From contig NZ_LWHJ01000022.1 of the NCBI RefSeq assembly GCF_001652725.1, positions 248,001 through 312,000 on the forward strand: a stretch of 64,000 nucleotides of DNA. The letters are read 5' to 3'. This document shows positions 1 to 64,000 of the stretch, one piece after another. The stretch comes from Pedobacter psychrophilus (lineage in GTDB: Bacteria; Bacteroidota; Bacteroidia; Sphingobacteriales; Sphingobacteriaceae). A program made the position numbers and the translations under genes. The notes below the pieces were generated by a model that was given only the letters and a program-made list of their open reading frames with translations, had not been told where the DNA came from and did no database searches. Within the stretch, counting starts at the first letter, position 1. Each line of letters opens with the position of its first letter.

Positions 1-129
1 CACACCGATAATATTGTTAGAAGAAGAAAATCCTGATGAAAGACCTCCACCTTTTGGGTTTTGTATTAAAATAAGTAATATTAAAATAATACAAACTAAA
101 ATTCCCAATATCACTAAAAACGTAATCAT
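1..129 (-). CDS. secG: Preprotein translocase subunit SecG (partial, 3' end outside window)
   Basis: The first 43 codons of secG are visible; the gene runs off the left edge. SecG is a small inner-membrane subunit of the SecYEG protein-export channel. The visible protein opens with a hydrophobic segment (MITFLVILGILVCIILIL) and then shows the family-typical loop with IQNPKGGGLSSGF. The ATG at 129 lies 9 bp after the stop of the upstream acidic protein, so the two are probably co-transcribed with lptE. The identification rests on this characteristic loop and on the gene neighbourhood; the second membrane segment cannot be seen. Confidence 0.88.
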   Translation of the reverse strand, partial: MITFLVILGILVCIILILLILIQNPKGGGLSSGFSSSNNIIGV

Positions 130-138
130 AACTTTTAT

Positions 139-2250
139 TTAATTAACTTTTAATTCTAAATATTTTATTTGGCTGGCAAAGTAAGTGCTTTTTTCTGGAT
201 ATTTCAAACTTAATTTTTTATAAACATCCAATGCTTTATGATATAACATTTGCTCTACATAAATTTTTGCTAAAGTTTCAGAAACTACCTCATTTGCATC
301 TTCAGAACTCTTTTTAGCCTTATTTTCTGTATCAATTTTATTTGCAGCAGGAGGTTTTATTTGTGGCTCTTCTTTTATAAATTTCTCAATAATTTTATGC
401 TCTTTTTGCCTAAAATCATAAGGAACTGTGAAGTTTGTACTTTGTTTGTTTTTTTCCACGTCTTCTACACTACGTAAATGGAAAATATTTTCTGCAATTT
501 GATGATTTAAAGGATCGGTAGAAAAAGGTTTATTTTCTTTTTTTTGTAGGGAAGGTTTTGCAACAACATAAGGCTGATTATTATTTAAAGAATGTTCTTT
601 TCTGGTTTTATTTAGCCACCATAAAAAGGTGTAAGGCAAAGAATCATCGTTGTATTGAGAAACTGTTGTCGCCTCTTCTTCCTTAATATTTTCTTGAATG
701 GTTTCTTTAACCTGAGTTTTTTCTTTTGTAAATGCAAAGAAATCTGATTGAACTGGGCTATCAAATAATATTTCTTCTAAAGATTTCCGTTCAGGTTTAT
801 TTTTGATTTGATTATTTTCATCAACTCCAGTTTCATCTGTAATTGGCTCAATTTCATTTTCAATCTCTGCTATTTCTTCTTCAGTTTGTTGTTCAATATC
901 TTCACTTTGTTCTACTTCTGCTAAAGCCTGATTATTTTCATCTTGATCTACAACAACTTCATTTTCTTTAGTCTCTTCTTCAACTAAATCATTTTCATAT
1001 TTATTTTCTAGTTCAGCTGTTTCCTCTATAGTTTCAGGTTCGATATTTTGTTCTTGATTTACAACATCTTCATTTTCTTTAGGTTCATCCTCTACCAAAT
1101 CATCTTTATAACCATTTGAATTCTCCGAAGGTTGTTCTGCAATTTCAAACTCAATATTTTCTACCGGCTCAGCATCAGTGGAAACGCTATTATATTTATT
1201 TTGATTTGTAACTATCTCATTTTCCTCATTCTCATCTTCCACCAAATCATTCTCATAATTATTTGCGATGTCAGATGATTCCTCTGCCGTTTCAACTTCA
1301 ATATCTTCTACTGGCTCAACATCGGCTAAAGCCTGATTATTTTTATTAATCCCTTCTTCAACCAGTTCATTTTCATTGTCATTTGCTGCCGCAGATGTTT
1401 CTCTTATAGTTTCAGGTTCTGTATTTTGTTCTTGCTCAATATCTGCGAAAGCTTGATTATTTTCTTCCTGATTTAAATTACCGATATTTTCATCAGTTGT
1501 TTCATGCTCAATCTTTTCAGTAATTAAAACATTAATTTCATCATTATTTAAATCATGATGATTTTCTTCTGAAATTTCATTTTCGATAAAAGGTTCAGAA
1601 AAATTATTTTGATCGTCAATCTCGGTGAAAGCCTGATTATTTTCTTCACTTAAAATGTCTTCATCTTCGATTCCAACATTTTCCACTCTTTGTAAAGTCT
1701 CGTTTTCTTCTTCTATAGTTTCGGCTAATTCTTCTTGATTAGAAACTTCGATATCATTATCATCATCGGCGAAAGCCAAATTATTTTCTGCTGCTATTTC
1801 TAATTCATTTGGTTCGTCAGAAATTAACTCAAATCTTGTTTCTTCCTCTAAATTTTCAGCTTCCTCTCTTTCTAAAGGCTGCTCTTTTACAATCATTTGG
1901 TTTAAATCGACACCAAACGCTTGTCCGAAATCTTTGTTTATGGTTTCTTTTTCTTCAATTTGAGGCTCAATTACTTCTAATTCATCAACAATAGAACTTA
2001 CAAATGATGCTGTGTTTTCTAAAAAATTAAAAAGCGTTTCTCTAGAAGATGCGAAAGCTGCGGCATTTGCCAAATAATCAGATTTTTCTGAAGTTTCATT
2101 GGCAGCTTTTGCTGATAAAAAATGTAAACTTTGGCAATAAGGGTATTTATTAATCAAAGAATTGATTTCCGATAGCTGGTTTTTTCTAACTTCTATTGGA
2201 TTAGAATGAAAAATCAGAAAGTTATCTGCTTCGGTTAAATGTTTACTCAC
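139..2250 (-). CDS. Large acidic repeat-containing protein with TPR-like C-terminus
   Basis: A 703-residue protein of unknown function. Residues 1-90 form an ordered N-terminal region (a YPYCQSLHFL segment is visible). Residues about 90-520 are extremely rich in Glu, Asp and Asn and carry a degenerate repeated peptide of the type NNQA(F/L)A(D/E)(V/I)E, seen about five times. The last 50 residues (ETLAKIYVEQMLYHKALDVYKKLSLKYP) look like a tetratricopeptide helix pair. There is no signal peptide, so it is probably cytoplasmic. The start is a GTG at 2250; no ATG is available nearby. It lies between lptE (45 bp upstream) and secG (9 bp downstream). A protein of this general shape at this place is usual for the phylum, but the long acidic expansion looks lineage-specific. 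Confidence 0.75.
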   Translation of the reverse strand: MSKHLTEADNFLIFHSNPIEVRKNQLSEINSLINKYPYCQSLHFLSAKAANETSEKSDYLANAAAFASSRETLFNFLENTASFVSSIVDELEVIEPQIEEKETINKDFGQAFGVDLNQMIVKEQPLEREEAENLEEETRFELISDEPNELEIAAENNLAFADDDNDIEVSNQEELAETIEEENETLQRVENVGIEDEDILSEENNQAFTEIDDQNNFSEPFIENEISEENHHDLNNDEINVLITEKIEHETTDENIGNLNQEENNQAFADIEQEQNTEPETIRETSAAANDNENELVEEGINKNNQALADVEPVEDIEVETAEESSDIANNYENDLVEDENEENEIVTNQNKYNSVSTDAEPVENIEFEIAEQPSENSNGYKDDLVEDEPKENEDVVNQEQNIEPETIEETAELENKYENDLVEEETKENEVVVDQDENNQALAEVEQSEDIEQQTEEEIAEIENEIEPITDETGVDENNQIKNKPERKSLEEILFDSPVQSDFFAFTKEKTQVKETIQENIKEEEATTVSQYNDDSLPYTFLWWLNKTRKEHSLNNNQPYVVAKPSLQKKENKPFSTDPLNHQIAENIFHLRSVEDVEKNKQSTNFTVPYDFRQKEHKIIEKFIKEEPQIKPPAANKIDTENKAKKSSEDANEVVSETLAKIYVEQMLYHKALDVYKKLSLKYPEKSTYFASQIKYLELKVN

Positions 2251-2295
2251 TTTATTGACGTTTGTAGTTATTTACGGGTGAAGGTAATAAAAAGC

Positions 2296-2811
2296 CTACC
2301 AATTGGCAAAAGCCTTGTTATATATATCTTCTGTTAATTGCTGATTGATATCTTTTACCAAAGCAGTTTCTTGTGTAGTAAATGGAGCGCCCTGAGAATT
2401 AAAATCTTTAAAACGGGTAAAAGTTTGGTCGAAGCTTTTATCAACCTCAATTTTATTAGCATATTTTACCTGAACAGTAATTGTTAAACGTGTTAAACCC
2501 GCAGTTTGCTGCTGATTTGCCTGGATAGCGACTGGCTGAATGGTATAATCAGTAATTCTTCCTTGAAAATTCGCATCACCATCTACCCTAACAAAACTTA
2601 GGCTGGTTTGAGAACGGATACGACTTTTTAAATCTTCTGTAAAAGCCTGGCTCAAATTAGGATTAACCAGTTGTGCCGTATTCTCGAAAACTATAACAGA
2701 AACGGTTTTCATCCCTGCAGAAATAGAACCTCCGGTAAATGAATACACTCCACAACCACTTTGTAGCATCAAAAATGGAATAAATAAGAAGAATAATGTT
2801 TTAAATTTCAT
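2296..2811 (-). CDS. lptE: LptE family LPS-assembly lipoprotein
   Basis: A 171-residue predicted outer-membrane lipoprotein. LptE is the plug and partner of LptD in inserting lipopolysaccharide into the outer membrane. The first 20 residues are a signal sequence ending in a lipobox-like LQSGC, after which comes GVYSFTGGSISAGMKTVSVIVFEN, the usual opening of Bacteroidota LptE proteins; the rest alternates beta strands, as expected. Its ATG lies 2 bp beyond the stop of the sigma-54-type activator gene, so the two are translationally close and surely one transcript. The family assignment comes from sequence character and the conserved neighbourhood; the lipobox is not a perfect match. Confidence 0.82.
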   Translation of the reverse strand: MKFKTLFFLFIPFLMLQSGCGVYSFTGGSISAGMKTVSVIVFENTAQLVNPNLSQAFTEDLKSRIRSQTSLSFVRVDGDANFQGRITDYTIQPVAIQANQQQTAGLTRLTITVQVKYANKIEVDKSFDQTFTRFKDFNSQGAPFTTQETALVKDINQQLTEDIYNKAFANW

Positions 2812-2813
2812 GC

Positions 2814-4052
2814 TTAATTGAGGTTTAACTCTTTAATTTTTCTGTACAAAGTACGTTCTGAAATGCCCAATTCTTCTGAAGCGGCCTTTCTTTTTCCTTT
2901 ATGTTTTTTTAATGCTTTTTTAATCATGTCAGCCTCTTTATCAATTAAAGAAAGTGATTCTTCAACTTCTTCCACATCTTGATGGTTGATATGATAATCA
3001 TCTGGGCGGTTATAATTTACAGGCTGCTGAATGGTTAAAGTAGATTCATTAACAGGCATTTCCACATCTTCATACAAAGAATTAATTACTTGCGGATTAT
3101 TCTCTGCATAATTAGAAACGTTGCCACCATGATTAATAATATCTATCACCAATTTTTTAAGCTCTACCATGTCCTTTTTCATATCAAAAAGAACCTTATA
3201 AAGGATATCTCTTTCAGAAAAATCTTCTTTTGAACCGTTTTGGTTCACTCGCATTGGGAAAGAACTTCTATTATCGTTTGGAATATAATTGATAATTGAT
3301 TGAGCCGTAATGTTTCTGTCCTTTTCTAAAACGGCAATTTGCTCAGCAATATTTTTTAATTGTCTAACATTTCCGGGCCAATTATAATTGATTAAAACTT
3401 GTATTGCGCCATCATCTAATGTTACATTTGGAGAACGATATTTATCAGAGAAATCGGCGACAAATTTTCTAAAAATAAGATGGATATCTTCTTTTCTGTC
3501 TCGCAATGGCGGGATTTTAAGAGGGACGGTATTTAATCTGTAATATAAATCTTCTCTAAACTTTCCAGCTTTTACGGCATCAAACATATCAACGTTTGTA
3601 GCTGCAATAACCCTTACATCCGTTTTTTGAACTTTAGAAGAACCTACACGAATATATTCTCCAGATTCTATTACACGTAACAATCTGGCTTGTGTGCCTA
3701 AAGGCAATTCGCCTACTTCATCTAAAAATATGGTTCCGCCGTTTACAACTTCAAAATATCCTTTTCTGGCTTCATGCGCACCTGTAAATGATCCTTTTTC
3801 ATGTCCAAATAATTCAGAATCAATAGTTCCTTCGGGGATTGCGCCACAGTTTACCGCAATGAACGGACCGTGTTTTCTAGCACTTAATTGATGGATAATA
3901 TGTGAGAAAACTTCTTTTCCCGAACCACTTTCTCCAGTAATCATTACGGTGATATCGGTTGGTGCCACTTGTCGGGCTATATCAATTGCTCTGTTTATTA
4001 GCGGCGAACCTCCAATAATCCCGAACCTTTGTTTAATTTCTTGTACGTCCAT
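2814..4052 (-). CDS. Sigma-54 interacting transcriptional activator (AAA+ and Fis domains, no receiver domain)
   Basis: A 412-residue enhancer-binding protein that would remodel sigma-54 RNA polymerase using ATP. The AAA+ domain begins almost at the N-terminus: Walker A GESGSGKE near residue 40, the sigma-54 contact loop as GSFTGA (usual form GAFTGA) near 90, Walker B IFLDEVGEL near 108, and the arginine-finger region FREDLYYRLN near 165. A long linker follows, then a C-terminal Fis-type helix-turn-helix (AASEELGISERTLYRKIKEL). No N-terminal sensory domain is present, so control must act through expression or a partner. It is followed 2 bp later by lptE. Repeats at 4060-4195 separate it from miaB. 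Confidence 0.9.
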   Translation of the reverse strand: MDVQEIKQRFGIIGGSPLINRAIDIARQVAPTDITVMITGESGSGKEVFSHIIHQLSARKHGPFIAVNCGAIPEGTIDSELFGHEKGSFTGAHEARKGYFEVVNGGTIFLDEVGELPLGTQARLLRVIESGEYIRVGSSKVQKTDVRVIAATNVDMFDAVKAGKFREDLYYRLNTVPLKIPPLRDRKEDIHLIFRKFVADFSDKYRSPNVTLDDGAIQVLINYNWPGNVRQLKNIAEQIAVLEKDRNITAQSIINYIPNDNRSSFPMRVNQNGSKEDFSERDILYKVLFDMKKDMVELKKLVIDIINHGGNVSNYAENNPQVINSLYEDVEMPVNESTLTIQQPVNYNRPDDYHINHQDVEEVEESLSLIDKEADMIKKALKKHKGKRKAASEELGISERTLYRKIKELNLN

Positions 4053-4059
4053 ATTTTTT

Positions 4060-4195
4060 TTAAGATATGAGTATTGAGATTTGAGTATTGAGAATCTGCA
4101 AATCGTCTTTTATTTTTTTATAATTGAAATATTATAAATGAGAAGCTTTTTTGAAATTTTGATAGGTCTCAATACTCACTACTCAAATCTAAATA
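4060..4195. repeat. Long imperfect inverted repeat of GAGTATTGAG-type units
   Basis: Between miaB and the activator gene there are repeated gagtattgag and gagatttgag units at about 4068-4094 and their complements (ctcaatactc, ctcaaatct) at about 4168-4194, which can fold into a long imperfect hairpin in the transcript. An internal block (tctgcaaatcgtctt on the plus strand, near 4095) recurs with one change at the end of the LeuA paralog near 24670. It is intergenic and no open frame is convincing here. Confidence 0.7.
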
Positions 4196-5712
4196 CTATC
4201 CTACAATTACTCCAATCAAAACTGCGGTAGTTGTTCTTTCTATTAAAACATCCACATAATCACCTGGCTTAAATCCTTCTTTAACAGGAAATATCACCAT
4301 GTGGTTATGATCGCTTCTGCCACAAAAATCTGATTTGGATTTTTTTGATAACCCTTCTATTAATACCCTTTCAGTTTTCCCAACTCTTTTTTGAGCTCTA
4401 TAAAAACTATTTTCTTGCTGTAAATCGATGATTTCCCTTAACCTGCGTTGTTTTTCTTCTTCTGGGATATCATCTGCAAACTTCTTAGCTGCGGGCGTTC
4501 CTGGTCTTTCAGAATATGAATACATATAAGCAAACTCATATTTAACCAATTCCATCATGCTCAAAGTATCTTGATGATCTTCTACAGTTTCACTACAAAA
4601 CCCAGATATAACATCTGTTGAAATGGAACAAGTTGGAATAATTCTTCTAATGGCATCAATCCTATTTAAATACCATTCTCTGGTATAAGTTCTGTTCATT
4701 AAATCTAACACCCTAGAATTTCCTGATTGTACAGGCAAATGGATATAATTACAGATGTTATCATATTTAGCAATGGTTTCTAAAACCTCATCAGTAATAT
4801 CTTTTGGATGCGAGGTAGAAAACCTAACCCTTACTTCAGGACTTACCTTTGCAACCATTTCTAAAAGATTGGCGAAGTTGACAGGAGCTCGCCCCAACCC
4901 TCTCCAAAGGAGAGGGAGTTATTTGCATTGTTGTTCTGTTGCTCGCTTTCTAGCCCTGCGCTTCCTTTTCCTTTGGAGAAGGACCGAGGATGAGGCGACC
5001 ATTTATAAGAATCCACATTTTGACCTAATAGCGTTACTTCCTTGTAACCCTCATTATATAAATCTTGAACTTCTTTTACAATTGAATAGGCATCTCTGCT
5101 GCGTTCTCTTCCTCTTGTAAATGGAACAACACAAAAAGAGCACATATTATCGCAACCTCGCATAATGGAAACATAAGCACTTATTCCATTAGAATTTAAT
5201 CTGATCGGACTTAAATCTGCATAGGTTTCTTCTCTTGATAATAAAACATTGATTGCTTTTTGTCCGCTGTTTACTTGAGCAATTAAGTTGGGTAAATCGC
5301 GATAAGCATCTGGGCCAACAACTACGTCAACTAATTTTTCTTCTTCTAAAAATTTAGATTTTAATCTTTCAGCCATGCAGCCTAAAACACCAATCACTAA
5401 ATCTTTATTTTGTCTTTTGATAGCTTTAAACTGTTTCAGCCTATTGCGTACCCTTGTTTCTGCGTTTTCACGGATAGAGCAAGTATTGATGAAAATAACA
5501 TCTGCTTCTTCATATTCTGAAGTAGTAGTAAAACCTTCCTCACTTAAAATAGACGCTACAATCTCACTATCAGAGAAATTCATAGCACAGCCATAACTTT
5601 CAATGTATAGTTTTCGTTCTACTCCATTTTTCCCTTGTTTTTTTTCTAAGATTAAGGCTTCTCCTTGGCGATTTTCATCGTGTTGTTTAGAAGGTAAATC
5701 TAATTCTAACAT
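4196..5712 (-). pseudogene. miaB: MiaB tRNA methylthiotransferase, interrupted by a palindromic insertion and a frame change
   Basis: MiaB is a radical-SAM enzyme that adds the 2-methylthio group to i6A37 in tRNA. The 5' part (5712 to about 4870) carries the N-terminal cluster cysteines ([27 protein letters not shown]) and the radical-SAM motif [15 protein letters not shown]. The 3' part (about 4889 to 4196, another frame) continues [21 protein letters not shown] and ends in a TRAM domain. They are split after [11 protein letters not shown] by a palindromic element (4887-4998). The downstream frame is the one expected if a single base has been lost, so one added base would restore a full protein with about 38 extra residues. 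Either the gene is inactive, or the break is a sequencing error, or a programmed shift occurs. The downstream part has only a TTG as a possible own start. Confidence 0.85.
4887..4998. repeat. Two-armed GC-rich palindromic element inside miaB
   Basis: The left arm (about 4887-4919) contains CCCTCTCCAAAGGAGAGGG, a near-perfect hairpin. The right arm (about 4965-4998) contains CCTTTTCCTTTGGAGAAGG and ends GAGGATGAGGCG. The arm ends (CTCGCCCC and GATGAGGCG) are roughly complementary, so the whole unit is a large palindrome with a 45 bp spacer. The same family occurs at 9327-9459 (pheS), 30182-30229 and 31759-31900. Here it lies inside the radical-SAM domain of MiaB. Confidence 0.8.
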
Positions 5713-5912
5713 TCGCTATTTATTTGGAATGCAAAACTAAGGAATTTTGTGGTAAATGACAGTTTGGCAGACAGTAAATTTAAAAATGATGGTTTAATGA
5801 TTTTTGGAAGGATTAAAATTAAAACATGTCGGATAGCCCAAGTGCTATCTCTACGTATTTGAAAACTCAATAAATCTGTGTAATATTTTAATCTTTAAAA
5901 TCACGAGACTAA

Positions 5913-6788
5913 TCAAGAAGAAAATAAATCACTACTCAAATACCGATCACCTCTATCGCAAGCAATAAAAACAATTAATCCTTCTTCTAGTTCTGCAGCT
6001 AGTTTTAAAGCAGCATAACAAGCTCCGCCACTGCTCATTCCAGCAAATATTCCCTCTTTTTTAGCCAACAGGCGAGTAGTTTGAATGGCATTTTCTTCAG
6101 AAATATCAATGATTTTATCAACTCTCGATGCATCAAATATTTTAGGTAAATAAGCTTTTGGCCATCTTCTAATTCCAGGTATGGATGAATTTTCTGTTGG
6201 TTGGCAACCCACAATTTGAATATTTTTATTTTGCTCTTTTAAAAACATGGAAGTGCCCATAATGGTTCCTGTTGTTCCCATTGAACTTACAAAATGGGTA
6301 ATTTTATGGTTGGTATCTTTCCAAATTTCTGGACCAGTATTTTTATAATGCGCTAAATAATTGTCAGCGTTAGCAAACTGATTTAACAAAAAATAATCAC
6401 CAGATGCACCTTTCTCATCCGCATAATCACGGCATTTCTCAATATCATCCAATAAAATTACTGTCGCTCCGTAAGCTTCCATTGTTTGTAGGCGCTCTTT
6501 CGTAGAGTTTTTTGGCATCACAATTTCAATTTCCAAATCGAAAAGTCTGGCAATCATCGCCAAAGCAATTCCGGTATTTCCACTGGTAGCTTCTATTAAT
6601 TTAACTCCAGACTTAATCTCCCCACGTTCAACAGCACTTTTAATCATATTTAAGGCAGCTCGGTCTTTAACACTTCCTCCAGGGTTATTCCCTTCTAATT
6701 TTGCATAAATCTTAACTTTTGGATTAGTGTTTAATTTCTGAATCTCAACTAAAGGAGTGTTTCCAACTAAATCTATGATGGTAGCCAT
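5913..6788 (-). CDS. cysM: Cysteine synthase B (O-acetylserine sulfhydrylase)
   Basis: A 291-residue PLP-dependent enzyme that makes cysteine from O-acetylserine and sulfide (or thiosulfate for CysM-type enzymes). The PLP lysine motif is KLEGNNPGGSVKDR near residues 30-43, followed by the substrate loop EATSGNTGIALA. The missing C-terminal extension and the short length favour the CysM over the CysK subgroup; the distinction is an inference. Its ATG overlaps the stop of cysE by one base (TAATG), so translation is coupled and the two steps of cysteine synthesis are made together. Confidence 0.9.
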   Translation of the reverse strand: MATIIDLVGNTPLVEIQKLNTNPKVKIYAKLEGNNPGGSVKDRAALNMIKSAVERGEIKSGVKLIEATSGNTGIALAMIARLFDLEIEIVMPKNSTKERLQTMEAYGATVILLDDIEKCRDYADEKGASGDYFLLNQFANADNYLAHYKNTGPEIWKDTNHKITHFVSSMGTTGTIMGTSMFLKEQNKNIQIVGCQPTENSSIPGIRRWPKAYLPKIFDASRVDKIIDISEENAIQTTRLLAKKEGIFAGMSSGGACYAALKLAAELEEGLIVFIACDRGDRYLSSDLFSS

Positions 6789-7603
6789 TATATTGGATGA
6801 TTTGAATTTTCGATAACTTTTATAGATGGAGTGTGGTAAACGGTGGCATTTGAAGGGACGCTTTTAGTCAACCAAACATTACCGCCGATGATGCTATTTT
6901 GACCAAGTGTAGTTTCCCCGCCTAAAATAGTAGCATTGCTATAAATTACAACTCCATCTTCTACCGTAGGATGTCTTTTAACACCAGCTAAATTCTTGCT
7001 CACACTTAATGCACCTAAAGTAACACCTTGATATAATTTTACATTTTTTCCAATGATGGCAGTTTCGCCAATTACGATGCCTGTTCCATGATCAATACAG
7101 AAATAATCACCAATTTGCGCTCCGGGATGAATGTCAATTCCTGTTTTTGAGTGAGCAAATTCAGTTAATATTCTAGGAATAAGTGGAGTATTTAATTTTA
7201 ATAATTGATGTGCAATCCTGTAAAAAGCAATTGCCCAAAAACCAGGATAAGTTCTAATGACTTCAAATTCGTTATTTGCTGCCGGATCGCCGTCATTTAA
7301 TGCGGTTACATCTTTTTTTAATTTTTGATAAAGATTTGGAATATCATCAAAAAACTGAGCAGCTATAATATCATTATTGCAATCCTTACAGGCTTGGGTT
7401 GCATCTAAAAGATTATTTAACTGATGCTGGAGGTTTGTAAATTCTTGTGAAATCTCTTCATCAGAATTAAAAATTTTATCAGAAGCTTCTGGAAACATTA
7501 AACCAATAATTTCTAATGCCCAATCTGCAATTGATTGATTGGTTGGAATAGCCTGCGCCCTTTGTTGCCTATCAAAAAGAGTTTTTATGAAATCTTTATT
7601 CAT
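6788..7603 (-). CDS. cysE: Serine O-acetyltransferase
   Basis: A 271-residue enzyme that acetylates serine with acetyl-CoA, giving the substrate of the downstream CysM. The N-terminal half is helical. The C-terminal half is a left-handed beta helix built from hexapeptide repeats: IDIHPGAQIGDYFCIDHGTGIVIGE, then GKNVKLYQGVTLGALS and SNATILGGETTLGQNSIIGGN. The catalytic His of DHGTG is present. Its ATG at 7603 heads the cysEM pair; a terminator at 7674-7704 separates it from the TetR gene upstream, so it probably has its own promoter in 7604-7673. Confidence 0.92.
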   Translation of the reverse strand: MNKDFIKTLFDRQQRAQAIPTNQSIADWALEIIGLMFPEASDKIFNSDEEISQEFTNLQHQLNNLLDATQACKDCNNDIIAAQFFDDIPNLYQKLKKDVTALNDGDPAANNEFEVIRTYPGFWAIAFYRIAHQLLKLNTPLIPRILTEFAHSKTGIDIHPGAQIGDYFCIDHGTGIVIGETAIIGKNVKLYQGVTLGALSVSKNLAGVKRHPTVEDGVVIYSNATILGGETTLGQNSIIGGNVWLTKSVPSNATVYHTPSIKVIENSNHPI

Positions 7604-7673
7604 CTACAGCAAATGTAAATTAAAGTATATAAGTTTAATAGGCTTTAAATCAATTTTGTGATTCGGATTACAC

Positions 7674-7704
7674 AAAAAAGGCGATGAGTTTTCTCATCGC
7701 CTTT
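7674..7704 (-). terminator. Rho-independent terminator after the pheS-lipoprotein-tetR unit
   Basis: A perfect 12 bp stem (AAAGGCGATGAG and CTCATCGCCTTT) with a 4-base loop is followed on the minus strand by a T run (plus-strand A run at 7674-7679). It lies 80 bp after the TetR stop and before cysE. Confidence 0.9.
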
Positions 7705-7784
7705 AAATATTATGAACTATAATTATTTTATAGCGTCATTTATTGCTTTTGCAGAATCAAATGAATTAATAATTAAAATAGTAT

Positions 7785-8360
7785 CTACAAAGCAGCCTTC
7801 ACTAAATAAGGTAAAATTTCCTTTTGGAAGGATATGAAATTCTTTCTTACATCGGCATCACTTACAGATGTAAAGGCAAAAGAGAAAATGATACTTTTAC
7901 TGGCTTTGATTAAAAATCTTAACCTTTCTGGATAAGTTTCATCATCATTTAATTCTTCTATAGCGATGAATTCCGTATAAAGTAGATTTTCTAATTCGTC
8001 TGAAAGGTCTTTCAAAAATCCTTGAGCATTGGTAGATTCTCGAATAAAATCCCAACCTATAAACTCATTGCAAACGGTATAAGAAAGTTTGCTGACTTTT
8101 AATATCAAAGCTGTTAAGTGCTGTTCTTTGTCAATACTTCTGGTGTCTTTTTGAATTACCTCGTTTAAACTGATTTTAAGATAATCCATTAAAATGGCAT
8201 GAAGCACTAATTCCTTACTCTCAAAATATTTATAAATGGTTGCCTTTGCGATTTTTGCTTTTTTGGCAATTTCATTTACACTTGTTTTATGATAGCCGTA
8301 TTTGCGAAATAGATCTTGCGCCGCCTTCTTAATACTTTCTTTAATCTTATCTATTTCCAT
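7785..8360 (-). CDS. TetR family transcriptional regulator
   Basis: A 191-residue predicted repressor. Residues about 10-55 form the TetR DNA-binding helix-turn-helix (AAQDLFRKYGYHKTSVNEIAKKAKIAKATIYKYFESKE). The C-terminal ligand domain is helical and its ligand cannot be inferred. Its ATG overlaps the stop of the preceding lipoprotein gene by one base, so it is translated with that gene, downstream of pheS. After its stop the next frame stays open for about 20 sensible codons (VDTILIINSFDSAKAINDAIK) up to the terminator at 7704. This could be chance, or a lost base could have shortened the protein. Confidence 0.9.
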   Translation of the reverse strand: MEIDKIKESIKKAAQDLFRKYGYHKTSVNEIAKKAKIAKATIYKYFESKELVLHAILMDYLKISLNEVIQKDTRSIDKEQHLTALILKVSKLSYTVCNEFIGWDFIRESTNAQGFLKDLSDELENLLYTEFIAIEELNDDETYPERLRFLIKASKSIIFSFAFTSVSDADVRKNFISFQKEILPYLVKAAL

Positions 8361-8782
8361 TAGTTTATAACTGTGAGTAAATCGCCATTTATACTTACAC
8401 TGTATTGCTTAAGTGGCCTTGTTGCAGGTGCTTTAGATGCAGAGCCATCACTTAAATTAAAATATGCTCCAGATACCTTATCCTCTACCAAAGGTGTTTG
8501 GTTGATTTGAAAAACCGGATTTCTTTGTATTGGGTTTACGGTACTACAACGGTCATAGGCCAAAATCCCATTCCCACTGTTATATAAAACCAGCCCCGCA
8601 ACGCCTACACTTGCATTATTAACAACTTCCACGCCACCAGTCTGATTTAATTTAGGTAGTTGAAATGATAATGATGCAGAATAATTTACTGGAACGTCTG
8701 GTACACGATCAATATCATCTTTGCTACAAGACAGGTTAATAAAACAAAAAATGGCGAATAGGGAGAAGATTAGTTTTTTCAT
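8360..8782 (-). CDS. Rieske-fold-like lipoprotein lacking most cluster ligands
   Basis: A 140-residue predicted lipoprotein: signal sequence MKKLIFSLFAIFCFINLSC with the lipobox cysteine near 19, followed by an acidic export signal (SKDD). The remainder resembles small Bacteroidota Rieske-like proteins (GVAGLVLYNSGNGILAYDRC near the middle and GAYFNLSDGSASKAPATRPL near the end). The second Cys-x-x-Cys/His pair that would hold the iron-sulfur cluster is missing (LVEDKVSG stands in its place), so cluster binding is unlikely. It starts 1 bp after pheS and overlaps tetR by one base. The fold assignment is an inference by eye from motif order. Confidence 0.7.
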   Translation of the reverse strand: MKKLIFSLFAIFCFINLSCSKDDIDRVPDVPVNYSASLSFQLPKLNQTGGVEVVNNASVGVAGLVLYNSGNGILAYDRCSTVNPIQRNPVFQINQTPLVEDKVSGAYFNLSDGSASKAPATRPLKQYSVSINGDLLTVIN

Positions 8783-8783
8783 T

Positions 8784-9926
8784 TTATATGACTTCCGTTT
8801 GGAATTGTTTTAAGAAACGAACATCGTTTTCAGAAAATAAACGCAAATCTTTAATCTGATATTTTAAATTGGTAATTCTTTCAATTCCCATCCCAAAGGC
8901 AAAACCAGTAAATTTTTTAGAATCGATATTGACATTATCCAAAACGTTAGGATCTATCATTCCGCAACCTAAAATTTCTACCCAACCGCTATATTTACAC
9001 ATTTGGCAGCCTGCACCTTTGCAAATGGTACAAGAAATATCCATTTCTGCAGAAGGTTCTGTAAAAGGAAAATAAGAAGGTCTAAATCTTACTTTTGTTC
9101 CCTCGCCATATAATTCTTGTACAAAATAATAAAGCGTTTGCTTTAAATCTGCAAACGAAACATTTTCATCAACATATAATCCTTCTACCTGGTGGAAGAA
9201 ACAATGTGCTCTTGCAGAAATTGCCTCATTGCGATAAACCCTACCTGGCATTAAAGCTCTAAAAGGAGGTTTTCCTTGTTCCATCAATCTTACCTGAACT
9301 GAAGAAGTATGAGTTCTTAATGCATAAGCCCCCCTCTCGTTCTCCCCCCCTAATTGGGGAGATGCCTGTCCTGCTTGATTTGCAACATTTATATTTTTTT
9401 CATTTGAAGAGTAACCATGCGCTTCCCTCTCCTCTTGGAGGGGGATTGAGGGGGAGGCTACAAAAAAGGTGTCCTGCATATCTCTTGCTGGATGCTCTTC
9501 TGGGAAGTTTAAAGCAGAAAAATTATGCCAATCGTCTTCAATTTCAGGTCCTTCTGCTAAAACAAATCCTAGTCTTTTAAAAATCTCGACAATTTCTTTT
9601 CTTACTAAATTTAAAGGATGCCTGCCACCAATTTCAAAACCTTCTCCAGGTAACGTTAAATCTTCTGAAGCTGCAGCATCATGTGTTCCGGTGTTGAAAT
9701 TATCTTTATAGTCGTTAAATTTTGCTTCTGCTAATTGCTTAAACTGATTTAATACTTTGCCTAAAACACGTTTTTCTTCTGGCGATACCGCTTTAAATTC
9801 ATCAAATAAATCTTTGATAATACCTTTTGTACCTAAAAATTTAATACGAAATTGCTCTAACTCTTCTGCCGACTTGGGTTCAAAAGCTTCGATTTCACTA
9901 GTATATTGATTGATTTTAGACTGCAT
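8784..9926 (-). CDS. pheS: Phenylalanyl-tRNA synthetase alpha subunit, with an in-frame inserted element
   Basis: PheS is the catalytic subunit of the heterotetrameric Phe-tRNA synthetase, an essential enzyme. The coiled-coil N-terminus and the class II motifs are present: motif 1 region HPLNLVRKEIVEIFKRLGF, motif 2 LRTHTSSVQVR ... GRVYRNE, and motif 3 GFAFGMGIERI near the end. At 381 residues it is about 40 residues longer than usual. The excess lies between DTFFVA and LRTHTSSVQ and is encoded by a palindromic repeat (9327-9459) in frame. The start is taken as the ATG at 9926, giving MQSKINQY; an upstream TTG in frame is less likely. pheT is not in the window. Confidence 0.95.
   Translation of the reverse strand: MQSKINQYTSEIEAFEPKSAEELEQFRIKFLGTKGIIKDLFDEFKAVSPEEKRVLGKVLNQFKQLAEAKFNDYKDNFNTGTHDAAASEDLTLPGEGFEIGGRHPLNLVRKEIVEIFKRLGFVLAEGPEIEDDWHNFSALNFPEEHPARDMQDTFFVASPSIPLQEEREAHGYSSNEKNINVANQAGQASPQLGGENERGAYALRTHTSSVQVRLMEQGKPPFRALMPGRVYRNEAISARAHCFFHQVEGLYVDENVSFADLKQTLYYFVQELYGEGTKVRFRPSYFPFTEPSAEMDISCTICKGAGCQMCKYSGWVEILGCGMIDPNVLDNVNIDSKKFTGFAFGMGIERITNLKYQIKDLRLFSENDVRFLKQFQTEVI
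9327..9459. repeat. Two-armed GC-rich palindromic element inserted in frame in pheS
   Basis: The ends AGCCCCCCTCTC and GAGGGGGAGGCT are inverted repeats of each other. The left arm folds on CCCCCCTAATTGGGGAGA, the right arm on CCCTCTCCTCTTGGAGGGGG. The element adds about 40-45 residues (SPSIPLQEEREAHGYSS to GENERGAYA) just before motif 2 of PheS. It belongs to the same family as the elements at 4887, 30182 and 31759. Confidence 0.85.
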
Positions 9927-9945
9927 AAGCCACAAATTTAATAAA

Positions 9946-9969
9946 AAAAGTCCCGATAATTTGGGACTT
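9946..9969 (-). terminator. Terminator downstream of kbl
   Basis: The inverted repeat AAGTCCC and GGGACTT with an 8-base loop is followed on the minus strand by a T run. It ends the kbl transcript after the dispersed repeat at 9987-10060 and insulates pheS. Confidence 0.8.
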
Positions 9970-9986
9970 AACCATGTTATTTATTT

Positions 9987-10060
9987 GCGTTAGGGATAGA
10001 AACGACATCCTTTTTTGGTTTTCACAAAAAAGATATAGTGGATAGCCCGTAAAAACGCCC
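9987..10060 (+). repeat. Dispersed GCGTTA...AACGCC element, copy 1
   Basis: Begins GCGTTAGGGATAGAAACGAC and ends GATAGCCCGTAAAAACGCCC, with a T-rich/A-rich hairpin in the middle (TTTTTTGG...CACAAAAAA). Related copies lie at 28525-28599, 35862-35952 (reverse), 55169-55264 (reverse) and 61347-61423. The ends pair (GCGTT with AACGC, GGG with CCC). Confidence 0.8.
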
Positions 10061-10068
10061 AAATAATT

Positions 10069-11259
10069 TTATTTAATCACTCCCAACTCTTTACCAACTT
10101 TTACAAAAGCAGTAATTGCTTTATCCAAGTGATTCCTATCATGTCCTGCAGACATTTGCACTCTAATCCTAGCTTTATCTTTTGGGACAACAGGATAGTA
10201 AAACCCAATTACATAAATGCCTTCTTCTAGCATCTTTGCTGCAAAATCTTGCGATAATTGCGCATCATAAAGCATAACAGGTACAATTGGATGCACACCA
10301 GCTTTGATGTCAAAACCAGCTTCAGTCATTTTATTTCTAAAATATTTAGTGTTTTCTTCTAATTTATCTCTTAGTTCTGTGGTTTCTGTAAGCATGTCTA
10401 AAACCGCAATAGATGCGCCTACAATAGAAGGAGCCAAGGTGTTAGAAAATAAATACGGACGAGAACGTTGACGTAAAATATCAATTACTTCTTTTGGGCC
10501 TGATGTAAAACCGCCTGATGCACCGCCTAAAGCTTTTCCTAGAGTTCCGGTAATGATATCAACTCTTCCCATTACATTATGATGCTCATGAGTTCCACGT
10601 CCGTTTTTGCCCATAAAACCACTGCAATGGCATTCATCAATCATTACCAAAGCGTTGTACTTATCGGCTAAATCGCAAATTTTATCTAATTGTGCGATGG
10701 TACCATCCATGGAAAAAGCACCATCGGTTACAACAATTCTATGGCGTAAATTTTGGGTTTCTTGTAATTGCTTTTCTAAATCCTCCATATCATCGTGTTT
10801 ATAACGATAACGTTGTGCTTTACATAAACGAACGCCATCAATAATAGAAGCGTGATTTAATTCATCGGAAATGATCGCATCTTGTGCATCAAATAAAGGT
10901 TCAAAAAGACCTCCGTTTGCATCAAAAGCTGCAGCATATAGAATGGTATCTTCCATTCCTAAAAACTCAGAAATCTTTTTCTCTAACTCTTTATGTATAT
11001 CTTGAGTGCCACATATAAAGCGTACTGATGACATACCATAACCGTGAGTATCAATAGCGCTTTTAGCGGCCTCAATTACCTTTGGATGTGAAGAAAGTCC
11101 TAAGTAATTATTAGCGCAAAAATTAAGAACATCGTTTCCGTTATCAACTTTTATATCTGCCCCTTGTGGCGAAACTATTATTCTTTCTTTCTTGTATAAT
11201 CCTGCAGATTTAATATCGTTTAATTCTTTCTCAAGAACTGGTTTCAATGTTTTGTACAT
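10069..11259 (-). CDS. kbl: Glycine C-acetyltransferase (2-amino-3-ketobutyrate CoA ligase)
   Basis: A 396-residue PLP enzyme of the alpha-oxoamine synthase family that cleaves 2-amino-3-ketobutyrate with CoA to glycine and acetyl-CoA in threonine breakdown. Visible family features are [10 protein letters not shown] near residue 50, [43 protein letters not shown], and the PLP lysine in [13 protein letters not shown]. The length is standard. No tdh (threonine dehydrogenase) lies beside it, so the partner is elsewhere. It is monocistronic here: a terminator follows and a divergent gene lies upstream. Confidence 0.95.
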
Positions 11260-11352
11260 ATTTATTTTTTAAAGTAAAAATAAGGAATCATTTTTGGATG
11301 TAAGAATTTCGTTCTTATCTATTAAGAATAAAAGCCTTTGAAAATTGTTTTT

Positions 11353-13506
11353 ATGAATAAAATTTATTTGTGTTTCATGATGTTTTTATTGCCTTTTATA
11401 GCTAAAGGGGCAGTTTTAACTGATTCTACAACATGGGTAAAACAGTTTATGAGAAAAGTTATTGAGGTTCAAAAATTAAACAGGGTTCAAAATTTTGAGT
11501 CGGATGCTTATTTAAAAAGTAATTTAATTCTAGAAAACATACCAAAAACAATTTTAGGAAAGAAAATCCAAATCAGGAGTAATTTAAAGAATCGTCAATT
11601 AATTTGGCTGTATGAAACCTCTTCAAAATTATATAGCGATAAGAATTTAGGTTTTAAGGAATTGGTAAAAGCTACCAAAACTTATGGTAAATATCCATCT
11701 TGGGATTTTAAAAGTCCTGCTCAATTACAAGTTAATTTTGCTGACGATTTAGTAAAATTTGAAGCATTGAGTGATAAAAGTTTTATATCCCCATTAGAAA
11801 AAAATGCTTTTAAAGACTATAATTTTTATTTAATTGAAAAAGATAGTTTTACGGCAAAAATCAATGTAGTACCCAAACATAAATACGCTCCCACATTTAC
11901 AGGAAATATTACTATTAACATTAAAAATTATGCTCTTAAAGATGTTGATTTAAAAACTACTGGTACTAAGGGAATTGACTTTATAGATACACTACAGGTA
12001 TTGCAAACGTATAAAGATTTTAAGCCAACACATACAGTTTTAAATTATAATGGCGATTTTTTGAGGTTTATTTTCACCGGCAAAAGTGAAGCAATATTCA
12101 ATAACTTTAAGACCGGAGTAAATCCAGATTCTCTAAAAACCTTTGGTAAAAACGAAATAGTAAAGGATGATTCATCCGCTTACCATTCTAACAAACTTGT
12201 AAAAGACAGAAGCATATTTCTCACTTTACAAGAACGACTTTCTTATGCCTATGAAGACTCTTTAAACCAATTTAGAAAAGATGAAATTGAATCAGATTCT
12301 TTATCAGGCTTATCAAAAAAAGTTAGACTATTCCCTTTATTTTTCTCTGATTTAGTTTGGAAAAGTAAGAGTAAGAAAAACTTGATTCTATTTGATCCGA
12401 TTTTCCCTGCGTTTTTTTATAACACAGTAGAAGGTGCTGGTTTAAGCTACGGTGTAAATTTTCTTTCATTTTCTAAAGATGGCAAGTATTGGTCGATAAA
12501 GCCAAGGGTTAGATACGGTTTAAGCAATAACGAGTTAAACTCGGATGTCTCATTATCATGGCTTTATAAACCTAAAAGTAGGGGATTGGTAAATTTTAGT
12601 GCTGGTAGTACTTATAGAGATTTAAACCCAAACGGAACCATAGGTACTTTGCAGAACACTTTAAATACGCTGTTTTTTGAGCAAAACTTTATGAAGCTTT
12701 ACAGAAAAGAGTATTTGAGTATGGGAATTGGGAGAGAATTAGTAGGTAATTTTTATCTTTCTATAGGTACCGAAATTTCTAGAAATTATGCAGCTAACAA
12801 TACCAGAGATTATGCCTTTAGAAATATTAGAGATAGAGGTTTTAGCTCTAACAATCCAATAGCTCCAAATTTTGGCGACAAGATTTTCCCTAATTATACT
12901 GCATTTTTTATTAACAGTTCTTTAATCTATACTTTAAGGCAGCCTTATATTTTAAAGGATGGGGTTAAAATTTATAAATTACCCTTAGGTCCTCGTTTTA
13001 TCGTTAATTATAGAAAAGGTGTTAATGGGATTTTCCATTCCGAATCAAATTACAATTATTTAGAGGGAGAAATTCAACATGAAAAACTAGATATGGGTTT
13101 ATGGGGCTATGGTTCTTATTCTGTTTCTGCCGGGAAATTCTTAGATGCAAAAACTGTATATTTCCCAGAATGGAGACATTTTAGCGGTAACTCTGCCTTG
13201 GTTTTTAATCCTGGTTTAAAGAGTTTCCATTTGTTAGATTTTTATACCTATAGCACTAGCAGGTTTTTTATGGAAGCACATTTTGAACATAATTTTAACC
13301 AAAAGTTTTCTGCCAGGATCCCAGTGATCAGAAAATTAAAACTAGAGGAATTATTAGGTGGGGGATATTTAACCCAGCCGGACAGGGGAGATTATTTTGA
13401 AGCTTATATAGGTTTAAGAAGATGGGCTTTCAGAGCAGATTATGCCTGGTCTTTCGATAAGTTTGGATTGCTAAACCAAGGATTTAGGATATCATTTGCT
13501 TTTTAA
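11353..13506 (+). CDS. DUF5686 family outer-membrane protein without carboxypeptidase-like domain
   Basis: A 717-residue predicted outer-membrane beta-barrel of unknown function. The signal peptide is MNKIYLCFMMFLLPFIAKGA. The C-terminal two thirds contain many aromatic-ended strands and the family block FDPIFPAFFYNTVEGAGLSYG near residue 345, shared with the next gene (IDPLLPAIFFNTVEGFGINYG). Unlike its neighbour it lacks an N-terminal CarboxypepD_reg-like domain. The start is placed at the ATG at 11353, which begins a good signal peptide; an in-frame TTG lies 15 bases earlier. The next gene begins 66 bp downstream, and the two appear to be a tandem duplication that has diverged. Confidence 0.85.
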   Translation: MNKIYLCFMMFLLPFIAKGAVLTDSTTWVKQFMRKVIEVQKLNRVQNFESDAYLKSNLILENIPKTILGKKIQIRSNLKNRQLIWLYETSSKLYSDKNLGFKELVKATKTYGKYPSWDFKSPAQLQVNFADDLVKFEALSDKSFISPLEKNAFKDYNFYLIEKDSFTAKINVVPKHKYAPTFTGNITINIKNYALKDVDLKTTGTKGIDFIDTLQVLQTYKDFKPTHTVLNYNGDFLRFIFTGKSEAIFNNFKTGVNPDSLKTFGKNEIVKDDSSAYHSNKLVKDRSIFLTLQERLSYAYEDSLNQFRKDEIESDSLSGLSKKVRLFPLFFSDLVWKSKSKKNLILFDPIFPAFFYNTVEGAGLSYGVNFLSFSKDGKYWSIKPRVRYGLSNNELNSDVSLSWLYKPKSRGLVNFSAGSTYRDLNPNGTIGTLQNTLNTLFFEQNFMKLYRKEYLSMGIGRELVGNFYLSIGTEISRNYAANNTRDYAFRNIRDRGFSSNNPIAPNFGDKIFPNYTAFFINSSLIYTLRQPYILKDGVKIYKLPLGPRFIVNYRKGVNGIFHSESNYNYLEGEIQHEKLDMGLWGYGSYSVSAGKFLDAKTVYFPEWRHFSGNSALVFNPGLKSFHLLDFYTYSTSRFFMEAHFEHNFNQKFSARIPVIRKLKLEELLGGGYLTQPDRGDYFEAYIGLRRWAFRADYAWSFDKFGLLNQGFRISFAF

Positions 13507-13572
13507 CATATTTTAAGGATTAATACCTGTAACCTTTTCTTAAAATTTTTCATCTTTGAGAAAATCATTAGT

Positions 13573-16029
13573 ATGAAAAAAATATTTATTCTCTTATTAT
13601 TTATCTCCTTTATATCGTCAACTTTCGCCCAACAATTCATCATTAAGGGAAAAATAACTGACAATCAAAAACAAGTTATTCCTTTTACTACTATATTTAT
13701 AAAAGGAACCACAAAAGGCACATCCGCAAATAAGGAAGGTGAGTTTGTTTTAAAGGTTAATAAAGGAAAATATGATTTAGCCTTTAGCGCAATTGGTTTT
13801 AAACAGTTAGTAAAATCTGTAGAAATAGATAAAAACATCGAGCTAAATGTTATTTTAAGTGATGAGGTTTTTGAACTTAAGGATGTGGTAGTAAAATCAG
13901 GAGGAGAAGATCCTGCTTACGCCATCATTAGAAAAGCCATCAAACAGCGCAAAAAATATCTAAAGGAAACCCCACCTTACACATGTGAGGTTTATCTTAA
14001 AGGAATACAAAAATTATTAAAAGCCCCAGAGAAATTTTTGGGAAGGGATATTAAAAAAGCAGGTCAGGAAATAGGCTTAGATTCTAATCGGACAGGAATA
14101 CTTTATCAATCAGAATCTCAGTCTATATTAAGTTTTTTGCCGCCAAATAGTTATCACGAGGAAATGATTTCTTCTAAAGTTGCAGGTGGAAATCGATCTT
14201 TCAGTTTTAATAGAGCAACCGAATTATTGTTAAACTTTTATGAAAATACCCAGGAATGGAATGGATTAAGTAACCGTCCATTTGTTTCTCCAATTGCAGA
14301 TAATGCTTTGTTTTATTACGATTATAAACTGATTGGAACCACCGTAGAAAACGGTGAGTTTATAAATAAAATACAAATTTTGCCAAAGAGAAAATATGAT
14401 CCTGCTTACCGCGGATTCATTTATATTGTAGAAGATAGTTGGCGAATTTATAGTACTGATTTATTGATGAGTAAAGAATCTAACATCAATTTATTAGATA
14501 CTTTGAAAATAAACCAAACTTATATACCTGTTACTAGAAAAACCTGGATGCCGTCAAATGTAAAGCTAGAGTTTACAGGAGGTTTTCTTGGTTTCCGATT
14601 TGGAGGATATTATGTTGGCGTTTACAGTAATTACGTTTTAAACCCAAAACTAAATCCTAAAGATTTTAAAGAGGTTGTAAAAATCACTAAAGAAGTAAAT
14701 AAAAAAGATTCTATATACTGGTCTAATGCCAGGCCAATTCCACTCACTAAAGAAGAAACAAGCAACTACATAAAAAAAGATAGCATTGCCAAAAGGAGGG
14801 AATCAAAACCTTACTTAGATAGCTTAGACAAAGTGAATAATAACCTAAAGTTTGGTAAAATATTTTTGGGTGGATACAATCCAAGAAATAGATTTAAGAA
14901 AGAATTTTATCACATTGACCCACTTTTGCCTGCCATATTTTTTAATACGGTAGAAGGTTTTGGTATTAATTATGGCGCTAGTTATACCAAAAGGATTGAT
15001 ACTATAAATAATAGATCTTTATCCTTAAAGGGGAATATCAGGTACGGATTCTCTAACAAACTATTCAACGCCAATACTTCTGCAAACATTCCGATAGGTA
15101 AAAAATTGAACTTAGGCTTACGTTTAGGTTCTGATGTTTTGGATTTAAATGATAATGGCACATTGAGCACTTTCGGAAATACCATTAACTCTTTATTTTA
15201 CGAACGTAATTATTCAAAGTTTTATCAAAAGAAATATGGAGAAGCTAATCTTTCATCTCGCTTGCCATTTGGCCTTTCTGCGAATGTTGGTTTAGCTTAT
15301 CAAAATAATAAATGGTTGCCAAATAGTTCAAGTTACGCTTTCCGTAATGATCCAGAATCTGATTATACTTCTAATAATCCTTACGTTCCACAGTCTGATT
15401 TCTTGCTATTTAATGAATATCAAAATTTTAACATCAATGCTTCTTTAAGTTATAATTTCAGCAGTAAATACGTAACCTATCCAACAGGAAAATTCTATTT
15501 GCCGTCAAAGTGGCCAGTTTTAACTTTAAAATATGAAAAGGCTATAAAAAACATAGTAGGTTCGGATGCTAATTATGACTTTTTAAGTTTAGGTATTCGT
15601 AAATCTAATATCAAATTAGGCTTTTACGGAGAGTTTGACTTTAGTGCAGAAACAGGAAAGTTTTTGACTTCTAAAAATTTACAGTTTCCAGATTTTAATC
15701 ATTTTAGAGGAAACAAGGCTTTATCTTTTACGCCAGGACAAAACCAATTTTTATTTTTAGATTATTATTTAGAAAGCACCAACCAAAGTTATATTGAAGG
15801 CCACGCCGAGCAAAATTTCAAAGGATTTTTTACTAATAAAATCCCGTTGTTAAGAAAATTGAAACTTCAAGAATTGGTAGGTTTTAATTATTTAAGTACG
15901 CCGCATTTAACAGATTATAAGGAATTATATTTCGGTTTGGCTTATACAGGAATAAAAGTTTTTTATGGTTTTGCTTTTGATGGTAATAAACAAATGCATT
16001 CTGGATTTAAAATAGCATATGGGTTTTAA
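13573..16029 (+). CDS. DUF5686 and carboxypeptidase-like regulatory domain protein
   Basis: An 818-residue outer-membrane protein. Signal peptide MKKIFILLLFISFISSTFAQ, then a CarboxypepD_reg-like domain at about 20-110 (IKGKITDNQKQVIPFTTIFI, then GFKQLVKSVEID), then the DUF5686 barrel with IDPLLPAIFFNTVEGFG near residue 455. The function of the family is not known; domain order suggests a surface-exposed barrel. It follows its shorter paralog on the same strand. Just after the stop lies the hairpin repeat that flanks the transposase gene. Confidence 0.9.
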   Translation: MKKIFILLLFISFISSTFAQQFIIKGKITDNQKQVIPFTTIFIKGTTKGTSANKEGEFVLKVNKGKYDLAFSAIGFKQLVKSVEIDKNIELNVILSDEVFELKDVVVKSGGEDPAYAIIRKAIKQRKKYLKETPPYTCEVYLKGIQKLLKAPEKFLGRDIKKAGQEIGLDSNRTGILYQSESQSILSFLPPNSYHEEMISSKVAGGNRSFSFNRATELLLNFYENTQEWNGLSNRPFVSPIADNALFYYDYKLIGTTVENGEFINKIQILPKRKYDPAYRGFIYIVEDSWRIYSTDLLMSKESNINLLDTLKINQTYIPVTRKTWMPSNVKLEFTGGFLGFRFGGYYVGVYSNYVLNPKLNPKDFKEVVKITKEVNKKDSIYWSNARPIPLTKEETSNYIKKDSIAKRRESKPYLDSLDKVNNNLKFGKIFLGGYNPRNRFKKEFYHIDPLLPAIFFNTVEGFGINYGASYTKRIDTINNRSLSLKGNIRYGFSNKLFNANTSANIPIGKKLNLGLRLGSDVLDLNDNGTLSTFGNTINSLFYERNYSKFYQKKYGEANLSSRLPFGLSANVGLAYQNNKWLPNSSSYAFRNDPESDYTSNNPYVPQSDFLLFNEYQNFNINASLSYNFSSKYVTYPTGKFYLPSKWPVLTLKYEKAIKNIVGSDANYDFLSLGIRKSNIKLGFYGEFDFSAETGKFLTSKNLQFPDFNHFRGNKALSFTPGQNQFLFLDYYLESTNQSYIEGHAEQNFKGFFTNKIPLLRKLKLQELVGFNYLSTPHLTDYKELYFGLAYTGIKVFYGFAFDGNKQMHSGFKIAYGF

Positions 16030-16030
16030 A

Positions 16031-16112
16031 TGCGTTAGGGATTGACTCTCTATCCGTAGAGTTTAGCGAAGTGCTCTCTACGGATTTGTTATAGAAATGA
16101 GTCTACAGACTC
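16031..16112 (+). repeat. Hairpin repeat upstream of the REP-associated transposase
   Basis: Contains the perfect stem ATCCGTAGAG (16052-16061) and CTCTACGGAT (16076-16085), then the palindrome GAGTCTACAGACTC (16099-16112). A second copy with the same two-hairpin order lies at 16969-17031, beyond the transposase. The left edge (GCGTTAGGGATTGA, 16032-16045) matches the start of the dispersed GCGTTA element. Confidence 0.8.
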
Positions 16113-16125
16113 AAAAAGATAAATT

Positions 16126-16680
16126 ATGTCAGAAGGAGGATATTTAATTCATAACCAGCATTCTATCCATTTTATAACGTTTGCGGTTGTGCAATGGGTT
16201 GATGTTTTTACAAGAAAAATCTATTCTGATATCATTATCGATAGTTTAAAATTTTGTCAGGAAAATAAAGGATTGAAAATTCATGCTTGGTGTTTAATGA
16301 GTAATCATATCCATTTGATTATATCAACGGATGAAAAAAATAAATTGTCTGATGTGTTAAGGGATTTTAAAAAATTCACTTCTGTAAAAATTATTAAGGA
16401 AATTGAAAACTCAACTACTGAAAGTAGAAAAAACTGGATGATTTGGATTTTTAAAAAAGCAGGAGAAGCGAATAATAGGAATAAGGAATATCAGTTTTGG
16501 CAACAAGATAATCATCCGATTGAATTGGATTCAGAAGAAATTTTCAATTCTAAAATAAACTATTTGCACTATAATCCGGTTAAAGTCGGATTAGTTAAAG
16601 AAGAAAAAGATTATTTACTTTCTTCTGGTATTGATTATTTTGGAGATGAAGAAGGATTGTTGAAAATTGATTTTGTTTAA
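16126..16680 (+). mobile_element. REP-associated tyrosine transposase (RAYT, Y1/HUH family)
   Basis: A 184-residue single-strand HUH transposase of the IS200-like Y1 superfamily. The HUH motif is NHIHLII near residue 61 (after HAWCLMS), and the catalytic tyrosine is most likely in INYLHYNPVKVGLV near 145. RAYTs are single-copy domesticated transposases associated with REP palindromes, which fits the flanking hairpins at 16031-16112, 16691-16704 and 16969-17031. A good ribosome-site-like AGAAGGAGG lies inside the first codons, not upstream. No terminal ends of an IS200 element are evident; the gene appears to be a resident rather than a fresh insertion. Confidence 0.9.
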
Positions 16681-16690
16681 TCATTACAGC

Positions 16691-16750
16691 GAGTCTGAAG
16701 ACTCTTTTTTATTTATGCATCTTTAGTCATCGCTTCGCTAAAGACTAAAG
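16691..16750. repeat. Hairpins downstream of the transposase
   Basis: GAGTCTGAAGACTC (16691-16704) is a palindrome almost identical to the ones in the flanking repeats and is followed by a T run, so it may also terminate the transposase transcript. A second hairpin pairs CTTTAGTC (16721-16728) with GACTAAAG (16743-16750). Confidence 0.7.
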
Positions 16751-16945
16751 ATAGAACAGGTTATTAAAAAACCAGAAAGAATTATCTTCATAATAAGGTT
16801 TCCCAGGATACCAAGTTTGACCAGGCCCTCCAAATCTGTACATTAAGTAAAGAAAAAAAATTATCGCTATAAGAACTATTATTTTTGTTAAAACACTGAC
16901 ATCTTTTTCTTCAATTTTTTTAAAATTTCTTTTCTTGTTATTCAT
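16745..16945 (-). CDS. Small predicted single-pass membrane protein
   Basis: A 66-residue open frame with a basic N-terminus (MNNKKRNFKKIEEK), one membrane segment (VLTKIIVLIAIIFFLYLMY, residues 18-36) and a short aromatic tail. It lies between the transposase and the second flanking hairpin repeat, and its stop falls inside the hairpin at 16721-16750. No family is recognised. The composition is protein-like, so it may be real, but a chance frame cannot be excluded. Confidence 0.45.
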   Translation of the reverse strand: MNNKKRNFKKIEEKDVSVLTKIIVLIAIIFFLYLMYRFGGPGQTWYPGKPYYEDNSFWFFNNLFYL

Positions 16946-16968
16946 GATAAAAAAGTTGCTTATTATTT

Positions 16969-17031
16969 CTATCCGTATAGTTAAGCGTAAGCGTTTCTAC
17001 GGATTTGCAATAAAATAGAGTCTACAGACTC
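16969..17031 (+). repeat. Second copy of the transposase-flanking hairpin repeat
   Basis: Shows ATCCGTATAG (16971-16980), TCTACGGAT (16996-17004) and the palindrome GAGTCTACAGACTC (17018-17031) in the same order and orientation as the copy at 16031-16112. The palindrome overlaps the stop codon of the FMN reductase gene. Confidence 0.8.
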
Positions 17032-17551
17032 AAAAAATCAAAAACTTATCCATCTGCATTTCAGTAAACCTCAAAGTGTCTTCTTTAAATAAGTCACCAT
17101 CTTCATTTATTTCAGAACTGATATTTGGGATGTGCAACTTTAAAGGCAACACGTGTAAACCAATATAATTACAAACACCAGTTAAATGCTCTATGCCTCT
17201 AATATTCCCATATTTACCAGTAGAGTGACCAACCAAGGCTGCTTTTTTATCCATAAAAGATATAGGGAATTTACAGGAATCAATAAATAATTTTAAGATG
17301 CCAGGAAAGCTTCCATTGTACTCTGGCACAATAAAAATAAATTTATCTGCTTTAGAAACTTGATGTTGTATGGCTTCAAAATCTGGCAAAGATTTTCCAT
17401 AATAACCTCCAGAAATTAAATCTTGAGGTAATTTAGTTAGAGATAGAATATCAGCTTTTTCGCCTTTTTGAGCTAAAATTTTTTGATAATACTTAGCGAT
17501 TTTATTAGTGTTACTATCAGGGCGATTAGTTCCTGAAACAATTAATGTCAT
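17030..17551 (-). CDS. NADPH-dependent FMN reductase family protein
   Basis: A 173-residue flavodoxin-fold oxidoreductase. Visible motifs are the phosphate-binding start SGTNRPDSNTNKIA and the flavin-binding loop FIVPEYNGSFPGILKLFID near residue 75, both typical of the NADPH-dependent FMN or quinone reductase family. The substrate cannot be deduced. The TGA stop lies within the palindromic repeat (GAGTCT arm) of the transposase-linked element, so the natural C-terminus may have been altered by that insertion; the protein still has the usual length. Confidence 0.85.
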   Translation of the reverse strand: MTLIVSGTNRPDSNTNKIAKYYQKILAQKGEKADILSLTKLPQDLISGGYYGKSLPDFEAIQHQVSKADKFIFIVPEYNGSFPGILKLFIDSCKFPISFMDKKAALVGHSTGKYGNIRGIEHLTGVCNYIGLHVLPLKLHIPNISSEINEDGDLFKEDTLRFTEMQMDKFLIF

Positions 17552-17714
17552 GTTGATTTGTTTATAAATTGCATTAACGTGTGGAAATTGATATTGTTTA
17601 TATTTGTATCTTGCCGCCCTGTTAAAAAGAGAGATAATTGGTCGAAAATACTAAAAAACGGCTATTTTTTTAACATTCGCCAAAATAGGAAGCATCATAA
17701 AATTAAATCATTTA

Positions 17715-18521
17715 ATGAGTAAAATCATAGCAATTGCCAATCAAAAAGGCGGAGTGGGTAAAACCACCACATCAATTAATTTAGCAGCTAGTTTAGCGGT
17801 TTTAGAATATAAAACCTTAATTGTTGATGCAGATCCACAGGCAAATTCTACTTCTGGTATCGGGTTTGACCCTCGTACTATAAAAAATAGTATTTATGAG
17901 TGCATCATTAATGATATAACAGCCAAAGAAGCTATCCAAAAAACCGACACTCCAAACTTAGATTTATTACCTGCACATATTGATTTAGTAGGCGCAGAGA
18001 TTGAAATGATCAATCTTCAGAACCGTGAGTATAAAATGAAAGCGGTATTGGAACAAATAAATGATGATTATGATTTTATCATTGTAGATTGTTCTCCGTC
18101 TTTGGGTTTAATTACGATTAACGCTTTAACCGCTGCAGATTCTGTAATTATTCCTGTACAATGCGAATATTTTGCTTTAGAAGGTTTAGGCAAATTATTA
18201 AATACCATAAAAATTGTTCAAAATAGATTAAATCCAGAATTGCAGATTGAAGGGATTTTATTAACGATGTACGATGTTCGTTTAAGATTATCAAACCAAG
18301 TTGTAGAAGAAGTTCGTTCCCATTTCGAGAACCTGGTTTTCAATACCATTATCGCCAGAAATACCCGTTTAAGTGAAGCGCCAAGTTTTGGTGTATCAGT
18401 AATTATGCATGATGCAAATTCTAAAGGCGCAATCAATTATCTTAATTTGGCGAGAGAGATTGTTACCAAAAATGGAATGGAAAAGGAAAGTGCAACAGAT
18501 AGAACGGAGGTGATTAAATAA
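17715..18521 (+). CDS. parA: Chromosome-partitioning ATPase ParA (Soj)
   Basis: A 268-residue deviant-Walker ATPase that moves origin regions with ParB. Walker A KGGVGKTT lies at residues 11-18, the DADPQANST switch near 40 and the DCSPSLGLIT Walker B near 120. The small size without an N-terminal DNA-binding domain is typical of chromosomal Soj proteins. Its stop overlaps the parB start by one base (TAATG). It heads a conserved Bacteroidota cluster, parA-parB-DUF5683-dapB-lepB. A TATATTTG (-7-like) sequence lies at 17599-17606 but no matching -33 box was found. Confidence 0.95.
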   Translation: MSKIIAIANQKGGVGKTTTSINLAASLAVLEYKTLIVDADPQANSTSGIGFDPRTIKNSIYECIINDITAKEAIQKTDTPNLDLLPAHIDLVGAEIEMINLQNREYKMKAVLEQINDDYDFIIVDCSPSLGLITINALTAADSVIIPVQCEYFALEGLGKLLNTIKIVQNRLNPELQIEGILLTMYDVRLRLSNQVVEEVRSHFENLVFNTIIARNTRLSEAPSFGVSVIMHDANSKGAINYLNLAREIVTKNGMEKESATDRTEVIK

Positions 18522-19450
18522 TGAGTAAGGATAGGAAATTTGGTTTAGGTAGAGGTTTAGGAGCATTATTAACAGATTCTCCAGAATATACAAGAGAAAG
18601 AAACCAAACAAATACAAACAGCAATTCTTCAGTTTCAGAAAATCCATCTGCGGCTTTAGGTTCTATTAGCCACGTGAAAGTAAATCAAGTTCAGGTAAAT
18701 CCATATCAACCTCGTTTTGAGTTTGATGAAGTTGCATTAAAAGAACTTTCAGAATCAATCATTTTGCAAGGATTGATACAACCCATCACCGTAAGGCAAA
18801 TGGGTCATAATAGTTATCAATTAATTTCTGGTGAACGTAGATTAAGAGCATCTAAATTAGCGGGAATTACAGAAATACCAGCTTATATACGCACTGCCGA
18901 TGATCAGCAGATGCTAGAAATGGCGTTGATAGAAAACATCCAAAGAGAAAATTTAAATGCCATTGAAGTGGCCTTAAGTTTCCAGAGGATGATTGAAGAA
19001 TGCGAGATTAACCAAGAAGAATTAGGAGACCGTGTTTCAAAAAATAGATCTACGGTTACCAATTATCTTAGGTTATTAAAATTGCCGCCAACTATTCAGG
19101 CTGCTATTAGGGATAATAAAATTTCTATGGGTCATGCGAGGGCATTAATCAATGTTTCTGATCCAACAGCTCAGCTTTATATTTATCAAGAAATACTGGA
19201 TAAAGATTTATCGGTAAGAAAAGTAGAAGAATTAGTACGCTCTATTAAGCAAAGAGGAATTAATCCTGCTGCCAAAGAAAAGAAACAAGATGTTTTTTCG
19301 TTTCAGTATCAAAAAATACAAGATGATTTGTCTTCAAAATTTGCGACTAGAATTAAAATGAAGGTGCAAGATGGAGGTAAGGGAAGTATAGAAATTCCTT
19401 TTCTTTCTGATGATGATTTAAACCGCATCTTGGAATTGCTAGATTGGTAA
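18521..19450 (+). CDS. parB: Chromosome-partitioning protein ParB (Spo0J)
   Basis: A 309-residue CTPase and parS-binding protein. The N-terminal ParB/Srx domain shows NPYQPRFEFDEVALKELSESI and the CTP-binding SGERRLRASKLAG, ALIENIQRENLNAIEVA near residues 100-150. The central helix-turn-helix domain is RVSKNRSTVTNYLRLLKLP. The C-terminal dimerisation segment ends at IELLDW-like residues. It overlaps parA and the next gene by one base each. No perfect parS palindrome was found in the window. Confidence 0.95.
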   Translation: MSKDRKFGLGRGLGALLTDSPEYTRERNQTNTNSNSSVSENPSAALGSISHVKVNQVQVNPYQPRFEFDEVALKELSESIILQGLIQPITVRQMGHNSYQLISGERRLRASKLAGITEIPAYIRTADDQQMLEMALIENIQRENLNAIEVALSFQRMIEECEINQEELGDRVSKNRSTVTNYLRLLKLPPTIQAAIRDNKISMGHARALINVSDPTAQLYIYQEILDKDLSVRKVEELVRSIKQRGINPAAKEKKQDVFSFQYQKIQDDLSSKFATRIKMKVQDGGKGSIEIPFLSDDDLNRILELLDW

Positions 19451-20121
19451 TGTTAAAATCGCTGTTTTTTATACTTTTCATTTTTATTGTTGCCAATACC
19501 TATGCGCAACGTAAAGATTCTGTTTCTACAAATAAAGATACCATCACAGTAAAAGACGCAGCCAAAGAAATAGGTTTCAAAGAAAAAGCAAGAGGCATCA
19601 CCAAAGAAATTGGACTGCTTTTTAAGGATAGCACCAAATTACAAAACCCTAGAAAAGCAGTTTTACGGTCTGCAATTTTACCAGGTTGGGGGCAAGCCCG
19701 TAACCGCAAATGGTGGAAAGTGCCTTTAGTTTACGGCGGTTTTGTAGGTTTAGGTTTAATTTATAATTTCAATAATAAGTTTTATAAAGAAACCCTTGCA
19801 GAAAGTCAGTTTAGAAAAGCCAATCCAAATCTAGGCAGAGATTCTTCATTTCTCTTTTCTCAATATAGAGGAATACCAGATAATCAAATTTTTGGAGCCA
19901 AAGATTTTTACCGTAGAAATAGGGACCTTTCTTTATATAGTATGGTTGGTTTTTGGGGATTACAAATGGTTGATGCTTATATTGATGCTAAGCTTGCCAC
20001 ATTTGATGTTAGTGATGATTTGACACTAAAGGTTTCACCTTCAATTTACTCGCCAACTTATGGTAGTTTAGGTTTCAAAACTGCAGTCCCCATGTTAAGT
20101 TTAAAATTTAATTTTAAATAA
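19450..20121 (+). CDS. DUF5683 domain protein, exported
   Basis: A 223-residue exported protein of unknown function. The signal peptide is MLKSLFFILFIFIVANTYAQ. The DUF5683 core is AVLRSAILPGWGQARNRKWWKVPLVYGG near residue 65, followed by a hydrophobic segment and a second membrane-like stretch (SLYSMVGFWGLQMVDAYIDA) near 155. The ATG at 19450 overlaps the parB stop (TAATG) and is preferred to a TTG six bases earlier. The conserved position after parAB hints at an envelope role linked to division, but that is only context. Confidence 0.88.
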   Translation: MLKSLFFILFIFIVANTYAQRKDSVSTNKDTITVKDAAKEIGFKEKARGITKEIGLLFKDSTKLQNPRKAVLRSAILPGWGQARNRKWWKVPLVYGGFVGLGLIYNFNNKFYKETLAESQFRKANPNLGRDSSFLFSQYRGIPDNQIFGAKDFYRRNRDLSLYSMVGFWGLQMVDAYIDAKLATFDVSDDLTLKVSPSIYSPTYGSLGFKTAVPMLSLKFNFK

Positions 20122-20172
20122 ATACTTACATTAGCGCACCTTAAACAAAAGATTTCAGCTTAAATATTTGAT

Positions 20173-20916
20173 ATGAAGATTGCCCTTATCGGTTATGGAA
20201 AAATGGGGAAAATGATCGAGTCTATCGCTTTAGACAGAAATCATGAAATAGTTTTGGTAATAGACCAAGCTAATGCACAAGATTTAACTATAGAAAATCT
20301 ACAAAAAGCAGACGTTGCCATAGAATTTAGCACACCTCAAACAGTATTACAGAACCTTGAAACTGCAATAAAAGCAAAAGTGCCTTTAATTGTTGGTACA
20401 ACGGGCTGGTATGGCCATTTGCAAGAAGTAAAAGATAATTGTATTTCTACAGGCTCTACTGTAATGTATGGTTCAAACTTTAGTGTTGGAGTGAATATAT
20501 TCTTTCAAATAAACCAACAGGTGGCTAAGATGATGAACAAATTTTCTGACCAATATGATGTTGGTATGGAAGAAATTCATCATATCCATAAGTTGGATTC
20601 GCCAAGCGGAACAGCAATTACTATTGCAGAGGACATAATCCATGAGTTTGATCATAAAAATGAATGGGTGGATGTAAAAAGTGATGATCCTGTAACAAAT
20701 CATAAACCAGAGCATCTAATCATCGAGTCATACCGCGAAGGAGAAGTTCCAGGTACACATGCCGTAATTTATGATTCTGATGTTGACCGCATAGAACTAA
20801 AACATATTGCCCATGGAAGGCAAGGTTTTGCATTAGGGGCTGTAATAGCTGCCGAATGGCTAAAAGATAAAAGCGGATTTTACTCCGTAAAAGAAATGTA
20901 CGATTTTAAAGCTTAG
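20173..20916 (+). CDS. dapB: 4-hydroxy-tetrahydrodipicolinate reductase
   Basis: A 247-residue enzyme of lysine and meso-diaminopimelate synthesis that reduces HTPA with NAD(P)H. The nucleotide-binding loop is IGYGKMGKMIE at the N-terminus, the central motif is GTTGWYG, and the catalytic region is EEIHHIHKLDSPSGTA (near residues 130-150). The length matches the short Bacteroidota type. lepB starts 6 bp after its stop, so the two are co-transcribed. Confidence 0.95.
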   Translation: MKIALIGYGKMGKMIESIALDRNHEIVLVIDQANAQDLTIENLQKADVAIEFSTPQTVLQNLETAIKAKVPLIVGTTGWYGHLQEVKDNCISTGSTVMYGSNFSVGVNIFFQINQQVAKMMNKFSDQYDVGMEEIHHIHKLDSPSGTAITIAEDIIHEFDHKNEWVDVKSDDPVTNHKPEHLIIESYREGEVPGTHAVIYDSDVDRIELKHIAHGRQGFALGAVIAAEWLKDKSGFYSVKEMYDFKA

Positions 20917-20922
20917 ATATAT

Positions 20923-22020
20923 ATGAATTGGAGATTTTGGAATAAGGATAAACCTAAAAAGAAAAAAAGTGCTGGTAGAGAATGGTTAGATGCAATTGTG
21001 TTTGCCGTTATAGCTGCAACTATTATTAGAGGTTTATTTATTGAGGCTTATACAATTCCAACAGGATCAATGGAGCGTTCGCTACTTGTTGGCGATTTTC
21101 TTTTTGTAAGCAAAATGAGTTACGGAGCTCGTACTCCAATTACACCAGTTGCGTTCCCCTTTGCACATCATACCATGCCAGTTATCAACACAAAGGCATA
21201 TTGGGATGGTATTCAACTACCTTATTACCGTTTACCGGGATTTGGAAATGTAGAGCGTTATGATGTTGTAGTTTTTAATTATCCTATGGATGCCGATGCA
21301 CCTTTAAGCAGACCTGTTGATAAAAGAGAAAACTATATTAAAAGGTGTATGGCTATTTCTGGCGATACCTTAAAAATAATTGATGCCAAGGTATATATTA
21401 ACGGTAAACCTGCTGAATTACCTGAGATGAGTCAGACTCAATATTATGTTAAAACTGATGGTACAGATTTTAATCCAAAAGCTTTAGAAGATATTAAAGC
21501 AGATGTAGAACGCGTTACCGCTGATGAATATGTCATTACCATGCCTAAAGGCGAGGTTGATAAAATCAAGGCATTTTCTAATGTTAAAAGCGTAGCACCA
21601 GTTATTGCAGAACAAAATACCTTTGAGCAGCAAGTTTTCCCTTCAGACCCTCATTATAAATGGAATCAAGATAATTTTGGTCCATTAATTATCCCTAAAA
21701 AAGGATGGACAGTTAAATTGGATAGTTTAACTTATCCACTTTACCAAAGGGCAATTACAGTTTATGAGGGTAATAAATTAGAAGTTAGAGGTAACAGTTT
21801 TTATATCAATGGACAAAAAGCAAACACCTATACTTTTAAAATGAATTATTATTGGATGATGGGCGATAACCGTCATAATTCATTAGATTCTAGATATTGG
21901 GGTTTTGTACCCGAAGATCATATTGTAGGTAAAGCGCTATTTGTTTGGATGAGTTGGAACGAAAATGGTACTTTCTTCGATAAGATTAGATGGAACCGAT
22001 TATTTATGGGGATACATTAA
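20923..22020 (+). CDS. lepB: Signal peptidase I
   Basis: A 365-residue membrane protease that removes signal peptides of secreted proteins. A membrane segment near residues 20-45 (AIVFAVIAATIIRGLFIEAY) is followed by the catalytic serine box IPTGSMERSLLVGDFLFV, the general-base lysine box ENYIKRCMAISGD, and the C-terminal box MMGDNRHNSLDSRYWG. The region between (about 160-290) is longer than in E. coli, as is common in Bacteroidota. It is the last gene of the parAB-dapB run; a terminator follows. Confidence 0.95.
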   Translation: MNWRFWNKDKPKKKKSAGREWLDAIVFAVIAATIIRGLFIEAYTIPTGSMERSLLVGDFLFVSKMSYGARTPITPVAFPFAHHTMPVINTKAYWDGIQLPYYRLPGFGNVERYDVVVFNYPMDADAPLSRPVDKRENYIKRCMAISGDTLKIIDAKVYINGKPAELPEMSQTQYYVKTDGTDFNPKALEDIKADVERVTADEYVITMPKGEVDKIKAFSNVKSVAPVIAEQNTFEQQVFPSDPHYKWNQDNFGPLIIPKKGWTVKLDSLTYPLYQRAITVYEGNKLEVRGNSFYINGQKANTYTFKMNYYWMMGDNRHNSLDSRYWGFVPEDHIVGKALFVWMSWNENGTFFDKIRWNRLFMGIH

Positions 22021-22038
22021 TTATTAAATAAATGAAAT

Positions 22039-22072
22039 AAAAAGTACTTGATTATCACAAGTGCTTTTTTAT
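22039..22072 (+). terminator. Terminator after lepB
   Basis: The stem AAAGTACTTG (22041-22050) pairs with CAAGTGCTTT (22058-22067), one G-T pair, loop of 7, followed by a T run. Confidence 0.85.
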
Positions 22073-22177
22073 TTTAGAGATATGATTACCATAAAATTTC
22101 ATAATAGTAAATATTTTAAAATAAGAGTTTATCTTTGATTCAATTTAAATTTTTATCTCTCCAATATTATATTTTAC

Positions 22178-22573
22178 ATGATTAAAAAAGTACAAAGGGC
22201 GTTTATTATTGATGACGATGAGGTGTACATTTATGCAATTAAAAGGCTAATTAAAATTCAGAATTTATGTGAGGATTTGTTCGTTTTTACTGACGGACAA
22301 CAAGCGGTAGATTATTTATTAGAACATAAAAGTGATGGTACTCCAATGCCTGATTTGATTTTAATTGATGTGAATATGCCAGTTTTAGATGGTTGGGGAT
22401 TTATAGAAGAGTTTCAAAAAATGGATGTTAATTTAACCAAAGACACTAAACTGTTTATGGTAAGCTCTTCCATTGATCCTAGAGATGTAAAAAAAGCAAA
22501 AGAAATACCAATGATTATAAAATATATATTTAAGCCAATTACCTTCGATGAGCTGAAAGAAGTTTTTTCTTAG
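22178..22573 (+). CDS. Single-domain response regulator
   Basis: A 131-residue stand-alone receiver domain. The acidic pair is FIIDDDEVY near residue 11, the phosphorylated aspartate is in LILIDVNMPVLDGW near 66, the Thr/Ser switch is MVSSS near 98, and the conserved lysine is in YIFKPITFDEL near 118. There is no output domain, so it must act by protein contact, for example in a phosphorelay. No histidine kinase lies next to it. A TATCTTTG -7-like sequence sits 41 bp upstream of the ATG, without an obvious -33 box. Confidence 0.92.
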   Translation: MIKKVQRAFIIDDDEVYIYAIKRLIKIQNLCEDLFVFTDGQQAVDYLLEHKSDGTPMPDLILIDVNMPVLDGWGFIEEFQKMDVNLTKDTKLFMVSSSIDPRDVKKAKEIPMIIKYIFKPITFDELKEVFS

Positions 22574-22652
22574 GTTGTGCCCAACTCCAAATAGTTTAAA
22601 AATCCAATATTCTTTCTTATTTTAAAAAAGGTATTTTAATAAGCTCAATTTT

Positions 22653-23347
22653 ATGAAAAATGTTATTTTTTTAATTTTCATATTCCTCACAGTCAACTCT
22701 TTTGCTCAAAGCGAAAAAACGTTGGGTTTTGGTTTTAAAATAGGCATAGGAAAGGCTACAGTAGCTTATAATAAAACAACAAATGCTTCGCTTTCAGCTA
22801 ATAATTCTGATGTTATTTCTGCTTTTTTAAATTATTCAATAAACGAAAAATTAAATTTTCAATCTGGCTTATCTTACCTTAGTAAGGGGGTTATTTCAAT
22901 TGAAGAAATGTCGGATAATACAGGTGGAAGTTTTTTTTATTCTTATAGATTAACGGCTGTAAGAATATCATATATAGAATTACCGCTCAACGCAGTGTTA
23001 AAATTACCACTAAGTGTAATGGAAAGGTTTTGTTAGGAGGAGGGCCATATTTAGCTTATGCGATTGCAGGTAATGCAGAAATATACACTAGTACCATTAC
23101 AAACGTAAATTCTTTTGTCGAAGATAGAGAAAAAAGAGACATTAATTATGGAAATGAAATGTCAGATGATTTTAGTCCATTTGATTTAGGTTTAAATTTT
23201 TTAGTGGGATATCAAATAAAAAAAGGTTGGCTTTTGAACTTTAATTACTCTCAAGGTATAGCTAATATTTTACCAAAGAAGCAAAGAGTTAATGAAATTA
23301 AAGCAATTAATGGGGCTTTTCAGATTTGTTTAGGTTACGAGTTTTAA
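22653..23347 (+). pseudogene. PorT-like outer-membrane beta-barrel protein, frameshifted
   Basis: Reading 22653 onward gives a signal peptide (MKNVIFLIFIFLTVNSFAQ) and barrel strands to ISYIELPLNAVLKLPLS, then a premature stop at 23034-23036. The next frame carries on NGKVLLGGGPYLAYAIAG and ends in a barrel-type GAFQICLGYEF at 23347. The two join smoothly if one base is restored near 23012 (agtgtaatgg, for example a lost G). The intact protein would have about 231 residues and resemble small outer-membrane beta-barrel (PorT-family) proteins. It is either a recent pseudogene or a sequencing error; the lack of other damage argues for a very recent or artificial break. Confidence 0.82.
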
Positions 23348-23429
23348 TCTGCAAATTTTAAGGATTTAACATATTTCCTTAACTCTTTTTTGAATGATTG
23401 AGCTGTATTGGAATCATCTTAAGCCTCAC

Positions 23430-23460
23430 AAAAAAACCGGCGATAAATCGCCGGCCTTTC
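23430..23460 (-). terminator. Terminator of the branched-chain amino acid operon
   Basis: CCGGCGAT and ATCGCCGG form an 8 bp GC-rich stem, followed on the minus strand by a T run. It lies 30 bp after the leuB stop and ends the 15 kb ilv-leu cluster. Confidence 0.9.
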
Positions 23461-23487
23461 TAACTTAGGTTGGTTGGTATTAAGATT

Positions 23488-24546
23488 TTAAATATTTTTG
23501 GCTAACCAATCACCAACTGCATTGGTTCCGTAAGCTTTGTTTTTTCCAGACAAATCTTCGGTTACAATTCCTTCAGCCAAAGATTTATTCACAACCTCTC
23601 TAATTGCATCAGCTTCTGCTTGTAAGCCAAAAGCATCTTCAAACATCATTGCAGCAGATAAAACTGTTGCCAAAGGATTTGCTATATCTTTTCCTGTTGC
23701 TTGTGGATAGGAACCGTGAATTGGTTCGTACAAAGAAGTATGTAAACCTTTAGAAGCCGATGGCATTAATCCCATAGAACCTGAAATCACAGAAGCTTCA
23801 TCCGTTAAAATATCACCGAAAAGGTTTTCTGTTATTAAAACATCATAAGAATTTGGCCATTGTACCAATCGCATTGCTACTGCATCCACAAACTCATAAG
23901 AAACAGTAACTTCTGGATAATCTTTTTCCATATCCTGTACGGTTTCTCTCCATAAACGAGAGGTTTCTAAAACGTTGGCTTTATCTACACAGCATAGTTT
24001 TTTACCACGAGTCATTGCAATTTCAAAACCCATTTTTGCCAAACGTTGTATTTCAAAACGAGTATAGGTACAAGTATCAAAAGCGGTATTACCATCGTCT
24101 TTTCTTCCTCTTTCGCCGAAGTAAATTCCGCCTGTTAATTCACGTAAAATGATTAAGTCAGTTCCTTCAATTCTTTCTCTTTTTAAAGGAGAATTATCAA
24201 TTAAAGAAGGGAAAGTAAAAGTTGGACGTACATTGGCAAATAATCCCAATTTCTGACGCATCTTTAATAATCCTTGCTCCGGACGTATCTTTGCTTTTGG
24301 GTCGTTATCATACTTTGGATGACCAATTGCACCAAAAAGAACAGCATCTGCAGCCAAACAAACTTCATGAGTTGAGTCTGGATAAGGTTCTCCGCAATCA
24401 TCAATGGCGCAAGCACCAGTTAATGCGGAAGTCCAATTAATTTCGTGGTTATATTTTACTGCAATGGCATCACAAACTTTCACTGCTTGTGCTATTACTT
24501 CTGGTCCAATTCCGTCTCCTGCAAGCAGGGCAATGTTTAGTTTCAT
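23488..24546 (-). CDS. leuB: 3-isopropylmalate dehydrogenase
   Basis: A 352-residue NAD-dependent enzyme that oxidises and decarboxylates 3-isopropylmalate, the third step of leucine synthesis. It begins with LNIALLAGDGIGPEVIAQAVKV and shows the family blocks FGAIGHPKYD, ELTGGIYFGERGRKDD, CVDKANVLETSRLWRE, and the metal and cofactor region YEPIHGSYPQATGKDIANPLAT. Length is standard. It is the last gene of the ilv-leu cluster, 94 bp after the LeuA paralog across a GT-rich inverted repeat. Confidence 0.96.
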   Translation of the reverse strand: MKLNIALLAGDGIGPEVIAQAVKVCDAIAVKYNHEINWTSALTGACAIDDCGEPYPDSTHEVCLAADAVLFGAIGHPKYDNDPKAKIRPEQGLLKMRQKLGLFANVRPTFTFPSLIDNSPLKRERIEGTDLIILRELTGGIYFGERGRKDDGNTAFDTCTYTRFEIQRLAKMGFEIAMTRGKKLCCVDKANVLETSRLWRETVQDMEKDYPEVTVSYEFVDAVAMRLVQWPNSYDVLITENLFGDILTDEASVISGSMGLMPSASKGLHTSLYEPIHGSYPQATGKDIANPLATVLSAAMMFEDAFGLQAEADAIREVVNKSLAEGIVTEDLSGKNKAYGTNAVGDWLAKNI

Positions 24547-24555
24547 TTTTTTTAG

Positions 24556-24625
24556 TTTTTTAGTATTTAGTTTGTTGGTTTGTTAGATTTAGTCGGTCCA
24601 ACCAACTAACAACCTAACCAACTTT
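24556..24625. repeat. GT-rich/AC-rich inverted repeat between leuB and the LeuA paralog
   Basis: Plus-strand gtttgttggtttgttag (about 24567-24584) is complementary in part to ccaaccaactaacaacctaac (about 24600-24620), so the spacer can fold. Similar GTTTGTTGG/CCAACTAAC arrays lie at 26856-27010 and, as single arms, at 28625-28665. Confidence 0.65.
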
Positions 24626-24640
24626 TATAGGTTCTTGATA

Positions 24641-26230
24641 CTAGCTACTAGATACTTCTTCTTGTTTCTGCAAATCATCTTGATTCTTGCTACTTGGCTC
24701 TTGCATCTTTCCCTCCATAATATTCAACATTTTTTCAGTTGCTTTTATAGCACAAACAGTTTGATCAGAGTCTAAACCACGAGTTTTAAAAGTTTTTTTA
24801 TTTGTTTGCCAAGTGATGGTAGTTTCGCAAAGTGCATCTGAACTACTACCTGGAGCAATATGTACCACATAATCAATAAGGGCAGGAAGAATTCTTCCTT
24901 GAGCTTTATAGATATAGCTTAATGCTAACATAAAAGCATCAAATTGTCCATCGCCTTGGGCATGTTCTTCAAAAATTTGACCGTTAAAATTTATAGCAAT
25001 AGTGGCTGAAGGGCGTAATCCTTTAGAGTGAGAAAGCACATAAGACTCCACTTTTACTTTATCCTGATGGGTATGGCTAGCTAAAACATCAGAAATAATA
25101 TAAGGTAAATCATCTTGGGTTACCGTTTCTTTTAAATCGCCCAATTCAATTACTCTTTGGGTAACTTTCTTTAAATCAGCTTCATTCAATTTTAAACCTA
25201 ATTCTTGAAGATTCTTCTCGATATTAGCTTTTCCAGAAGTTTTACCTAAAGCATAAGTGCGTTTCCTACCAAAACGTTCTGGCAACAAATCGTTAAAATA
25301 AAGATTCTTTTTATTGTCACCATCTGCATGGATACCAGCAGTTTGTGTGAATACATTCTCACCAACAATTGGTTTATTCGCCGGAATGCGAACTCCAGAA
25401 AATGTCTCAACCAATTTACTTACTTTATAAATGGAAGACTCTTTTAATCCAATTTGTACTTCGGGTAAAAAATCATTAATTACCGCTATTACGCTTGCCA
25501 TTGGGGCATTTCCAGCTCTTTCTCCCATTCCATTTACCGTTAAATGTAAACCATCAATCCCTGCTTTTACAGCTTCTAAAGCATTTGCAGTGCCCAAATC
25601 ATAATCATTATGAGCGTGAAAATCGAAATGTGTATTGGGATATTTTTCTTTAATATCTTTTAAGAAAACATAAGTTTCATCAGGAGTTAAAACGCCTAAA
25701 GTATCAGGCAATAAAATTCTTTCTATGGGTTGGGTAACTAAAAAATCAAGGTATTGAAAAACATAAGCTTGAGAATTTCGCATTCCATTACTCCAATCTT
25801 CTAAATATACATTGGTTTTGATTCCTTCTTTTGATGCTGAATCAATAACATTTTTAATTTCTGCAAAATGTTTTTCGGGTGTTTTTTTAAGCTGATGTTT
25901 TAAGTGATTTAATGAACCTTTTGTTAATAAATTTTGAACTTTAACACCTGCTTGCAACATCCAATCAATAGAAACGCCATTATCTACAAAAGTTAAAACT
26001 TCCACTTTTTGTAAATGTCCGTTGTTGGCAGCCCATTTAGTAACTGCTTTTACGGCGCCAAGTTCCCCTTCAGAAACCCTTGCAGAAGCAATTTCAATCC
26101 GATCCACATTCAATTCCTCTAGCAAAAGTTGAGAAATTGTCAGCTTTTCGGCAATGGAAAAAGAGACACCAGAGGTTTGTTCGCCATCCCTCAGCGTAGT
26201 ATCCATTATTTCTATCTTTCTTGCTTTCAT
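24641..26230 (-). CDS. LeuA-family paralog (2-isopropylmalate or citramalate synthase type)
   Basis: A 529-residue acyl-CoA condensing enzyme. The TIM barrel starts [37 protein letters not shown] and NGMGERAGNAP are the metal and active-site blocks, and the C-terminal third is the LeuA dimer/allosteric domain (GQFDAFMLALSYIYKAQGR). A second copy beside true leuA is common in this phylum. (R)-citramalate synthase (CimA, a threonine-free route to isoleucine) is the likeliest role, but sequence by eye cannot settle the acyl-CoA used. The last 20 residues (EPSSKNQDDLQKQEEVSSS) are encoded by an intergenic repeat type and are probably a foreign tail. Confidence 0.85.
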   Translation of the reverse strand: MKARKIEIMDTTLRDGEQTSGVSFSIAEKLTISQLLLEELNVDRIEIASARVSEGELGAVKAVTKWAANNGHLQKVEVLTFVDNGVSIDWMLQAGVKVQNLLTKGSLNHLKHQLKKTPEKHFAEIKNVIDSASKEGIKTNVYLEDWSNGMRNSQAYVFQYLDFLVTQPIERILLPDTLGVLTPDETYVFLKDIKEKYPNTHFDFHAHNDYDLGTANALEAVKAGIDGLHLTVNGMGERAGNAPMASVIAVINDFLPEVQIGLKESSIYKVSKLVETFSGVRIPANKPIVGENVFTQTAGIHADGDNKKNLYFNDLLPERFGRKRTYALGKTSGKANIEKNLQELGLKLNEADLKKVTQRVIELGDLKETVTQDDLPYIISDVLASHTHQDKVKVESYVLSHSKGLRPSATIAINFNGQIFEEHAQGDGQFDAFMLALSYIYKAQGRILPALIDYVVHIAPGSSSDALCETTITWQTNKKTFKTRGLDSDQTVCAIKATEKMLNIMEGKMQEPSSKNQDDLQKQEEVSSS

Positions 26231-26249
26231 TTTAAAAATGTTTTAAAAA

Positions 26250-26846
26250 TTAAATTGGCAAAGCCGATGCAAATTCTTGTATATCAGATTTTATGTTTTG
26301 AAGATAATCGATATCATCAAAGCCGTTTATCATATTGTCTTTTTTGTAAGAACTGATTTCAAAACTTTCCTTTTCTCCAGTTGCTACTAATGAAATGGTT
26401 TGTGCTGCTAAATCAATTTCTATTTCAGTTTCGGGATTTTTATGAACTGCAGAAAAAATGGTCTCCATAAATTCTGGACTGATTTGAACTGGCAAAACAC
26501 CGATATTTAAGCAATTACCTCTAAAAATATCTGCAAAGAAACTGGAAACTACCGCTCTAAAACCGTAATCGTAAATTGCCCAAGCTGCATGTTCTCTTGA
26601 AGAACCCGAGCCAAAGTTTTTCCCTCCTAAAAGAATTTTCCCTTTATAAATTGGATTGTTTAAAACAAAATCCGCTTTAGGCGAACCATCTGTATTGTAT
26701 CTCCAATCTCTAAATAAATTATCTCCAAAACCCACACGCTCTGTTGCTTTTAAAAAACGAGCTGGGATGATTTGGTCGGTATCTACATTTTCTATAGGAA
26801 GTGGAACCGCTGTAGTTTTTAATATTGTGAATTTATCGTATGCCAT
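26250..26846 (-). CDS. leuD: 3-isopropylmalate dehydratase small subunit
   Basis: A 198-residue subunit that forms isopropylmalate isomerase with LeuC. The motifs VDTDQIIPARFLK near residue 20 and GGKNFGSGSSREHAAWAIYDYGFRAVVSS near 75-100 are diagnostic of the swivel domain that completes the active site. Length is standard. It lies 167 bp after leuC, an unusually long gap filled by a repeat array, and 19 bp before the LeuA paralog. Confidence 0.96.
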   Translation of the reverse strand: MAYDKFTILKTTAVPLPIENVDTDQIIPARFLKATERVGFGDNLFRDWRYNTDGSPKADFVLNNPIYKGKILLGGKNFGSGSSREHAAWAIYDYGFRAVVSSFFADIFRGNCLNIGVLPVQISPEFMETIFSAVHKNPETEIEIDLAAQTISLVATGEKESFEISSYKKDNMINGFDDIDYLQNIKSDIQEFASALPI

Positions 26847-26855
26847 TTTATTTTA

Positions 26856-27010
26856 GTTTGTTAGGTTTTAGTTTGTTGGTTTGTTGGTTTGTTAGGCTTT
26901 TTAAGTGGCTAACTAAACCGTCAACTAAATTCTAAATTATATATTATTGTTAGTTTGTCAGGTTATTTAGTGTGTTCGGCCCTAACAGCCTAACCAACTA
27001 ACAACCCAAC
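26856..27010. repeat. GT-rich and AC-rich inverted repeat array between leuC and leuD
   Basis: Tandem gtttgttggtttgttggt-type units (about 26860-26900) face cctaaccaactaacaaccc-type units (about 26985-27010), with a second smaller gttagtttgtcaggtta near 26950. In the transcript the two sides can form a long imperfect stem. No open frame is credible. Confidence 0.7.
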
Positions 27011-27013
27011 CAT

Positions 27014-28423
27014 CTAACTAACTAATTCTTCCATTAATTCCCTCGGGTCTGTTACTTTTCCGGTTACTGCTGCTGCTGCTGCAACTAGTGGGCTTGCCAA
27101 TAAAGTTCTAGAACCAGGACCTTGTCTGCCTTCAAAGTTTCTGTTTGAAGTACTTACTGCATATTTACCAGCCGGAATTTTATCGTCATTCATGGCTAAA
27201 CAAGCAGAACAGCCAGGCTGACGCAATACAAAACCTGCTTCTGTGAAAATATCTAATAAACCTTCGTCCTTAATCGCAGCTTCTACAATATGAGAACCTG
27301 GAACTAACCAAGCAGTTACATTATCAGCTTTATGGCGACCTTTTACAATAGAAGCAAAAGCTCTAAAATCTTCAATACGTCCGTTTGTGCAACTCCCAAT
27401 AAATACATAATCTACAGGTTTGCCAATCATATGGTCGCCTTGGTTAAAGCCCATATAATTTAATGACTTCTCATAAGTAGCAACTCCACCTTCAATAGCA
27501 TCGGCATCTGGAATATCTTGTGAAATTCCGATTCCCATTCCTGGGTTTGTACCGTAAGTAATCATGGGCTCAATTTCAGAACCTGCAAATGTATATTCCT
27601 TATCAAAAACTGCATCATCATCAGTTTTTAAAGTTTTGTAATAAGCTAAAGCTTTATCCCAAGCTTCTCCTTTTGGAGTGAATTCTCTACCTTTTACATA
27701 TTCAAAAGTAGTTTCATCCGGAGCAATCATACCACCTCTTGCGCCCATTTCTATCGAAAGGTTACAAACCGTCATACGGCCTTCCATTGTCATTTCTTCA
27801 AAAACTTTTCCTGCATATTCAACAAAATATCCCGTTGCGCCAGAAGTAGAAAGTTTAGAAATAATAAATAAAGCCACATCTTTTGGTGTTACCCCAAAGC
27901 CTAAATCACCAGTGATATTGATACGCATTTTTTGCGGTTTAGGCTGCATAATACATTGTGTTGCCAAAACCATTTCTACTTCAGAAGTACCAATTCCAAA
28001 AGCAATCGCTCCAAAAGCGCCATGAGTAGAAGTATGAGAATCACCGCAAACAATGGTTGCACCGGGTTGTGTAATGCCATATTCTGGACCTACAACATGT
28101 ACAATTCCATTTTTTTGATGACCTAAGCCCCAATGAGAAATTCCGTATTCATTAGAATTTGATTCCAGAGCTTTTAACTGATTAGCTGAAAGCGGGTCTT
28201 CTACCGGTAAATGCTGATTAATAGTTGGCGTATTATGATCTGCCGTTGCGAAAGTAAGCTCGGGATATAAAACCTTAATTCCTCTGCTTTTTAGCCCCAA
28301 AAATGCAACCGGACTGGTTACCTCGTGAATCATGTGACGGTCAATGAAAAGCACATCTGGTCCTCCTTTAATCTTTTTAACTACGTGGCCGTCCCACACT
28401 TTGTCAAATAATGTATTACTCAT
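27014..28423 (-). CDS. leuC: 3-isopropylmalate dehydratase large subunit
   Basis: A 469-residue aconitase-family enzyme with a 4Fe-4S cluster that isomerises isopropylmalate. Visible are [16 protein letters not shown], the [14 protein letters not shown] substrate block, and the cluster cysteines in FIGSCTNGR and [10 protein letters not shown]. The start is the ATG at 28423 ([13 protein letters not shown]); the longer frame would read through the hairpin repeat at 28456-28514 and is rejected. Upstream of it lie two repeat families between leuA and leuC. Confidence 0.97.
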
Positions 28424-28455
28424 TTTATTTGTTTTTACTCTTTTATATTTTCCAT

Positions 28456-28514
28456 GGTCTGTGTCCTCACAGACCATTTATTTTTTTGTTTCGAACTGTG
28501 AAACACACAGACCG
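28456..28514. repeat. Paired GTCTGTG hairpins upstream of leuC
   Basis: GGTCTGTG (28456-28463) pairs with CACAGACC (28468-28475) around TCCT. A second hairpin, ACTGTG around AAACA with CACAG, lies at about 28494-28511 and is followed by ACCGAGG. Two related hairpins with opposite flanks suggest a REP-like unit distinct from the neighbouring GCGTTA element. Confidence 0.75.
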
Positions 28515-28524
28515 AGGTTGATTT

Positions 28525-28599
28525 GCGTTAGGGATTGAAGCGGCAGCTTTTTTTGCTTTTCAGCAAAAAACTATAGTGTAAAGCCCGCCCGAACGCCCC
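28525..28599 (+). repeat. Dispersed GCGTTA...AACGCC element, copy 2
   Basis: Begins GCGTTAGGGATTGAAGCGGC and ends AAAGCCCGCCCGAACGCCCC with a central TTTTTTTGC/GCAAAAAA hairpin. It lies between leuA and leuC, next to the GTCTGTG hairpins. Its terminal pairing is GCGTT with AACGC and GGG with CCC. Confidence 0.82.
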
Positions 28600-28667
28600 A
28601 ATAAGATTTCAATTTTTTAAAATTGCTAAGTACTAACCACCTAACGAACTAATAACTAACCAACTAC

Positions 28668-30176
28668 TTAAATAAACTTATTCACCGCATCTAAATAAGC
28701 GTTTGCCGATGCCTGCACAATATCTGTACTGAAACCGTAACCGTTATAGTTTTTATCCAAATACTTAATTCTCATATTTACTTTACTCACATCATCGCTA
28801 CCGCCTTCAATTGCTTCAATATTGAATGTTTTAATGGCAATTTCTTTCTCTAAAATAGAATTGATGGCTTTAATTGTTGCATCAACAGGGCCGTTTCCTG
28901 ATGAAGTTGCTTCATACATTACGCCCTTAATATCTAATTTGATAATTGAAGTTGGAATCAGTGGATCACCACACATTACTTGTAACAATTTCACGGTAAC
29001 ACCTGCTTTGTAATTACGCTCAGTGCCATCGCTCATTAATAATAGCAGGTCGTCGTCTTTTATTTCTTTCTTCTTATCTGCAACCGTTAAAAACCGTTCA
29101 TAAACATCATCTAAATTGATTTTATCAATCACATATCCTAATCTTTCTAAATGGTGTTTTAAAGCATGTCGGCCGCTTCTTGCGGTTAAAATAATCTCAG
29201 ATTGGTCAATTCCAACATCTTCTGGATTGATGATTTCATAGTTTTCACGATGTTTTAAAACACCATCCTGATGAATTCCAGAACTATGTGCGAAAGCGTT
29301 TTTACCTACAATTGCTTTGTTAGGTTGAACTGGCATTCTCATCATTCTGCTCACCATTCCGCTCAACTCGTAAAAATGTTTAGAGTTGATATTGGTATGC
29401 TTATTTAAAGTTTGATGTGTTCTTAAAATCATTGCCACTTCCTCTAAAGAAGTATTTCCGGCTCTTTCTCCAATTCCGTTAATGGTACATTCTGCCTGGC
29501 GAGCACCATTTTGGATACCCGCAATGGTATTTGCAGTAGCCAAACCTAAATCGTTATGGCAATGCACAGAAATGATCGCTTTATCAATATTGGAAACATG
29601 ATCCATCAAATATTTGATTTTTGCGCCATATTGGTCGGGTAAGCAATAACCATTGGTATCCGGAATATTTACCACCGTCGCACCGGCGGCAATTACCGCT
29701 TCCACCATTTGCGCTAAAAATTCATTGTCCGCTCTTCCGGCATCTTCTGCATAAAACTCAATATCTTCTACATACTTTTTGGCGTATTTAACAGCATCAA
29801 CTCCACGTTGTAAAATATCTTCTCGGGTGCTGTTAAATTTATATTTGATATGCATATCCGAGGCGCCAATACCCGTATGAATACGTGGTCTTTTGGCATA
29901 TTTTAAAGAATCTGCGGCTACATCTATATCATTTTTATTAGCTCTGGTTAAAGCACAAATAATAGGTTCTGTTATCGCTTTGGAAAGTTCTACAACACTA
30001 TTAAAATCTCCAGGACTAGATACCGGAAATCCTGCTTCAATTACATCCACACCCAAAGCTTCCAGTCGCAGTGCAATTTCTACTTTTTCAGAAGTTGTTA
30101 ACTGGCAACCGGGCACTTGTTCTCCATCACGTAAAGTGGTGTCGAAAATATAAATTCTATTTGGATCGTGTAACAT
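28668..30176 (-). CDS. leuA: 2-isopropylmalate synthase
   Basis: A 502-residue enzyme that condenses acetyl-CoA with 2-ketoisovalerate, the first committed step of leucine synthesis. The catalytic start is [38 protein letters not shown] and [17 protein letters not shown] carry metal ligands; the C-terminal LeuA_dimer domain covers about 370-500. The start is taken at the ATG at 30176 ([12 protein letters not shown]). A GTG 12 bases upstream lies within the palindromic repeat and is rejected. A repeat (30182-30229) directly precedes it. Confidence 0.96.
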
Positions 30177-30181
30177 GTTTA

Positions 30182-30229
30182 GCCTCACCCCCCAGCCCCC
30201 TCTCCAAAAGGAGAAGGGAGACTGGGTGG
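30182..30229. repeat. Single-arm GC-rich palindrome upstream of leuA
   Basis: CCCAGCCCCCTCTCC faces GGAGAAGGGAGACTGGG around AAAA. It is one arm of the family whose two-armed copies are at 4887, 9327 and 31759; the GCCTCACC outer end is present. It lies 6 bp before the leuA ATG and would put a strong hairpin next to the ribosome-binding region. Confidence 0.8.
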
Positions 30230-30248
30230 ATTTTATTTGTTGTTAAAT

Positions 30249-31754
30249 TTATATTGTTAACTCAAAGTCTTTTATAGTTTCTTTGAGTGTTAAATTTTTA
30301 TTTTTTATTTCTGAAATTTCTTTCACTTCTCCGTTTTCCAAAACCATTCTCTTCTCTAGACAAGACGGCAATTGTGATTCAAAATGACCGACATAAATCA
30401 CAGTCATCCCATTCGAACAAACTTTATCTATCAACTGATTAAAATAAGCAGTTTGCTGATTATCTAATCCCTGGCAAGGTTCATCCAAAACCAATAATTC
30501 TGGATTTTTGATGATGGTTCTGGCTAATAAAACCAGGCGTTGTTTGCCTAAAGGCAGCGTATTTAATAAGTCGTTATTGTTTTCGGTTAAACCGAAAAAA
30601 TTAATTAATTCATCTACTTGTGCTTTTTTAGAGTAGGGTAAAGTTTTAAATAAACCTACCGAATCATACAAGCCTGACGCTACACTTTCCAAAACGGTGG
30701 AGTTTGCATCAAAATACCAATGAAACTCTGGAGATATTAAACCGATATGTTGTTTAATATCCCATATGCTTTCACCACTTCCTCTTTTGTTGCCGAATAA
30801 ATACAATTCGTTGGCATAAGATTGTGGATGGTCGCCATTAATTAAACTTAACAAAGTAGATTTTCCGGAACCATTTGGCCCTTGTAGTAACCATCTTTCA
30901 CCAGCTCTCACTTCCCAATTGATGTTTTTTAACACTTCCTTTTCGCCATAGCTGATATTTACATCAACCATTTTTGCGATTAAACCGGAAGAATAAATAG
31001 GAGCTTGTTTTAAAAATTCGGGAATTTCTCCCAATTCATAATTTGAGTTTGTAAAAGCTTTTTCTAGAGCAGAAATTTCTTCTAATTTTCCACCTGTAAT
31101 TTTTGCAAAACGATTGATACATATTGGTAATTCTTCATCATTAGAAATGATGATTAAAGAAACACCTTCTGCGCAAACATCATTTAACAAAGCATTTAAA
31201 CTTTCTCTGGATTTAACATCCAAACCTGTGTAAGGCTGGTCGATAATTAACAACTGAGGTTTTAACCACAAAGCTTTTACCAACTGTAATTTTTTATGTT
31301 CGCCACTTGATAATTCTATCAATTGAGAATTCTTTAATCCGGCAAAGCCTAAAGCATTTAAAATCGGTTCCACATCGGCGAAAGCCAAATGATTTTCTTT
31401 ACCGTAATGAGCCAATTCTGCTTTTACGGTTAAAGTTTCTTTAGCTTGCTGTGAAGTATATCGCTGTTGATAATAGAAATTAGCAACACCTTCCACATTT
31501 TTGAATTGATACCAACTTTCGACCAATGAAACTTTTGCAGGCAATTGAATCTCGTTATCAAAATTGATTTCAATTTTTCCAGCATAATCTGCTAAGCCAG
31601 TAATCGCTTTCGCTAAGGTTGTTTTTCCGCTTCCGCTGATGCCAGATAAAACCCATTGTTCTCCTTTTTGGATAGTCCAGCTCAAATCATCAAACACCGA
31701 ATTGCTTTGGTATTTGAAATTTAAATTTTCGATATGGACTTTGGGTCTCTGCAT
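30249..31754 (-). CDS. Duplicated ABC ATPase, ModF/PhrA-like, inside the ilv-leu cluster
   Basis: A 501-residue protein with two ATP-binding cassettes and no membrane segment. Cassette 1 has Walker A SGISGSGKTTLAK, a deviant signature LSSGEHKKL and Walker B LLIIDQPYTGLD. Cassette 2 has GPNGSGKSTLLS, signature LPLGKQRLV and LLVLDEPCQGLD. The layout matches ModF/PhrA-type soluble double ABC proteins, whose role is unclear; it need not be a transporter. The ATG at 31754 (MQRPKVHIENLNF) is chosen because the frame further upstream comes from the repeat at 31759-31900. Around residue 116 the segment ENHLAFADVEP recalls the repeat peptide of the acidic protein at 139-2250. Confidence 0.88.
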   Translation of the reverse strand: MQRPKVHIENLNFKYQSNSVFDDLSWTIQKGEQWVLSGISGSGKTTLAKAITGLADYAGKIEINFDNEIQLPAKVSLVESWYQFKNVEGVANFYYQQRYTSQQAKETLTVKAELAHYGKENHLAFADVEPILNALGFAGLKNSQLIELSSGEHKKLQLVKALWLKPQLLIIDQPYTGLDVKSRESLNALLNDVCAEGVSLIIISNDEELPICINRFAKITGGKLEEISALEKAFTNSNYELGEIPEFLKQAPIYSSGLIAKMVDVNISYGEKEVLKNINWEVRAGERWLLQGPNGSGKSTLLSLINGDHPQSYANELYLFGNKRGSGESIWDIKQHIGLISPEFHWYFDANSTVLESVASGLYDSVGLFKTLPYSKKAQVDELINFFGLTENNNDLLNTLPLGKQRLVLLARTIIKNPELLVLDEPCQGLDNQQTAYFNQLIDKVCSNGMTVIYVGHFESQLPSCLEKRMVLENGEVKEISEIKNKNLTLKETIKDFELTI

Positions 31755-31758
31755 TTTT

Positions 31759-31900
31759 GGCCTCACCCTAACCCTCTCCAAAGGAGAGGGAATTAGAGCT
31801 TGAATGTTTTGTGTATTATTATTATTATTTAATTTTTGCCGTTTACTTTTCCATAAAGCCCCCCTCTCTTTCGGAGAGGGGAATTAAAGGGGTAAGGCTC
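31759..31900. repeat. Two-armed GC-rich palindromic element between ilvC and the ABC ATPase
   Basis: The left arm GGCCTCACCCTAACCCTCTCC... has the stem CCCTCTCCAAAGGAGAGGG (31772-31790). The right arm has CCCCTCTCTTTCGGAGAGGGG (about 31860-31881) and ends AAAGGGGTAAGGCTC. The outer ends are inverted repeats around a 65 bp AT-rich spacer. This is the clearest full-length copy (about 142 bp) and abuts the ilvC stop codon at 31901. Confidence 0.88.
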
Positions 31901-33382
31901 TTAATTCGTTTTAATCGCTTTCATGGCAGTCATCGCTTGGCGCAAAACCGCTCCAACTTTTTCTACTTGATGCGTTCTGATAGCTTCGTTCACTTCAATT
32001 AATTTTCTGTTATCCACACCGCCATCTTTACCTTCATTAAAGTTTTTACCTACTAAATCAGTATCAACTTTTTTCATGAAGTCAGCTAATAATGGTTTAC
32101 AAGCCTGGTCGAACAAATAGCAACCATATTCTGCAGTATCAGAAATTACACGATTCATCTCAAACAATTTCTTTCTAGCAATGGTATTCGCGATTAGCGG
32201 TGCTTCATGTAAAGATTCATAATAAGCAGATTCTGGTTTAATGCCAGCCTGAACCATCGTTTCAAAAGCCAATTCAACACCTGCTCTGATGAAAGCAACC
32301 ATTAAAGTATAGTTATCAAAATATTCTTGCTCTGAAATCTTCACATCGCCTGCAGGAGTTTTTTCGAATGCAGTTTCGCCAGTTTCGGCTCTCCATTTCA
32401 ATAAATTTTTATCGCCATTTGCCCAATCTTCCATCATGGTTTTGCTGAACTCACCACTCATGATATCATCCTGATGTTTTTGGAATAAAGGACGCATGAT
32501 GTCTTTCATTTCCTCAGAAATTTCGAAAGCTTTGATTTTTGCAGGATTACTTAATCTATCCATCATCGCAGTGATACCACCTTGCTTTAAAGCTTCAGTA
32601 GTTACTTCTACTCCATATTGAACCAATTTAGAAGCATAACCAGCATCAATTCCTTTTTCTATCATTTTATCAAATGATAAAATAGAACCTGTTTGCAATA
32701 AACCACAAAGAATGGTTTGCTCGCCCATTAAATCTGATTTTACCTCAGCAACAAAAGAAGACAATAAAACACCAGCTTTATGCCCGCCTGTACCTACTGC
32801 ATAAGCTTTTGCTTGCGCTAAACCTTTTCCTTGTGGGTCGTTTTCTGGGTGAACTGCAATTAAAGTGGGAACTCCAAAACCTCTTACATATTCTGCTCTA
32901 ACTTCAGAACCTGGGCATTTTGGCGCAACCATAATAACAGTAATATCTTTACGGATTTGCATTCCTTCTTCAACAATATTGAAACCATGAGAATAAGAAA
33001 GCGTTGCATCTTTTTTCATTAATGGCATCACCGCATTCACAACTGAAGTGTGCTGTTTATCAGGAGTTAGATTGATTAAAATATCAGCTGTTGGAATTAA
33101 TTCTTCATAAGTACCAACCTTGAAATTGTTTTCGGTAGCATTTTTCCAAGAATCCCTTTTACCTTCTATTGCTTCTTTACGTAAAGTGTAACTTACATCT
33201 AAACCGCTATCACGTAAGTTTAAACCTTGATTTAATCCTTGCGCTCCGCAACCAATTATTACTAATTTTTTTCCTTTTAATGCTTCTACTCCATCAGCAA
33301 ACTCGCTGATATCCATAAATTCACAAACTCCTAATTGGTTTAATTGCTCTCTAAGTGGTAATGTGTTAAAATAGTTTGACAT
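31901..33382 (-). CDS. ilvC: Ketol-acid reductoisomerase (class II)
   Basis: A 493-residue NADPH enzyme that isomerises and reduces acetolactate and acetohydroxybutyrate in valine and isoleucine synthesis. The Rossmann loop is [20 protein letters not shown] near residue 43; [20 protein letters not shown] and [13 protein letters not shown] are KARI blocks. The length and the second C-terminal knotted domain ([21 protein letters not shown]) mark the long, E. coli-like class II. It follows ilvN after 48 bp. Confidence 0.97.
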
Positions 33383-33430
33383 TGTTTTTTGTTAAATCGT
33401 TTATAATCTATTGTCCATAGTTTTGGACTT

Positions 33431-34033
33431 TTACATTGTAAATACTTTTTGTCCTTTGTTTAAATATTCGTTTTCAATTACATCCTCTCCAGGTTCTAAT
33501 CTTTCAAATTCACGTAGTTTAGCATGAAAGCCATCACTATCTTTAATAATAGCTACTCTTGCACTCCTTACAAATTCTATCAATCCATATTGTTGTAAAA
33601 CTTCTACTAAAGCATCTGTTTCTTCTCGGTGTCCGGTAGTTTCAAAAACCGTATAATCTTTACGGATAACTACAGCCCTTGCGCCATATTCACGCAGTAA
33701 ACGTTCCACACTTACATGTTCGGCAATTATATCTGTTGGTACTTTATAAAGTGCCAATTCTTGCCAAATTACATCTTCGTTAGTGTTGAAATATACTTTC
33801 AAAACCTCCACTTGCTTTTCTAACTGGCGGGCAACTTTCTTTACTACATCTTCCGTTTCGTTTATCACGATATTGAATCTGTGAATACTTTCAACTTCAG
33901 ACGGAGAAGTATTCAAACTTTCTACATTTAGCTTTCTCCTGCTAAAGATAATAGCGATTCTGTTTAATAAACCAATTTGGTTTTCGGTATAAACTGTGAT
34001 GTTATATTCCTTCTTTTCTATATTTGAATCCAT
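33431..34033 (-). CDS. ilvN: Acetolactate synthase small (regulatory) subunit
   Basis: A 200-residue regulatory subunit of acetohydroxyacid synthase that confers valine feedback. The N-terminal ACT domain is visible (YNITVYTENQIGLLNRIAIIFSRRKLNVESLN, residues 8-40), followed by the C-terminal ACT-like half (ARAVVIRKDYTVFETTGHREETDALV). It is slightly longer than the E. coli IlvH protein. It lies 63 bp after ilvB; a short GC-rich repeat fills the gap. Confidence 0.94.
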   Translation of the reverse strand: MDSNIEKKEYNITVYTENQIGLLNRIAIIFSRRKLNVESLNTSPSEVESIHRFNIVINETEDVVKKVARQLEKQVEVLKVYFNTNEDVIWQELALYKVPTDIIAEHVSVERLLREYGARAVVIRKDYTVFETTGHREETDALVEVLQQYGLIEFVRSARVAIIKDSDGFHAKLREFERLEPGEDVIENEYLNKGQKVFTM

Positions 34034-34061
34034 TTTAAATCAATTTTTTGTTTCCCTTATG

Positions 34062-34095
34062 TCATCCCCTTTTAGGGGAATGAGGGGCGGGATGG
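34062..34095. repeat. Short degenerate GC-rich hairpin between ilvB and ilvN
   Basis: CATCCCCTTTTAGGGGAATG is a compact hairpin followed by AGGGGCGGGATGG. It resembles a reduced arm of the palindromic family at 30182 and 31759, though the identity is weak. Confidence 0.55.
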
Positions 34096-34096
34096 A

Positions 34097-35836
34097 TTAT
34101 TTAAGTCTAATTTCTGAAACGCTGCAACCTTGAGGCACCATTGGGAAAACGTTGTTTTCTTTGGTTACCATCACTTCTAAAAGGTATGAGCCTTTATGGT
34201 TAAGCATCGTTTCTAAAGCTCCAACTAAGTTTTCTCTTTCTGATACTTTTTGCCCTTCAATGTAATAACCTTTTGCAACGGCTACAAAATCAGGACTAGT
34301 GATATCGACAAAAGAATATCTTTTATCGTTAAACAATTCTTGCCATTGGCGTACCATGCCTAAAAATTGATTATTTAAAATCATGATTTTAACATCAATA
34401 CCACTTTGCATAATGGTGCCTAATTCTTGGATGGTCATTTGGAAACCGCCATCACCAATAACCGCTACTACTGTTTTATCAGGGGCGCCAAATTTAGCGC
34501 CGATAGCTGCAGGTAAGGCAAATCCCATCGTTCCTAAACCGCCACTGGTAATATTACTACGAGTATGATTAAATTTAGCGTATCGGCAAGCCACCATTTG
34601 GTGCTGACCAACATCAGTAACAATAATGGCATCACCTTTAGTCAAAATATTTAATTGATTGATGACCTCGCCCATGGTTAATTCACCACTTGTTGGGTTA
34701 CATTCTGCATCAATTACTTGGTCAATTTCTTTTTGTGTAAAATCCCTAAATTTTGCTAACCATTCGTCGTGAGATTTTTCCTCAACTAAAGCAGTTAACA
34801 GAGGTAAGGTTTCCTTACAATCGCCCCAAACCGGAACTTCTGCTTTTACATTTTTATCAATTTCAGCAGGGTCAATATCCAAATGGATAACTTTCGCTTG
34901 CCTTGCGTATTTGTCTAAACGGCCTGTAACACGGTCATCAAAACGCATCCCAATGGCAATTAAAACATCGCATTCATTGGTTAAAACATTAGGTCCATAA
35001 TTGCCATGCATACCCAACATTCCAACATTTAAAGGATGGTCGGTAGCAATTGCTCCAGCACCTAAAATAGTCCAAGCAGAAGGTATTCCAGCTTTTTCTA
35101 CAAAAGCTTGAAACTCTTTTTCTGCATTACCTAATAGAATACCTTGTCCAAATAAAACGAAAGGTTTTTTAGCGCTATTGATTAAAGCAGCAGCCTTTTC
35201 AATATAATTTTGACGAACAATTGGATAAGGGCGGTAACTTCTAATGTGCTCACATTTCTGATAAGCTTCAACTTCAACTTTTTGAATTTGAGCATTTTTA
35301 GTAATATCAATCAAAACCGGACCTGGGCGACCAGATTTGGCGATATAAAATGCTTTAGCCAAAACTTCAGGGATTTCCGAAGCATCAGTAACCTGATAAT
35401 TCCATTTGGTGATTGGCGTAGTGATATTAATCACATCAGTTTCTTGAAAAGCATCAGTACCTAAAAGTGAAGCAAAAACTTGCCCTGTAATACACACCAT
35501 TGGCGTACTGTCAATTTGCGCATCTGCAATTCCGGTAATTAAATTTGTGGCACCTGGTCCGCTAGTTGCAAACACAACTCCAACTCTTCCAGATGAACGA
35601 GCATAACCTTGTGCAGCATGTGTTGCGCCTTGCTCATGACGTACTAAAATATGATTTAGCTCTTTTTTGAAATCATAAAGCGCATCATAAATAGGCATAA
35701 TAGCACCTCCCGGGTAACCGAAAATAGTATCTACACCTTCTTCAATCAAACCTTTTAGCAAAATTTGAGAACCTGATAATTCCTCAGTAGCAACTGATTC
35801 TTTTGTTTGTTTATCGTTTATTTCAAGTGTATCCAT
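34097..35836 (-). CDS. ilvB: Acetolactate synthase large subunit
   Basis: A 579-residue thiamine-diphosphate enzyme making acetolactate or acetohydroxybutyrate. GYPGGAIMPIYDAL and the ThDP glutamate in VRHEQGATHAAQGYARSSGRVG lie in the N-terminal domain; the ThDP/Mg motif VIGDGGFQMTIQELGT with ILNNQFLGMVRQWQELF lies near residue 455-490. The start is the ATG at 35836, one codon inside a GTG. It sits between ilvD (gap of 120 bp holding a GCGTTA element) and ilvN. Confidence 0.96.
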   Translation of the reverse strand: MDTLEINDKQTKESVATEELSGSQILLKGLIEEGVDTIFGYPGGAIMPIYDALYDFKKELNHILVRHEQGATHAAQGYARSSGRVGVVFATSGPGATNLITGIADAQIDSTPMVCITGQVFASLLGTDAFQETDVINITTPITKWNYQVTDASEIPEVLAKAFYIAKSGRPGPVLIDITKNAQIQKVEVEAYQKCEHIRSYRPYPIVRQNYIEKAAALINSAKKPFVLFGQGILLGNAEKEFQAFVEKAGIPSAWTILGAGAIATDHPLNVGMLGMHGNYGPNVLTNECDVLIAIGMRFDDRVTGRLDKYARQAKVIHLDIDPAEIDKNVKAEVPVWGDCKETLPLLTALVEEKSHDEWLAKFRDFTQKEIDQVIDAECNPTSGELTMGEVINQLNILTKGDAIIVTDVGQHQMVACRYAKFNHTRSNITSGGLGTMGFALPAAIGAKFGAPDKTVVAVIGDGGFQMTIQELGTIMQSGIDVKIMILNNQFLGMVRQWQELFNDKRYSFVDITSPDFVAVAKGYYIEGQKVSERENLVGALETMLNHKGSYLLEVMVTKENNVFPMVPQGCSVSEIRLK

Positions 35837-35861
35837 CACTTATTTATTTTTAAATATTTTT

Positions 35862-35952
35862 GGGCGTTTTAACACGCTATCCACTTTATCTTTTTTGCCA
35901 TTTTGCATTATGGCTATAGGCAAAAAAGGATGCCGCTTCTATCGTTAACGCA
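35862..35952 (-). repeat. Dispersed GCGTTA...AACGCC element, copy 3 (reverse orientation)
   Basis: On the minus strand it starts GCGTTAACGATAGAAGCGGC and ends GTGGATAGCGTGTTAAAACGC. The middle hairpin is GCCTTTTTTGCC-like with a longer loop. The stem triplet is ACG with CGT instead of the GGG with CCC seen in copies 1 and 2. Confidence 0.82.
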
Positions 35953-35956
35953 AAAA

Positions 35957-37636
35957 CTAATCCTCATCAGTAACACAACCTTCCGTTGCATTTTTTACCA
36001 GTTTATAATATTTGTACAAAACACCACTTTTTACTTTTGGTCCCGGTTTAATCCAAGCAGCTCTTCTTTTAGCAATTTCTTCCTCACTCACTATTAAATT
36101 AATAGTGTTGGTTGTCGCACTTATTTCAATGATGTCATTATCCTCAATAATTCCAATATTTCCACCTTCTACAGCTTCTGGAGTAATGTGTCCAACTACA
36201 AAACCATGTGTTCCACCAGAAAAACGACCATCTGTAATCAAAGCAACCGAAGCACCTAAACCTGCGCCATAAATCGCTGAGGTTGGTTTTAACATTTCTG
36301 GCATTCCCGGTGCGCCTTTTGGTCCAGAGTTTTTGATAACTACCACATCTCCAGCTTTTACTTTTCCAGATGATATTCCAGCAATCAGTTCAAACTCTCC
36401 ATCAAAAACACGGGCTGGACCTGTAAATGATTCACCTTCTTTTCCACTGATTTTAGCTACTGAACCTAAAGTTGCAATGTTTCCATAAAGCATTTGTAAA
36501 TGCCCAGTCGCTTTTATAGGCTTTTCTAACGGACGAATAATATCTTGTTCTTCAAAATCTAAATCTTTAGCTTCAGCAACATTTTCTGCCATTGTTTTAC
36601 CAGTAACAGTTATACAATCGCCATGAAGCAAACCTTTTTTCAAAAGATATTTCATAATAGCTGGCATACCACCCATGTTATGCACATCTTCCATTAAGTA
36701 TTTACCGCTTGGTTTTAAATCTGCAATTACAGGGGTTTTATCACTTATATCTTGGAAATCTTTTAATGTTAAACTCAATCCTACAGATTTTGCCATTGCA
36801 ATTAAGTGCAATACCGCATTGGTAGAACCGCCCAAAACCATTACGATAATCAAAGCATTATGAAATGCTTTTTGGGTCATGATGTCTTTTGGCTTAATGT
36901 CTTTTTCTAATAAAATCTTGATGTATTTACCAGCTTCTAAACATTCGTTCTTTTTCTCTTCGCTTAAAGCGGGATAAGAAGAACTATATGGCAAACTCAT
37001 TCCCATTGCTTCTATTGCAGATGCCATTGTATTTGCAGTGTACATTCCTCCACAAGCACCCGCACCCGGACAAGAGTTTTCAATTACACCTTGATAATCT
37101 TCATCAGAAATATTCCCGGCTAGTTTTTTACCTAAAGCTTCAAATGCAGAAACGATATTTAATTCTTCTCCTTTATAATGACCAGGGTGGATGCTTCCGC
37201 CGTAAACCATAATACTTGGACGGTTCAATCTTCCCATTGCCATAATAGAACCGGGCATATTTTTATCGCAACCAGGAATTGCAATTAATCCATCATAATA
37301 ATGTCCAGCGCAAACTGCCTCGATAGAATCTGCAATTAAATCACGAGAAACTAAAGAGTAACGCATCCCTTCCGTCCCGTTTGTTAAGCCATCACTTATG
37401 CCAATGGTATTGAAAGTTAATCCGACTAAGTTTTTATTCCAAACCCCTTTTTTAACGATTGCTGCTAAATCATTTAGGTGCATATTACAAGTGTTACCAT
37501 CATAACCCATACTTGCAATGCCTACCTGAGGTTTTTTTAAGTCTTCAGTAGTTAACCCAATACCGTACAACATAGCTTGAGTAGCCGGTTGGGTTTTATC
37601 TTGTGTAAATGTTTTACTGTATTTATTTAATTCCAT
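35957..37636 (-). CDS. ilvD: Dihydroxy-acid dehydratase
   Basis: A 559-residue iron-sulfur enzyme dehydrating dihydroxy acids to 2-keto acids in valine and isoleucine synthesis. Cluster ligands are in CNMHLNDLA (near residue 50), [19 protein letters not shown] (near 121) and [20 protein letters not shown] (near 190); the C-terminal [16 protein letters not shown] block is present. The ATG abuts the ilvE stop directly (TAAATG), giving tight translational coupling. Confidence 0.97.
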
Positions 37637-38524
37637 TTATATAAAAACTTCAAAACTTAATTTATCTAATACTAGACTTTTGTAAACCCTTTGTATGCTT
37701 GCGCCGATGCTATCTTGAAATAATAATTGAAATATAGTTTCATCTATTGATTTGATACCTATAATTTCTACAGCAGTTCCACACAGAAATGCAGCATCAG
37801 CAGCTTTAAATTCTTCAAGTGAAATATTTTTCTCTATCACCTCTATATCTAATTGATTTGCAATTTGCACCACAGAGTTTCTAGTAATCCCTGCCATTAT
37901 ATTTCCTTTTTGTGGCGTGTAAAGTTTTCCTGCTTTTTCTATAAAGACATTTGCTGAGGTAGATTCGGCAACAAAACCATTCATATCTAGTAAAATAGCT
38001 TCATCAAACCCTCTTATTTTAGCTTCGTTAATTGCTAAAACAGAATTCAAATAATTTCCAGTTATTTTAACATCAATTGGTGTTGAATTAGGATTTGGCT
38101 TTTCATAAGAAGAAACGCAAGTTTTAAGCAAATCATCTCCATAAAAGCTATTCCATTCCCAAGCAATCATCACCAAATGAGATTTTGCATCACTTACCAT
38201 ATCCATACCCTCATTAGCAAAAACAAGAGGTCTTATGTATGCGTTTTTTAAATTATTTTCCTCTAATAATTGGTAAGCATCTTTAATCAATGTTGTAACG
38301 TCCCAATCAAAATCCAGATTTATTTTTTCACAAGATTTTTTTAATCTTTCAAAATGTTCTTTGGCTTTAAAAATCTTTGTTCCATTGGAGGTTGTATAAG
38401 ATCTTAACCCTTCAAAAGCACCATAACCATATTGTGTAGTTTGGCTTTTAAAGTCGATTATGTTTTCAGTATCATTTATAAATGAACCGTTAAGATATAT
38501 GATTTTACTTTGTGATATTTTCAT
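37637..38524 (-). CDS. ilvE: Branched-chain amino acid aminotransferase
   Basis: A 295-residue class IV PLP aminotransferase that carries out the last step of Ile, Leu and Val synthesis. Features are QYGYGAFEGLRSYTTSNG near residue 32, the PLP lysine in DVKITGNYLNS near 155, and the phosphate-binding IMAGITRNSVVQIA near 210. It is the first structural gene of the cluster. The preceding 150 bp contain the predicted leader peptide and terminator, so its expression and that of the genes behind it probably depend on attenuation. Confidence 0.96.
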   Translation of the reverse strand: MKISQSKIIYLNGSFINDTENIIDFKSQTTQYGYGAFEGLRSYTTSNGTKIFKAKEHFERLKKSCEKINLDFDWDVTTLIKDAYQLLEENNLKNAYIRPLVFANEGMDMVSDAKSHLVMIAWEWNSFYGDDLLKTCVSSYEKPNPNSTPIDVKITGNYLNSVLAINEAKIRGFDEAILLDMNGFVAESTSANVFIEKAGKLYTPQKGNIMAGITRNSVVQIANQLDIEVIEKNISLEEFKAADAAFLCGTAVEIIGIKSIDETIFQLLFQDSIGASIQRVYKSLVLDKLSFEVFI

Positions 38525-38544
38525 TTTAAAAATGGATATCTTTT

Positions 38545-38578
38545 ATATAAAAAACGCCTTCTTTTTGGGAAGGCGTTT
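38545..38578 (-). terminator. Attenuator terminator upstream of ilvE
   Basis: On the minus strand AAACGCCTTC (38578-38569) pairs with GAAGGCGTTT (38561-38552) around CCAAAAA, followed by TTTATAT, a rho-independent terminator only 20-30 bp before the ilvE ATG. A terminator between a promoter region and the first gene of an amino acid operon is a mark of attenuation. Confidence 0.88.
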
Positions 38579-38595
38579 AGAAAATATTTAATGTT

Positions 38596-38670
38596 TTATT
38601 TTATACACGCCTTCATATTTTTGCTAATCAGTAGCAAATTAATAATTCTAATAATGGTGACGTTTTGCAT
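38596..38670 (-). CDS. Predicted Ile/Leu/Val-rich leader peptide of the ilv-leu operon
   Basis: A 24-codon frame with ATG at 38670 and TAA at 38598-38596. It reads MQNVTIIRIINLLLIS, then KNMKACIK. In codons 4-15, nine of twelve residues are Val, Ile or Leu. The codons for KAC and the preceding M contain GAAGGCGT (38614-38607), which is identical to the 3' arm of the terminator at 38561-38554 and can pair with its 5' arm ACGCCTTC (38576-38569) to make an 8 bp antiterminator. Stalling at branched-chain codons would leave this arm free; translation to the stop would cover it and let the terminator form. This is the classical ilv design known from enterobacteria. No measured data support it here, but position, codon content and alternative pairing all agree. 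Confidence 0.85.
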   Translation of the reverse strand: MQNVTIIRIINLLLISKNMKACIK

Positions 38671-38944
38671 TTTTTGGTTTTTTATAATTTGATATACTCA
38701 ATATAGTGGATGTAATTATATCATCCTATACTTTATAAAATAAATCTCAAAAAAAATATAATTTTATTTATTAAGGATTGACAAAATATAATTTCTTATA
38801 ATTTTCTTTGTTTGCGCTTATATTTCCAATTATTTAGACTAAACAACGAATTGGTTTTCGGTATACTTTATTATGCTAGCATAGTAATCGTTAGTTTTCT
38901 GCCTAAACTTTATGTGACGTTTAAATATTTTGAAAAATAAGTCA
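38671..38944. other. AT-rich non-coding stretch upstream of the ilv leader
   Basis: No gene is seen here. It should hold the promoter of the leader on the minus strand; no convincing pair of -33 TTTG and -7 TAnnTTTG boxes was found. A hairpin (TATAG GATG with CATC CTATA, about 38700-38733) and the perfect 12 bp palindrome TATGCTAGCATA (38872-38883) are present. The latter resembles CTATGCTTGCATAATAA just after the promoter at 41002-41009. Confidence 0.5.
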
Positions 38945-38971
38945 TAAAAAAACCAGCTTTATGGGCTGGTT
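38945..38971 (-). terminator. Terminator after atpC
   Basis: AACCAGC and GCTGGTT pair around a 7-base loop, with a T run on the minus strand. It lies 24 bp after the atpC stop. Confidence 0.9.
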
Positions 38972-38994
38972 CAAAATCTTTTTAATGATGTTTA

Positions 38995-39243
38995 TTATTT
39001 TTCTTTTACGCCTTCTGCTAGTACAATAACTTTATTATCAATCACTTCTACAACACCACCTTTAGTATAAAATTTTTGTTCTTTTCCTGCACTTCTAACT
39101 ATTACTTTACCATCATCTAAAATAGATATAATAGGAGCATGATTGTTTAAAATTTCAAAAGAACCTTGCGCACCTGGTACAGTAACAGAAGTCACTTCAC
39201 CTTCAAAAACTTTTTTATCTGGCGTTAATATTTCTAAATTCAT
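38995..39243 (-). CDS. atpC: ATP synthase epsilon subunit
   Basis: An 82-residue F1 subunit consisting only of the N-terminal beta-sandwich: NLEILTPDKKVFEGEVTSVTVPGAQGSFEILNNHAPIIS. The C-terminal helical hairpin that inhibits many bacterial enzymes is missing, which is the usual short form in this phylum. The start is the ATG at 39243; the in-frame extension to 39291 runs through an intergenic repeat and is rejected. It is downstream of atpD by 74 bp; the other ATP synthase genes are not in the window. Confidence 0.93.
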   Translation of the reverse strand: MNLEILTPDKKVFEGEVTSVTVPGAQGSFEILNNHAPIISILDDGKVIVRSAGKEQKFYTKGGVVEVIDNKVIVLAEGVKEK

Positions 39244-39248
39244 TATTT

Positions 39249-39310
39249 CAGTATTGAGTAGTAAGTATTTAGTAATGAGTATTAATCTCAATACGCAATA
39301 CTTAAATCTA
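39249..39310. repeat. GTATTGAG-type repeat between atpD and atpC
   Basis: cagtattgagtagtaagtat and gagtattaatctcaatacgc occur here, with gtattgag-type units and their complements forming an imperfect hairpin. The units match those at 4060-4195. Confidence 0.6.
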
Positions 39311-39317
39311 ACGTCTT

Positions 39318-40844
<1,527 letters not shown>

Positions 40845-40893
40845 TTAAAATCCTTTGTTTTTAAGCTATTTAAGGCCCTCTAAAAGGAGTGTG

Positions 40894-40924
40894 CAAAATT
40901 ACATTTTATAACTCAAATTTCAAA
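40894..40924 (-). promoter_or_regulatory. Predicted promoter of atpDC
   Basis: On the minus strand a -33 box TTTG (40924-40921), a 19 bp spacer and a -7 box TAATTTTG (40901-40894) match the Bacteroidota primary sigma consensus TTTG/TAnnTTTG. The start of transcription would be near 40888, about 60 bp before the atpD ATG. Confidence 0.65.
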
Positions 40925-40976
40925 TACATAATTATTATTTGTTTTAAAGATTTATTAACTAAATGAATTTTAATTT

Positions 40977-41009
40977 TTTGTTATAATTTGAAAAGAAGTA
41001 ATATATTTG
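40977..41009 (+). promoter_or_regulatory. Predicted promoter of the SGNH hydrolase-TonB receptor pair
   Basis: TTTG at 40977-40980, a 21 bp spacer and TATATTTG at 41002-41009 match the Bacteroidota consensus. CTATGCTTGCATAATAA follows at once, a palindromic motif also seen near 38870-38886. Transcription would start near 41016, 68 bp before the ATG. Confidence 0.65.
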
Positions 41010-41083
41010 CTATGCTTGCATAATAACAAAGCAATTCCTAAATTGCTCTAAACCAATTATTAAACTATTAAATAAATTATAAA

Positions 41084-42379
41084 ATGAGAACTAAAAACAT
41101 TATTAAATGCTTTTTTGCGCTAATTTTGGCCTTGAATATTGGCTGCAAATCTAATACCAATAGCGATGTAGAGATAGCGCCACAAGCAGGATCAGCAAAT
41201 TTTACCAGATACATTTCGTTAGGAAACTCATTGACAGCTGGATATGCTGATAATGGTTTATACCTGGCTGGGCAGTTAAATTCTTTCCCATCTATAATTG
41301 CTCAACAAATGAAATTGGCAGGAGGAGGGGAATTTTTACAACCTCTATTCAGTACCGCACAAAAAAATGGTTCGGGTTATTTAAAATATGGTGGTTTATC
41401 TGCATCCGGATCTCCTAATTTGATTCCTGTAACAACTGATTTAGGTGTTAGAGGAACTACTACTATTCCTGGCTTTGGAAGCGTAACTTTATACACAAAA
41501 TATACTACAGATATTAACAATTATGGAGTACCAGGAATAAAGCTACGTGACATTAAACTAGCAGTTTACGGAAACGTGAATGGTTTTTACGAACGTTTAT
41601 TGCCGGGTAATGCTGGAACAAATTCTACTACTTACTTAGATTTTGCTACCGCCAAAGATTTTACTTTTTTTTCTAATTGGTTAGGTAACAATGATGTTTT
41701 GGCTTATGCTACTACCGGTGGTGTAGGTGATTTTTTAACTCCAAAAGCTGATTTTAACAATATGTATGCAGAGCTATTAGATAAATTAACTGCTAAAGGA
41801 GCAAAAGGAATTGTTGCTACGATACCTGATGTATCTTCAATACCTTATTTTAATACTGTTACCGTTGCGGCTGTTTTAGCAGGCGTGAAAGCACAAGCTC
41901 CAACTGTAACTGCCTTATATATAGCCACTAGCACTGGCGCAAGAGCTGCAACTAGTGAGGATTTAATAATTTTACCTTTTCCTACAAGCTTAATTAGTCC
42001 GCTTACATTCTATGGATTATCACCTTTAAATCCTATAGAAAGCAAGTATGTTTTAGATAAAGACGAAGTTGCAATTGTAAGGGATTTTGTTGGTAGCTAT
42101 AATACCAGTATTAAAACATTAGCAAATGCAAAAGGCCTAGCTATTTTTGACGCTTTTGAATATTTAAACACATTGAAAGGAACGGGCAGAATTATAGACG
42201 GTGTTACCTTAAATAGCTCTTTCATACAAGGTAAAGTATTTTCTTTAGACGGTGTACATTTGACACCAATGGGCTATGCAGTGGTTGCAAATGAAATGAT
42301 GACACAAATAAATTTAAAATACGGGTCTACATTGCCTAAAGTAAATTTAGGAAATTATACCTTTTTAAGGTTTAATTAA
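41084..42379 (+). CDS. SGNH/GDSL-family hydrolase lipoprotein
   Basis: A 431-residue predicted surface or periplasmic lipoprotein esterase/lipase. The signal peptide ends at the lipobox LNIGC (cysteine 22). SGNH blocks are visible: block I SLGNSLTAGYADNG (catalytic Ser near 50), block III NWLGNNDVL near 205, and block V DGVHLTPMGY near 390 with the catalytic Asp and His. The substrate cannot be deduced. The TonB-dependent receptor gene begins 140 bp downstream; such pairs suggest joint use of a lipid or ester-bearing nutrient. Confidence 0.88.
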   Translation: MRTKNIIKCFFALILALNIGCKSNTNSDVEIAPQAGSANFTRYISLGNSLTAGYADNGLYLAGQLNSFPSIIAQQMKLAGGGEFLQPLFSTAQKNGSGYLKYGGLSASGSPNLIPVTTDLGVRGTTTIPGFGSVTLYTKYTTDINNYGVPGIKLRDIKLAVYGNVNGFYERLLPGNAGTNSTTYLDFATAKDFTFFSNWLGNNDVLAYATTGGVGDFLTPKADFNNMYAELLDKLTAKGAKGIVATIPDVSSIPYFNTVTVAAVLAGVKAQAPTVTALYIATSTGARAATSEDLIILPFPTSLISPLTFYGLSPLNPIESKYVLDKDEVAIVRDFVGSYNTSIKTLANAKGLAIFDAFEYLNTLKGTGRIIDGVTLNSSFIQGKVFSLDGVHLTPMGYAVVANEMMTQINLKYGSTLPKVNLGNYTFLRFN

Positions 42380-42519
42380 AATTAATTTTTACCCTAAATC
42401 AAAATGGCATTGTTCTTTTTTTTATAAAATGGAAACTTAAAATTTTGTTAGAAATTTTGATTTAATTCATAGAACCATATTACTAAAGTAAACCAAATCA
42501 ATAACTAAAATAAAAACTA

Positions 42520-45237
42520 ATGAGAAAATTAATACTATTGGGCATGCTAATGCTATGCCTTATATCTTTTGCTTTTAATTCGTTTGCACAAAACGTCAAA
42601 GGTAAAGTAACCGCTAAAGATAATAGTCCAATTATTGGAGCAAGTATTGTTTTACAGGGCAAATTTATAGGTACGACAACCAATGTTAAGGGTGAGTTTG
42701 CTTTAAATTTAAATTTTGATGGCTCCCCATTGGTATTAGAAATATCTTACCTAGGTTATGAGACGCAAAAGCTAACCCTTAAAGCACCTACATCATCTCT
42801 TAATGTTGTGTTAGCAGAAAAGGTTTTTTCTTTTAACGAGATAATAGTTTCTGCCTCTAGAGTGGAAGAGCGAATTTTAGAAGCTCCCGTTACGGTTACT
42901 AAAATCACCAGTCAACAATTGTTAAACAGTGGAGGTACAGATTTATATGCTAACTTGAGTAAATACCAAGGAATTGATATTAATAGCTCATCAATGTTGC
43001 TAACCTCAGTATCAACAAGGGGTTTTAACAGTCCAAAATCTGAAAGAATTATTCAACTAGCAGATTATGTTGATATTCAAGTACCTAGTTTAAACTTAAA
43101 TGCTGGTAATATGTTGGGTGTTGCCGAGCTTGATATTAGTAATGTAGAAATTATTCACGGACCTGCTTCAGCACTTTATGGCGCAAATGCATTTAATGGA
43201 GTTATTTTAACAAATTCTAAAGATCCATTTTATACAGAAGGACTATCTCTTAAATTAAAAGGTGGTAATAGAAGTTTATTTGACGGCCAAGTTAGGTATG
43301 CCAAAAAAATCAACGATAAATTAGCCTTTAAAATTAATGGCTCATACTTTACCGCCGATGATTGGATGGCGGATAATTTTGCACCAAAGCGTATAACTTC
43401 AGGTAAAAACTACCAGCCCGGCTCTGGATTTGGATACGATGCTTTAAATAAATATGGAGAAATTACAACTACACAAGCTGGGGTAAGCATAGTACCAAAC
43501 GAGGTGATTTATACGCCAGGATGGAGCGAAGCTGGTTTAATCGGCGATGATAATAAGACTACATCTTTCCGTATTAATCCAAGCATTTCTTATTTAATTA
43601 CTGATAAGTTAAAAGCCACTTTAGATTATAAAAGAGCAGGCGGAACAACAACTTACCAGTCTACCAGTAGATATCGTTTAAAGAATTTATATGTAGACCA
43701 ATTTAAAGCTGAATTGAAATCTGATAATTGGTTTATCCGTGGATTTAGGACAGAAGATAATGGTTCTGATTCTTATGATTTAAGCTTTTTAGGTGCTAGA
43801 ATGGCTACAACTAACCCTACCACAGTTGGTCAACCTGCATTGCCTGGTGGAGCAACTAGTTACACTGCTTTATTTTTCGGAACCTATGGAGCAGCTTTGC
43901 AAGGAGGGCAAACCCCAGTGCAAGCTTATGCAACAGCCGAAGCAACTTGGCCAAAGGAAGGCAGTACTGCTTTTAATGCTTTGAAGAAATATAATGCAGA
44001 ATTAAACCAGCCAGCAGGCTCTCGTTTGCCTGTTAACTCTATCATGTCTGATGTAAGTGGGCAATATAATTTTAAATTTAAGCCTGTAGATTTAATTGTG
44101 GGTGGAGCCTACCGTTCATTTGGTTTAGCCTCTCAAGGTGCAGTTTTTGAAGATGTAGCTGGTGGAGATAGAATTCAAAATTATGAGTACGGTTTTTATA
44201 GCCAAGCTGCAAAAACCTTATTTAAAGACGCTTTAAAAATACAGGTTGCTGCCCGTTTAGATAATTTTAAAAACTTTGATTCTAAAGTTTCTCCAAGAGC
44301 ATCTGCAGTATATACTTTTGGCAATCAAAGAGAAAATAACTTTAGGGCAAGTTATGGTACAGCTTTTAGAAGCCCAACTCAAATTGATCAGTTTATTAAA
44401 TTAGATATAGGTAGTGCTTTATTATTAGGTAACGTAAGAAATGGTTTTCAGGGATATAATACTACCTTATTAACGCAAGGCAACCCAGCAGTTAATATAG
44501 GGGCTGTGGCAGGTGGCTCAACTGCATTTAATTACAATGCAAACAAGTTAGATTTAGAACAAGTAAACACTTTTGAAGTTGGATATAAAACTATTTTAAT
44601 GGATAAGTTATTTTTTGATGTAGCTTATTACAATAGTAAATATAATAACTTTATTGGAGCGCAACCATTTGTTGGAAATACAGATGGCACACGTCCAAAC
44701 GCCGGACAATTAGCAGTTGCAGTAGGAGCAGCACCGGGTCCAGACACTCAACTTAGAAATAGATTAAGTGACCCAGCTAGTCCTACCAGAATTATACAAG
44801 TTTGGTATAATAATGAGCAAGAAGTTACTACACAAGGTGTAAGTTTAGGGTTAAATTATAACTATAAAAGAGAACTAAATTTTAGTGGTAATTACAGTTA
44901 TAATAAAATTGGAGACGTACCAACTGGATTCTTAGCATTTTACAATACACCAGAAAATAAATTTAATTTAGGGATAGATGGTGAGCTAAAAAAGAAAATT
45001 AGTTATAATGTAAATTACAGATGGCAAGAACGTTTTACTTATGAGTTTCCATTTGATATCGGTCCGATAGATAATATTGGAACTTTAGATGCATCTTTAA
45101 GCTATAAATTTGTGAAGCAAAAATCAACTATTCAAATTGGTGGTACCAATTTAACTAACTCTTACAATACACAAATTTGGGGTGGACCGCAATTAGGACG
45201 AATGATTTTTGCAGGGATTTTAGTTGATTTGAAGTAA
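42520..45237 (+). CDS. TonB-dependent receptor with carboxypeptidase-like N-terminal domain
   Basis: A 905-residue outer-membrane active transporter. Signal peptide to about residue 24 (FNSFAQ), CarboxypepD_reg-like domain about 25-110 (VKGKVTAKDNSPIIGASIVL), plug domain about 115-235 (VEIIHGPASALYGANAFNGVI), then a beta-barrel ending in a C-terminal strand (GRMIFAGILVDLK). There is no SusD partner, so it is not a typical polysaccharide locus; the upstream SGNH lipoprotein is the probable partner. The ligand is unknown. Confidence 0.93.
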   Translation: MRKLILLGMLMLCLISFAFNSFAQNVKGKVTAKDNSPIIGASIVLQGKFIGTTTNVKGEFALNLNFDGSPLVLEISYLGYETQKLTLKAPTSSLNVVLAEKVFSFNEIIVSASRVEERILEAPVTVTKITSQQLLNSGGTDLYANLSKYQGIDINSSSMLLTSVSTRGFNSPKSERIIQLADYVDIQVPSLNLNAGNMLGVAELDISNVEIIHGPASALYGANAFNGVILTNSKDPFYTEGLSLKLKGGNRSLFDGQVRYAKKINDKLAFKINGSYFTADDWMADNFAPKRITSGKNYQPGSGFGYDALNKYGEITTTQAGVSIVPNEVIYTPGWSEAGLIGDDNKTTSFRINPSISYLITDKLKATLDYKRAGGTTTYQSTSRYRLKNLYVDQFKAELKSDNWFIRGFRTEDNGSDSYDLSFLGARMATTNPTTVGQPALPGGATSYTALFFGTYGAALQGGQTPVQAYATAEATWPKEGSTAFNALKKYNAELNQPAGSRLPVNSIMSDVSGQYNFKFKPVDLIVGGAYRSFGLASQGAVFEDVAGGDRIQNYEYGFYSQAAKTLFKDALKIQVAARLDNFKNFDSKVSPRASAVYTFGNQRENNFRASYGTAFRSPTQIDQFIKLDIGSALLLGNVRNGFQGYNTTLLTQGNPAVNIGAVAGGSTAFNYNANKLDLEQVNTFEVGYKTILMDKLFFDVAYYNSKYNNFIGAQPFVGNTDGTRPNAGQLAVAVGAAPGPDTQLRNRLSDPASPTRIIQVWYNNEQEVTTQGVSLGLNYNYKRELNFSGNYSYNKIGDVPTGFLAFYNTPENKFNLGIDGELKKKISYNVNYRWQERFTYEFPFDIGPIDNIGTLDASLSYKFVKQKSTIQIGGTNLTNSYNTQIWGGPQLGRMIFAGILVDLK

Positions 45238-45312
45238 AAAATAGTTTATTGAGTATTTAATAGGTATTAAATAGTTAAATTTTTTATTGTGGTGACACAA
45301 ATAGAATAATAA

Positions 45313-45349
45313 AACAAATCATAATCATTTAACTGATCATGATTTGTTT
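45313..45349. repeat. Strong intergenic hairpin after the TonB receptor
   Basis: AAACAAATCATAATCA (45312-45327) pairs with TGATCATGATTTGTTT (45334-45349), a 16 bp stem with one mismatch and a 6-base loop. It precedes the terminator at 45356 and may stabilise the 3' end of the transcript or serve as a protein site. Confidence 0.7.
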
Positions 45350-45355
45350 ATAGAA

Positions 45356-45390
45356 TGGTGCAAGCTTATTACTTGCGCCATTTTTTTTAT
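45356..45390 (+). terminator. Terminator after the TonB receptor gene
   Basis: ATGGTGCAAG and CTTGCGCCAT pair (one T-G pair) around a 7-base loop, followed by a T run of eight. Confidence 0.9.
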
Positions 45391-45613
45391 ATTCAATTTT
45401 GAATTTCAATTTATTCTCAAATGTTTTTTACTAATTTTTTAAACAATTTAATTTTATTTGGGATTGAGAAAAAGGAATAAAGCTCATAAACAATAAGCAG
45501 ATGTATATTAATACATTATTATATAATATTAAAGAATATTCCTATTTAAAAATTATTGTCTCCAATTAAATATAATCTTTGCGATACTCGATAAATAAAG
45601 TATTTTCGGACAG
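45391..45613. other. AT-rich intergenic region, promoter expected
   Basis: No gene, repeat or RNA was recognised. The promoter of the SDR-peroxiredoxin-floA run should lie here; only a partial -7-like AATCTTTG near 45573-45580 was noted. Confidence 0.5.
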
Positions 45614-46528
45614 ATGAAAAAAGTATTGGTAACAGGAAGCAATGGCTTATTAGGACAAAAACTAACGGAAAGAATTTTAAAAGAAAATGATTTTGAGTTA
45701 GTTGCTACAGCCAAGGGCGAAAATAGATTTTCTGTAAAAGAAGGATATACTTATGAAGAAATGGATATCCTCGAATATGATAGTTTAGATAATGTTATAG
45801 GTAAATTTTTACCAAATGCAGTTATAAATACTGCTGCAATGACTAACGTGGATACTTGTGAGACAGAAAGAGAAGCTTGTTGGGCTTTAAACGTTACTGC
45901 TGTAGAAAACCTGATTAAGGTTTGCAAAAAACATGATGTACAACTGATCCATCTTTCTACCGATTTTATTTTTGATGGTTTAGCGGGCCCATATTTGGAA
46001 GATGCGTCGCCTTGTCCGGTTTCTTATTATGGAGAATCTAAACTTGCTGCAGAAAATTTATTAAAAAAATCTGATATTAATTGGACAATATTAAGAACGA
46101 TTATTGTTTATGGGATTGTAAATGATATGAGCAGGAGCAATATCGTTTTATGGGCTAAAGGAGCTTTAGAAAAAGGCAATACTATTAATGTAGTTAACGA
46201 TCAGTGGCGTATGCCAACCCTAGCTGAAGACTTGGCTGATATTTGTCTTTTAGCAGCCGAGAAGAAAGCACAAGGAATTTTTAATGCTTCTGGAAAAGAT
46301 ATGTTAAGCATAATTGAAATGGTAGAACAAGTTGCTGATTTTTATCAATTAGATAAAACTTTAATTAATCCTATTAGTTCTTCTTCTTTAAACCAAGCTG
46401 CAAAAAGACCTGTAAAAACAGGTTTTATTTTAGATAAATCAATTAAGGAATTAGGTTATAATCCCCGTTCTTTTTATGAAGGGATGAAAATTATGCAACA
46501 ACAAGTAGAAAAATTACAAACCAATTAA
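45614..46528 (+). CDS. SDR family reductase, dTDP-4-dehydrorhamnose reductase-like
   Basis: A 304-residue extended short-chain dehydrogenase related to RfbD/RmlD. The NAD(P) loop is VTGSNGLLGQKL, NTAAMTNVDTCETE is the RmlD-type block, the catalytic tyrosine and lysine are in PVSYYGESKLAAE near residue 140, and the substrate-binding DQWRMPTLAEDLA is typical of the family. No other rhamnose genes are adjacent, so the substrate is uncertain. It heads an apparent operon with a peroxiredoxin (26 bp) and floA (14 bp further). Confidence 0.88.
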   Translation: MKKVLVTGSNGLLGQKLTERILKENDFELVATAKGENRFSVKEGYTYEEMDILEYDSLDNVIGKFLPNAVINTAAMTNVDTCETEREACWALNVTAVENLIKVCKKHDVQLIHLSTDFIFDGLAGPYLEDASPCPVSYYGESKLAAENLLKKSDINWTILRTIIVYGIVNDMSRSNIVLWAKGALEKGNTINVVNDQWRMPTLAEDLADICLLAAEKKAQGIFNASGKDMLSIIEMVEQVADFYQLDKTLINPISSSSLNQAAKRPVKTGFILDKSIKELGYNPRSFYEGMKIMQQQVEKLQTN

Positions 46529-46554
46529 TTTTATACAAATCAATTATCAATATT

Positions 46555-47019
46555 ATGGCATTAAAAGTTGGCGATAAAGCCCCAGATTTTACACTTTTCA
46601 GTTCAGAGTTAAAAGAAGTTTCCTTAAAAGATTTTGCAGGGAAAAAAATAATATTACATTTTTTCCCAATGGCCTTTACAGGTGTTTGTACAACACAACT
46701 TTGTACAATGAGAGATAATTTTGGTTTTTATGAGGGATTAGGAGCACAGGTTTTAGGTATTTCAGTAGATTCTCCTTTTACATTGGCCAAATTTAAAGAA
46801 GAAAATAATTATCAATTTCCTTTATTATCCGATTTTAATAAAGAGGTTTCACAAGCCTACGGGGCTTTTTATAATGAATTTGTTTTCAATTTGAAAGGTG
46901 TTTCTAAAAGAGCGGCATTTGTTATCGATGAAAATCAAAAAATAATCTACGCAGAAGTATTAGAGTCTGCAGGTGATCTTCCTAATTTCAAAGCAATTGA
47001 CGATATTGTCAAATCATAA
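46555..47019 (+). CDS. Peroxiredoxin (AhpC/TSA family)
   Basis: A 154-residue thiol peroxidase reducing peroxides. The peroxidatic cysteine is Cys45 in FPMAFTGVCTTQLC, and Cys50 in the same motif may serve as resolving cysteine, as in BCP/PrxQ-type proteins, though the alignment by eye does not settle the subclass. The arginine motif GVSKRAAFVID lies near 125. It lies between the SDR and floA on the same strand. Confidence 0.9.
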   Translation: MALKVGDKAPDFTLFSSELKEVSLKDFAGKKIILHFFPMAFTGVCTTQLCTMRDNFGFYEGLGAQVLGISVDSPFTLAKFKEENNYQFPLLSDFNKEVSQAYGAFYNEFVFNLKGVSKRAAFVIDENQKIIYAEVLESAGDLPNFKAIDDIVKS

Positions 47020-47033
47020 TTAAAACCTAAAAT

Positions 47034-48017
47034 ATGGATGGCTCTTATAGCATCATTTTTATCATTATCGGCAGCATAGTTGCACTTTTTTTTCTGTTAT
47101 ATGTTTTGCCCGTAAACCTTTGGTTTACTGCACAATTATCGGGTGTTAAAATTAACTTACTCAATTTAGTTTTAATGAGATTGAGAAGAGTTCCACCATC
47201 TTTGGTTGTTAATGCATTAATTACATCAACAAAGGCTGGCCTTAATCTTACATCAAATGAAATTGAAACACATTACTTAGCAGGAGGACATGTTAACAAT
47301 GTTATTAAATCGCTCATATCTGCTGATAAAGCAAATATTCCGTTAGATTTTAAATTAGCTACGGCAATAGATTTAGCAGGTAGAGATGTTTTTGAAGCTG
47401 TTCAGCTATCGGTAAACCCGAGGGTAATTAATACTCCTCCCGTTGCCGCTGTTGCAAAAGATGGTATACAATTAATAGCAAAAGCAAGGGTAACCGTTAG
47501 GGCAAACATTAACCAATTGGTGGGTGGTGCTGGCGAAGAAACAATTTTGGCTAGGGTTGGTGAAGGTATTGTTACTACAATTGGATCTGCAGTTAGCCAC
47601 AAAGAAGTTTTAGAAAACCCAGATAAAATATCTAAAGTAGTTTTATCAAAAGGATTAGATTCTGGTACCGCTTTCGAAATTTTATCCATAGATATTGCTG
47701 ATATTGATATTGGTGATAATATTGGTGCGAAATTACAAACAGATCAGGCAGAAGCTGATTTAAAAGTAGCAAATGCAAAAGCAGAAGAGCGTAGAGCATT
47801 TGCCGTGGCTTACGAACAGGAGATGAGAGCAAAAGCCCAAGATGCAAGAGCAAAGGTAATTGAGGCAGAATCTCAAATTCCTTTGGCCATTGCCGAATCT
47901 TTTAGAAGCGGAAATTTAGGCATTATGGACTATTATAAAATGCAAAATATCCAGGCAGATACAGATATGAGAGAATCTATTTCTAAGCCAACCAACGGAA
48001 ATAAGGATAAAAAATAG
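47034..48017 (+). CDS. floA: Flotillin-like protein FloA
   Basis: A 327-residue membrane-microdomain scaffold of the YqfA/FloA type. An N-terminal hydrophobic segment ([24 protein letters not shown], residues 7-30) is followed by the SPFH-like domain ([39 protein letters not shown]) and a C-terminal helix rich in Ala and Glu ([34 protein letters not shown]). It is the third gene of its operon and is followed by a terminator. Confidence 0.94.
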
Positions 48018-48036
48018 TCGCTTTATTTAATATTAT

Positions 48037-48070
48037 AAAAGCATCCGTTTGTAAACGGGTGCTTTTTTTG
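48037..48070 (+). terminator. Terminator after floA
   Basis: AAAGCATCCGTTT and AAACGGGTGCTTT pair (one T-G pair) around two bases, followed by a T run. Confidence 0.92.
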
Positions 48071-48118
48071 ATACAGATTTTCTTCAGAATTAAATGCTAG
48101 TTTGTAAGAAAATTAGTT

Positions 48119-48823
48119 TTGAAAAAGTTATTGTTTTTTATTGCATTTTCATTGGTATTAGGGAATGTTTCTAATGCGCAAAACATCAATTTCCCAAAAT
48201 CTAGTGATAGGATTTATCAATTTCCTAAAACTGGATTTAACCTCAATACTCAAAAAAATCTAATCATCCCTGCTGCATTAATTTCATATGGATTTTTATC
48301 ATTGACCAATACAGAAACTAAAGAATGGAATTCTGAAATCAGAGCTGAAATTATGGAAGACCATCCAAATTTTCATACAAAGGCTGATAATTATCTTCAA
48401 TTTTCTCCTGCAGCAATCACATTTGCCTTAAAAGCTTCGGGTTTTAAAGGCCAAAACAATATGTGGACATCTGCCAAAATTTATGCGACCTCTAGTTTAT
48501 TAATGGCAGGTACTGTTTTTGCCTTAAAAAGTATTACCGGCGAGCAAAGACCAGATTTTAGTGGTAATAATTCATTTCCTTCCGGACACACAGCTACTGC
48601 ATTTGCGGCTGCAGAGTTTATGCACCAGGAATTTAAAAAATCTTCGGTTTTATTGAGTTATAGTGGTTATGTAGCCGCATCTGCAACTGGTTCACTACGT
48701 ATGTTAAATAACAAACATTATTTAAGCGATGTTTTAGCTGGGGCAGGAATTGGGATTTTAACTACGAAAGGAGCTTATTGGCTAAACAATAAATTTTTCA
48801 ATTCTCATAAACGTAAACGCTAA
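48119..48823 (+). CDS. PAP2 family phosphatase
   Basis: A 234-residue predicted exported acid phosphatase of the PAP2 superfamily. The signal peptide is LKKLLFFIAFSLVLGNVSNAQ-like. The three active-site motifs are KSITGEQRPDF, NSFPSGHTATAF and SLRMLNNKHYLSDVLAGAGIG. The start is a TTG at 48119; no ATG precedes the signal peptide, so either TTG is used or the ATG has mutated. The substrate could be a lipid phosphate such as undecaprenyl pyrophosphate or PGP; this is not visible. Confidence 0.88.
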   Translation: MKKLLFFIAFSLVLGNVSNAQNINFPKSSDRIYQFPKTGFNLNTQKNLIIPAALISYGFLSLTNTETKEWNSEIRAEIMEDHPNFHTKADNYLQFSPAAITFALKASGFKGQNNMWTSAKIYATSSLLMAGTVFALKSITGEQRPDFSGNNSFPSGHTATAFAAAEFMHQEFKKSSVLLSYSGYVAASATGSLRMLNNKHYLSDVLAGAGIGILTTKGAYWLNNKFFNSHKRKR

Positions 48824-48880
48824 AATCTTTTAAAAGAACTTCTACCAAAATTTAATTCATAAAAAGAGTTAGATTTGAAT

Positions 48881-49933
48881 ATGACTATTTTAGAAGATAG
48901 AAATGATGTTCCTTCAAAAAAGAAAATTTTTTACAGCGTAAAAAAACCACTTAAAGAATATCTTCTTAAATACGACCGTGAAATTGAAATTCCAGTTAAA
49001 TACTCAGATATGCTGCGTTTTAATCTTTCAACACCTTTGCTAGATAAAAACGATAAAGACACTTTATGGAAAACTGTTTATTATGATGAGGCTGAAATGG
49101 CCGAATTGTATCCTGGTTTAAAATACATTTACGCTTTGATGAATGCTTCTGGAAGGTTAGAAGTAATGGATCATCTTTCAGTTTCCAGAATAGATTATTG
49201 TTCTTTTGGAAATTCTAAACCATTTAGGGTTCGTATCATAAACCGTCTAAATGACAATTATGATCATTTTTATGTAAAGAGGGCAGATGCTTCAAGAGTT
49301 TACGGTTTAGAATTGGAGCATATTTTATCTCCTAACAGAATCAATTATATTACAGATACAGAAACTTTAATAGAAGAACACATTCCTGGTTTACCAGGTG
49401 ATGTTTTTGTTGATGAATACATCAATGATATTAAATTTAATCAAACCCGCATTAGCAAAGAGTTTGTGAAATTTAATGAACGTTGTTTTGTACGACTTTT
49501 AGGTGACATGCGATCTTATAATTTTGTAGTAGATATTACCCCAGACATAGAAGGTAATCAGTACAGGATAAGGGCAATAGATTTTGATCAGCAATCTTAT
49601 GAAGGCAAATTAAAACTTTATTTACCACAATATTTTAAAGAAAATAACAATCTGGTTTTTTTAGGAATGGAATCCATTAATGAAAAAACTATGAAACAAT
49701 ATCAACAAGAGGAGCGGAGCATCATTAGTCATAGGGTTAAATTGGCTCGCTATCGTTTAAAAGAACTTTTTGAAGCTTCTTTAACTGATGAAATATCACC
49801 AATAGAGAAAACAATAGCCTTAGGAAAAGAATTAGCTATTTACCACAACGACAAAAAATTTAATAAAATTAGGCACATGGGCAGATTGGTAAAAGCTCAT
49901 ATATATTCTTGCTTAGAGAATAAAAAAAATTAA
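48881..49933 (+). CDS. Conserved-looking protein of unknown function
   Basis: A 350-residue soluble protein with no recognised family. It has no signal peptide. Two segments look enzyme-like: FVRLLGDMRSYNFVVDITPD (about 215-235) followed by YRIRAIDFDQQSYEGK (about 240-255). A pattern of Asp-Met-Arg with a hydrophobic strand and then AIDFDQQ recalls the metal-binding Asp of kinase-like phosphotransferases, but this is only an impression. The first ATG of the frame at 48881 is taken as the start (a TTG lies 6 bases upstream). It follows a PAP2 gene by 57 bp and faces the GHL10 gene. Confidence 0.7.
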   Translation: MTILEDRNDVPSKKKIFYSVKKPLKEYLLKYDREIEIPVKYSDMLRFNLSTPLLDKNDKDTLWKTVYYDEAEMAELYPGLKYIYALMNASGRLEVMDHLSVSRIDYCSFGNSKPFRVRIINRLNDNYDHFYVKRADASRVYGLELEHILSPNRINYITDTETLIEEHIPGLPGDVFVDEYINDIKFNQTRISKEFVKFNERCFVRLLGDMRSYNFVVDITPDIEGNQYRIRAIDFDQQSYEGKLKLYLPQYFKENNNLVFLGMESINEKTMKQYQQEERSIISHRVKLARYRLKELFEASLTDEISPIEKTIALGKELAIYHNDKKFNKIRHMGRLVKAHIYSCLENKKN

Positions 49934-49942
49934 TAAACTTAT

Positions 49943-51487
49943 TTAGTTGGTAAAAATATTCTGTTTTAAAGTTATGGTTGCAGCTATTGAAGGCTCACTC
50001 TCATTTTTAACCCTATCCAGTGTAGTAATTACATAATTATAAGTTTTGTTTTTTTCTACAGTTGTATCTTCAAAAGAAGTAATATCTCCATAATATACTT
50101 TTTTAATATTACTAGTCTGAGTAATATCCACTTCCATATCTTTTTCAAAACGATAGATTACAAAGCCATAAGCCCTATCTCCATCTTTAGCTTTTAAAGG
50201 TAATTTCCAGCTTAATAAAACACCCTTATCATCTTGGATAGCTAATAAATTTTGTGGCGGATTTGGTGCAACTGAATCTAACCAAAGCATTAGTGGAGGT
50301 AAAGCAGGATTTTTATAATAGTTATTTGATAAGGTATCGCTTATGCCTAATGGGTTATTAGTTAATGATTTAGAACTAAAGAAAACACTCCCCTGCACTC
50401 TAGGATTATTTCTGTTATATTTAATCTGACGACCTAATTGTTGAGGATTTTTCCAAACCAATTCATTTGTTGCATTAACCTTATAAGCCCCATGTCCAAT
50501 ATACAAATGTCTACCATAAGTATTATTGCTCCACCAATCTACTAAATTGCCGTAGGGTGCCGCCTTAGTTTCAAAAGCCCAATAAATTTGGGGATTTAAA
50601 TAATCTACCCAACCTTCTTTAACCCATTTTCTAGCATCGGCATAAATACCATAATAAGAATCTCCCCCATAACTAATTGAACCTTCTGGGTCTTGGCTTT
50701 TATTTTTCCAAATACCGAAAGGACTCACTCCAAATTTCACGTATTTTTTGTGAGCATGAATACTATCGTTTAATTCTTTAATTAATTCATCAACATTATA
50801 ACGTCTCCAATCTTTAATATCGGCTATGCCATTATTATATTTGTTGAATGTTTCAACATCATTAATATACTGACCTTTAACTGCATAAGGATAGAAATAA
50901 TCATCAAAATGTACTCCATCAATGTCATAATTATCAACTACATTGGTAATTACTTTATTAATATATGTCCTTACCTCTGGTATTCCAGGATTAAAAAGTT
51001 TTTTTCCATCGTATTTAAAAAACCATTCGGGTTTAGTTTTAGTAATGTGATTAAAAACTATCTTAGCTTCATTGCCATCAAAAGTTGCCCGATAGGGATT
51101 AAACCATGCATGTAATTCCATTCCTCTTTTGTGGCATTCTTCTATTGCAAACTGCAAAGGATCGTAAAAAGGATTAGGCGCTTGACCTTGTTTACCGGTT
51201 AAATATTGCGACCAAGGTTCGTCTGTTTTCGCATAAAAAGCATCGGTGGCAGGTCTTATTTGAAACATGATGGCATTAATCCCTTCTTGTTTATGCTTAT
51301 CTAATAAAGTTACAAATTCTTGCTTTTGCTGGGCGGTGGTTAAGCCTTGTTTACTTGGCCAATCAATATTTACAACTGTTGCAACCCACACGCCCCTAAA
51401 CTCTCTTTTAGGAGAATTGATGGTTTGAGCATTAACATTTGCAATTAATGATAAGATTAATGCGTATAAAAAAAAATGTTTTTTCAT
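49943..51487 (-). CDS. GHL10-type glycoside hydrolase lipoprotein-like protein (family 10-related)
   Basis: A 514-residue exported glycosidase of the DUF187/GHL10 group. The signal peptide is MKKHFFLYALILSLIANVNAQ. The TIM barrel opens REFRGVWVATVVNIDWPSK, with QIRPATDAFY, ELHAWFNPYRA and DGVHFDDYFYPY holding probable acid residues; a Fn3-like C-terminal domain (APNPPQNLLAIQDDKGVLLSWKLP) covers about 405-510. Related proteins act on cell-wall or surface glycans, but the substrate is not known. Its C-terminus converges with the preceding plus-strand gene at 9 bp. Confidence 0.9.
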   Translation of the reverse strand: MKKHFFLYALILSLIANVNAQTINSPKREFRGVWVATVVNIDWPSKQGLTTAQQKQEFVTLLDKHKQEGINAIMFQIRPATDAFYAKTDEPWSQYLTGKQGQAPNPFYDPLQFAIEECHKRGMELHAWFNPYRATFDGNEAKIVFNHITKTKPEWFFKYDGKKLFNPGIPEVRTYINKVITNVVDNYDIDGVHFDDYFYPYAVKGQYINDVETFNKYNNGIADIKDWRRYNVDELIKELNDSIHAHKKYVKFGVSPFGIWKNKSQDPEGSISYGGDSYYGIYADARKWVKEGWVDYLNPQIYWAFETKAAPYGNLVDWWSNNTYGRHLYIGHGAYKVNATNELVWKNPQQLGRQIKYNRNNPRVQGSVFFSSKSLTNNPLGISDTLSNNYYKNPALPPLMLWLDSVAPNPPQNLLAIQDDKGVLLSWKLPLKAKDGDRAYGFVIYRFEKDMEVDITQTSNIKKVYYGDITSFEDTTVEKNKTYNYVITTLDRVKNESEPSIAATITLKQNIFTN

Positions 51488-51740
51488 GAATAGAATATCA
51501 ATTTATAATGAAACTGCAAAGATAGTTTTTCTTTGTAGAGGTAATGGTGATGTGTATAGTTGGTAACAGTTTTTTATTTGTGATATTAATATGATAATTG
51601 ATTTATGAGCGTTTTAGAAATATCGGTTTTTAATAAGACATTAAAATTAAATTTTATTACTTTTCAGTAAATTTTATATAATATCGTGATTGAATTATTT
51701 TTATTATCAAAATTTTTAAATTTTACACCAAATAACTAAA

Positions 51741-52642
51741 ATGGAAAATCAAGAACAAAAGAAAAGAGATACTAATAAAATTTATTTTTTGATAGCAGTT
51801 ATCGTTGCATTGCTAGGTACTAATGTTTATTTATACTTTCAAAAAAATAAATCGGACCAGAGAATTGTTACCGTAAGCGATGAAAAAACTGCACTTACTA
51901 CAGAATTAGAAAAACTAGAGACGGAGTTAGAGCAGGCTAATAATTCTACCACAGAACTTTCTACGGATCTTAAAGCGAAAGATGATGAACTAAAAGCAAA
52001 AATCGCTCAATTAAAAATCGCATTAAGTAAAGGAACCTTAACCGCCGGCAACTTTCTAAAGCCAGAGAAGATGTAAAACAATTAAGATATTTTGTAGGCA
52101 AATACACAAACGATATTGACGAATTAACAAAGAGAAATGCAGCTTTAACAGGTGAAAGGGATAGTTTAAAAACTACAGTAAGTAATGTTAAACAATTGGC
52201 TGATAATTTAAGCAGGACTAACGATTCTTTATATACAAAAGTAAAAGCTGGGGCAGCTTTAAAAACCTCTCAGATACAGATTGGTGCTTTCAGAATTAAA
52301 AGCAGTGGAAAAGAAACCGATGTAACAAAGGCAAATACTGCTCAAAAAATTAAAGTGATGTTTACCATAAGTACAAATCCTATTGCAGAAAAAGGAAATC
52401 ATGATATTTACATGAGGGTTTTAGATCCGGCTGGCAATTTAATTATTGGTGAAGGCGGATCATTTAATGCAAACGGCCAGGATTTGCAGTATACTTATAA
52501 AACTGCGGTAGAATTTAATGGAGAAGCTAAAACTTTTACTTTAGATTGGACTAACAGAAATAATTTTGAAATAGGTACTTACTCTGTAATTTTATATGCA
52601 GATGGTTATACAATGGGCAGAAGCTCATTTAATTTGAGATAG
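51741..52642 (+). pseudogene. Coiled-coil membrane-anchored protein, frameshifted
   Basis: Reading from 51741 gives a membrane anchor (IYFLIAVIVALLGTNVYLYF, residues 14-33) and coiled coil (TELEKLETELEQANNSTTEL) to a premature stop at 52074-52076. The next frame carries the coiled coil on (LSKAREDVKQLRYFVGKYTNDIDELTKR) and ends with a beta-rich domain (QIQIGAFRIKSSGKETDV to TMGRSSFNLR). A single restored base near 52040 (ggcaac, for example ggccaac) joins the frames into a protein of about 300 residues. The function is unknown. Either a recent pseudogene or a base-calling error. Confidence 0.82.
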
Positions 52643-52660
52643 CATTATTTTAAAAAACAT

Positions 52661-52702
52661 AAAAAAGCCAATCAGAAATCATATTCTGATTGGCTTTTTT
52701 TT
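52661..52702. terminator. Bidirectional terminator between the coiled-coil gene and mscS
   Basis: AAAAAAGCCAATCAGAA and TTCTGATTGGCTTTTTT form a perfect 17 bp stem with a 6-base loop, with T runs on both strands. It serves the two converging genes. Confidence 0.93.
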
Positions 52703-52715
52703 ATACCATTTAATC

Positions 52716-53858
52716 TTACTCTTTATTTATTCTTATGCCCTCATCATTAAATTTATGATAAAGAGTTCTGGAAGGGAAGGCGAAATCTGCTCCATTATTT
52801 AATATAATTTCCATCACCTTATAATTAATCTCTTCTTTAATTTTCATATAAATGGCATAATCCACAATTTCAATATAATAGAGTACTTGTATGTTTAAGG
52901 ACGAATCTCCAAAAGCATCAAATGTAACCAAGGTGTCCATACTGGTTTCATGGTGTTCATCAATATAGCCTTTAATTTGCTCGGTTATAGTCCTTAATTT
53001 AGCTTCTGATGTTCCATATAAAACGCCCACATTAAATTTTACCCTTCTTAAATTTCTTAATGTTAAGTTTTCTAAAGGGCTATCTATCATTTTTTTATTT
53101 GGGATAATTACTAAAGTTTTATCTAAGGTGCGCACAACAGTACTTCTAAAGCCCACTTTTTCTACCACAGCATCATAGCCGGCAACATGTACCAAATCAC
53201 CCACTATAAAAGGTTTATCCGCAAAAATTGTAAATGAGCCTAATAAGTTTTGCAAGGTATCTTGGGCTGCTAATGCAATAGCCAAGCCTCCAATCCCTAA
53301 ACCAGCAATTATTGTGGCAACGTTTAAATCAAATACGGCACCCATCACAAAGAAAACTCCAAAAATGATGGTAATAATTTTGAAAAGCTCTCTTAAAAAT
53401 GGAACTAATTGGTCATCTGTTTTAGATTCGGTTAAACTCGCTCTATATTCAAAAACGTGGGATACAAAGTCAATTACCCTCAATAAAATTTTAAACGCAG
53501 AATAGATGATTAGGAAAATGAAAATCTTGTCTAAAACATTAATAATGGTTATTGTGTAGACTGATTTGTTAATGGTTCTTTTAAAGATTATCTCGTTTAA
53601 TGGATAATCAAGCTGATTTACGGCTACGTAAAAAACAATAACCATAATAAGAAGCTGTAGCGGGCCAAATAATAACTCAACAAATTTATTAGCCTTACTT
53701 TGTTTTGCGAAGTTTTTAAATAATGTAAAAATTAATTTACTAAGCATCTTAGAAACTATCTTTTTTAAGAACAGACCAAATAAGATAATGCTTATAAATA
53801 ATAAATAATTTTTAATGCTGTTACCTAAAACTATTTGATTAAGAAAGGATGAATCCAT
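52716..53858 (-). CDS. MscS family mechanosensitive ion channel
   Basis: A 380-residue membrane channel that relieves osmotic downshock. Four hydrophobic segments lie in residues 10-190. The pore helix and beta domain are seen as ATIIAGLGIGGLAIALAAQDTLQNLLGSF and FADKPFIVGDLVHVAGYDAVVEKVGFRST (about 185-240). The larger N-terminal region than E. coli MscS (286 residues) places it in the YbdG/MscM-like group by size. It stands alone between terminators. Confidence 0.92.
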   Translation of the reverse strand: MDSSFLNQIVLGNSIKNYLLFISIILFGLFLKKIVSKMLSKLIFTLFKNFAKQSKANKFVELLFGPLQLLIMVIVFYVAVNQLDYPLNEIIFKRTINKSVYTITIINVLDKIFIFLIIYSAFKILLRVIDFVSHVFEYRASLTESKTDDQLVPFLRELFKIITIIFGVFFVMGAVFDLNVATIIAGLGIGGLAIALAAQDTLQNLLGSFTIFADKPFIVGDLVHVAGYDAVVEKVGFRSTVVRTLDKTLVIIPNKKMIDSPLENLTLRNLRRVKFNVGVLYGTSEAKLRTITEQIKGYIDEHHETSMDTLVTFDAFGDSSLNIQVLYYIEIVDYAIYMKIKEEINYKVMEIILNNGADFAFPSRTLYHKFNDEGIRINKE

Positions 53859-53900
53859 AATTAAATTGTTATGTTCTAATTTATTTAAAAATCATTAAAC

Positions 53901-53934
53901 AAAAAAACCTCCCGAGGATAATCGGAAGGCTTTT
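53901..53934 (-). terminator. Terminator after rplS
   Basis: ACCTCCCGA and TCGGAAGGC pair imperfectly around ggataa, with a T run on the minus strand. It lies 20 bp after the rplS stop. Confidence 0.8.
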
Positions 53935-53952
53935 GAAAATATTTTGATTTTA

Positions 53953-54300
53953 TTAAACTCTTTTAGATTTAATACGAGCAGCTTTTCCGGTAAGTTCACG
54001 TAAGTAAAACAATTTTGCTCTTCTTACTTTACCAACACTATTCACATCTATTTTTGCAATGTTTGGAGAGTTGAAAGGAAAAATACGTTCAACACCAATA
54101 CCGTTAGACATTTTACGAACTGTAAAAGTTTCGGTAGCGTTTTGACTATTTCTTTGAATTACAACACCTTGGTAAAGCTGAATACGCTCTTTAACACCCT
54201 CTTTAATTTTATAATGTACAGTAATAGTATCTCCAGCCTTAAATGAAGGGTGAGATGGTTTTGCGATGGTTTGTTCTTCTACAAATTTTACTAAATCCAT
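53953..54300 (-). CDS. rplS: 50S ribosomal protein L19
   Basis: A 115-residue ribosomal protein at the 30S-50S interface. It shows [58 protein letters not shown] and the basic C-terminus [19 protein letters not shown]. It is last in the rimM-trmD-rplS group, 139 bp after trmD. Confidence 0.98.
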
Positions 54301-54439
54301 GATTTCTTGAGATTTAAACGATAAAAAAATGATTATCGTTCCTTAAATTTCGGAGTGCAATATTAGGGAATAATTTTTACAAATGAAAGTCAAATTTGAA
54401 AATTATAAAAATCTTATAAATATTTTTTCTCAGGAGCTA

Positions 54440-55114
54440 TTATTCTAATAAATCTGGTCTTCGATCCTGCGTTCTTTTTAATGCTTCATCATGCCGCCAG
54501 ATTTCAATTTTTGCCTGGTCGCCGCTCAATAAAATATCAGGAACTTTATGTCCATTCCAATCTGCAGGGCGAGTGTAAACAGGTGCATCCAATAAATCAT
54601 CCTGAAAAGAATCCGAAAGGGCAGAAGTTTCATCGTTTAAAACGCCAGGAATCAATCTTACAACAGCATCAACAACAATTGCTGAGGGTAATTCGCCTCC
54701 AGAAAGCACATAATCTCCTACAGAAATCTCTTTGGTAACAAAAATATCTCTAATGCGCTGGTCAATTCCTTTATAATGCCCGCAAAGTATAATCACATTT
54801 GTTAAGCCCGAAAGCTGATTTGCCATGGCTTGGTTTAAAGTTTTCCCATCAGGCGACATGAAAATAACCTCATCATAATCTCTCTCACTCTTCAGTTTTT
54901 CAATACAGGCTGCAAAAGGAGCAATCTGCATTACCATTCCACTGCCACCACCGTAAGGATAATCATCTACGCTGCGTTGCTTTTGTGTAGAGTATTCTCG
55001 TAAATTATGGACAACAATTTCTGCAATACCTTTTTTTTGCGCCCGTTGCAAAATTGAATGTGCAAAAGGACTTTCTAACAAGCCAGGTAAAACAGTAATG
55101 ATATCGAAACGCAT
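54440..55114 (-). CDS. trmD: tRNA (guanine-N1)-methyltransferase
   Basis: A 224-residue SPOUT methyltransferase that makes m1G37 in tRNA using AdoMet. The N-terminus [15 protein letters not shown], the [14 protein letters not shown] substrate loop, the trefoil-knot cofactor region [12 protein letters not shown] and [20 protein letters not shown] are all present. Upstream, 258 bp that include a GCGTTA element separate it from rimM. Confidence 0.98.
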
Positions 55115-55168
55115 TTTATTTTATGAATTTATTTGTTGATGAGTAATTATTATTCGTAATTTAATATT

Positions 55169-55264
55169 TGGACGTTCCCCAAGCTTCGCAAGGGTCGGTC
55201 CGCCAGCTGGCGGATATAGTTTTTTGTGAAAAATAAAAAAGCTGCCGCTTCAATCCCTAACGTA
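55169..55264 (-). repeat. Dispersed GCGTTA...AACGCC element, copy 4, carrying a nested palindrome
   Basis: On the minus strand it starts ACGTTAGGGATTGAAGCGGC, has the TTTTTT/AAAAAA hairpin and ends GGGGAACGTCC. The outer pair is ACGTT with AACGT rather than GCGTT with AACGC. A perfect 16 bp palindrome TCCGCCAGCTGGCGGA (55199-55214) is inserted in the 3' half, so this copy is longer. Confidence 0.8.
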
Positions 55265-55372
55265 AAACCTATAATGATAAATAAATTTCTGAATCTTGAT
55301 TTACAAGATTTTAGATTAATAGGATTTGGGACTTATTATAAATTTAATATCTAAATGCTAATTGTAACCTAT

Positions 55373-55891
55373 CTAATCCAAGTATAATTCCAATAAACCA
55401 TCTGGTAAATCAAGCTTCATTAATTTCTTTTTCATATCTATATCTAAAATAAAAGCTTCATTTAAAGGAATCAAAATATCTTTTTCTTGATAATGAATGG
55501 TAGCCAAAAACTGTTGTGGAAATTCTTGTACTTCTAAAATCTCTCCTATTTTCCCTTTCTGCAAATCCTCGGCTGTAAAGCCAATTAAATCTGAATAAAA
55601 AAAAGCTCCTTTTTCACGCTTAGGTTTTAGCCTATTTGGTAAAAATATTTTCTTTTTAGTGAGCAATTGCGCTTTTTCAATATGATCAATATCCTCAAAA
55701 TTGAAATAGCCAATTTGCGGCATAGGGATCTTAAAATTATCTACAAAATAAGGCACTAGTTTTTTATTTATCTCAATAAACACAGATTTAATCTTCAGTT
55801 TTTCAGGTTCATCAAAAGTAAAGGAAACCTGAACCTCACCTTTTAAACCACGTGTTTTAGTGATGTAACCAATCTCAAAATAATTATCCAT
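55373..55891 (-). CDS. rimM: Ribosome maturation factor RimM
   Basis: A 172-residue 16S rRNA processing factor that binds S19. The N-terminal barrel is FEIGYITKTRGLKGEVQVSFTFDEPE; the PRC-barrel C-terminal half includes YSDLIGFTAEDLQKGKIGEILE and a terminal DIDMKKKLMKLDLPDGLLELY. It precedes trmD. rpsP, which often precedes rimM, is not here; instead a toxin-antitoxin pair lies 22 bp upstream. Confidence 0.95.
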   Translation of the reverse strand: MDNYFEIGYITKTRGLKGEVQVSFTFDEPEKLKIKSVFIEINKKLVPYFVDNFKIPMPQIGYFNFEDIDHIEKAQLLTKKKIFLPNRLKPKREKGAFFYSDLIGFTAEDLQKGKIGEILEVQEFPQQFLATIHYQEKDILIPLNEAFILDIDMKKKLMKLDLPDGLLELYLD

Positions 55892-55913
55892 TTTATAAGA
55901 AGAGGTAATAGAA

Positions 55914-56285
55914 TTATTGATGAGGGTTTAGTATTTGCAACTTATTAATTCCTTTAAAATCCTCAATATTTCTAGTAATCAAAATCAAATTATTAATTAT
56001 AGCTGTTGCCGCAATAATTGCATCTGGTAGCTTTGTTTTATAAAGTTGCCTAATTTCTATAGTTTTATCAACAATTGAAGTATCTATATTACTGTAAACG
56101 TTAGAAAAATTTACAAAATCAGTTAATATATTTCTCTCTTTTTCAGAGATTTTGGTACTGGCAAAAAGTTCTATTTGGGTAATAACAGATAGATTTGGCT
56201 GTATTTCAAAAAGTAAATTTTTAGATTTTTCTGGTAATTTAGAATTACAAAAATCTATAACTGTATTGGTATCTAATAAATACAT
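55914..56285 (-). CDS. vapC: PIN-domain toxin, VapC-like
   Basis: A 123-residue PIN ribonuclease. The acidic active-site residues are in YLLDTNTVIDF (Asp5-type position), IELFASTK (Glu), and KLPDAIIAATAIIN (Asp), with ILITRNIEDF near the end. The start is the ATG at 56285; an in-frame TTG precedes it. It lies 5 bp after the antitoxin gene, the standard order for such pairs. The RNA target is not predictable. Confidence 0.92.
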   Translation of the reverse strand: MYLLDTNTVIDFCNSKLPEKSKNLLFEIQPNLSVITQIELFASTKISEKERNILTDFVNFSNVYSNIDTSIVDKTIEIRQLYKTKLPDAIIAATAIINNLILITRNIEDFKGINKLQILNPHQ

Positions 56286-56290
56286 CAATT

Positions 56291-56524
56291 TTAATTCTCA
56301 AATTTTTTCTGCCATTCATCTCTGCCATTAACAACTTGCTTTTGTAAATCAATACTAGTTGTGTCACTTAACTTTCCCCAAAAATCTTTCATGCTTTTAT
56401 TTGACTTCTCACTTGTCACTTCTTCTTTACTGTAAAGCAAAATTTCAATTTCTTTACCAATGTAGTTATCAGGAACGATCAAATCTATGTGATTATCTTT
56501 TGGAATTATTATAGTTTTTATCAT
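56291..56524 (-). CDS. Antitoxin partner of the VapC-like toxin
   Basis: A 77-residue protein with an N-terminal beta strand-rich DNA-binding part (TIIIPKDNHIDLIVPDNYIGKEIEILLY) and a C-terminal toxin-wrapping tail (MKDFWGKLSDTTSIDLQKQVVNGRDEWQKKFEN). Small proteins of this form are regularly encoded just before PIN toxins in this phylum. The ATG is at 56524. The assignment rests on position and on this characteristic tail. Confidence 0.82.
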   Translation of the reverse strand: MIKTIIIPKDNHIDLIVPDNYIGKEIEILLYSKEEVTSEKSNKSMKDFWGKLSDTTSIDLQKQVVNGRDEWQKKFEN

Positions 56525-56613
56525 TGCTAATCAGATTAAATGATTTTTTCTACTAGATATTATTTGTAAATATATCATTAAAAATTGTTTTGGTTATAAC
56601 AGATATAAACCGT

Positions 56614-58305
56614 TTAATCAGCCAATTCCATACTTTCCCAACTTTCTTTACGGTAATAGTTAAAGGAAACCAGAGTAATAATAGTCATAATTGAGGCGGC
56701 TATCCAAATGGCAATTTCCCATTGTGCAGCCCAATAATGTAAAAAACCTAAGGCTGCAGGTACTGCCATAATTAAAAATGTGATAAACATTTTCCCTCCT
56801 TTTTGATTGTTGGGAGGTTGTGAGAATGGAAATCCTTTTACTTGAAAAAGTGCTACTAACAAACCGTATAGTGTACCCACCATAAAAACTAATATTAAAT
56901 CGTTAATTACGGCTGGCCCCCAAAAAAATATACTAAAAGCCCCTATTGCAGTAAAATACGGGAGGTAATATTTCACAACAACTGCTTTAAACATTCCAGC
57001 TAATATTCTTCCCGGCTCGTTATGCGGTGTAGTAAAAAACACCCAAGAAGCTTTATATTTCTCCGTCATGCTAATGTGTTGCAAAACAGTGGTTAATACA
57101 AAACTTGTTAAATACATCAGTAAAATATACATCCTTCCTTCCAATAAATTATTCCAATTTTCAGATAAGCTTCCACCTTTTTTATTAATAAACCCGAAGT
57201 ACACAAAATACACAGGTACATAAGCAAAAGATGGATAAACTTTTACCTTAAAATCGCGGTAGCGTGAAGATAATAACCAGGTAATTTTAAATCCAGCATT
57301 TTCTAAAGGATGAGGAGCGATTTTTTTAGCAATAGAATTCATGAAACCTTTTGATGCGCCTTTTCCCTCTGATGTTACAATTACACCATCATCGCCGCTG
57401 GCACTTATAGAAGATAATTTTTGATTAAAACCTGGAGCTAAAACTTTTACAACTAAATACAGTGAAATTACCGGAGATAAAATTGCCAAAGCTGCATAAA
57501 TATAAGTAGCTATTTGAGCAGCTTTTATATTAACAACCAACTCATGCAGTGCAGCCAACCAATATGATGGGACAACCATTAATATTCTAGCTTGGGTGAG
57601 GTCAATACCTTTTAAGATGCTAGATTCTATTAAACGTGGTAATGTATAATATGCTGCAAAAATCAGTATAGATAAAAAGATTTGAAAGTAGGAGATGAAA
57701 TCTTTAAACTTTTGTGGACTCGTTATTTTTAAAACGATTAAATAAGTAATGTTTACGAAAAATATACTGAGCGTTGTGGCGATTAAGACTTCAATTATAA
57801 ATACTAAACCCGAGATAATTCCTTCGCCAATAAAAGAATAGATTACACCAGAAATAGAAATCGCAAAAGCCATTTTAGCGGTATGGATACCAATGTGTAA
57901 AATACGTGAAATGGTAAAAGTTCTATCAGAAACCGGGCGGGGCAAAATGATGTAATTATCCCTAACATCAATCAATACATTGGTAAAATCTGAGATTAGC
58001 GTAACGGCCAACATCACCATAAAGGCTGAAAAATATATGGTATGTGCCAAGAAAGGTTGTTTTAACGATGCCAATAAAAACGTGAAAAACAAACCTGTTA
58101 ATCCAAGAAAAAACATGACTAACCAGCTGGCATTATTAACCTCTTTTTTCTTTTTTTGCCTTTGTTGGTTATAAACATTCGGACGGCGATCGTCCATTTT
58201 CATCTTGATGGTTAAAATAATTCTTAATTGCTCTGGGTCAACTCCAAATTTTTTAAATAAGGGTTTAAACAGAAGAACAAAGTTGATGATATATCTATTG
58301 AACAT
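56614..58305 (-). CDS. ABC-2 type transporter permease
   Basis: A 563-residue polytopic membrane protein with at least ten hydrophobic segments; the first lies at about 60-85 (SWLVMFFLGLTGLFFTFLLASL). It follows the ABC ATPase gene on the minus strand after 61 bp and is its probable permease. The substrate is not predictable. A C-terminal segment (VALFQVKGFPFSQPPNNQKGG) faces the cytoplasm. The intergenic gap holds an AAAGTAGAAAG-type low-complexity repeat. Confidence 0.85.
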   Translation of the reverse strand: MFNRYIINFVLLFKPLFKKFGVDPEQLRIILTIKMKMDDRRPNVYNQQRQKKKKEVNNASWLVMFFLGLTGLFFTFLLASLKQPFLAHTIYFSAFMVMLAVTLISDFTNVLIDVRDNYIILPRPVSDRTFTISRILHIGIHTAKMAFAISISGVIYSFIGEGIISGLVFIIEVLIATTLSIFFVNITYLIVLKITSPQKFKDFISYFQIFLSILIFAAYYTLPRLIESSILKGIDLTQARILMVVPSYWLAALHELVVNIKAAQIATYIYAALAILSPVISLYLVVKVLAPGFNQKLSSISASGDDGVIVTSEGKGASKGFMNSIAKKIAPHPLENAGFKITWLLSSRYRDFKVKVYPSFAYVPVYFVYFGFINKKGGSLSENWNNLLEGRMYILLMYLTSFVLTTVLQHISMTEKYKASWVFFTTPHNEPGRILAGMFKAVVVKYYLPYFTAIGAFSIFFWGPAVINDLILVFMVGTLYGLLVALFQVKGFPFSQPPNNQKGGKMFITFLIMAVPAALGFLHYWAAQWEIAIWIAASIMTIITLVSFNYYRKESWESMELAD

Positions 58306-58366
58306 TTTTTTTAGAAGTAAAAAGTTTAAAGTAGAAAGTAAAAAGTTACAGGAGTGTAAATCTAAT

Positions 58367-59146
58367 TTAATTCAATGCACTCAATACATCTGCTGCATCT
58401 TTATTGCCTTCTTCTTTGCCGGTAAGCTTAGCAAAAATCTTTTCTAGAGTTTGGTCACCGCCAGCTTTTAATTCTTCGAAAGTGCCGTTTGCAACAATTT
58501 CTCCATTATTAATTAATAATATTCTGTCAGAAACTTTTTCCACAACGTCCATCATGTGCGAGCAATAAAAGATCGTTTTACCTTCTTTGGCCATTAAAGA
58601 AATGAGTTCTTTAACCATAATTACCGCATTGGCATCTAATCCAGAAAGTGGTTCATCTAAAATGATGATTTTTGGATTATGGATAATTCCAGAAATCAAT
58701 AAAACCTTTTGGCGCATCCCTTTAGAGAAAGTGTCCATACGTTGGTCTGCATTAGCACCAATTCCAAATGCTGTTAAAAGTTTAGTAGCTCTTGTAGCGA
58801 TTTCATCCTCCTCCATTCCGTACAGTTTGCCAATAAAATCTAAATATTCTAAAGGAGTAAGCACATCATATATCTCGGCATTTTCTGGTACGTAACCAAT
58901 TTGGCTTTTTATGCTGATGATATCATCTTTGATATTTTGATCATACATAAAAACATCACCTTCAAATTCGCTGATCAAACCCGTTAAAATTTTGACTGTA
59001 GTAGATTTTCCTGCTCCATTAGGACCAATATATCCAATCACTTGTCCGGGATAAATATCCAAATTAATACCTTTTAAAACCTGTTTCTCCCCATAGTTTT
59101 TTCTAAGATTCTTTATACTGATAATGGGCTGCTGCGTATTTTCCAT
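58367..59146 (-). CDS. ABC transporter ATP-binding protein
   Basis: A 259-residue ATPase with Walker A GPNGAGKSTTVK near residue 38, the signature FSKGMRQKVLL near 142 and Walker B IIILDEPLSGLD near 160. The class resembles DrrA/YhaQ-type ATPases paired with ABC-2 permeases. It is upstream of the permease gene. No substrate-specific gene is adjacent, so the transported compound is unknown. Confidence 0.95.
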   Translation of the reverse strand: MENTQQPIISIKNLRKNYGEKQVLKGINLDIYPGQVIGYIGPNGAGKSTTVKILTGLISEFEGDVFMYDQNIKDDIISIKSQIGYVPENAEIYDVLTPLEYLDFIGKLYGMEEDEIATRATKLLTAFGIGANADQRMDTFSKGMRQKVLLISGIIHNPKIIILDEPLSGLDANAVIMVKELISLMAKEGKTIFYCSHMMDVVEKVSDRILLINNGEIVANGTFEELKAGGDQTLEKIFAKLTGKEEGNKDAADVLSALN

Positions 59147-59258
59147 AAGTTGATTTAAAGGTTTAAATTTAAAGATTAAACGTTAATCAGTAACGTAATT
59201 ATAGGTATTTTTTTCTTCTTAATTATTATTTCCATACTTTCACCGAACCACAAACAGA

Positions 59259-59903
59259 ATGAAAAAATATTTATTTATGTTAACAGTTATACTAGGTATA
59301 GCTTTAACCTCAAACGCCCAAGAATCTGCAAAACAAGTTTTTGAAAGTCCAAAATTAAAAGAGGAAATTAGCAAGCATAAAATAGTTGCGATTTTACCTT
59401 TTAAAGTTTCTATTAAATATAGAAAACAACCTAAAAACTTTAATGTAGAAGCAAATAGAGATCAAGAGAAATCAATGTCAACATCAATTCAAAGTAGTAT
59501 GTATACTTTCCTTTTAAGAAAAGGCGGAAAATATACTGTTGACTTTCAAGACGTTGACAAAACTAATATTCTTTTGAGAAAGGCTGGAATGCTTGATAAG
59601 CTAGATGAATTTACTAAAGATGAAATTGCAAAAGTTTTGGGTGTCGATGCTGTTATTGGAGGAACATTTGAATCCGAGCAATCAAAATCTGAAGGCGGAG
59701 CAATTGCTTCTGCAGTTTTATTAGGTGGTTTAGGAGGAAAAACAGGATCTGGAACTTCTGTTTTAACATTAAACAATGGGAAAGATGGAGAATTACTTTG
59801 GAGATTCTTTAAAACGATGGATGATAATATTATGTCATCAACTGATGATTTGGTCGAAAGAATGATGAGAAAAATTAGCAGAAACTTCCCTTATAGTATT
59901 TAA
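59259..59903 (+). CDS. Exported protein of unknown function, possibly lipoprotein-assembly (CsgG-like)
   Basis: A 214-residue exported protein with signal peptide MKKYLFMLTVILGIALTSNAQ. The segments KIVAILPFKVSIKYR, TSIQSSMYTFLLRKGGKYTVDFQDVDKTNILLRKAGM and AKVLGVDAVIGGTFESEQSKS follow the order seen in CsgG/GNA1162-type proteins, in which a short-lived factor of peptidyl-binding type is described by KVLGVDAVIGG. This is a weak analogy; no firm family can be stated. It stands alone and is followed by a terminator. Confidence 0.68.
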   Translation: MKKYLFMLTVILGIALTSNAQESAKQVFESPKLKEEISKHKIVAILPFKVSIKYRKQPKNFNVEANRDQEKSMSTSIQSSMYTFLLRKGGKYTVDFQDVDKTNILLRKAGMLDKLDEFTKDEIAKVLGVDAVIGGTFESEQSKSEGGAIASAVLLGGLGGKTGSGTSVLTLNNGKDGELLWRFFKTMDDNIMSSTDDLVERMMRKISRNFPYSI

Positions 59904-59919
59904 GCCATTAAATCTAAAC

Positions 59920-59951
59920 AAAAAGAGCTTCTAAATTTAGAAGTTCTTTTT
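59920..59951. terminator. Terminator after the exported protein gene
   Basis: AAAAGAGCTTCTAAA and TTTAGAAGTTCTTTT pair (one G-T) with essentially no loop beyond the stem end, followed by T residues; it also faces the converging yhcH gene. Confidence 0.85.
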
Positions 59952-59963
59952 GCTTTAGGAGAA

Positions 59964-60413
59964 TTACTTCTTAACCTTAATCACCATTTTTTTTATTTCA
60001 TCTTCCCCAATCATTGGCGCATGAACATCTTCTGGATAAAAAATCACAAATTCTCCGCTGTTTAAAGTAAAATGCATAGATGGTTCATCATTAAAGAACA
60101 ATACGTCTTTTTCTGGATTGTAATCGCCTTTTGGTTTGGTACAATCGTTTCTAGATTTCCATCCAAAAGTTTCATTTCCTTTAATACAAATTTGAATATC
60201 AATGTTATTGTTGTGGCATTCAAATTTCGCTTCAGATTCTTGTGCTGTCATTCCGATTTTGGTGGAAACAATGGATTTTAATCCTTCAGAAATTTCATAT
60301 TTTCCATCTTCAATGGCATCTAAATCTGTAGAGTTGATGTATTCTAAAGCTTTTGAGAAAAGCGGATGAAGTGATGTGTATTTTTCAGCGTTCGCTAGTT
60401 TATCTATGATCAT
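59964..60413 (-). CDS. YhcH/YjgK/YiaL family protein
   Basis: A 149-residue cupin-like protein of the DUF386 family. Visible blocks are NNNIDIQICIKGNETFGW, FNDEPSMHFTLNSGEFVIFYPEDVHAPMIGE and KKMVIKVKK; the HAPMI loop and earlier histidines are likely metal ligands. In enteric bacteria this family is involved with sialic acid and other sugar metabolism and with biofilm formation. It lies among sugar genes (kdgK and eda nearby), but is separated from them by map. Confidence 0.9.
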   Translation of the reverse strand: MIIDKLANAEKYTSLHPLFSKALEYINSTDLDAIEDGKYEISEGLKSIVSTKIGMTAQESEAKFECHNNNIDIQICIKGNETFGWKSRNDCTKPKGDYNPEKDVLFFNDEPSMHFTLNSGEFVIFYPEDVHAPMIGEDEIKKMVIKVKK

Positions 60414-60516
60414 GTCTTTTTTGTTAATTGGTTAGATTGTTAATGTATTTGATTTGTGGTAATTTTGTTTATTAGTTATGGGGTTATTTAATAAATATGG
60501 TTAGGATTTGGTGGTT

Positions 60517-61281
60517 CTAATTCCAAATTTCATTCATCTCTGTTAAGATAATAGGTTTGACATCTGTTACTATAATTGTGTGTTCATGTTGTGCCATAAA
60601 ACCACCTTTATTACCAACCATTGTCCAGCCGTCTTCTAAAGTTTCTGCAATAGTTGAAGCAGTTGAAATAAATGTTTCTATCGCAACTACTGAATTTTTC
60701 CTAAATCTGGCTAGGTTAAATCTGTCTTTATAGTTCGCTATTTCATGTGGCTCTTCATGAAGACTTCTTCCTACGCCATGGCCAGTAAGGTTCTTGATGA
60801 CTTTATAACCTCGTTTCTTTGCCTCAGTTTCCATCAAAAAGCCAATATCAGATATTTTAACGCCACCCTTAATATTATTTATCGTTTTAAATAGGATTTC
60901 TTTTGAGGCATCAATTAATTTTTGGTGTTGATGAATGTCTTTTCCTAAAATAAATGAGCCTCCGTTATCAGACCAAAACCCATTTAATTCTGCTGATACA
61001 TCAATATTTATTAACTCTCCTTCTTTGAGTATTCTTTTGTCAGATGGTATGCCATGGCAAAACTCATGATCCACGCTAATACATGTGAAGCCCGGGAAAT
61101 TATAAGTTAAAAATGGTGCTGATTTAGCACCTAAATCATTTAGGATTTGTCCACCATAATTATCCAATTCTTTTGTAGAAATACCTGGCTTAGCAAAATG
61201 CCGCATTTCTTTTAAAGTGATAGCAACAGCTTCACTTACTTTTTGCATTCCAATTAATTCTGCATCGTTTGTGATTGACAT
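60517..61281 (-). CDS. map: Methionine aminopeptidase, type I
   Basis: A 254-residue metalloprotease that removes the initiator methionine. The dimetal ligands are visible in order: a His in SVDHEFCHGIPSD near residue 75, INIDVSAELNGFWSDNGGSFILG (two Asp), TGHGVGRSLHEEPHEI (His) and two Glu at EVAIETFISTA-like and HTIIVTD. Length is typical of the short enzyme. The gene is an additional copy beyond the one often found with ribosomal genes; this copy is not adjacent to any of those. Confidence 0.95.
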   Translation of the reverse strand: MSITNDAELIGMQKVSEAVAITLKEMRHFAKPGISTKELDNYGGQILNDLGAKSAPFLTYNFPGFTCISVDHEFCHGIPSDKRILKEGELINIDVSAELNGFWSDNGGSFILGKDIHQHQKLIDASKEILFKTINNIKGGVKISDIGFLMETEAKKRGYKVIKNLTGHGVGRSLHEEPHEIANYKDRFNLARFRKNSVVAIETFISTASTIAETLEDGWTMVGNKGGFMAQHEHTIIVTDVKPIILTEMNEIWN

Positions 61282-61346
61282 AATTTTTATTTTTCCTCAA
61301 TATCTAAAAAGTCCATGAACAATAAAAATTGAACATGGACTTTGTT

Positions 61347-61423
61347 TGCGTTAACGATAGCAGCGGATACCGGCTTGTGGCTAATGCCTTGTGCAGTATG
61401 AGCGGATAGCGTGTTTAAACGCC
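61347..61423 (+). repeat. Dispersed GCGTTA...AACGCC element, copy 5
   Basis: It starts GCGTTAACGATAGCAGCGG and ends GATAGCGTGTTTAAACGCC. The central hairpin differs from the other copies (CCGGCTTGTGGC). The stem triplet is ACG with CGT, as in copy 3. It lies between map and kdgK. Confidence 0.8.
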
Positions 61424-61491
61424 ATAATATTTACTAATCTACATTGACTATTTGCCATTAACTAATGACTGATGAATCAATGAACTTCTAA

Positions 61492-62517
61492 TTAACGTTG
61501 CACTCTACCAGAACCATCGCCACCAACTAAACCTTCCACGTCAGAAAGTGTAGCGTGATTTAAATCTCCAGGAATTGTATGTTTTAATGCTGAAGCTGCA
61601 ACACCAAATTCTGCTGCGTCTTTCATAGATTTGCCGGTTACTAAACCATAAATAAAACCACTTGCAAATGAATCTCCACTACCAACGCGGTCTACAATAC
61701 GTACGTTATATTCTTTGGTATGATGGAAATCTGTGCCATCGTAAACTAATGCACTCCATCCATTATCAGATGCGCTATGGCTTTCTCTTAAGGTAGAAGC
61801 AATGTATTTGAAATTAAATTTCGCTTTCATTTGCTTACAAACATCTTTAAATCCGTCTAAATTTAACTCGCCTTTGGTAACATCTGTACCTGCACTCACA
61901 AAACCTAAACAAGTTTCAGCATCTTCCTCGTTACCTATACAAACATCAACATATTGGCAAAGTTCTGTCATTACTTGTTGTGCTTTTTGCTTGCTCCAAA
62001 GTTTTTTACGAAAGTTTAAATCAATACTTGTAGTAATTCCTCTATCTTTTGCAGCTTTTAAGGCAGCTAAAGTTAAAGCAGCAGACCTATCGCTTAAAGC
62101 TGGAGTAATTCCAGTAGTATGAAACCAATCTGCACCTTCAAAAATTGCATCCCAATCAAATTCAGAAGCATCGCATTCAGAAATAGAAGCATCTGCTCTA
62201 TCATAAACTACTTGAGAAGCCCTCATAGAAGCACCGGTTTCCAGGAAATAAATCCCTAGTCTTTTACCGCCTCTGGCAACAAATTTAGTGTCAACACCAT
62301 ATCGGCGTAAATGGTTAATTGCTGCTTGTCCAATAGCTGTATCTGGCACTTTAGAAACAAAAACTCCGTTTAAGCCATAATTACAAAGAGCAGCGGCAAC
62401 GTTTGCTTCGCCACCTCCGTAGGTTACATCAAAACTATCGCTTTGTACAAATCTTTTAAAATCTGGGGTAGATAATCTCATCATGATTTCCCCTAGGGTT
62501 ACTACTTTTTTAGACAT
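61492..62517 (-). CDS. kdgK: 2-keto-3-deoxygluconate kinase
   Basis: A 341-residue PfkB-family sugar kinase that phosphorylates 2-keto-3-deoxygluconate, giving the substrate of Eda. GEIMMRLSTPDFKRFVQ, GGEANVAAALCNYGL and the nucleotide/active-site motif VDRVGSGDSFASGFIYGLV (catalytic Asp near residue 290) are typical. It is divergent from eda across a 209 bp shared regulatory region, so all three sugar-acid genes may be controlled together. Confidence 0.94.
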   Translation of the reverse strand: MSKKVVTLGEIMMRLSTPDFKRFVQSDSFDVTYGGGEANVAAALCNYGLNGVFVSKVPDTAIGQAAINHLRRYGVDTKFVARGGKRLGIYFLETGASMRASQVVYDRADASISECDASEFDWDAIFEGADWFHTTGITPALSDRSAALTLAALKAAKDRGITTSIDLNFRKKLWSKQKAQQVMTELCQYVDVCIGNEEDAETCLGFVSAGTDVTKGELNLDGFKDVCKQMKAKFNFKYIASTLRESHSASDNGWSALVYDGTDFHHTKEYNVRIVDRVGSGDSFASGFIYGLVTGKSMKDAAEFGVAASALKHTIPGDLNHATLSDVEGLVGGDGSGRVQR

Positions 62518-62630
62518 CTTATTCGTTTAATTTTTTATGAAAAATTGGTTTTATCGTAGATAACAAGCTACATAAATTACTCAAAATTAAACTTTAATGT
62601 AAACAAAATGGAGGTTTATGGAAAAAAATC

Positions 62631-62651
62631 ATCGGTAACGATTGCGTAGAT
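62631..62651. promoter_or_regulatory. Possible operator between kdgK and eda
   Basis: ATCGGTAACGATTGCGTAGAT contains the imperfect palindrome ATCGGTAACGAT and resembles LacI-family operators built around a central CG. It lies between the divergent kdgK and eda genes and could serve both. No regulator gene is in the window, so the link is speculative. Confidence 0.35.
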
Positions 62652-62726
62652 TATTGGTGTATTATTGTAGTTTTACCTTTTATAAATGCCTATTTTAGTT
62701 ACCTCTTAATAAAAACCAATTATAAA

Positions 62727-63386
62727 ATGGATAACAAATCACAGCTTTTAAAAGCGATTACAGATCAAGGTATGCTGCCTTTATTTTTTCATGCCGATGA
62801 ACAAAAAAGTATTGACATAACACAAGCAGTTTATGATGCTGGAGTAAGAGTAATAGAATATACAAACCGTGGAAAGGAAGCATTAGCTAACTTTAAGAAG
62901 TTAAAGGAAGTGGCAAAAAAATCTATGCCCGAGTTAAAACTAGGTATTGGTACTATTAAAACAGCACAAGAAGCACAAGATTTTATAGATGCCGGAACAG
63001 ATTTTATTGTTTGCCCAATTGTAACGCCAGAAGTTGCAGAGGTTTGTAAAAAAGCAGATATGCTTTGGATACCTGGCTGTATGACACCTACAGAAATTTC
63101 TATAGCCCAAAAACATGGAGCTGGTTTAATCAAGATTTTCCCAGCCAATATTTTAGGACAAGAATTTATTTCTTCAATTAAAGATTTATTTAGGGGTCAG
63201 TTATTTATGCCAACAGGTGGTGTAGATTTAAGTAAAGAAAATATCAGTAGCTGGTTTAAAGCCGGTGTTTGCGCTGTGGGTATGGGGAGCAAGCTCATTA
63301 GCAAAGACATTATGGATAATGGAGATTACGAACAACTGGCTAAAAATACCAAAGAGGTATTAGCGGTAATACAATCAATTAAATAA
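62727..63386 (+). CDS. eda: 2-keto-3-deoxy-6-phosphogluconate aldolase
   Basis: A 219-residue Schiff-base aldolase that splits KDPG into pyruvate and glyceraldehyde-3-phosphate. The Schiff-base lysine lies in AGLIKIFPANILG (near residue 135); the glutamate is in GVRVIEYTNRGKEA near 40, and CPIVTPEVAEVCKKADMLWIPGCMTPTE is the substrate wall. Length is typical. It lies 6 bp before the MFS transporter gene, so the two are co-transcribed. Confidence 0.94.
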   Translation: MDNKSQLLKAITDQGMLPLFFHADEQKSIDITQAVYDAGVRVIEYTNRGKEALANFKKLKEVAKKSMPELKLGIGTIKTAQEAQDFIDAGTDFIVCPIVTPEVAEVCKKADMLWIPGCMTPTEISIAQKHGAGLIKIFPANILGQEFISSIKDLFRGQLFMPTGGVDLSKENISSWFKAGVCAVGMGSKLISKDIMDNGDYEQLAKNTKEVLAVIQSIK

Positions 63387-63392
63387 CCAATA

Positions 63393-64000
63393 ATGACATT
63401 AAACGAAAAGGTAGGTAAATATAGATGGACCATTTGCGGATTACTATTTTTTGCCACAACTATCAATTATTTAGATAGACAGGTTCTTTCTTTAACCTGG
63501 AAAGATTTTATAGCGCCTGAATTTGGTTGGACAAATAACGACTATGGTAATATTACGGCGCTATTCTCAATATTTTATGCAGTTTCATTATTGTTTGCAG
63601 GCAGATTTGTAGATTGGCTAGATACTAAAAAGGGCTTTTTGTGGGCAATTGGTATTTGGTCTGTTGGCGCTTGTTTACATGCTTTTTGTGGAATTGCAAC
63701 TTCAGGAATTATTGCGGGAGATTGGTTTGTAGGGTTTGAAGGTGCTAAAGAAACAATCAAAGGCATTAATAATACAGCTTTAGTGGCTTCTACTAGTGTT
63801 ACTTTATTCATATTCGCCAGGTTTGTTTTGGCCTTAGGTGAAGCAGGGAACTTTCCTGCTGCAATAAAAGCCACCGCCGAGTATTTTCCAAAAAAAGACA
63901 GGGCTTTTTCTACCAGTATTTTTAATGCAGGCGCAACAGTCGGCGCTTTAGCCGCACCTATTACCGTTCCGTTTATTGCAGAAGCTTATGGTTGGGAAAT
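63393..64000 (+). CDS. MFS transporter, hexuronate type (partial, 3' end outside window)
   Basis: About 200 codons of a major facilitator transporter are visible before the window ends. Membrane segment 1 lies in WTICGLLFFATTINYLDRQVLSL, with the typical D-R motif of the ExuT-type anion:cation symporters; LGEAGNFPAAIKATAEYFPKKDRAFSTSIFNAGA is the conserved loop and helix of that group. Neighbouring eda and kdgK support uptake of a hexuronate such as galacturonate or glucuronate, but the sugar is not proven. The ATG is at 63393. Confidence 0.88.
   Translation, partial: MTLNEKVGKYRWTICGLLFFATTINYLDRQVLSLTWKDFIAPEFGWTNNDYGNITALFSIFYAVSLLFAGRFVDWLDTKKGFLWAIGIWSVGACLHAFCGIATSGIIAGDWFVGFEGAKETIKGINNTALVASTSVTLFIFARFVLALGEAGNFPAAIKATAEYFPKKDRAFSTSIFNAGATVGALAAPITVPFIAEAYGWE

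Follow-up and report, generated by a model that had tools for sequence, protein, structure and literature searches.

A predicted leader-peptide attenuator before the ilv–leu cluster of Pedobacter psychrophilus and similar layouts across Bacteroidota

What controls transcription of the branched-chain amino acid genes that begin with ilvE in Pedobacter psychrophilus? The window, by which we mean the whole stretch of 64,000 nucleotides analyzed here, had previously been interpreted from its letters alone (the sequence-only reading), and that reading placed an Ile/Leu/Val transcription attenuator of the enterobacterial kind at the head of an 11-gene ilv–leu cluster.

Leader, competing pairings and downstream genes

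The structural claims of that reading hold in the window. The 24-codon leader with nine Val, Ile or Leu residues in codons 4–15 is present on the minus strand, with its ATG at 38670, 24 sense codons and a stop codon at 38598–38596. The 3' arm of the terminator, said to be repeated within the leader codons, is found at both 38614–38607 and 38561–38554, and the T-tailed terminator placed about 30 bp before ilvE is a hairpin followed by T6, with the ilvE ATG 27 nt downstream. The features of this region are as follows.

38699..38705, minus strand: promoter-like -7 element TATATTG, which precedes the leader ATG by about 35 nt and was recognized with the upstream sequences of 14 congeners
38596..38670, minus strand: leader peptide frame MQNVTIIRIINLLLISKNMKACIK plus stop codon, from frame translation
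38626..38661, minus strand: control codons 4–15 (V T I I R I I N L L L I), nine of them Ile, Leu or Val
38607..38614, minus strand: region 2, GAAGGCGT, the antiterminator 5' arm within leader codons 19–22, pairing with region 3
38569..38576, minus strand: region 3, ACGCCTTC, the arm common to the antiterminator (with region 2) and the terminator (with region 4)
38554..38561, minus strand: region 4, GAAGGCGT, the terminator 3' arm, followed by T6
38552..38578, minus strand: intrinsic terminator with a 10-bp stem and a T tail; its end lies 27 nt ahead of ilvE

Given that the antiterminator (2:3) and the terminator (3:4) share region 3, the two pairings are mutually exclusive. The terminator at 38578–38552 is also the best minus-strand terminator-like site within 23000–38700. 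Upstream of the leader, the -7-like element reads TATCTTG in most of the congeners (14 upstream sequences), and a TTG lies about 20 nt further upstream in most of them, although it is weak in the window. This conserved, promoter-like element resembles the Bacteroidota -7 consensus TAnnTTTG given in PMC9723704 and would start the RNA some 20 nt ahead of the leader. The start context of the leader is A-rich and does not contain a Shine–Dalgarno sequence.

All eleven genes of the proposed cluster were found behind the terminator.

37637..38524, minus strand: ilvE, branched-chain aminotransferase, at the head of the cluster
35957..37636, minus strand: ilvD
34097..35839, minus strand: ilvB
33431..34033, minus strand: ilvN/ilvH
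31901..33382, minus strand: ilvC
30249..31781, minus strand: double ABC-type ATPase (ModF-like) with no obvious role in the pathway
28668..30188, minus strand: leuA
27014..28477, minus strand: leuC, the true start probably near 28423, as judged from the N-terminus
26250..26846, minus strand: leuD
24641..26230, minus strand: citramalate/isopropylmalate synthase-like gene (cimA-like)
23488..24546, minus strand: leuB-like gene, last in the cluster, assigned from its translation without a family scan

The genes downstream of the leader therefore belong to the pathway that it would sense (ilvEDBNC, leuACD, the cimA-like gene and the leuB-like gene), and a terminator scan found no strong terminator inside the cluster. 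The ModF-like double ABC ATPase interrupts the pathway genes mid-cluster, with ilvC on one side and leuA on the other. The listed start of leuC is probably too far upstream, and an inverted repeat, ATGGTCTGTGT...ACAGACCAT, lies there (28423–28477). The Flavo-1 RNA (RF01705) has three matches in the window (35866–35956, minus strand; 28520–28594, plus strand; 9979–10056, plus strand), two of which fall within the ilv–leu cluster, one in the sense orientation in the ilvD/ilvB gap and the other antisense in the leuA/leuC gap.

Folding of the leader RNA agrees with a switch between the two pairings. Without a ribosome, the minimum-energy form contains the antiterminator pairing, which also forms readily (-19.4 kcal/mol) when the RNA is folded up to region 3 alone. 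When a ribosome is placed at the stop codon in constrained folding, the terminator alone forms, whereas the antiterminator is best when the ribosome is stalled at codon 15; by geometry and constrained folding, a ribosome at the stop codon would hide region 2 and one on the control codons would leave it free. At equilibrium, little energy separates the two states for a ribosome stalled at codon 14 or 15, and earlier stalls slightly favor the terminator, so that the switch must depend on the order in which the RNA is made. Inside the leader, a protector (1:2) hairpin gives a weak average signal (mean z -1.2).

Chance expectation, conservation and rival readings

We searched for the layout with a detector that requires an ATG-initiated frame of 10–45 codons, at least seven Ile, Leu or Val codons within 12 codons, and then a T-tailed hairpin. 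On both strands of the 64-kb window its single match is the ilvE leader, and 487 kb (strand-bases) of other DNA from the same genus gave zero matches. Across 906 kb of strand-bases from named Bacteroidota contigs, 58 of 80 loci had a match before ilvE, and another 13 matches fell at other places. Six of the 13 are the second leaders found in five Pedobacter loci (see below), and a seventh (L059) is an extra leader-like frame that also precedes ilvE. When the 450 nt ahead of ilvE were dinucleotide-shuffled, a leader with a terminator appeared in 0 of 3000 cases and, under a criterion requiring a 6-bp antiterminator, in 1 of 3000, the two criteria differing in their stem demands. The leader RNA fold is likewise more stable than shuffles (z -3.8). 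The detector is not exhaustive, given that it misses Escherichia coli ilvL, whose terminator stem is interrupted.

Within the genus, the element precedes ilvE in 14 of 18 genomes, at one site each except for weak second matches in three. The leaders of congeners vary in sequence (for example, MLLTVTIILIVLLLIIGNKQKACVL and MLVIINLIFLLVIRLILGGMQKACFR), but the Ile/Leu/Val run and the region 2 codons are kept, the latter being mostly K-A-C (AAG GCG/GCA TGT). The leader codons were thus found to remain rich in Ile, Leu and Val in relatives while the peptide sequence changes. Frame 0 of the congener leaders is 50% Ile, Leu or Val, compared with 27% and 10% in the other frames, and is the sole stop-free frame; this comparison is descriptive more than a test, since the leader frame was chosen for these same two properties.

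Covariation of the two stems, which the sequence-only reading had named as a check, was found in part. In an alignment of 12 congeners, 94.8% of antiterminator cells are paired and the helix covaries between GCG/CGC and GCA/TGC, the third base of the Ala codon being G or A and its region 3 partner C or T; there are five double changes at this synonymous position, a score that 5 of 500 shuffles reach. The terminator helix is 92.5% paired but its arms barely covary within the genus, and its support therefore comes from turnover of sequence across families and from the T tail. The element was not detected in four small-genome congeners (L011, L012, L015, L016), nor was one detectable in Sphingobacterium or Hymenobacter, which indicates that it is dispensable. 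In members of the small-genome group (these four and L033–L035), ilvE has neither the leader nor an atpDC neighborhood.

In a sample of Bacteroidota loci from outside the Bacteroidales, about 79 of 110 have the same layout, in unrelated sequences, ahead of ilvE, compared with 0 of 1100 dinucleotide-shuffled controls. It occurs in Pedobacter, in Cytophagales (Chryseolinea, Pontibacter), in Chitinophagales (Chitinophaga, Niastella, Segetibacter) and in Flavobacteriales (Flavobacterium, Chryseobacterium, Tenacibaculum, Myroides). The duplex of regions 2 and 3 has a mean z of -3.1 relative to shuffled segments in 80 cases, 62 of which are at p ≤ 0.05. Both helices, then, are kept while sequence turns over, and across families we found no conserved sequence core, just the codon run and the two pairings. 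In most cases region 2 begins 9–13 nt past the final control codon and at most about 20 nt from the stop codon, so that a ribosome at the stop codon would cover it. Judged by sequence, a putative attenuator layout of the E. coli branched-chain type was thus found to be widespread in Bacteroidota.

The detector itself matched in 80 of the 110 loci, but the match in L022 was rejected as a false positive that lies far upstream of ilvE and carries no antiterminator signal. Many Chitinophagales (L066, L067, L068, L079, L083, L084, L102) have a nearly Leu-free leader inside a leu–ilv cluster, between leuB and ilvE.

Taken together, the frame, the exclusive pairings, the T-tailed terminator, the pathway genes, the conservation and the covariation strongly support the attenuation reading of the leader, and very probably the element controls branched-chain amino acid synthesis by ribosome-mediated attenuation of transcription. 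Any cis-regulator of a biosynthetic operon could present a structured leader and a terminator, and the element might instead bind an amino acid or a tRNA itself, as a riboswitch or T-box does, its short frame going unread. We regard this as highly improbable based on the conservation of the leader reading frame, the lack of a cross-family sequence core and the outcome of Rfam searches: at gathering score neither a T-box nor any other family matches the ilv element, a permissive search of the site returned nothing convincing (the best being Phe_leader at 23.9 bits, with a cut-off of 55), and the leaders of 13 related loci gave no match except one unrelated SAM riboswitch. Still less probable is that the hairpin is the terminator of an upstream atpDC operon and the leader frame a product of chance; atpD and atpC do lie upstream on the same strand, but atpC has its own terminator at 38972–38950, about 280 nt before the leader, the leader and hairpin persist where atpDC is not seen upstream (for example, L019, L020, L041 and L043), and the frame and antiterminator are conserved. 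Small membrane peptides exist and the leader product is a hydrophobic 24-mer, yet we give almost no credence to a functional peptide next to a terminator that yields a separate small RNA of independent function, given that the peptide is unconserved beyond its Ile/Leu/Val content and the codons encoding region 2, and that His-, Trp- and Tyr/Phe-rich equivalents before hisG, trpE and pheA fit codon sensing and not a membrane peptide.

In the attenuator that we favor, RNA polymerase would begin just upstream of 38670 and a ribosome would enter the 24-codon leader. If charged Ile-, Leu- or Val-tRNA were short, the ribosome would stall at codons 4–15, leaving region 2 free to pair with region 3 once the latter is made; region 4 would then have no partner, no terminator would form and transcription would proceed into ilvE and the genes behind it. 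If the amino acids were plentiful, the ribosome would reach the stop codon and cover region 2, region 3 would pair with region 4 and transcription would end about 30 nt before ilvE. We infer promoter use, leader translation, termination and the starvation response from the sequence, and the attenuator would presumably reach all eleven genes; the lack of a strong terminator within the cluster would agree with that reach, as would the Leu codons found in every leader with leuC behind it.

Leader composition, tandem leaders and codon choice

Leaders differ in Leu content according to the position of leuC, the placement of which on the same contig was judged from coordinates. When leuC is downstream in the same cluster, the final 14 codons of the run hold two or more Leu in 26 of 26 leaders (mean 4.9), compared with 6 of 23 (mean about 1.2) when leuC is upstream or elsewhere. 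By count this correlation has a p value of about 1e-8; however, it corresponds to about four changes on the IlvE tree and Chryseolinea contradicts it, and so it is suggestive of a loose link between the composition of a leader and the presence of leu genes behind it. Five Pedobacter loci (L031, L036, L040, L042, L045) have a second, Ile/Val-type predicted attenuator in the ilvE–ilvD gap (at about 3430–3560 in L040), an example being the leader MNLNTNIISNLIIVISQKRGGYRCV with the terminator GAAACCGCCTCC...GAGGCGGTTTT. The first leader, before ilvE, is Leu-heavy in four of these tandem loci, and L031 has a Leu-rich frame there with no detected terminator. The window has a single, mixed leader, and no gap separates its ilvE from ilvD.

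Codon choice in the leaders is also skewed. In 77 distinct leaders, Val is encoded by GTC 96 times compared with 22.6 expected from neighboring genes (z 16.9, which overstates the number of independent observations because the leaders are related), Leu by CTA 46 times compared with 14.1 expected, and Ile by ATT 334 times compared with 209 expected. For the leaders of the genus, GTC accounts for 52% of Val codons, compared with 3% in genes of the window. A check for a fixed motif behind GTC showed the codon spread over many positions within the run, but with ATT next in 55% of cases, compared with 21% for GTG, so that the choice of GTC is inseparable from a preference for GTCATT and a sequence constraint may play a part. 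The complete genome of a congener (G014) has two tRNA-Val genes, both with the anticodon UAC, and none with GAC was found; in the draft genome of P. psychrophilus itself one tRNA-Val was found, with UAC. Codon bias in E. coli leaders has been explained by selective charging of isoacceptors (PMC1183508), an explanation that cannot apply to Val when there is a single tRNA-Val acceptor.

A broader proposal, which we consider possible but less likely than not, is that branched-chain attenuation in Bacteroidota is a widespread and fast-evolving system whose codons are re-tuned to the downstream genes, with mixed Ile/Leu/Val leaders where ilv and leu genes are together, Ile/Val leaders where leu genes are elsewhere, and tandem Leu-type and Ile/Val-type leaders in some Pedobacter. 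The control codons would be chosen for slow decoding (GTC, with tRNA-Val UAC only in the complete congener) and not for isoacceptor-specific charging.

Known attenuators, other leaders and significance

The enterobacterial ilv leader logic that had been invoked for this locus is recognizable in the K-12 record of E. coli ilvL. Its leader, MTALLRVISLVVISVVVIIIPPCGAALGRGKA, has a dense Ile/Leu/Val run and ilv genes downstream, as in the window, and its region 2, GTGCGGGG, lies in leader codons right after the run and can pair with CCCCGCAC in the 5' arm of the terminator, the same arrangement as here. The two have no detectable sequence relation, the likeness being one of design, by inspection, and in the window leader a separate protector hairpin is not distinct. 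The leu genes here lie within the ilv cluster, whereas E. coli leu has its own leader.

Within the phylum, the abstract of a 2004 study by Vitreschak reportedly places branched-chain attenuators in some Bacteroidetes/Chlorobi. The transcriptome of Flavobacterium psychrophilum, of the same phylum as the window, gave strong clues that amino-acid biosynthesis operons are preceded by leader-peptide attenuators, and the structured 5' regions named in that study include pheA and hisG elements (PMC9723704). Its main text does not name an ilv leader (0 occurrences of "ilv"), and the proposed attenuators differ from the window in species and sequence. The Bacteroid-trp motif (RF01692) is a cis-regulatory RNA of Bacteroidetes (Weinberg et al. 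2010; PMC2864571) whose link to trp is by name; the trp locus of the P. psychrophilus genome has no Rfam match at E ≤ 0.1, and the ilv element does not match the motif either. Attenuation of this design is thus already known, given that E. coli ilvL works alike and that PMC9723704 proposed leader-peptide attenuation for a flavobacterium; the new details are the relation of Leu content to leu genes, the second ilvE–ilvD attenuator of five Pedobacter loci and the GTC skew.

A gene-by-gene search of the same genome revealed a His leader before hisG (MKIKLITLHHLHHHHYGVAI, L122), a Trp leader before trpE (MNKTTNTNKWWWHNKNVASVALFVF, L142) and a Tyr/Phe leader before pheA (MTKIATYYYAYFYFRDKSRA, L228), with terminators seen for the trp and phe leaders. 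These leaders have no Rfam match at E ≤ 0.1. Leader-peptide attenuation appears to be a general method of the genus.

Given that no Rfam family covers the ilv element, it goes unannotated, and a comparative set of ilv leaders could seed a family. The element offers a concrete, testable attenuator in a phylum with thin mechanistic work on amino-acid control. Translation in Bacteroidota usually starts without Shine–Dalgarno sequences, and hence the coordination of ribosome and polymerase at leaders may differ from that in E. coli. If only one tRNA-Val acceptor exists, the use of GTC with tRNA-Val UAC alone would also provide a test of what makes a control codon sensitive.
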